Source: a virus
IMG/VR virus record: IMGVR_UViG_3300032285_005318
Coordinates: 1-21,949 of that record
Strand: one strand, 5' to 3'
DNA length: 21,949 bases
This document shows positions 1 through 21,949 of this stretch, in pieces (within the stretch, counting starts at the first letter, position 1; each line of letters opens with the position of its first letter). The position numbers and the translations under genes are program-made. The notes under the pieces were generated by a model. The model worked only from the letters and a program-made list of their open reading frames with translations. It was not told where the DNA came from and did no database searches.

Positions 1-9
1 AAACAGATT

Positions 10-372
10 CTATTGGTATCGATTTGTGAAAAACTGTTCGAGCTCAGTATTAGAAGCACTAGTAAGATCTTTAATTTGGTTGCCATAATATGTGCGTGTT
101 TGTGTTAGCTCTTTTTCTGTGGTAATGATTTCTTCTTCTAATGAATCAATTACTATAACTTGTTTATTGACATTGTCCGTAAGTATATGTTGGCCTTCTT
201 TTAACAAAAAAATATTGTATTGTAAACTGTCAATTTCTTTTTTTTCTTTAGCGTATTTGTCTACGGGAGGAGTGGTTGGTTTGCATTTAACTAAAAATAT
301 TAACCATAATAAAAGTATCCCACCTATGATAAGGCGGGATAACTTTATTTGAATTAGTTTATCTTTAATCAT
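10..372 (-). CDS. Membrane-anchored coiled-coil protein, Rz/i-spanin-like
   Basis: A 120-residue protein with a short basic N-terminus, one hydrophobic segment at about residues 13-29 and then a charged heptad-like region (about 38-95). This is the layout of inner-membrane spanins (Rz type), which bridge the envelope in the last step of lysis, but I identify it by architecture only. A cysteine (residue 30) directly follows the membrane segment in the context LVKC. That is a poor lipobox, though Bacteroidota lipoboxes are loose, so an outer-membrane-type lipoprotein is the alternative. It ends in a short aromatic tail (QFFTNRYQ). The ATG overlaps the TAA of the upstream DNA-binding-protein gene (TAATG), so the two are probably translationally coupled. 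No partner o-spanin, holin or endolysin is visible in the window. Confidence 0.5.
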   Translation of the reverse strand: MIKDKLIQIKLSRLIIGGILLLWLIFLVKCKPTTPPVDKYAKEKKEIDSLQYNIFLLKEGQHILTDNVNKQVIVIDSLEEEIITTEKELTQTRTYYGNQIKDLTSASNTELEQFFTNRYQ

Positions 373-1205
373 TAAATATTAACTTCTTTTGCTTTATTAT
401 AAGCTTTGATAATTGGAGTTCTTTCTTTTAACCAAGCTGTAGCTTCTTGATCTCCTGCTTTTGCTTTAGCAATTTTATCTTTTAATTCAGGTTCAAATTG
501 TTTATATGCTTTAACAATTTTATCTTTACGAGAAGCTATTTTACCTAATTCTTTTGCTGTTTCATCACTACCTGCTGCTTTTGCTGCTTCTACTGATTCT
601 TCATCATCTGAGTATGATACATCATCGAATCCATCATCTCCTTTTGTGCGGGTAGCTACTTTTTCTGCTTTAGGTTCAGCTTTTACTTTAGGTGCTTTTT
701 CAGCTGTTTTTTCTTTAGCTGGTCTTCCTTGGGCTTTATCGGTAGTTTTTTTCTTAGTTACTCCTGTTACAGATTCACCTTTTTCCAAAATACCATAATC
801 AATAAGTTTGTTAATTAATGGGTTAATTTCTTGTTGAATCAATCCCATTTCATTAGCAATATCTCTTTGACGAATTGGTTTACCTTCTTTTTTATCTCGT
901 TGGATTATTTCTATTGCTTTAGCAAGTTTTTGTTCACCTTTTTTAGTAGAATCTTTAATTTTATCTTGTAACTTGGTTAATTCATCCGGTTGAGCAATGA
1001 TGATATCCCAAGCCATTTCATTTAATAAATCTTCTTCAAGGGCTCCACCAGTAGTTGTTTCTTTTGCTTGAGCAGCTAAAGCTGCTTGTTTGGCTTTAAT
1101 AGCCATAAGTTCTAGATCTTTAGCTTTTTTATCTAATCCAGCATTTTCTCCTAAAGCTCCAGCAATTTCTTCACGTATAATTTCAAGTAAACGATCTTTT
1201 TTCAT
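372..1205 (-). CDS. Internal-type DNA-binding protein: N-terminal tag, winged helix, AT-hook-like linker
   Basis: A 277-residue protein. Residues 1-20 form an amphipathic segment with E-E-I-x-x-A-L-G-E followed by N21, nearly the same as in the 106-residue gene at 3206-3526. LGE (18-20) fits the T4 prohead-protease rule. Residues about 77-144 look like a winged helix-turn-helix: alternating helices, then DIANEMGLIQQEINPLINKL and YGILEKGE as the wing. Residues 150-190 are Lys/Ala/Pro-rich and carry a GRP core (160-162) like an AT-hook. An acidic patch (189-205) and a helical basic C-terminus follow. I infer a DNA-binding protein, possibly packaged in the head. It could equally be a late transcription regulator. 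It lies 21 nt downstream of the P-loop kinase gene. Confidence 0.55.
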   Translation of the reverse strand: MKKDRLLEIIREEIAGALGENAGLDKKAKDLELMAIKAKQAALAAQAKETTTGGALEEDLLNEMAWDIIIAQPDELTKLQDKIKDSTKKGEQKLAKAIEIIQRDKKEGKPIRQRDIANEMGLIQQEINPLINKLIDYGILEKGESVTGVTKKKTTDKAQGRPAKEKTAEKAPKVKAEPKAEKVATRTKGDDGFDDVSYSDDEESVEAAKAAGSDETAKELGKIASRKDKIVKAYKQFEPELKDKIAKAKAGDQEATAWLKERTPIIKAYNKAKEVNI

Positions 1206-1219
1206 TTTATAGTTTATTG

Positions 1220-1229
1220 ATAAATATTA
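1220..1229 (-). repeat. Conserved AT-rich gene-junction motif TAATATTTAT
   Basis: On the sense (minus) strand the 10-mer TAATATTTAT begins with the TAA stop of the P-loop kinase gene and lies 14 nt before the ATG at 1205. The same 10-mer recurs at three other gene junctions. Its function is unknown. Confidence 0.45.
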
Positions 1230-1757
1230 AAGGGACATTACTTGTTTAATTTTCTCAATTCTTTCCTCGGTAGTACCCGATAACACTGTATAATTACGAA
1301 GTTTAGGTCTATGTCTTAAAATCAAAGTTTGAATCTCTTTATCAACCTCATTTCTATATTTTGCATCTATAGTACGAACACCATTATCTTCTAATTCTAC
1401 ACCCTCAGGTGAAACATAAAAAATATAATCGTATTCACGTATTAAATGCGATACAGCATCATTTAGTGCATCTGCCATGAAGTATGGAATTGACTTGGCT
1501 AAACGTGTAAAAGCCATCACATCAATTACAGTACGATCTGTAATTATGTTCTCAGCAAATAATTCACTTGAACGTTCAGCCAAAAATATAATTTGACCTT
1601 TCAATGTTGAATCGGTATTCAATGGAATACCTAAATCACGTAAATATTTTGAACGCTCAGTTCTAAATTCATATCCAGCAAATTCAGGTAATTCCTTTAA
1701 AGCATTAACTAATGTTGTTTTACCAACTGACATTGTTCCACAAAATCCTATTTTCAT
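1227..1757 (-). CDS. AAA_28 / NadR-like P-loop ATPase or kinase
   Basis: A 176-residue protein with a Walker A motif GTMSVGKT at residues 7-14. DRTVIDVMAF follows at about 73-82, then YDYIFYV and the stretch DNGVRTIDAKYRNEVD. This pattern belongs to the AAA_28 family, whose best-known member is the C-terminal ribosylnicotinamide-kinase domain of NadR, so phosphorylation of a nucleoside-like cofactor precursor is a reasonable guess. Substrate specificity cannot be read from the sequence. The length fits a stand-alone kinase domain. It starts 5 nt after the stop of the FAD-dehydrogenase gene, so the two are probably co-transcribed. It has no N-terminal [L/I]xE tag, unlike many neighbours, so it probably acts in the infected cytoplasm. 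Confidence 0.75.
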   Translation of the reverse strand: MKIGFCGTMSVGKTTLVNALKELPEFAGYEFRTERSKYLRDLGIPLNTDSTLKGQIIFLAERSSELFAENIITDRTVIDVMAFTRLAKSIPYFMADALNDAVSHLIREYDYIFYVSPEGVELEDNGVRTIDAKYRNEVDKEIQTLILRHRPKLRNYTVLSGTTEERIEKIKQVMSL

Positions 1758-1762
1758 AACTT

Positions 1763-3097
1763 TTATTTTAATAAATTTTCTGCTACATAAATTGCTTGCG
1801 CTCCTGATACTGTAATACCACGTGCGCTTAAAGCATCACCTACGAAATGTACGTTAGGGTAATCGATTAGACTAAGATTTTCATAGTTTACTTTTACCTC
1901 AGGTGACAAATATTTTACTTCAGGAATATACATTCCCCAATCATCTCCAAGTGTAGGAAATACTTTTTTCATATCCATGATAAAGTCCATTACATATTTG
2001 AAATAACCACCCATTGCCGGTTCTACAACATGAGTAAGTGTATCTAAACTAATTTGAGTTGAAGTTACATTATTACCTTCAGATGTGGTTGATGGTTTAC
2101 GAGATGGACTATAATATAAACCAGTTCCGTTTGATTGTAATTTATTTACCACATCACGTGACCAAGTAAATGGATCTTCAATACCATTAATTTCCATTAA
2201 GATACCAAAGTTAGTCATGTTGTTTCTATATGCTTCATCTTTCTTAGCGTGACCATTATAACTGTGATCTCCATATGTTTCCTCTACAGCAACATAAGCG
2301 GCATTATTGTTTGTACAGAATGAACGTAGTGAAACTCCTTCATCATCAAATTTTCTATATAACTTAAAGTCATATGAAATATCGATTAGTTTTTGGAAGT
2401 GTTCTTGGGGTGCTTCAAATCGAACACCAATTTGTACTGATTTAGGTTCATCTGGGAGTTCATATTGGTTTGCTAGGTGTTGAGCAAAGTCAATTCCTGA
2501 TTTGCCTACTGCAAAAATAAGTTCGTCATATGATACTTCAAAATCAGGGAATCCTTGTTCAATGATGGTATCTTGATTTACTTCTTTAACCAACATTGAA
2601 TTTGAATCAAATTCTATATATGTTACTTTAGCTTCCCAATGGAATTGTACACCTTTAGATACTAAATAATCATACCAATTTTTAGCAATTTCAGATAAAT
2701 AATCTGTACCTACGTGCCATACTGGGAATAAACGTAAACCGAAATATGGTTTAATAAATTCAGGCTCCTCAACAGGATTTGAACATTGTACTTCTTCAGG
2801 TTTAGGGTGGAAACGTTTGAAATTGGTAATTACTTGATCCATCAATTCCATTGCTTTATCCTCGCCTGTATATTTAGACAATTGTCCTCCAATTGCTGTA
2901 TGGTATGTTAATTTACCATCAGACCAACCTCCAGCACCTAAGAAACCTGTCATTACTTCCTCAGGTAATCGTTTATATGGATCTTTACCCATATCGATGA
3001 TTGTGATTAATTCTCCAGGATAACCATTATCCACTAACTTTGTTGCAGCATTGACACCGGCAACGCCTGCTCCTACTATTACTATTTTCTTGTCCAT
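1763..3097 (-). CDS. FAD-dependent dehydrogenase, COG2509-like
   Basis: A 444-residue flavoprotein. The N-terminal Rossmann fingerprint GAGVAG is at residues 9-14 with an acidic residue (D35) ending the second strand. The segment GAGGWSDGKL (54-63) matches the G-G-x-x-SDGKL signature of the uncharacterised FAD-dependent dehydrogenases of COG2509. The C-terminal HFVGDALSARGITVSGAQAI is the usual second FAD-contact region (GD, then a G-rich helix). Length and domain order look complete, so it is probably active. The reaction and substrate are unknown. It is the first gene after the intrinsic terminator at 3122-3155, so it likely starts a new transcription unit. I could not identify a convincing promoter in the short leader. 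It is an unusual auxiliary metabolic gene for a phage. Confidence 0.75.
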   Translation of the reverse strand: MDKKIVIVGAGVAGVNAATKLVDNGYPGELITIIDMGKDPYKRLPEEVMTGFLGAGGWSDGKLTYHTAIGGQLSKYTGEDKAMELMDQVITNFKRFHPKPEEVQCSNPVEEPEFIKPYFGLRLFPVWHVGTDYLSEIAKNWYDYLVSKGVQFHWEAKVTYIEFDSNSMLVKEVNQDTIIEQGFPDFEVSYDELIFAVGKSGIDFAQHLANQYELPDEPKSVQIGVRFEAPQEHFQKLIDISYDFKLYRKFDDEGVSLRSFCTNNNAAYVAVEETYGDHSYNGHAKKDEAYRNNMTNFGILMEINGIEDPFTWSRDVVNKLQSNGTGLYYSPSRKPSTTSEGNNVTSTQISLDTLTHVVEPAMGGYFKYVMDFIMDMKKVFPTLGDDWGMYIPEVKYLSPEVKVNYENLSLIDYPNVHFVGDALSARGITVSGAQAIYVAENLLK

Positions 3098-3121
3098 AAT
3101 CTATTTTATGTTTAAAGATAC

Positions 3122-3155
3122 AAAAAAAAGTGACCTAATCCAAAGATTAGGCCAC
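3122..3155 (-). terminator. Strong rho-independent terminator
   Basis: On the minus strand an 11-bp stem (3145-3155 pairing with 3130-3140, one G-U wobble) closes a 4-nt loop and is followed at once by eight T (3129 to 3122). It ends the transcript of the genes at higher coordinates and separates them from the FAD-dehydrogenase cassette. The surrounding 3098-3205 is the longest non-coding stretch in the window, and I see no gene in it. Confidence 0.88.
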
Positions 3156-3205
3156 AGCTCTACTAATTTTTTTTAAGTCGACAGGCTATGAATCTGTCTA
3201 TAAAT

Positions 3206-3526
3206 TTATGCTATTTTGGATACTTTTACTAAATTTTTCATTCGATCTTCAATCCCAGAATATGGGGGTTGGTTAGAAAAATAAAATCTTCTAGCATCAC
3301 CGTAACTACTAAATTCTTTTCCATCCGGGAAGTCTAGAGTATATGTTTTTACAGCATTTAAGGGTAACATAGGTTTATAAGTTACTTCATATTTTCCTGG
3401 GGGTAAACTCATCCATGGAAATTCTGTATCAGTTGAAAGACCTGAGCTAGGAGTATAGTTTATATTTTCACTTAAAGCACGTTTAAGTTCTTCTTTAACT
3501 AATGTTTTTAAGTTATTTAGTTTCAT
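3206..3526 (-). CDS. Small protein with capsid-targeting-like N-terminus
   Basis: 106 residues from the ATG at 3526. A GTG at 3541 would add five residues but overlaps the upstream gene. The ATG also aligns this N-terminus with its relatives, so I prefer it. Residues 1-20 are an amphipathic K/L/E helix ending ALSE|N, almost identical in pattern to ALGE|N in the protein at 372-1205, and LSE fits the [L/I]xE cleavage rule of T4 gp21. The rest has PPGKYEVTY and LDFPDGKEF, which suggest a small beta-rich fold that I do not recognise. It is the last gene before the terminator. I infer a packaged internal protein, with function unknown. Confidence 0.6.
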   Translation of the reverse strand: MKLNNLKTLVKEELKRALSENINYTPSSGLSTDTEFPWMSLPPGKYEVTYKPMLPLNAVKTYTLDFPDGKEFSSYGDARRFYFSNQPPYSGIEDRMKNLVKVSKIA

Positions 3527-3530
3527 AGTT

Positions 3531-3860
3531 TTAAAATTCACCGGTACGGTCTAATATAATGTCAACTGTTTGATCTGTTGGGTCTTCTGAGATGCTAAGA
3601 GTACCCTCATCCATAGCTAGTATATCTTTGATACTCATATTCATTGCTGTTTCCAATTCGGCTACTGGGACTTGCATAATGGCAAAACCGTATTCATCAT
3701 TATTAGTAACATAATTTTTTAATGCTGGGTTTTGGATAAAGAGATCAGAATTTGCTTCTATTTGATCAATTTGGTCTGAGTAATTACCCGAATTTTCGGT
3801 AATTAATCCTGCTAATTTTTGCATACGAAGAAATTCTTCAGATAAATTTTGTTTTTTCAT
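3531..3860 (-). CDS. Small acidic protein with RMQKLAGLITEN-type N-terminus
   Basis: A 109-residue acidic protein. Its N-terminus contains LSEEFLRMQKLAGLITEN. I recall such RMQKLAG-type starts from many uncultured aquatic phage proteins, which is memory, not a search result. ITE (20-22) followed by N fits the prohead-protease motif and parallels LGE|N and LSE|N in neighbouring genes. The body (about 30-109) is Asp/Glu/Ile-rich with no motif I recognise. The start codon overlaps the stop of the cupin-like gene (ATGA), so the genes are coupled. I infer an internal head protein or protease-processed virion peptide, with function unknown. Confidence 0.6.
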   Translation of the reverse strand: MKKQNLSEEFLRMQKLAGLITENSGNYSDQIDQIEANSDLFIQNPALKNYVTNNDEYGFAIMQVPVAELETAMNMSIKDILAMDEGTLSISEDPTDQTVDIILDRTGEF

Positions 3861-4117
3861 GATTTATGTATTTTTAATTTTAAAGTTCCCGTTCCTTTTA
3901 TTACACGATGCCATTCGTGTCTTGGTATAAATATACGTTCTTTTAGTGAGGTAGGCAAGCTATTATCTAGCTGAAGTTGCCAATCTGTTTCATTTAAAAT
4001 TTCAACTGTTCTATCTTCATCATCACGATGCCATAATAGTTCTATTGGGTCTATATTTTCGTTGAACTCACGAATAATATATTTGTCAGTAACTTCTATG
4101 TCTGTGTATGGTTTCAT
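3857..4117 (-). CDS. Small cupin-like protein
   Basis: An 86-residue single-domain protein. The pattern LLWHRDDEDRTVEIL, then WQLQLDNSLPTSL, then IFIPRHEWHRVIKG, then a short basic beta strand resembles the small cupin-like proteins common in T4-like phages. The two histidine/acid clusters (residues about 29-33 and 66-69) would be in position to bind a metal. No catalytic activity can be assigned. The ATG overlaps the TGA of the upstream Cys-containing protein directly after a run of eight A, which may allow -1 frameshifting (see the slippery-site entry). There is no N-terminal [L/I]xE tag. Confidence 0.6.
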   Translation of the reverse strand: MKPYTDIEVTDKYIIREFNENIDPIELLWHRDDEDRTVEILNETDWQLQLDNSLPTSLKERIFIPRHEWHRVIKGTGTLKLKIHKS

Positions 4118-4488
4118 TTTTTTTCACCTACCCACCAAATGCAAACATATTCTGTTGGTTCAGTAGGAATTTCACCATTTCCATTCCAATCAATATAGTA
4201 TTGACCTTCACACAATTGTGTTTTCTCATTCCATTTAGCACAGTTAGCACACATAGCACCACCCTTTGGAACGGATTTTGCGGGTTGGAAACCATCAGGA
4301 AATTGAAGTTCTGGAGTTTCTCCTTCAGAAAGTTTATTGATTTCTTTACCTGCTTTAACAGCAGATTTATATGCTTTAGATCCCTTTGGAGATGGTTTTT
4401 CTCCACGTTCACGTTTAGCACGTATATTAGCCCATAAACCTGGATGGTTTTTAAGGGTTTCTTTAATAAGGTTTTCTAGCTTAGACAT
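4114..4488 (-). CDS. Two-part protein: basic AKRxRGEKPSPKGSKAY domain plus four-cysteine C-terminus
   Basis: A 124-residue protein. Residues 1-11 are a short K/L/E helix containing IKE (8-10), like the tagged neighbours. Residues about 15-52 hold a basic motif (LWANIRAKRERGEKPSPKGS) that I recall from many phage proteins of unknown function. The C-terminal half has C-x2-C, C and C (MCANCAKW, TQLCEGQY, VCIWWVG). That could bind zinc or an Fe-S cluster, and it resembles a HiPIP-type cysteine pattern without a clear match. The last codons are GAA AAA AAA TGA. The gene overlaps the 3' end of the Dps-like gene by 13 nt. Confidence 0.6.
   Translation of the reverse strand: MSKLENLIKETLKNHPGLWANIRAKRERGEKPSPKGSKAYKSAVKAGKEINKLSEGETPELQFPDGFQPAKSVPKGGAMCANCAKWNEKTQLCEGQYYIDWNGNGEIPTEPTEYVCIWWVGEKK
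4117..4125 (-). promoter_or_regulatory. Possible -1 frameshift slippery site at a stop codon
   Basis: Minus-strand reading GAA AAA AAA TGA contains the heptamer A AAA AAA in the zero frame, immediately before the stop codon. A -1 slip would continue as ATG AAA CCA, exactly the frame and start of the cupin-like gene, giving a fusion of about 210 residues. No downstream pseudoknot was established. Confidence 0.35.
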
Positions 4489-4841
4489 TTTAATTTGTAT
4501 AGAGTTGATTCTAACAATTCCATAACGGTATCAATTTGGTTTTGAATATATGAATCAGGAATACCTTCTCTCAAAGTACAAACTTTATTAACTAAAGCTT
4601 CAAAGTAAGTAATTACTTGATTTTTATCAGTGTACTCTAACAATGGATAATTTGAATATCCTTTTAAGATACCATATTTACCTTGATAAGATTCTACTAG
4701 ACCATCAGTTAATTCAACAATTTCATCATAGTAATCGTTCAATGCTTTATGTTCAGCAAATGAAGTTGTTTGTAAGTGAAATACATGTGCTTGTGTTCTA
4801 GAATGAAACAAGAAAGAGATTAATTTTGCGTAATTTTTCAT
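4476..4841 (-). CDS. Dps/ferritin-like small helical protein
   Basis: A 121-residue all-helical protein. H19, H31, D46 and E50 have spacings of 12, 15 and 4. E. coli Dps ferroxidase ligands H51, H63, D78 and E82 have the same spacing. The sequence around them (SFAEHKALNDYYDEIVELTD) reads like the Dps helix B region, although the Dps D67 position is N35 here with D36 beside it. Dps proteins are usually 150-190 residues, so this is a short version and may not assemble into a 12-mer. I recall phage families of this type annotated as DUF5856. Iron binding or DNA protection is inference. There is no N-terminal [L/I]xE tag. The leader is 14 nt of A/T with no Shine-Dalgarno. Confidence 0.55.
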   Translation of the reverse strand: MKNYAKLISFLFHSRTQAHVFHLQTTSFAEHKALNDYYDEIVELTDGLVESYQGKYGILKGYSNYPLLEYTDKNQVITYFEALVNKVCTLREGIPDSYIQNQIDTVMELLESTLYKLKCLS

Positions 4842-4855
4842 TTTTATTTATTTTA

Positions 4856-5821
4856 TCACCAAAAACCGGTAAATGATGATTTTAATCCAAGTAATTTAGC
4901 ATAACGTGGTAAGCGACAGCTCCAGTAAGATGCTTTTGTTTTATCTTTTTTATTTTTGCAATCGTGACGTGCAGCAAATGCTCTACGTGCTTCTGGGTTG
5001 TTTATTTTAGCTGATAGGCCTGTTGTGTCTCCAAAACTAACTTTTTTAATTTTTTTAGTTTTAGGATTTTTTACGTAAACATAGAATTTTTTAGATCCTC
5101 CACGGTGTGGTTTTCCAAGTGGTGGGTTTTTCTTTTTACCTTCAGCTTCTTCAAGTTCATCCTCAGGGTAACAATCACATGAATCATCATATCCTTCAGG
5201 TCCTTTATATGCTGGGGAGTTTTCGTCTAGGTATTGGGATGAATTTTCAATATGTAGAGTATTAGTTTCATCTCCTTGACTATCAATATATTTAATTTTA
5301 ACTGTATAGACTAAATCGTCACTAGCGTAATCTGCTTTGTTTATATCTTCAATTTTGCCTTCAGTGCCATATGGAAATTCAAAGTTAGGAAATTCTTTAG
5401 GGTTAATTTCAATAATGTCTCCTATGTTTAATTCTTCTTCACCTTCCTCTAACATAGGTAAATCTAAAGGTACTTTAACACCTTCATACAAACCAAAGTT
5501 ACCTAAATCAGTTTCCTCTAAAATTTCTTTATCATCATCGTTTACATGAATAATTTCACGTAAATATAATGAACGAGCTTCTGCCCATAAATTAAGGAAC
5601 GATTGCGAACCATATCGGAACGTGTTTTCGGTAAGTGGGAGTTTTTTATCCACGTGATATCGCAGATTTTCCGACAATATATCTTTTTTAACTAAACTTT
5701 CGTTTAATACAACACCAGGATTACCTACGTTTTCACAAGTGTTGCAACCACAACTACATTTTTCTTCTGTAACGTGATGATATACTTCTTTAATGAGTTT
5801 TTTTAAACGTGCTTTATCCAT
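4856..5821 (-). CDS. Modular, probably proteolytically processed internal/structural protein with DUF5872-like C-terminus
   Basis: A 321-residue protein. Parts in order: K/L/E amphipathic tag (1-19); cysteine cluster CSCGC-x2-C (22-29); a linker with LNE (39-41) and LSE|N (49-52); a helical domain starting RYHVDKKLPLTEN and containing FLNLWAEARSLYLREI (54-90); a long acidic region (93-225); and a basic C-terminal domain from about 235. The last resembles DUF5872: FYVYVKNPKTKKIKKVSFGD, then RRAFAARHDC and SYWSCRL. LEE|A (223-226) sits exactly between the acidic and basic parts. [L/I]xE sites at each boundary suggest cleavage by a prohead protease. The function of the modules is unknown. The leader carries the TAATATTTAT junction motif. 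Confidence 0.6.
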   Translation of the reverse strand: MDKARLKKLIKEVYHHVTEEKCSCGCNTCENVGNPGVVLNESLVKKDILSENLRYHVDKKLPLTENTFRYGSQSFLNLWAEARSLYLREIIHVNDDDKEILEETDLGNFGLYEGVKVPLDLPMLEEGEEELNIGDIIEINPKEFPNFEFPYGTEGKIEDINKADYASDDLVYTVKIKYIDSQGDETNTLHIENSSQYLDENSPAYKGPEGYDDSCDCYPEDELEEAEGKKKNPPLGKPHRGGSKKFYVYVKNPKTKKIKKVSFGDTTGLSAKINNPEARRAFAARHDCKNKKDKTKASYWSCRLPRYAKLLGLKSSFTGFW

Positions 5822-5825
5822 GTCT

Positions 5826-5835
5826 ATAAATATTA
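5826..5835 (-). repeat. Conserved AT-rich gene-junction motif TAATATTTAT
   Basis: The sense-strand 10-mer starts with the TAA stop of the 505-residue protein gene and lies 4 nt before the next ATG. It is identical to the motif at 1220-1229, 9640-9649 and 20019-20028. Confidence 0.45.
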
Positions 5836-7350
5836 CGAGGCAGGTTGTATTTTTTGTATTTCAAGAGTTCCTTGAGTATTTCCATTATTTCTGGCGTTAA
5901 TGGTAACAGAATATGGTTTGCCTCCTTTTTCGATAGTAAAATCTATTTTTAATCCACCAAAAGTGGATGAGTCTTGTATCTTGATTGGGTCATAATCCCC
6001 ATCAACATTATATAATACGATATTTTGCCCTCTAGGGAATGCATCTACTTTACCAGGTTCGCCACTTTTTTGTCCTGTTACTTTAAAGAATGTAGGGTTA
6101 ATGCCTGAAAGTGAAAGGGCAAATCCTGCTAATGCTACAATAGCATCATCAACTTGATCATTAGGGAACTGTCTAAATAAAAATTCAATAGATTTTAAAG
6201 CAGCATATTTAGCACGTAAAAATCTAACGTCTGGTTTAAGATTACCAGAATCTAATTTGTATTCAATATTTGGATTTCCTTGAATATATGATGAGATCTT
6301 TTTTCTTAATTCTTGAATACCATCAATGTATTGTTGTTCGTCAAAATCAATTTCATCCTGGGTTAAGTTGTAATCGTCTTTAACTTTAGTATATTTGTTA
6401 AGTAATGCTTTTGCTTTACCTCCTTGAGCTTCTTGTTGTTTTAAAGAAACAGCTGTAAGTGGTTTTGAATCATCACCCCAAGAATCATTAAACATATCAT
6501 TTAATAATTCTATATTATCTGCACTTTCAATACCTTCAACAGGTCCTAATTGAACATATAAATCACCAGGGCACCATTTATCTGCAGGTATTCCTGTTAA
6601 TGCTTGAGCTTTATTTCGAATAACATTAAATATTCCTGTTCGTATAAGTTTTTGTCCAGGATATACTTTTTTAATAGCTAAAGCTGATGATAATGGTTGA
6701 TTGATAAAATCAATATATTGTTTTTTAGGTTCTCCTGATATGGCTTGAAGGTAAGTTGCTACTTTTTTAGAAGCTTCAGGACTTTCTCCAGAAATACCTT
6801 TATCAGAAATTTCTATAAGTTGAGATATTCTGTTTTGGTAGTTTTCTGAATTGAATGGGGTATCAATATTGGTAGAGTAAAATAGGGAAACTAAAGCTTC
6901 TTTAACATCTGTATCACTTGATGTTTCTTCAGATGCTCCTTTTACAATTAATTTATATGTTTTCCCATCAAAATCAACTTGAGCACTACCTAAACTTGAA
7001 CCAGTAGCTAATTTTTTAAAATTGGAAATAGAATCACCTTTATCAGCCAATTGTTTAATTGCATCATAAGCATCAAGCCTCATTTGATCAGCCTGTTTTC
7101 CTCTTCCAGGAATATTAGAAAATACAAGTTTTAAAGTATCTTTTCCAGATGCTTCTATATCACCATATTCGTCAAATAAACCAGATTGTTTTAAAGTATT
7201 AATTAGATTTTGATTTTCTAAAACTAAATTAATACCTAATTTTTTTAATTCATTTTCCAATAATAAAATATCCTGTTTATCTTTCATATCAGGATACCCT
7301 TTAGGGAATTTGTAAGCTATATTTCGAATGAATTTTTCTAAAATATCCAT
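5833..7350 (-). CDS. 505-residue protein of unknown function, possible nuclease-like fold
   Basis: A large soluble protein with no signal or membrane segment. A conserved-looking core includes VKEALVSLFYS (149-159), IPADKWCPGDLYV (254-266) and AVSLKQQEAQGGKAKALL (300-317). An acidic residue, then PxD, then an S-L-K lysine could be a PD-(D/E)XK-like active site, but this is only a pattern impression. The C-terminal about 90 residues look beta-rich. The N-terminal 45 residues are helical with LLE|N (30-33) and VLE|N (43-46). The ATG overlaps the stop of the upstream gene (TAATG). It lies between tagged internal-type proteins, so a virion role is possible. Unrecognised otherwise. Confidence 0.5.
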   Translation of the reverse strand: MDILEKFIRNIAYKFPKGYPDMKDKQDILLLENELKKLGINLVLENQNLINTLKQSGLFDEYGDIEASGKDTLKLVFSNIPGRGKQADQMRLDAYDAIKQLADKGDSISNFKKLATGSSLGSAQVDFDGKTYKLIVKGASEETSSDTDVKEALVSLFYSTNIDTPFNSENYQNRISQLIEISDKGISGESPEASKKVATYLQAISGEPKKQYIDFINQPLSSALAIKKVYPGQKLIRTGIFNVIRNKAQALTGIPADKWCPGDLYVQLGPVEGIESADNIELLNDMFNDSWGDDSKPLTAVSLKQQEAQGGKAKALLNKYTKVKDDYNLTQDEIDFDEQQYIDGIQELRKKISSYIQGNPNIEYKLDSGNLKPDVRFLRAKYAALKSIEFLFRQFPNDQVDDAIVALAGFALSLSGINPTFFKVTGQKSGEPGKVDAFPRGQNIVLYNVDGDYDPIKIQDSSTFGGLKIDFTIEKGGKPYSVTINARNNGNTQGTLEIQKIQPAS

Positions 7351-7817
7351 TATGCTGGTGTTTCTTCTGGAGTTTCTGCTGGTGGTGTTTCAGCTGGAGT
7401 TTCAGCTGGGGTTTCAATACTTTCGATACCTGCTCCTGTTTCTCCAGGTTCAGCTTTAGCACCGTAACGTAAAAGATTTGCAATCGCCTCTGATGCTCTT
7501 TCTTCTTCAGGTAAATTAAGTAAATAATATTTTTTACCTGCTACTTGAGCAACCCAACTACGTTTACCATATATCAAATAAAAATTTTGATCATTTTTTA
7601 AGTTAATACGGAATGTAGTAGGACGAGGAGCAACCCAATCAATTGAAGCTAAAAAGCTATCATATTCTGGGGTTAATAGGTCAACGATAACTGCTTTTAA
7701 CTCAGGAAATTTCGTTAGCTCATCGTATTGAACGGCTTCTTCAGGTGTAACTGTTCTATTAGAGTATACCTGCTTAACTAATACCTTAAGTCTATTTTTA
7801 AGTTCGTTGCTGTCCAT
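7350..7817 (-). CDS. Conserved phage protein with TPAE-repeat tail
   Basis: A 155-residue protein. The N-terminal tag NRLKVLVKQVY parallels ARLKKLIKEVY at the start of the 4856-5821 protein but lacks a following [L/I]xE. A globular part follows (about 25-112) with YDELTKFPELKAVIVDLL, DWVAPRPTTFRI and GKRSWVAQVAGKKYYLLNLP, probably alpha/beta. The last 25 residues are a low-complexity run of T-P-A-E units, probably a flexible linker or tail. The gene is joined to both neighbours by TAATG overlaps, so it is part of a translationally coupled string. Function unknown. Confidence 0.55.
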   Translation of the reverse strand: MDSNELKNRLKVLVKQVYSNRTVTPEEAVQYDELTKFPELKAVIVDLLTPEYDSFLASIDWVAPRPTTFRINLKNDQNFYLIYGKRSWVAQVAGKKYYLLNLPEEERASEAIANLLRYGAKAEPGETGAGIESIETPAETPAETPPAETPEETPA

Positions 7818-8674
7818 TATTTATTTTTAAGTTTAGCTAAAATAGCTTCTTTAATTTTATCTTTAGCAGATAAATAAGCGGCTACAGCCATTTTACTTTT
7901 TTTCTTTTTTGATTTACCTTTAAATTGAGGTGCTTTAGATGTTTCAAAATCTTTAACATATGCACCTGCACCCATAGAAGGTTTTAATTTTTCATCAACA
8001 GCAACATTTTTAAAGGGCATGCCTTTTTTTCTAGATTTTTCAGGAGTCATTTCTTCACCAATAGCCCCTTCTTCAGAAGCTACGTCTACCATAGCATCAA
8101 TTTTAGGTTCTTCAAGTTCAAATTCAAGGTAATTTTTTGCAGAAACAATCATGTTTTTAGCAGTGGTAACTTTTGATTGCCACCAAGCAGGAAAATCAAC
8201 TTCTTGAGGACCTTCGAATTGATCAACCATTTTATAAAGTTCCATAGCAGCCTTTCCGATTTCAGCAAGTTCTGCTTTAATCATATGTGGTTCATTATCT
8301 TGATGACCTAGATCAAGATCTTCTTTTACATCTTTTTTAGCTATTGATTTTTCAATAGCAGCACCACGTTTTTTTTCATAAGGTGAAAGTTCTCCATCGT
8401 GATTTAAATCGGCTGCCTTAGGATTACTCAAAGCGGCTTTAACCATTTCTTTCAATTTAACGTCTTCCATTGTTTCTTCAGGTTGTGGTTCTTCAATATT
8501 ATTGGCTGCGTTTCTTTTTACTTGATTAACAGCAGTACCATAAGCTACATTCTCGGCATTTGCACCATGTTTTCTAACTAATTTATCTCTACGTTTTGGA
8601 TCATTTACTATTGCCAAAAAGTTAGCATATATTTTATTAGACTCCTCCGGTGAAAATGCCTCGTGTAGTTTCAT
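7817..8674 (-). CDS. Internal-type protein with an EF-hand loop
   Basis: A 285-residue highly charged protein. It starts MKLHEAF, giving LHE|A, comparable to T4 FIAE|A. A full 12-residue EF-hand loop is visible: D89, N91, D93, G94, E95 (backbone), L96, S97 and E100 (DLNHDGELSPYE), consistent with calcium binding. A helical domain follows (about 121-187), DLGHQDNEPHMIKAELAEIG then VDFPAWWQSKV, which I recall as recurrent in T4-like environmental phages. The C-terminus (about 210-285) is strongly basic with KGKSKKKKSK. An acidic N-terminal half with a basic C-terminus suits a head-internal or DNA-contacting protein. No enzymatic motif was seen. Confidence 0.6.
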   Translation of the reverse strand: MKLHEAFSPEESNKIYANFLAIVNDPKRRDKLVRKHGANAENVAYGTAVNQVKRNAANNIEEPQPEETMEDVKLKEMVKAALSNPKAADLNHDGELSPYEKKRGAAIEKSIAKKDVKEDLDLGHQDNEPHMIKAELAEIGKAAMELYKMVDQFEGPQEVDFPAWWQSKVTTAKNMIVSAKNYLEFELEEPKIDAMVDVASEEGAIGEEMTPEKSRKKGMPFKNVAVDEKLKPSMGAGAYVKDFETSKAPQFKGKSKKKKSKMAVAAYLSAKDKIKEAILAKLKNK

Positions 8675-8676
8675 TG

Positions 8677-8847
8677 TTAAGCTTTGTCTTCTGCAGTTGA
8701 AGTCTTTTTAAATTCAGCTGCCAATTTTTTAATTGTGTTAGCTGCACTACGTGCGCGTCCACGAGCTGCTTTAGAAGTTTTTGCGTGTTCACCTTCCAAA
8801 ATTGCAACTTGTTCTTTGATTGCGTTTAAAATTTCTGTTGTGTTCAT
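8677..8847 (-). CDS. Small histone H1/Hc1-like basic protein
   Basis: A 56-residue gene in the gap between two larger genes. It starts MNTTEILNAIKEQVAILEGE and continues with KAARGRARSAANTIKKLAAEF and a short acidic end. The arrangement of an N-terminal helix, G-x-R-A-R-x-A, a second K-rich helix ending EFKK, then S/E/K is the pattern of Hc1-type histone-like proteins, which occur in Bacteroidota and Chlamydiae. It probably binds DNA without sequence specificity. It stops 2 nt before the ATG of the EF-hand gene, and it begins 24 nt after the stop of the acidic scaffold-like gene, behind a leader containing CTATAATAAAT. Reading frame and spacing make it a convincing real gene. Confidence 0.7.
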   Translation of the reverse strand: MNTTEILNAIKEQVAILEGEHAKTSKAARGRARSAANTIKKLAAEFKKTSTAEDKA

Positions 8848-8871
8848 AGATTTGATTTATTATAGATTTAA

Positions 8872-9633
8872 TTATTGCTCACCTCCACCGATATATTCGC
8901 TAACGAAGAATTTCAGTGTATTTCCTACTTGTGTTTCAAGTTTTTCATTTTGCATTCCTTTAGCAATCTGGAATGCTTTCATTAAATGGTCCATAAGATC
9001 TGCTTCTGTACCTTTCATATCTGCTGCTATATCTTCAATCCCACCAGTTGCATCAGGTGTTTCTTCAGCAGGTATTTCGTCTTCTGCAGGAATATCTTCT
9101 GTTTCAGTATCTGTTACTTCAACGTCTTCAACGTCTTCATCTTTTTTCTTAGCTTCGTCGATATCATATCCTCCGTAACCATCAAATTCATCTGTGTCTC
9201 CAAAATCGTTAGAATCACCATATTCATTATCGTAATAATCATTACTGTAATCATAGGTATCTTCTTCATCATCATATTCAGGATAACCTTCTTCTAAAAA
9301 CCCACCATCAGCATATGCATCCATCATGTCTGCTTCTTCTTCTCCGGGTTCACCTTCATAAACAGGGCTATAATCAGCATTCAATGCTGCATCATCTTGA
9401 TCTGCATTATCAGTAGTAACTTCTTCAGCCAGTTCAGCAACAATCATATCTTTGATTTGTTTTTTCATTGCCTCTTTGGTCATTTTTTTCTTTTCGATTT
9501 CTTCGCCTTTTTTCTTACCTTTTTCGTATTCGTAAGCGGCTTCACCTTCGTTTATAGATTTCATTGAAGGATTTAAATTCTCAAGAGCTTTGCTTTCTTT
9601 TAAGAATTTTTTTAGGTCAAAATTATCTGCCAT
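8872..9633 (-). CDS. Acidic prohead-core/scaffold-like protein
   Basis: A 253-residue, very acidic protein. The N-terminus has LKE (11-13), INE|G (27-30) and a basic helix of K/E repeats (38-62). A Tyr/Asp-rich tract (117-156, nine tyrosines) is bracketed by LEE|G (113-116) and IDE|A (158-161). An E/D/T/P linker and a conserved-looking helical C-terminus follow (EADLMDHLMKAFQIAKGM, then TLKFFVSEYIGG). In T4, the acidic head proteins gp22 and gp67 are cut by gp21 after [L/I]xE to give the acidic internal peptides VII and II, and this protein has the same general character. Homology is not shown, and the assignment rests on composition and motif placement. Confidence 0.55.
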   Translation of the reverse strand: MADNFDLKKFLKESKALENLNPSMKSINEGEAAYEYEKGKKKGEEIEKKKMTKEAMKKQIKDMIVAELAEEVTTDNADQDDAALNADYSPVYEGEPGEEEADMMDAYADGGFLEEGYPEYDDEEDTYDYSNDYYDNEYGDSNDFGDTDEFDGYGGYDIDEAKKKDEDVEDVEVTDTETEDIPAEDEIPAEETPDATGGIEDIAADMKGTEADLMDHLMKAFQIAKGMQNEKLETQVGNTLKFFVSEYIGGGEQ

Positions 9634-9639
9634 TTTATT

Positions 9640-9649
9640 ATAAATATTA
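9640..9649 (-). repeat. Conserved AT-rich gene-junction motif TAATATTTAT
   Basis: The exact sense-strand 10-mer lies 6 nt before the ATG at 9633, in the leader TAATATTTATAATAAA. It starts 2 nt after the TAA stop of the GAF-protein gene. The reverse complement contains TATAAATA (9639-9646), the T4 late-promoter consensus, but pointing against the genes. Confidence 0.45.
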
Positions 9650-9651
9650 AG

Positions 9652-10275
9652 TTATTTCTTAGTTGTTGCGTATAAATATTCAGAAATGAGTGTTCCTATA
9701 GCTCCTGCTTTCTGTCTAATAAGAACCCATTCATCTCTTTTTAACTTATGAGGGTTTTTAAATGAAATACCTAGTACACCTATTAAATGATCATCTAAGC
9801 TATATAAACCAAGCATACATACTGATTTAGTTCCGAATTGGGTAGTCATATATTCTAAACCATATGTGTCTTCTGCTGTAGATACATCATCAATTGCTAG
9901 TTCTGTATCTTTATAAATTTTGGATAGTACTCTAGGGAATAGAGATACTGGGATATTTTGGAATGTATGTTGTAAGTGGGGGAGATCTGGGGTGGCTTTC
10001 TCATAAAAAATAGAGAATTTTTGAATGGATTTTCCTGTGGGGTAAAAATGACCTCCATTATGGAATTGTTGTAACCATACTCTATCACAATCTAATTCAT
10101 TTAGAATCACTTCAAGTTGACTATCAACCAAAGTAGAGGCTTCTAGGGCCTCTCTCATTGGAGTTACTTGAGATTTTTTCTCCATTTTTAATTTGACCCA
10201 ATTTACTATGATAGGTCCAAATACTGCTGTTATCAATGCCACAGCGATCGTAGTTAACATTGCAAAATTTTCCAT
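9652..10275 (-). CDS. Membrane-anchored GAF-like domain protein
   Basis: A 207-residue protein. A single N-terminal transmembrane helix (about 5-26, LTTIAVALITAVFGPIIVNW) is followed by a basic/charged segment (27-40) and a GAF-like domain (about 45-203). The characteristic stretch DRVWLQQFHNGGHFYPTGKS (64-83) is typical of GAF domains tethered to membranes. LGLYSLDDHLIGVLGISF and a C-terminal amphipathic helix complete the fold. GAF domains bind small ligands such as cyclic nucleotides or haem, and no ligand can be predicted here. There is no output domain, so it is more likely a ligand-binding membrane protein than a full sensor. The ATG overlaps the stop of the zinc-ribbon gene. Confidence 0.65.
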   Translation of the reverse strand: MENFAMLTTIAVALITAVFGPIIVNWVKLKMEKKSQVTPMREALEASTLVDSQLEVILNELDCDRVWLQQFHNGGHFYPTGKSIQKFSIFYEKATPDLPHLQHTFQNIPVSLFPRVLSKIYKDTELAIDDVSTAEDTYGLEYMTTQFGTKSVCMLGLYSLDDHLIGVLGISFKNPHKLKRDEWVLIRQKAGAIGTLISEYLYATTKK

Positions 10276-10847
10276 TATTTTTTTAGAGAGTTTAAATACT
10301 CAATAGCATCATCTAATGACTTTTGAGCGCGTTCCTTATCAATCCCACCAACCCATTTCTGTACTTCACCATTCTCGGAAACGTATCCTTCTTTACCTTC
10401 TGAAAGGATATTGGAAAACCAATTTTTATATTCTTCTATTTGTTGATCAATTTCAGCATTAAATGTTTGGTCAGTATAATCTTTCCAAGTACCTGCTAAT
10501 TTCATTTGTGTTTCTGTAGTAGTTCTACAGTCAACACATTCACCATATGCTTTAAAATAATGTGGGTCTAGTTGTTTTTCCATCACATGTTTACATTTTG
10601 GGCAAAACAATGGGACTGATACTTTTTTAAACTTATCTAATTTGGTAACATTTTCTTTAATGCCATCTTTAATAGTCCAAGTTCTACCTCCAGATACCCA
10701 AACATCCCCCTCTTTATGTTCCTCTTCTTGAGAACCATTATAACCAATTCCCATAGTAGTACGGTTACCATGTTTACCTGCTACCAGGTTACGTAAACGT
10801 TCTACGTCTCTTTTTTGGAATTCTTTTTTTAAAACTGAATCTGACAT
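10275..10847 (-). CDS. Zinc-ribbon protein of unknown function
   Basis: A 190-residue protein. The N-terminal KKEFQKRDVERLRNLVAGKH helix is followed by GDVWVSGGRTWTIKDGI. A four-cysteine zinc ribbon comes next: C-P-K-C (about 82-85) and C-V-D-C (104-107). The C-terminal half is helical and acidic with a final KERAQKSLDDAIEYLNSLKK. I recall this order from environmental T4-like phage proteins but know no function. It might be a nucleic-acid-binding or head-assembly protein. It is coupled at both ends by TAATG overlaps (HAD gene upstream, GAF gene downstream). Confidence 0.6.
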   Translation of the reverse strand: MSDSVLKKEFQKRDVERLRNLVAGKHGNRTTMGIGYNGSQEEEHKEGDVWVSGGRTWTIKDGIKENVTKLDKFKKVSVPLFCPKCKHVMEKQLDPHYFKAYGECVDCRTTTETQMKLAGTWKDYTDQTFNAEIDQQIEEYKNWFSNILSEGKEGYVSENGEVQKWVGGIDKERAQKSLDDAIEYLNSLKK

Positions 10848-11422
10848 TATAACTTGTATTTTTCTTTAAGAGTATTTATGGTTTCAGAAGCTGTGGTATG
10901 GAAAATAGCTTTACCGTTACTTGCTCTCCAGGCATCTGTATTTTTTTTCATATCGTCTATGAGGATACTTTTAGGACTGGCATAGGTTGCTTTTTGGGGA
11001 GCAGGGACAAATATTTCTTCACCTACACCACTAAGATTTTTTGCAATCCATTCTTTTTTTCCTTGAATAGCTTCATTGTAATCCGGACTAAGTTGTTGGT
11101 CTGATGGAAGACTAAAATTTACTGATGGAGCTGAAAGAATATTTGGGTGATATTGTTGGATATAGCTCCATAATTCTTTTCCTCCAGGTTGCCAGGTTAA
11201 ATTAGCCCAAAAATCTTTTTCTTTTATGTTTTTTTCTTCTAAACTATCTCTAAATCGTTTCCAAAAAGAGCTTTTACTTTCTTCATTGGCTTTTTGAGTT
11301 GATACTCCTGTTAAGTCTTCATATCCTTTATCAAAGTCACAAAGTACTCCATCCATATCACAATAAATGGTATAGGGTTTAATTGCCTCGTATAAGTCTA
11401 ATAATGTAGGTGTCTTTTTCAT
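10847..11422 (-). CDS. HAD-superfamily phosphatase, 5'-nucleotidase-like
   Basis: A 191-residue protein. Motif I is D22-M-D24-G-V-L, with the nucleophile and acid/base aspartates both present. Motif II may be S97, motif III the lysine region near K123, and motif IV I-D-D at 155-157. The cap region contains FWANLTWQPGG, as in small 5'(3')-deoxyribonucleotidases (NT5C-like) of phages, so dephosphorylation of a nucleotide is likely. The first 12 residues (MKKTPTLLDLYE|A) precede the catalytic core and end in LYE|A, which matches the capsid-targeting pattern of T4 internal proteins (FIAE|A). The start lies 1 nt after the stop of the 685-residue protein gene. Confidence 0.75.
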   Translation of the reverse strand: MKKTPTLLDLYEAIKPYTIYCDMDGVLCDFDKGYEDLTGVSTQKANEESKSSFWKRFRDSLEEKNIKEKDFWANLTWQPGGKELWSYIQQYHPNILSAPSVNFSLPSDQQLSPDYNEAIQGKKEWIAKNLSGVGEEIFVPAPQKATYASPKSILIDDMKKNTDAWRASNGKAIFHTTASETINTLKEKYKL

Positions 11423-11423
11423 A

Positions 11424-13481
11424 TCAAAATTTGGGCAAATTTAATACAGGTAATCTGCTTCTCCAAAGATCTAGTATTTCTTCTTTTTCTTCAGGTGTTA
11501 TATCTTGAGCATCCAAATAAGTGTCTATAACATCTTTGAATTCACGTTTTTCTTTTTTAGCACGTAAATACATTCCTTGTAGGTTAGCATCTACTTCTTT
11601 TTCTAGTTTAAAATATTGAGCAGGTGGTAACAATTTAGCATCAATTATTTTACGAATAAGTGTATCATCTTCCATCCATTTAGCAGGATTAGCTACATCA
11701 CCTTCACCATGAGTTAAATGTTCCACTTCGTGGCGGATAATATCTTTCAAGTTCATTGAAATTTCTTCCCAAAATTCAGGAAGTTTTTCAGGATCTACTT
11801 CAAATCTTACTTCAATGTAATCAATATAATCATTAGCTCCACCATCTACTTTAAGTCCTCCAAGTTCAGGAACAAATGATATATTAGCGTCTACATCTAT
11901 TTCTTCACCTTCAAATGGGAAGAATTCATTAACACGAGATGCTTCAGCACCATTGTTATAATCTTCTTTCCACTGATTGAATATTTTGGAGGAAATAACA
12001 TTTGTAATTTTATCGTAACGACCTTCGTTTAATAATGGTGTATTATCATGGCCACAATCATGGCAAATATATAAATCCTTACCGCCCGTTTCTTTAGGCC
12101 AATCATGACCACATTTATCACATACTATTCTATCTTCAAATACACCTTCAGTAAGTGTATCTGTCCAATTACGGAAAGTCATATTACCTTTTTCGTATGC
12201 TTCTCTTTCAATTTCAGGTAAATCACCTTCTTCGTTTGTATTTTGGGTAGTAATATTACCTAAACGATTGTCACAGTTTTGCATATGATGAATCATTTCA
12301 TGCGCAAATGAACGCATAACATCTTTTGGATGACGATCTAATATATAAAGTACTATAACGCGGTTATTCGGATCGTAATATGCTGTTTTACCAAAGAAAT
12401 CTCTAGCATTTTCAACATCATTATCTATAAATTTTACTTTAGGTAAAGGACGAATATTCATACCTTTATCTAACATATATTCAGTAAGTGATTTTATCAA
12501 TTTAGGATAGTCATGTTCGCTAGGTTCAGCATACATTTCTTGTAAAGCTAATTTTGGATTAGATGTTTGGAAGTTTTTCTTACGCATTACCGTTTTAGCA
12601 ACCAAATCCATTTCATTATTTTTCTCATCGTAATTTAGAGCAAATGGTAAATTGATATCATTACGTAATTTAAATAATACTGCTTGGTAATCATCTGGGA
12701 GATTAGCTAATTTTTCTCCGTATTTTTCTGCTGTTTGAGTGAATAAATCTTCTAATTCTTCAGCAGAGATAGGTTTTCCATTACGTTCATCATTTACTCT
12801 TTCTATAAAATGTTTTGTGAATTGAACGTCAATACCATAATCCTCAAACCACTCATCAGCTATTCTTTCTACATCATCCAATTCGGATTGTGTAACAAAT
12901 TCTTGAATAGGAGTTTTGGTTAAAATATTCCACACTTTATCTTTTTCTTCATCTGAGAGTTCAGTTGGAAGATATTTTTGGAATCTTTCTTTTTCTCCAC
13001 CAATTAAAGCAGCACGTGTATTTGTACCACTAATACGATCTTCACCTTCCTCTGATCGGATAACAATAGGTTTAAAGTTTTCATACTTTCCTTTCATGCT
13101 ATCAAAACGTTTTAGATCACCTAAATCCATTTCACCTCTTATCCCTACTACAGGGTAGTACATTATGTCCGGATTATTTTTGATTAGTGATCCAACGTCT
13201 GAAATTGGGGATGCATTATCTGCTATTTGGATTTCAACGTTTGATGGGAGATATTTTTTGTAAATATCCCATATAGCTTTACTTTCTTCTTTAGTTACTC
13301 CATCACGTGTTTTATGTCCTATAAGAACAATCACTTTATCTACTCCAGGGTATTTTGCTACTTCATCTACCAATGCAAAGTGACCAATTGTAGGCGGTTT
13401 AAAACCACCAGGCACTAAAGCAATACCATCTTGCATTGCTTCTAATAGAGGTTGTATAAGCACTTTAACTAACGAATTCAT
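11424..13481 (-). CDS. Multidomain protein: nucleotidyltransferase + HExxH peptidase + zinc ribbon + second HExxH peptidase
   Basis: A 685-residue protein. Residues 1-14 are a tag ending LLE|A. Residues 19-185 are a cytidylyltransferase-like domain with GGFKPPTIGHF (TxGH at 31-34, as in CoaD) and ISGTNTR (150-156). Residues about 200-305 are an uncharacterised domain with FTKHFIERVNDERNGKPIS. Residues about 320-440 are a zincin with H394-E-M-I-H398 and E425-x-x-A. Residues 454-476 are a C-x2-C/C-x2-C zinc ribbon. Residues about 487-640 are a second zincin with H584-E-V-E-H588 and E629-x-x-A. [L/I]xE sites occur at 14, 194, 315, 445 and 486, all at boundaries, plus 334, 423 and 569. It overlaps the kinase gene by 17 nt. 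A packaged, self- or protease-processed polyprotein is my inference. A frameless fusion or sequencing artefact is unlikely given the continuous frame. Confidence 0.75.
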   Translation of the reverse strand: MNSLVKVLIQPLLEAMQDGIALVPGGFKPPTIGHFALVDEVAKYPGVDKVIVLIGHKTRDGVTKEESKAIWDIYKKYLPSNVEIQIADNASPISDVGSLIKNNPDIMYYPVVGIRGEMDLGDLKRFDSMKGKYENFKPIVIRSEEGEDRISGTNTRAALIGGEKERFQKYLPTELSDEEKDKVWNILTKTPIQEFVTQSELDDVERIADEWFEDYGIDVQFTKHFIERVNDERNGKPISAEELEDLFTQTAEKYGEKLANLPDDYQAVLFKLRNDINLPFALNYDEKNNEMDLVAKTVMRKKNFQTSNPKLALQEMYAEPSEHDYPKLIKSLTEYMLDKGMNIRPLPKVKFIDNDVENARDFFGKTAYYDPNNRVIVLYILDRHPKDVMRSFAHEMIHHMQNCDNRLGNITTQNTNEEGDLPEIEREAYEKGNMTFRNWTDTLTEGVFEDRIVCDKCGHDWPKETGGKDLYICHDCGHDNTPLLNEGRYDKITNVISSKIFNQWKEDYNNGAEASRVNEFFPFEGEEIDVDANISFVPELGGLKVDGGANDYIDYIEVRFEVDPEKLPEFWEEISMNLKDIIRHEVEHLTHGEGDVANPAKWMEDDTLIRKIIDAKLLPPAQYFKLEKEVDANLQGMYLRAKKEKREFKDVIDTYLDAQDITPEEKEEILDLWRSRLPVLNLPKF

Positions 13482-14220
13482 TTATTTTATTTTTAGCTGT
13501 ATCTAAAGTATCAAATTCTGGGAGTTTATTAACCATAGATTCAATATCTTTATTCAATTGGGATTTTTCAGCATCTGATTTAGCTTGTTCTTCAGGGGTT
13601 TTAGGTTTACCTAGAGCTGTAGATGCTTGAAGAAATGGCTCAAGTAAATCAGTATTAAATTCTTTATTAGCATCTTTTGGATTATTGTTTAATAAAATAA
13701 AATTATTTCCAAACGCTTGTTTGTACGTTTCAATATTTTTGTTTACATCTCTCCAAGTACGTAATACAATTCCAGGCATTAAACTCCTATCACGTTCTTG
13801 ATTACGTTCAAGTGAAGTTAAGGGAGAAACATAGATCATTAACATCAATGTTTCATACCCTAAATCTTCTAGTTGTTGTTTCTTCTTTAATACAGGTCCA
13901 GATGCAGCACCAGTTCCATCAATAACGATATTATTTTTATCTTCTACTGATTTAGCTAGTTTGTCTTGTGTAACTTTTCTAGCTTGGGCTTGTAATTTAG
14001 AAGCTTGAGATAATTGGTCAGGTGTAAAATCCTTTTGTTTTAAACCAATTCCACTTGCTTTTAATAGCTCTTCGTAAGTGTCATCTGAATTGATAACTGT
14101 AAATGTATTGGGGATAAGTTTGGAGGATATATAAGACTTTCCACTTCCCGCGGGGCCAGCTAAAAATATAGCTTTAGGAGTGCCTTTTACTTCCTTCAAT
14201 AATTGAACTAAACTTATCAT
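13465..14220 (-). CDS. Zeta-toxin-like P-loop kinase
   Basis: A 251-residue protein. Walker A is GPAGSGKS (22-29). The acidic INSDDTYEEL (44-53) and the strand NIVIDGTG (97-104) follow, with arginine-rich LID residues in ERNQERDRSL (138-147). This is the zeta-toxin/AAA_33 kinase arrangement, found both in toxins that phosphorylate UDP-sugars and in phage polynucleotide or nucleotide kinases. No antitoxin gene is adjacent, so I do not call it a toxin. The N-terminus MISLVQLLKE ends in LKE (8-10) before the domain, like the tagged neighbours. The C-terminus (205-251) is a charged helix that overlaps the start of the 685-residue protein gene. Confidence 0.7.
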   Translation of the reverse strand: MISLVQLLKEVKGTPKAIFLAGPAGSGKSYISSKLIPNTFTVINSDDTYEELLKASGIGLKQKDFTPDQLSQASKLQAQARKVTQDKLAKSVEDKNNIVIDGTGAASGPVLKKKQQLEDLGYETLMLMIYVSPLTSLERNQERDRSLMPGIVLRTWRDVNKNIETYKQAFGNNFILLNNNPKDANKEFNTDLLEPFLQASTALGKPKTPEEQAKSDAEKSQLNKDIESMVNKLPEFDTLDTAKNKINEFVS

Positions 14221-14231
14221 AATTATACATA

Positions 14232-15005
14232 TTACGCCTCTTTCTTAACGCTCGTTTTAAATTCAGTAAATACAGGTGCTTCGTTTGGATTTTCTAAATC
14301 AAATAAACGTTTTACCGTTTTAAAGATTTCGATATTTTCCTCTTGTGTGCGAGATGGTAAAATCATTTCCCATCCTTTACCTTGCATTTTATCTTTAGAT
14401 GCTTTACGTTTGTTTGATTTCAACCATAAAATACCAGTTTTATCAGGTACCACACCAAAACATTCGGCATAACAATGAGCATAAACTGCTGCTTGTAATT
14501 CATATGTTGTTTGAATATGATTTGATGTTTTATGGTCAATAATCCAAAGTTCGTTTCCAATTTTACAAACCAAATCTGTTGTACCTGCTACTCTAAGAGT
14601 ATCTGAGAATAAATGGATTTCTTGATCGATTAGTTCAGGTTGGTGAGTTTCCCAGAAATCAACAAAACGTAAAAACATCTGCCAAATAGATGGATCATAT
14701 TGTGGATATCCAGCTTCATTTAAAAAGTTCATTTCTTTACCTTCTAAATATTCTTCAATCATTTCATGTACTTTAGTTCCATCTTCACCAGCTTTTCTAA
14801 CAATGTAATCAGCTGAGCGACCCATATTTTTTAACCATTCTTCAAAGTGTTTACCTTTTGGGTAACAACTTAAAACGTGTGTAATTGAAGGATAATATTC
14901 ACCATTACGTCTATAGTACCTAGAGTCTGGAAGAGTAATTTGTTTTGCATCGTCTGAGATTTCAAGAATGCGATTATTAACGTGTTTAATATTACGTTTT
15001 TTCAT
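14232..15005 (-). CDS. RecB/Cas4-like PD-(D/E)XK exonuclease
   Basis: A 257-residue protein with the complete RecB-type nuclease motif set: G-x-x-x-H (G76 to H80), E129, G-T-T-D144, D157-H-K159 and Q171-x-x-x-Y175. I expect a metal-dependent DNA exonuclease acting in phage replication or recombination. There is no Fe-S cysteine cluster of the Cas4/AddB type. It sits 4 nt-overlapped (ATGA) after the primase gene, so a replication role is likely. The ATG at 15005 is the natural start, and no N-terminal [L/I]xE tag is present, in contrast to the kinase that follows. Confidence 0.85.
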   Translation of the reverse strand: MKKRNIKHVNNRILEISDDAKQITLPDSRYYRRNGEYYPSITHVLSCYPKGKHFEEWLKNMGRSADYIVRKAGEDGTKVHEMIEEYLEGKEMNFLNEAGYPQYDPSIWQMFLRFVDFWETHQPELIDQEIHLFSDTLRVAGTTDLVCKIGNELWIIDHKTSNHIQTTYELQAAVYAHCYAECFGVVPDKTGILWLKSNKRKASKDKMQGKGWEMILPSRTQEENIEIFKTVKRLFDLENPNEAPVFTEFKTSVKKEA

Positions 15006-15931
15006 ATTATGGATAATTTTTTCTCCATCAGTTTATATTGTGTTAATGGGGAAACGGTTTGTACTAATTTAGTGAAGTTTTCAAATCCCATATCACTAGG
15101 ATCTTTACCTTCTAGTTCTACCAAGTAGACTTCCTTTCCAATGTCTAAAAGCTGCTCGCAGAAGCCAAGGGCTTGTTTAACAGCATCATTATCTAGGGCA
15201 ATATATATTTTTTGTACTTTAGATTCTACTAGCTTTTTCATCAAACTAGCTTGGATATTTTTACCAAATAATGGTACAGCATTGCGTTTTATAGCAATAG
15301 CATCAAATGGTCCTTCACAAAGTATAATTGGTAAATCCCAATTAATAAACAATTCAAACGGTATAATATCGCGAGACGTTTCTGGGTTACGGTATTTGGT
15401 GAATGGGTCTTTCTCGAATGATCTCGCGGTGAAATAATTTAATTTACCGGTGTTATCGTACGAGGGTATAATAATCATTTTAGCATATTGACCTGAATTG
15501 CAATAGCCTATATTGTATTTGAGAATATCTTGGTTTGTGATGTTTCTCTTTTTAAGGTAAGCAAGAGCATGTCTTGCAATGATATCCTTGTTGTTTAAGA
15601 AAGATTTATATTCTTTTGGAAGTTCAAGTATGGCTTGTTTTACCTCGCCTATATCTTCTCTAGAGACGTTTTTAACTAACTTACTTAGTTCCTGAAAATA
15701 ACTAGCATCAACTTGTACTTGTTTAAATAAACTTCTTATGGTTTTACCTTTCTTACCACAAGCCCAACAAGCCCATTGATTGATTCCGTCTTTATTTTCA
15801 GTAAAGTTTACTTCGAGTTTGGGTTTATGGTGATGGCAGAATGGACAAGTGTATGATTGATTACCTCTTGCTGTACGTTTTCCAGTGCCTAAAACACCGT
15901 TAACTAGATTAACTAATAGTTCATTTACCAT
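15002..15931 (-). CDS. DNA primase, DnaG/gp61 type
   Basis: A 309-residue protein that synthesises RNA primers at the fork together with a replicative helicase (not in this window). The N-terminal zinc ribbon is C29-P-F-C32 and C55-W-A-C58. The Toprim catalytic core has E206 in CEGPFDAIAI, D247-N-D249 and D277-P-S-D280. The size is close to T4 gp61 (342 residues) and much shorter than bacterial DnaG, since there is no helicase-binding C-terminal domain. The segment between zinc ribbon and Toprim contains YLKKRNITNQDILKYNIGYC, a usual DnaG-family element. It starts 18 nt after the stop of the GIY-YIG-like gene. Confidence 0.9.
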   Translation of the reverse strand: MVNELLVNLVNGVLGTGKRTARGNQSYTCPFCHHHKPKLEVNFTENKDGINQWACWACGKKGKTIRSLFKQVQVDASYFQELSKLVKNVSREDIGEVKQAILELPKEYKSFLNNKDIIARHALAYLKKRNITNQDILKYNIGYCNSGQYAKMIIIPSYDNTGKLNYFTARSFEKDPFTKYRNPETSRDIIPFELFINWDLPIILCEGPFDAIAIKRNAVPLFGKNIQASLMKKLVESKVQKIYIALDNDAVKQALGFCEQLLDIGKEVYLVELEGKDPSDMGFENFTKLVQTVSPLTQYKLMEKKLSII

Positions 15932-15949
15932 GAATGTTAAGATACAAAT

Positions 15950-16408
15950 CTAATCTTGGGAAACAAAATCTTTTCGGAAAAACTTACCTAAAATATTATC
16001 GTTTATCCATTCGCTAGGTTTTTCTAAAACTCCTAATTGGAATAGATATTTACATTCGTAATACGTAAGTAGTTTTTTATTGGCTACAAAGTGTAAAATT
16101 TTACGTTCAAATTCGTCTTGTTTACCTTGTTTTATTAATTCAAGTATAGGTTTAGCTGAACCAAAATAGGTTTTCCAATCAGATTCTTTTGTGATTTGTT
16201 TTGTGGTTGATTTTCTGCCTCTAGTTACAGGTTGTTCAGCTAATTCTTTTTTACCTAGTTTTTTCTTAACGTTATGGTATAACGATTTTTTTCCTAAATA
16301 TGAATTACCTGTTGGAATATGGGTAGTAATATAAATAAAACCAAATGTATTTTCAGGGAAATCTGTTATTTCTTGAATTTCCCTATTTTCATATAACCAA
16401 TTTTTCAT
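15950..16408 (-). CDS. Divergent GIY-YIG-like phage endonuclease
   Basis: A 152-residue protein. FGFIYITTH (22-30) and SYLGKK (36-41) are positioned like the GIY and YIG halves of a GIY-YIG nuclease. KESDWKTYFGS (74-84) follows, then a conserved YYECKYLFQLG (116-126) whose E118 could be the metal-binding glutamate. I recall a phage family with the same ESDW-x-x-Y-x-GS signature annotated as putative endonuclease. A basic loop (47-73) is likely to contact DNA. It may be a free-standing homing or mobility nuclease or a DNA-processing enzyme. It precedes the primase gene in the replication cluster. Confidence 0.6.
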   Translation of the reverse strand: MKNWLYENREIQEITDFPENTFGFIYITTHIPTGNSYLGKKSLYHNVKKKLGKKELAEQPVTRGRKSTTKQITKESDWKTYFGSAKPILELIKQGKQDEFERKILHFVANKKLLTYYECKYLFQLGVLEKPSEWINDNILGKFFRKDFVSQD

Positions 16409-16418
16409 AAATTAAATT

Positions 16419-17270
16419 TTAAGCAAATGAGCTTGATCTCCATGCTCCCGCCATCCACATGTAAAGTCGATGAACACCTCCTACAGTTGCAGGAATAATT
16501 TCTCCATCTGTTCCTGTCCAAGTTGGGGCAACTGATTGAGTTGTAGGTAAAACAATAGATCCTGACACTCTTACTTTAAATGCATCCGAACGAGAAATTG
16601 TACTAGGGCCATTCCCAACAATAAATAAAGATGTATTGTCATTTTGAGTATTATTTCTCCCAACAACAAATTGCCAAGAACCAGATGCTATAGTAGAAGA
16701 TCCATGAACAAATGAATATAAACCTAATGATATTGTAGTATCTCCGGTTGCTATACTGTACTGACCAGAAGCTGAAGTGGCAGTTCCTGCGGATAATGAA
16801 TTTTGACCTGCAAATGTATTTAGTCCAAATGCAACTCCTCCTTGTCCGTTAGCTGTAGTTTGAACACCTATAGCTAATGAACTTTGCCCTGTTGCTTTAC
16901 ATTGATATCCTGAAGCTAGTGAATAATCACCAGATGCTGTTGATTGGAATCCAGCAGCATGAGATGCTTTTCCTGATGCTAATGATCCTGATCCTTCGGC
17001 ATGTGATCCTAATCCTGTTGCTCGTGTTGAAATTCCTTCAGCATGTGAATAATCACCTGAGGAGGTGGAGGAAGATCCTTCAGCATGAGATGATAACCCT
17101 AATGCTAGATTATTAGTTCCGTTAACCATAGAACCAGTAAGTAAAAATGAACCAGATAAAGAAACATCATACGCTACAGTACCTGTAAAAGCATCAATAG
17201 ATTGAGTTACATGATATGCTTCAACGGTACTTCCGTTTGTAATGCCTGTTTTATTTAATGTAAGTGCCAT
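16419..17270 (-). CDS. Tail fibre with YadA-head-like 14-residue repeats
   Basis: A 283-residue protein. Residues about 56-208 consist of about eleven 14-residue units of the form A-[S/T]-G-x-x-S-x-A-x-G-x-x-[S/T]-x (for example ASGKASHAAGFQST), the signature of the YadA/trimeric-autotransporter head, a trimeric left-handed beta-roll. The N-terminal 50 residues probably attach to the virion. The C-terminus ends GGVHRLYMWMAGAWRSSSF, which I recall as a common end of phage fibres. It is probably a trimeric adhesin/receptor-binding fibre. One unit (AGQNSLSAGTATS) is a residue short. Several repeats carry SHAEG, so recent unit duplication is likely. It is the last gene of the structural block. 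Confidence 0.75.
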   Translation of the reverse strand: MALTLNKTGITNGSTVEAYHVTQSIDAFTGTVAYDVSLSGSFLLTGSMVNGTNNLALGLSSHAEGSSSTSSGDYSHAEGISTRATGLGSHAEGSGSLASGKASHAAGFQSTASGDYSLASGYQCKATGQSSLAIGVQTTANGQGGVAFGLNTFAGQNSLSAGTATSASGQYSIATGDTTISLGLYSFVHGSSTIASGSWQFVVGRNNTQNDNTSLFIVGNGPSTISRSDAFKVRVSGSIVLPTTQSVAPTWTGTDGEIIPATVGGVHRLYMWMAGAWRSSSFA

Positions 17271-17282
17271 TTAAATTTTATT

Positions 17283-17294
17283 ATAAATATATTA
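17283..17294 (-). repeat. Variant AT-rich junction motif TAATATATTTAT
   Basis: A two-base-longer version of the junction motif, beginning with the TAA stop of the structural gene at 17292 and followed by AATAAAATTTAA before the ATG at 17270. The reverse complement again contains TATAAATA (17282-17289). Confidence 0.35.
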
Positions 17295-18287
17295 TAGATC
17301 TAAATTAACTAGTATAGATGTATCGGTAACTGCCGATAGTGGGAGTGGTTGAGCAAGTTTTGCTACGGCTAGTAAATTATAACTATTATCGTATAATCCT
17401 ATTGTTGTAGCATATGGTGTAAAGAAAGAACCAGTTGCAAAATCATATAAAATTCCACTATTTGAACTACCTGAAATTTGGGTTTGGTTGTTGGAGAAAT
17501 TAAATTCATTTTCTCTGATGGTACATTTATATTGGGTTTCAAATATAGTAAGTGTACTATTGAAAGACATACTATATGGATTATCGGTATTGATAAATAA
17601 ATCTAAAAGACTTGTAATACCTTCACTTCCATATGTTCCTGAACCATAAGTGGTGTTTCCATAGCCACTTCCTAAAGAGATAATATCAGTGGTTAAAATT
17701 ATCATCCCATGTTCATAAATTATATCTCCATATTTTACATTACTTGAAATATAATTACCACTTGAATCTATAGATCCCGATGTAAGAGATCCATTACCAT
17801 TATCTACTAAAATAGGACCATATGGGGAAACTAAAGTTACAGTTCCAGGTTGAAGATACTCTCCAAATAAATTAGAAGGGATTGAAATTACACCTATCTG
17901 TTCGTTAGATCCTGTAGGGAAATATCTATTAGCTAGTAAGGTATCATATAAATAGTTATAATAACTAGGAGTATATACGGGACCAGTTATAGTTCCATCA
18001 ATATTGAATGATGCAGTTCCTGCTGGGGATCCATTACTTCCTGAAATGAAATTAGAGTAGTAAAGTTCTCTAATGGAATGATAAACTAAAATAGTGTCTT
18101 GAGTTGCATTTTGCCCTGTTGGATTAGATCCAGATACCCATAAAGATGCGGTAATATTTATACCATAATATCTTTCTATCCCAACATCAGAATTAGTAAA
18201 ATCGGCCGTTGAAAAGGTAAACGATTTATTTACCTCAAACGGAGATACAATTACATCAGATGTTATAAAAGGCTTGAATATACTCAT
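17292..18287 (-). CDS. Virion structural protein, paralogue of the next gene upstream
   Basis: A 331-residue beta-rich, Ser/Gly/Thr/Asn-rich protein. The C-terminal about 75 residues align with the 337-residue neighbour: RENEFNFSNNQTQISGS against RNSEFNYSENPSFISGS, then TTIGLYDNSYNLLAVAKLAQ against TTVGLYNDSNNLLAVAKMSR, then a final VNLDL against VKLDF. The N-termini also both carry F-x-P-x-x-x-x-D-x-x-V-S-type residues. I recall this C-terminal domain from many environmental T4-like phage virion proteins. The exact position (baseplate, tail or fibre adaptor) is not known. The gene lies between the paralogue and the YadA-like fibre. Confidence 0.65.
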   Translation of the reverse strand: MSIFKPFITSDVIVSPFEVNKSFTFSTADFTNSDVGIERYYGINITASLWVSGSNPTGQNATQDTILVYHSIRELYYSNFISGSNGSPAGTASFNIDGTITGPVYTPSYYNYLYDTLLANRYFPTGSNEQIGVISIPSNLFGEYLQPGTVTLVSPYGPILVDNGNGSLTSGSIDSSGNYISSNVKYGDIIYEHGMIILTTDIISLGSGYGNTTYGSGTYGSEGITSLLDLFINTDNPYSMSFNSTLTIFETQYKCTIRENEFNFSNNQTQISGSSNSGILYDFATGSFFTPYATTIGLYDNSYNLLAVAKLAQPLPLSAVTDTSILVNLDL

Positions 18288-18293
18288 TCATTC

Positions 18294-19307
18294 TTAAAAA
18301 TCAAGTTTTACTCGAACTAGAGCTTCTTTTGTAAAATCTTTTAATAATGGTCTTGACATTTTAGCAACCGCTAACAAGTTATTACTGTCGTTATATAAAC
18401 CAACTGTAGTAACATATACTTGGGGTGAATTGATAAAATTATCATAAATTACTTCTCCTGTTGAACCGGAGATAAATGATGGGTTTTCTGAATAATTAAA
18501 TTCACTGTTGCGAGCTCTAACAAATACATAATCCGAAGTAATTGTTTCTTCTGAATTTAAGGCAAATGAAGCTGCTCCACTAATTGCCGAATATAAACGT
18601 TGGTTGTTTAAACCATCTGAATTATTTGAGCGGCTTGGGGAAACTTTAATTGATTGTGAGATTGCTGATGGGTTTAAAAGAATAGTTCCTAAATCTGGGA
18701 AGACTAAACCATATGAACCAGATCCAGGTACATATCCACTATTTGCAAGAGTACCTGCTGTACCGTTTGATCCTGAAATTAATTGATAAACTCGAGTTGA
18801 GCCTAAGAATACACTTACTGGATTATCTAATGAATCATCAGTTAAGTTGATAATACCGCCTGAACCTGAAATTTGTAAATTTAATGATCCTGGGAAGAGT
18901 GATTGTTTATAATTTGCTCTTTCAATAGATATCACCCAGAAATTAGATCCTGTTAAAACATTATTACCTGTTCCAAATACAAATGAAGCATTTTCATCTT
19001 CTAAAATCAATGAACGGTATTGACCATAAATTGTTTTAGTATATGAATTCTGGGGAACAATTGGATTATATAATGCACTTCCACTTCCTAATTTATCAGC
19101 ATATGCAATATCAAATTGTACAGTTGATGTAGATAAAGTAGATGAAGTTTGATAAACACTTAAATAATAATCTCCAGATGACCCAGCAGCTTGAACTGAT
19201 GAAGTATAAAATGTTGTTAGTGCAGGTGCTCCAGTTGACCAAAGTGTAGATGTGATTGAGTCACTACTTACTACGAAATCTTCAGGATCGAATCTTTTAA
19301 ATGCCAT
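18294..19307 (-). CDS. Virion structural protein, tandem paralogue
   Basis: A 337-residue protein starting MAFKRFDPEDFVVSSDSIT and ending in the GLYNDSNNLLAVAKMSRPL and VRVKLDF domain shared with the following gene. The body is beta-rich with many SGS/GSG turns, as is common for phage baseplate or fibre-associated proteins. No enzymatic motif is visible. It is 6 nt from its paralogue and 10 nt from the preceding structural gene, so all are co-transcribed. I infer a tandem duplication followed by divergence of the central region. Its position in the virion is unknown. Confidence 0.65.
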   Translation of the reverse strand: MAFKRFDPEDFVVSSDSITSTLWSTGAPALTTFYTSSVQAAGSSGDYYLSVYQTSSTLSTSTVQFDIAYADKLGSGSALYNPIVPQNSYTKTIYGQYRSLILEDENASFVFGTGNNVLTGSNFWVISIERANYKQSLFPGSLNLQISGSGGIINLTDDSLDNPVSVFLGSTRVYQLISGSNGTAGTLANSGYVPGSGSYGLVFPDLGTILLNPSAISQSIKVSPSRSNNSDGLNNQRLYSAISGAASFALNSEETITSDYVFVRARNSEFNYSENPSFISGSTGEVIYDNFINSPQVYVTTVGLYNDSNNLLAVAKMSRPLLKDFTKEALVRVKLDF

Positions 19308-19317
19308 TGTTTATATT

Positions 19318-19989
19318 TTAAACGTTTGTTTTATTAATTGTAACAGGAATAGTTAAACGAGCCCCACTATCTAAACCTACAACTGTTAATGTAGCCGATA
19401 ATTGAGTGTTATTTCCAAATAATGTATTTACAGTAGTTGCTCTTAAATTAATTTGAGATCCAATTACTGTTGTAGAAACATTTGTTCCTAATGTTGTAGT
19501 TGAAGTTGCGGATGCATTAGCTGTTGTTGCAGCAGTTGTATTAATTCCTACTCCAGTAAATGTACTAAATAAACGAACATCTGAAATTGTAGCTGAGTAC
19601 CCAGTAGTTTCATATGTTTGGTTGTTTCCTAAGTAATTTAAGGTTTGTGGAGTAATTGTTAATGAAGCACCTTGCTGTAATGTAATTCCAGAATATCCTA
19701 AATCAAGAACTGGTAATTTGGCTGTTCCACGAGGTAGAGTAGCTAATTTGTATTTCATGATTTGGGTTTCAATTGGAAATGCTTCCAATAAAGGCATGTT
19801 TTGAATTGCTTCACCATAAAATGAAGATCCAGAAGGGTGAGTTGGATTATAAAGTGTATAATCGATTTCATCATCTGCTAAAGCAAATTGAGTGATTCGG
19901 AATGAACCATCATTTTTTGCTAAAAGCTCTCTACCTTTGTTTGTTAAAATTGCGTCGACTGTAACGACTTGGTTATTTAAATATCCCAT
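19318..19989 (-). CDS. Conserved virion structural protein
   Basis: A 223-residue protein. The N-terminal 75 residues (MGYLNNQVVTVDAILTNKGR, then ALADDEIDYTLYNPTHPSGS) are a sequence type I recall as strongly conserved in environmental T4-like phages. The C-terminal half (about 115-223) is Thr/Ala/Val-rich and beta-forming, possibly an immunoglobulin-like fold, ending VTINKTNV. It is likely a tail- or baseplate-associated structural protein. The leader contains the TAATATTTAT junction motif and ATAATTAAACACA before the ATG, with no Shine-Dalgarno. Confidence 0.6.
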   Translation of the reverse strand: MGYLNNQVVTVDAILTNKGRELLAKNDGSFRITQFALADDEIDYTLYNPTHPSGSSFYGEAIQNMPLLEAFPIETQIMKYKLATLPRGTAKLPVLDLGYSGITLQQGASLTITPQTLNYLGNNQTYETTGYSATISDVRLFSTFTGVGINTTAATTANASATSTTTLGTNVSTTVIGSQINLRATTVNTLFGNNTQLSATLTVVGLDSGARLTIPVTINKTNV

Positions 19990-20018
19990 TGTGTTTAATT
20001 ATTGTCGTATTATATGTA

Positions 20019-20028
20019 ATAAATATTA
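20019..20028 (-). repeat. Conserved AT-rich gene-junction motif TAATATTTAT
   Basis: The exact sense-strand 10-mer starts at the TAA stop of the large structural gene. The next ATG (19989) is 29 nt further on, so here the motif is tied to the stop codon rather than to the start. Confidence 0.45.
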
Positions 20029-21949
20029 TGTTATCAACCCTTTCTGCGTAAGATCTAAAATAAATTGATCTACAGATTTGTTTAATTCAGGAACTACGTA
20101 TTCGGGTCTTACAATATATGGACCACTTGAATCAGTAGGTTTAAATCCTTCCATCAATATTTGAGAAGCATCATCAACATATCGTCTAATTTCAAACTGA
20201 TCAAAATTAACTGAACCTGAAAGAGGTACTGGTTGGTTAATTTCAACTACTAAAAATGGGACATTAGATGCAAAAATACTAAGATTAACTACTTCGGCTT
20301 GTTTAACTTGGAATACTCTATCTTCTCTACCTTCAAATCTAAATTCATCTCCATATTTAATAAACCAAGGAGAAGATATTGGATTAAATCCTGAACCGGG
20401 GATATCTTCTTGGTATACTGTTGGGTTACCATAGTAACTTATAAGAGTAGAATCTTGGGATACTAATAAATTGTTTCCAAAAGCTCCTGATGTTTGTGAT
20501 TTAATTAAAGTTGTTGCCAGTCCTGAGGATGATATCCAAAGATTACTTACTGGAATGCTTGAATTTGGTGTTGGGGTTTGATTCACTATAAAATAAGAAT
20601 CATAATTAACATAGATGTCAGAAGACATATAAAAACTAGAAACTTCAATAGCATATTCATCATTTGCTAATAAATCATCAAACGGTACAAAAGCGGATAC
20701 GGTTAATGGAGTATTAGTTGATACCATATCTTGAGTTTGAGCAATATTACTAATTACAGTTTTATTACCCCCTCTCCATCTTACAATTTGAGCTAATCCT
20801 GTTGATTGTCCTGATGAGATAGAAATATCGGTTAATGAAAGTTCACCTATAAAATTAAAACTTACTCCTTCACTTATCATTCCGGCATCAATTTTATATC
20901 TGTATCCACTACCATTTAATACAGCATTAGCTGCAGATCCTGTAGAAAGAATTTGATTAAAAACAATTTCAGTAAATACTTCCGTTACTGGGTTTAAGGT
21001 GTAACTGGTGGGTCTAAATTTGGCTTGGTAATCAGATACTACACTTCCCGCTACACCATTATCAGTTAATGTGATAGAGTTTACAAATGATCCGCCAGGC
21101 ATACTTCCTGATTGGTTATAAAGAATAGGTTCAATGCGAGTACCACCTCTAAGGATTTTTCTTGATTGGTATGGTTGACCCGAAGATACTGTTTTGGAAG
21201 TAATAAGTACATTTTCTCCGGATTCAAAGTTACCTTTAATATCAGCTAATGAATTTTCAGATGTATTAGGGATTATAACTGTACCATCAGCTTTAATCAA
21301 ATATAAAACATGTATTGCAGAGGCATCCATTCTATCAGGTGGCCATCCACCAATCCAATCACAATAAGCTACTGCTGTTTTTAAATCCTCTACTGTTGGG
21401 GTTTTTCCATATGTTCCTGTATCTCCAGGAGTCCAAACATTTAAATATTGGGATGTTGATTTGCTACCTTCATAACGTGGTAAAATAACACGTTTGGATG
21501 AATAATTAGAATCTTGAACTGCTGCTTTAACAGCACTTCCACTTATAAGAACTCCAAAATTAGTTGGTGTAGTAATTCCTGTTGAATAATCTACATCTTG
21601 GAATTTAGCACTTAAACGTTCGTCTTCAATGTTATTAAGAAGTGGATTATAATCACTATTATAATAATTAGGTGTTGTGATATAAGGTTCAATTATAATA
21701 GGATCATGCTCAGCAGCTGATGGGGATAAGTTTTGGGTAAAGGAAAAACTACCATTTGTTAATGTTGGAGTTCCTGTACTTTTAGAAGCTCTTAAATATA
21801 ATTGATCTCCATCTAATCCATAATGTGTAGCAGATATTGTAAGTGGAGTACCTGCAGTAAATGTAGATGAGGCAATAGCAGTAGTAACTCCTTGTCTAAC
21901 TAATATTAAATCAAATTTACCGGTTCCAGTACCTGAGGTTGTCATGGAA
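20026..21949 (-). CDS. Large virion structural protein, 5' end outside the window
   Basis: More than 639 residues. The frame is open to the window edge, and the only candidate ATG (21945) is in mid-sequence character, so the gene is 5'-truncated. The visible part is beta-rich with repeated short turns. A distinctive segment includes YCDWIGGWPPDRMDASAIHV (about 191-210). The C-terminus reads FEIRRYVDDASQILMEGFKP, then SGPYIVRPEYVVPELNKSVD, an ending I recall from structural proteins of environmental T4-like phages. It is probably a tail, baseplate or fibre-related protein. No enzymatic motif was seen. It heads the structural operon in this window. Confidence 0.6.
   Translation of the reverse strand, partial: SMTTSGTGTGKFDLILVRQGVTTAIASSTFTAGTPLTISATHYGLDGDQLYLRASKSTGTPTLTNGSFSFTQNLSPSAAEHDPIIIEPYITTPNYYNSDYNPLLNNIEDERLSAKFQDVDYSTGITTPTNFGVLISGSAVKAAVQDSNYSSKRVILPRYEGSKSTSQYLNVWTPGDTGTYGKTPTVEDLKTAVAYCDWIGGWPPDRMDASAIHVLYLIKADGTVIIPNTSENSLADIKGNFESGENVLITSKTVSSGQPYQSRKILRGGTRIEPILYNQSGSMPGGSFVNSITLTDNGVAGSVVSDYQAKFRPTSYTLNPVTEVFTEIVFNQILSTGSAANAVLNGSGYRYKIDAGMISEGVSFNFIGELSLTDISISSGQSTGLAQIVRWRGGNKTVISNIAQTQDMVSTNTPLTVSAFVPFDDLLANDEYAIEVSSFYMSSDIYVNYDSYFIVNQTPTPNSSIPVSNLWISSSGLATTLIKSQTSGAFGNNLLVSQDSTLISYYGNPTVYQEDIPGSGFNPISSPWFIKYGDEFRFEGREDRVFQVKQAEVVNLSIFASNVPFLVVEINQPVPLSGSVNFDQFEIRRYVDDASQILMEGFKPTDSSGPYIVRPEYVVPELNKSVDQFILDLTQKGLIT

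Follow-up and report, generated by a model that had tools for sequence, protein, structure and literature searches.

The polyprotein gene and its modules

The window analysed in this study, a virus fragment of 21,949 bases, contains a gene whose product combines, in this order, a HIGH-type nucleotidyltransferase, a helical domain, a HExxH zincin-like domain, a zinc ribbon and a second HExxH domain (Table 1). A sequence-only reading of this DNA had already recognised a nucleotidyltransferase, two HExxH/ExxA zincins and a ribbon in one frame. Our analysis agrees, as the motifs are present and their catalytic residues are invariant.

Table 1. Positions in the window of the polyprotein gene, its modules and junctions, and its two neighbours.
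Feature	Position	Strand	Remarks
Polyprotein gene	11424..13481	(-)	ATG start, 685 aa
Leader, residues 1-14, MNSLVKVLIQPLLE	13440..13481	(-)	helix ending in LLE
Module A, residues 15-194, HIGH-superfamily nucleotidyltransferase (NMNAT/PPAT-like)	12900..13439	(-)	PHROG, PDB fold, profile
IQE junction, residues 192-194	12900..12908	(-)	low pLDDT 190-201
Module B, residues 195-315, helical domain, function not recognised	12537..12899	(-)	PHROGs of unknown function
LQE junction, residues 313-315	12537..12545	(-)	alignment and AlphaFold model
Module C, residues 316-445, zincin-like	12147..12536	(-)	HEMIH + ExxA, invariant catalytic residues
LTE junction, residues 443-445	12147..12155	(-)	low pLDDT 442-448
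Module D, residues 446-486, 41-residue zinc ribbon	12024..12146	(-)	C-x2-C...C-x2-C
LNE junction, residues 484-486	12024..12032	(-)	Glu invariant in 34/34 homologues
Module E, residues 487-685, second zincin-like	11427..12023	(-)	HEVEH + ExxA
5'-deoxynucleotidase gene, downstream neighbour	10847..11422	(-)	own LxE-ended leader MKKTPTLLDLYE/, then AIKP
P-loop kinase gene (zeta-toxin/AAA_33-like)	13465..14220	(-)	leader MISLVQLLKE/

Module A has a Rossmann-like fold with the [HT]xGH and ISGT..R motifs, present here as TIGH and ISGTNTR, and its residues H34 and R156 are invariant in a 34-row alignment. It matched a cytidyltransferase PHROG and a PPAT profile, and a Foldseek search of the PDB matched its fold to PPAT/NadD (E about 1e-4, probability 1.00). 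Fold and motifs are the same as those of the NMNAT/PPAT HIGH superfamily, although the Pfam score of module A is below the curated cut-off. Module B is also encoded by other genes, both in immuto-type relatives and in Methylophilales phage Melnitz and Sinorhizobium phage phiM12. Stand-alone fragments of this domain were removed from the full-length alignment, because they were misaligned there.

The catalytic motifs of the two zincin-like modules are likewise invariant in the 34-row alignment. Module C contains HEMIH at residues 394-398 (H394-E395-x2-H398) and E425xxA428, and module E contains HEVEH at residues 584-588 (H584-E585-x2-H588) and E629xxA632. No Pfam model matched the HExxH domains above its cut-off. 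AlphaFold predicts module E as a helix, four strands, the HExxH helix and the Glu helix. This fold had no significant match in the PDB (best E only 0.096), and a search of a viral fold library returned two uncharacterised proteins below 1e-3. For module D the best Pfam match was Zn_Ribbon_YjdM, under the cut-off of that model; the module is optional, as it is missing from many architectures of the relatives. The sequence-only reading expected four or five enzymes from this gene. This was overstated, because residues 446-486 form a zinc ribbon and residues 195-315 have no recognised activity, which leaves three predicted enzymes and two other pieces.

The polyprotein gene and the kinase gene overlap by 17 bases (13465-13481). 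Elsewhere in the window, positions 1227-1757 encode a kinase-like protein with a weak match to a nicotinamide-nucleotide adenylyltransferase PHROG, and positions 15950-16408 match a PHROG named NAD synthetase. Together with module A, these genes may hint at NAD metabolism. A tail-fibre-like protein with YadA head repeats is encoded at 16419-17270.

Number and placement of [LI]xE sites

The 685-residue protein contains eight [LI]xE motifs, ending at residues 14, 194, 315, 334, 423, 445, 486 and 569, the same number as counted in the sequence-only reading. This number is unremarkable, since composition alone gives 10.8, and only the placement is special. Hence, the LxE count by itself was rejected as evidence.

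Five of the sites close the leader or mark domain junctions (14, 194, 315, 445 and 486), as that reading had proposed, and both the linkers and the end of the leader helix in the AlphaFold model agree (mean pLDDT 70, pTM 0.35). The leader helix spans residues 3-15, with residue 14 at its end, and LLE or ILE ends at this position in 26 of 33 aligned homologues. Values of pLDDT below 50 were found at residues 1-6, 145-148, 190-201, 234-237, 275-322, 414-418, 442-448, 467-469 and 482-487, and therefore the sites at 194, 315, 445 and 486 are predicted to lie in weakly ordered linkers rather than in folded cores. Of these sites, the one at 315 is the least secure, because the end of module B (275-322) is poorly modelled. 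The motifs at 334 and 423 lie inside helices in the model and the one at 569 directly before a helix. Since these three sites fall in folded regions, [LI]xE alone does not mark a cut.

Modules as separate genes

A homologue search for domains encoded as separate genes found modules E and C alone, with LxE-ended leaders. Module E occurs as MKYIKQFENFLINE/GRYD at one locus (L145) and as MKYIKMFESFTLNE/GRYD at another (L143), and shares the NE/GRYD boundary with the polyprotein. All 34 rows of the alignment have Glu directly in front of GRYD, and [LIM]xE is found there in nearly all members of a second set. The leader MKYIKQFENFLINE/ is similar to the T4 IPII/IPIII leader MKTYQEFIAE/. A distant module C stands alone in Synechococcus phage B23 behind the leader MNYKQFLRE/. 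The stand-alone domain B of phage Melnitz is without a clear LxE leader.

The deoxynucleotidase encoded directly downstream of the polyprotein gene offers a further example. It is fused to the polyprotein in 8 loci, behind SLNE, PLNE, LFE or LQE, and separate in 58, while no locus has both forms. Most of the separate deoxynucleotidases have an LxE-ended leader of their own, the common leaders end in LYE or LLE, and some have imperfect leader motifs. Conversely, immuto gp79, which has no HExxH and contains ten [LI]xE motifs, joins domains that are encoded by separate genes in the window.

Short N-terminal [LI]xE leaders were also noted in other genes of the window, at 8872-9633, 4856-5821, 3206-3526, 372-1205 and 4114-4488 (examples are MADNFDLKKFLKE, MDKARLKKLIKE and MKLNNLKTLVKEELKRALSE). 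These genes are mostly conserved in relatives, and probably encode more head cargo or core proteins.

Module shuffling among relatives

A scan of viral contigs yielded 80 loci, with homologous proteins of about 325 to >1,200 residues. Modules are deleted, swapped, permuted and fused, which gives at least 24 domain architectures, and one chain may have up to about seven modules. The variable parts comprise modules B and D, alternative C-terminal domains, a second nucleotidyltransferase, and pol-beta-like, HAD-like and deoxynucleotidase domains. A second scan, with module E as query, found permuted orders such as A-E-HAD-D-C-M11 (L151) and A-C-B-E (L146 and L147). In relatives without module B, its absence is flush with the IQE junction, and in two loci (L029 and L036) a leader-like stretch with an LxE site on either side persists as a linker within the chain. 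In the immuto-type homologue, the extra pol-beta-like domain is not preceded by an N-terminal leader, and MAE instead of [LI]xE stands before module E.

A motif-cut segmentation of the homologues and the architecture list drawn from it took LxE as cut points and were partly circular, and we therefore used an independent test of the linkers between core domains. The core domains were trimmed, their borders were not set by the motif, and random stretches of equal length served as control. [LI]xE was present in 139 of 163 distinct inter-module linkers, counts that are not independent events because the homologues are related, against an expected mean of about 48 and a maximum of 67 in 500 resamplings. 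This is about threefold above the random stretches. The linkers cover 30 junction types, and this spread is a stronger argument than the linker counts. Pairwise homology breakpoints, which were located without use of the motif, point in the same direction. They lie ≤2 residues from [LI]xE at 36% of right ends and 25% of left ends, versus 6% expected, and L.E ranked first among 400 x.y motifs at the breakpoints.

Several relatives extend the range of modules. An open reading frame of 1263 aa at locus L153, open at its 5' end, has module E, a ribbon and a HAD-like domain separated by LxE; HD-hydrolase-like and pol-beta-like stretches and a KWDG ligase-like motif were read there by eye only. In many relatives, among them L005, L007 and L059, a third and different HExxH module (HEVTH...DEMDADLGAY) takes the place of module E. 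Its Pfam matches to M78 (E 0.16) and M48 (E 0.019) were both below cut-off, and hence we do not claim an ImmA/IrrE identity for this alternative C-terminal zincin.

Prohead protease and head genes in relatives

Of the 14 related contigs that were checked, 9 had a match above cut-off to the prohead protease family PF03420, and eight of these belong to the 9 contigs longer than 90 kb. The gp23 capsid protein (PF07068) was above cut-off in the same nine contigs as the protease. A gp21-type prohead protease is absent from the 21.9 kb fragment itself, and PF03420 had no match on the 80 kb contig fragment with a stand-alone module E. The protease of this phage is thus deduced from its relatives. In T4, L/I-X-E is the motif after which gp21 cuts, and IPIII needs no more than its first ten residues for targeting and packaging (PMC9026906). 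The N-terminus of gp23 in the relatives has three conserved sites, LLE or LFE/...GLLE/...ILE, for example MSSINSLLE/...GLLE/...MILE.

Flavobacterium phage immuto (NC_055915) shows where such motifs occur in a genome. In its head cluster, [LI]xE ends at residues 8-18 in 15 of 25 genes, including those for the scaffold, protease and capsid protein, versus 0.13 per gene expected. The early genes are at expectation (0.15 vs 0.17). The immuto homologue of the polyprotein is encoded with head genes. It shares a strand with the terminase gene, which is located about 9 kb downstream of it and is followed by the portal, protease and capsid genes. The products of four immuto genes, at 1803, 103806, 117631 and 118632, differ in length and have nearly the same leader, M..NFDLKKFLVEN or close variants, which gives the impression of a single signal used for several kinds of cargo. 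Virion proteomics or cleavage data for any relative, immuto included, were not found in our literature search.

A probable head-cargo polyprotein cut by the prohead protease

A cut signal lies at every joint of the protein, and shuffling, splitting and fusion of modules occur at these same joints. Therefore, the gene most likely encodes one head-packed precursor that is cut. We consider it probable that this is a head-cargo polyprotein of a T4-like phage, which the prohead protease cuts into separate head-packaged proteins. The sequence-only reading had suggested that such a protease cuts at [LI]xE. The placement of the sites, the junctions common to unrelated pairs of modules, the leaders of the separate genes, and the protease and capsid genes of the relatives all favour this suggestion, and from these we infer cleavage.

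The proposed sequence of events would start with the 14-residue helical leader, a proposed capsid-targeting sequence, which would bring the precursor into the prohead core. A gp21-type prohead protease would then cut behind the Glu that ends [LI]xE at residues 14, 194, 315, 445 and 486. Inside the head, this would free the nucleotidyltransferase, domain B, the two zincin-like peptidases and, from between them, the zinc ribbon. The freed modules would be ejected with the DNA and be active early in infection, where modules C and E may be directed at host proteins. T4 internal proteins delivered in this way inhibit restriction enzymes (PMC12373910), and for the zincin-like domains of polyvalent proteins a role in processing, or as effectors aimed at the host, has been put forward (PMC5512222). 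Functionally, the polyprotein would equal a run of leader-bearing separate genes, and the two forms could interconvert by fusing, splitting and swapping at LxE.

An alternative explanation might be that this is a polyvalent protein that processes itself, with the zincins cutting the linkers, either while still in the head or once injected, and [LI]xE being a mere part of the linker consensus. Self-processing by zincin-like domains was proposed for polyvalent proteins by Iyer et al. (PMC5512222), and most architectures found here contain at least one zincin-like module. Yet, leaders of unrelated genes end in the identical motif, and the T4-type protease encoded by these phages has this motif as its site. 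Self-processing becomes less likely because the capsid protein bears the same motif in its N-terminus and zincin-free proteins do so too, such as immuto gp79 with its ten sites, and we regard this explanation as highly unlikely. The protein might also be an ordinary multidomain enzyme of the cytoplasm, where LxE is fortuitous in flexible linkers and modules are exchanged as domains commonly are. The number of [LI]xE motifs, not above the composition expectation, would fit this view, and the nucleotidyltransferase fold is common in metabolism. It does not explain the roughly threefold excess of the motif in junction linkers, the first rank of L.E at the breakpoints, or the retention of LxE immediately before the domain in the separate-gene forms, and it therefore seems very improbable.

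Another view is that the protein belongs to the head core, as a scaffold-like component that mostly disappears after cutting at LxE, while its enzymes serve assembly, for example by peptidases that trim virion proteins instead of being injected. T4 core proteins are indeed cut into several pieces that are mostly lost from the head (PMC9026906). However, the modules are predicted to be intact enzymes, their catalytic residues are invariant, and even close relatives differ freely in them. This fits cargo better than an essential scaffold. We give this possibility little weight.

Beyond this one gene, we lean slightly towards the wider view that cut head cargo of this kind reflects a cassette system by which this T4-like lineage loads its heads. 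Modules bounded by protease sites would be exchanged, reordered, fused or split, the motif would be both maturation signal and module border, and the injected set of nucleotide enzymes, several zinc peptidases and other hydrolases would be tuned to host defences. If true, head cargo could be read straight from sequence, because the protease motif brackets every module. Multi-enzyme precursors would join the T4 internal-protein theme, polyvalent proteins would gain an alternative to self-cleavage, and uncharacterised zinc peptidases and nucleotide enzymes would be delivered at the start of infection.

Comparison with known systems

The internal head proteins of T4 (IPI, IPII, IPIII and Alt) share a short N-terminal leader ending in [LI]xE, with variable cargo behind it. 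Their genome encodes a gp21-type protease and a gp23-type capsid protein, which were found here in relatives. In T4, each cargo protein has its own gene and is cut close to its ends, whereas the polyprotein has several domains with a site at each junction. In phiKZ gp175 and SPN3US gp245, which are head-internal as well, a gp21-related protease cuts at a short motif, behind its Glu (PMC9026906). For these proteins, likened here by description only, the process described is propeptide removal and head maturation, not multi-enzyme release.

Polyvalent proteins (Iyer et al., 2017; PMC5512222) likewise combine unrelated enzyme domains in one chain, with recurrent zincin-like domains, and are predicted to be delivered to the host with the DNA, as proposed here. 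The combination of a nucleotidyltransferase and two zincin-like domains in one phage chain is a feature of this kind. The sequence-only reading considered two peptidases in one phage protein unusual, but there is precedent, as about 36% of polyvalent proteins contain one to five zincin-like domains and about 8% of those have more than one (PMC5512222). Self-processing by zincins was proposed for polyvalent proteins, whereas our results imply a separate prohead protease with L/I-X-E at the junctions. Unlike in polyvalent proteins, the modules also exist here as leader-bearing separate genes.

The searchable literature gave no account of a precursor that joins several enzymes and has a prohead-protease site at every junction, nor of modules being exchanged at sites of this kind. 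Leaders that target the capsid and end in gp21 sites are already known, and so, separately, are injected proteins with many domains; the proposed arrangement with an external protease and cassette exchange is new.
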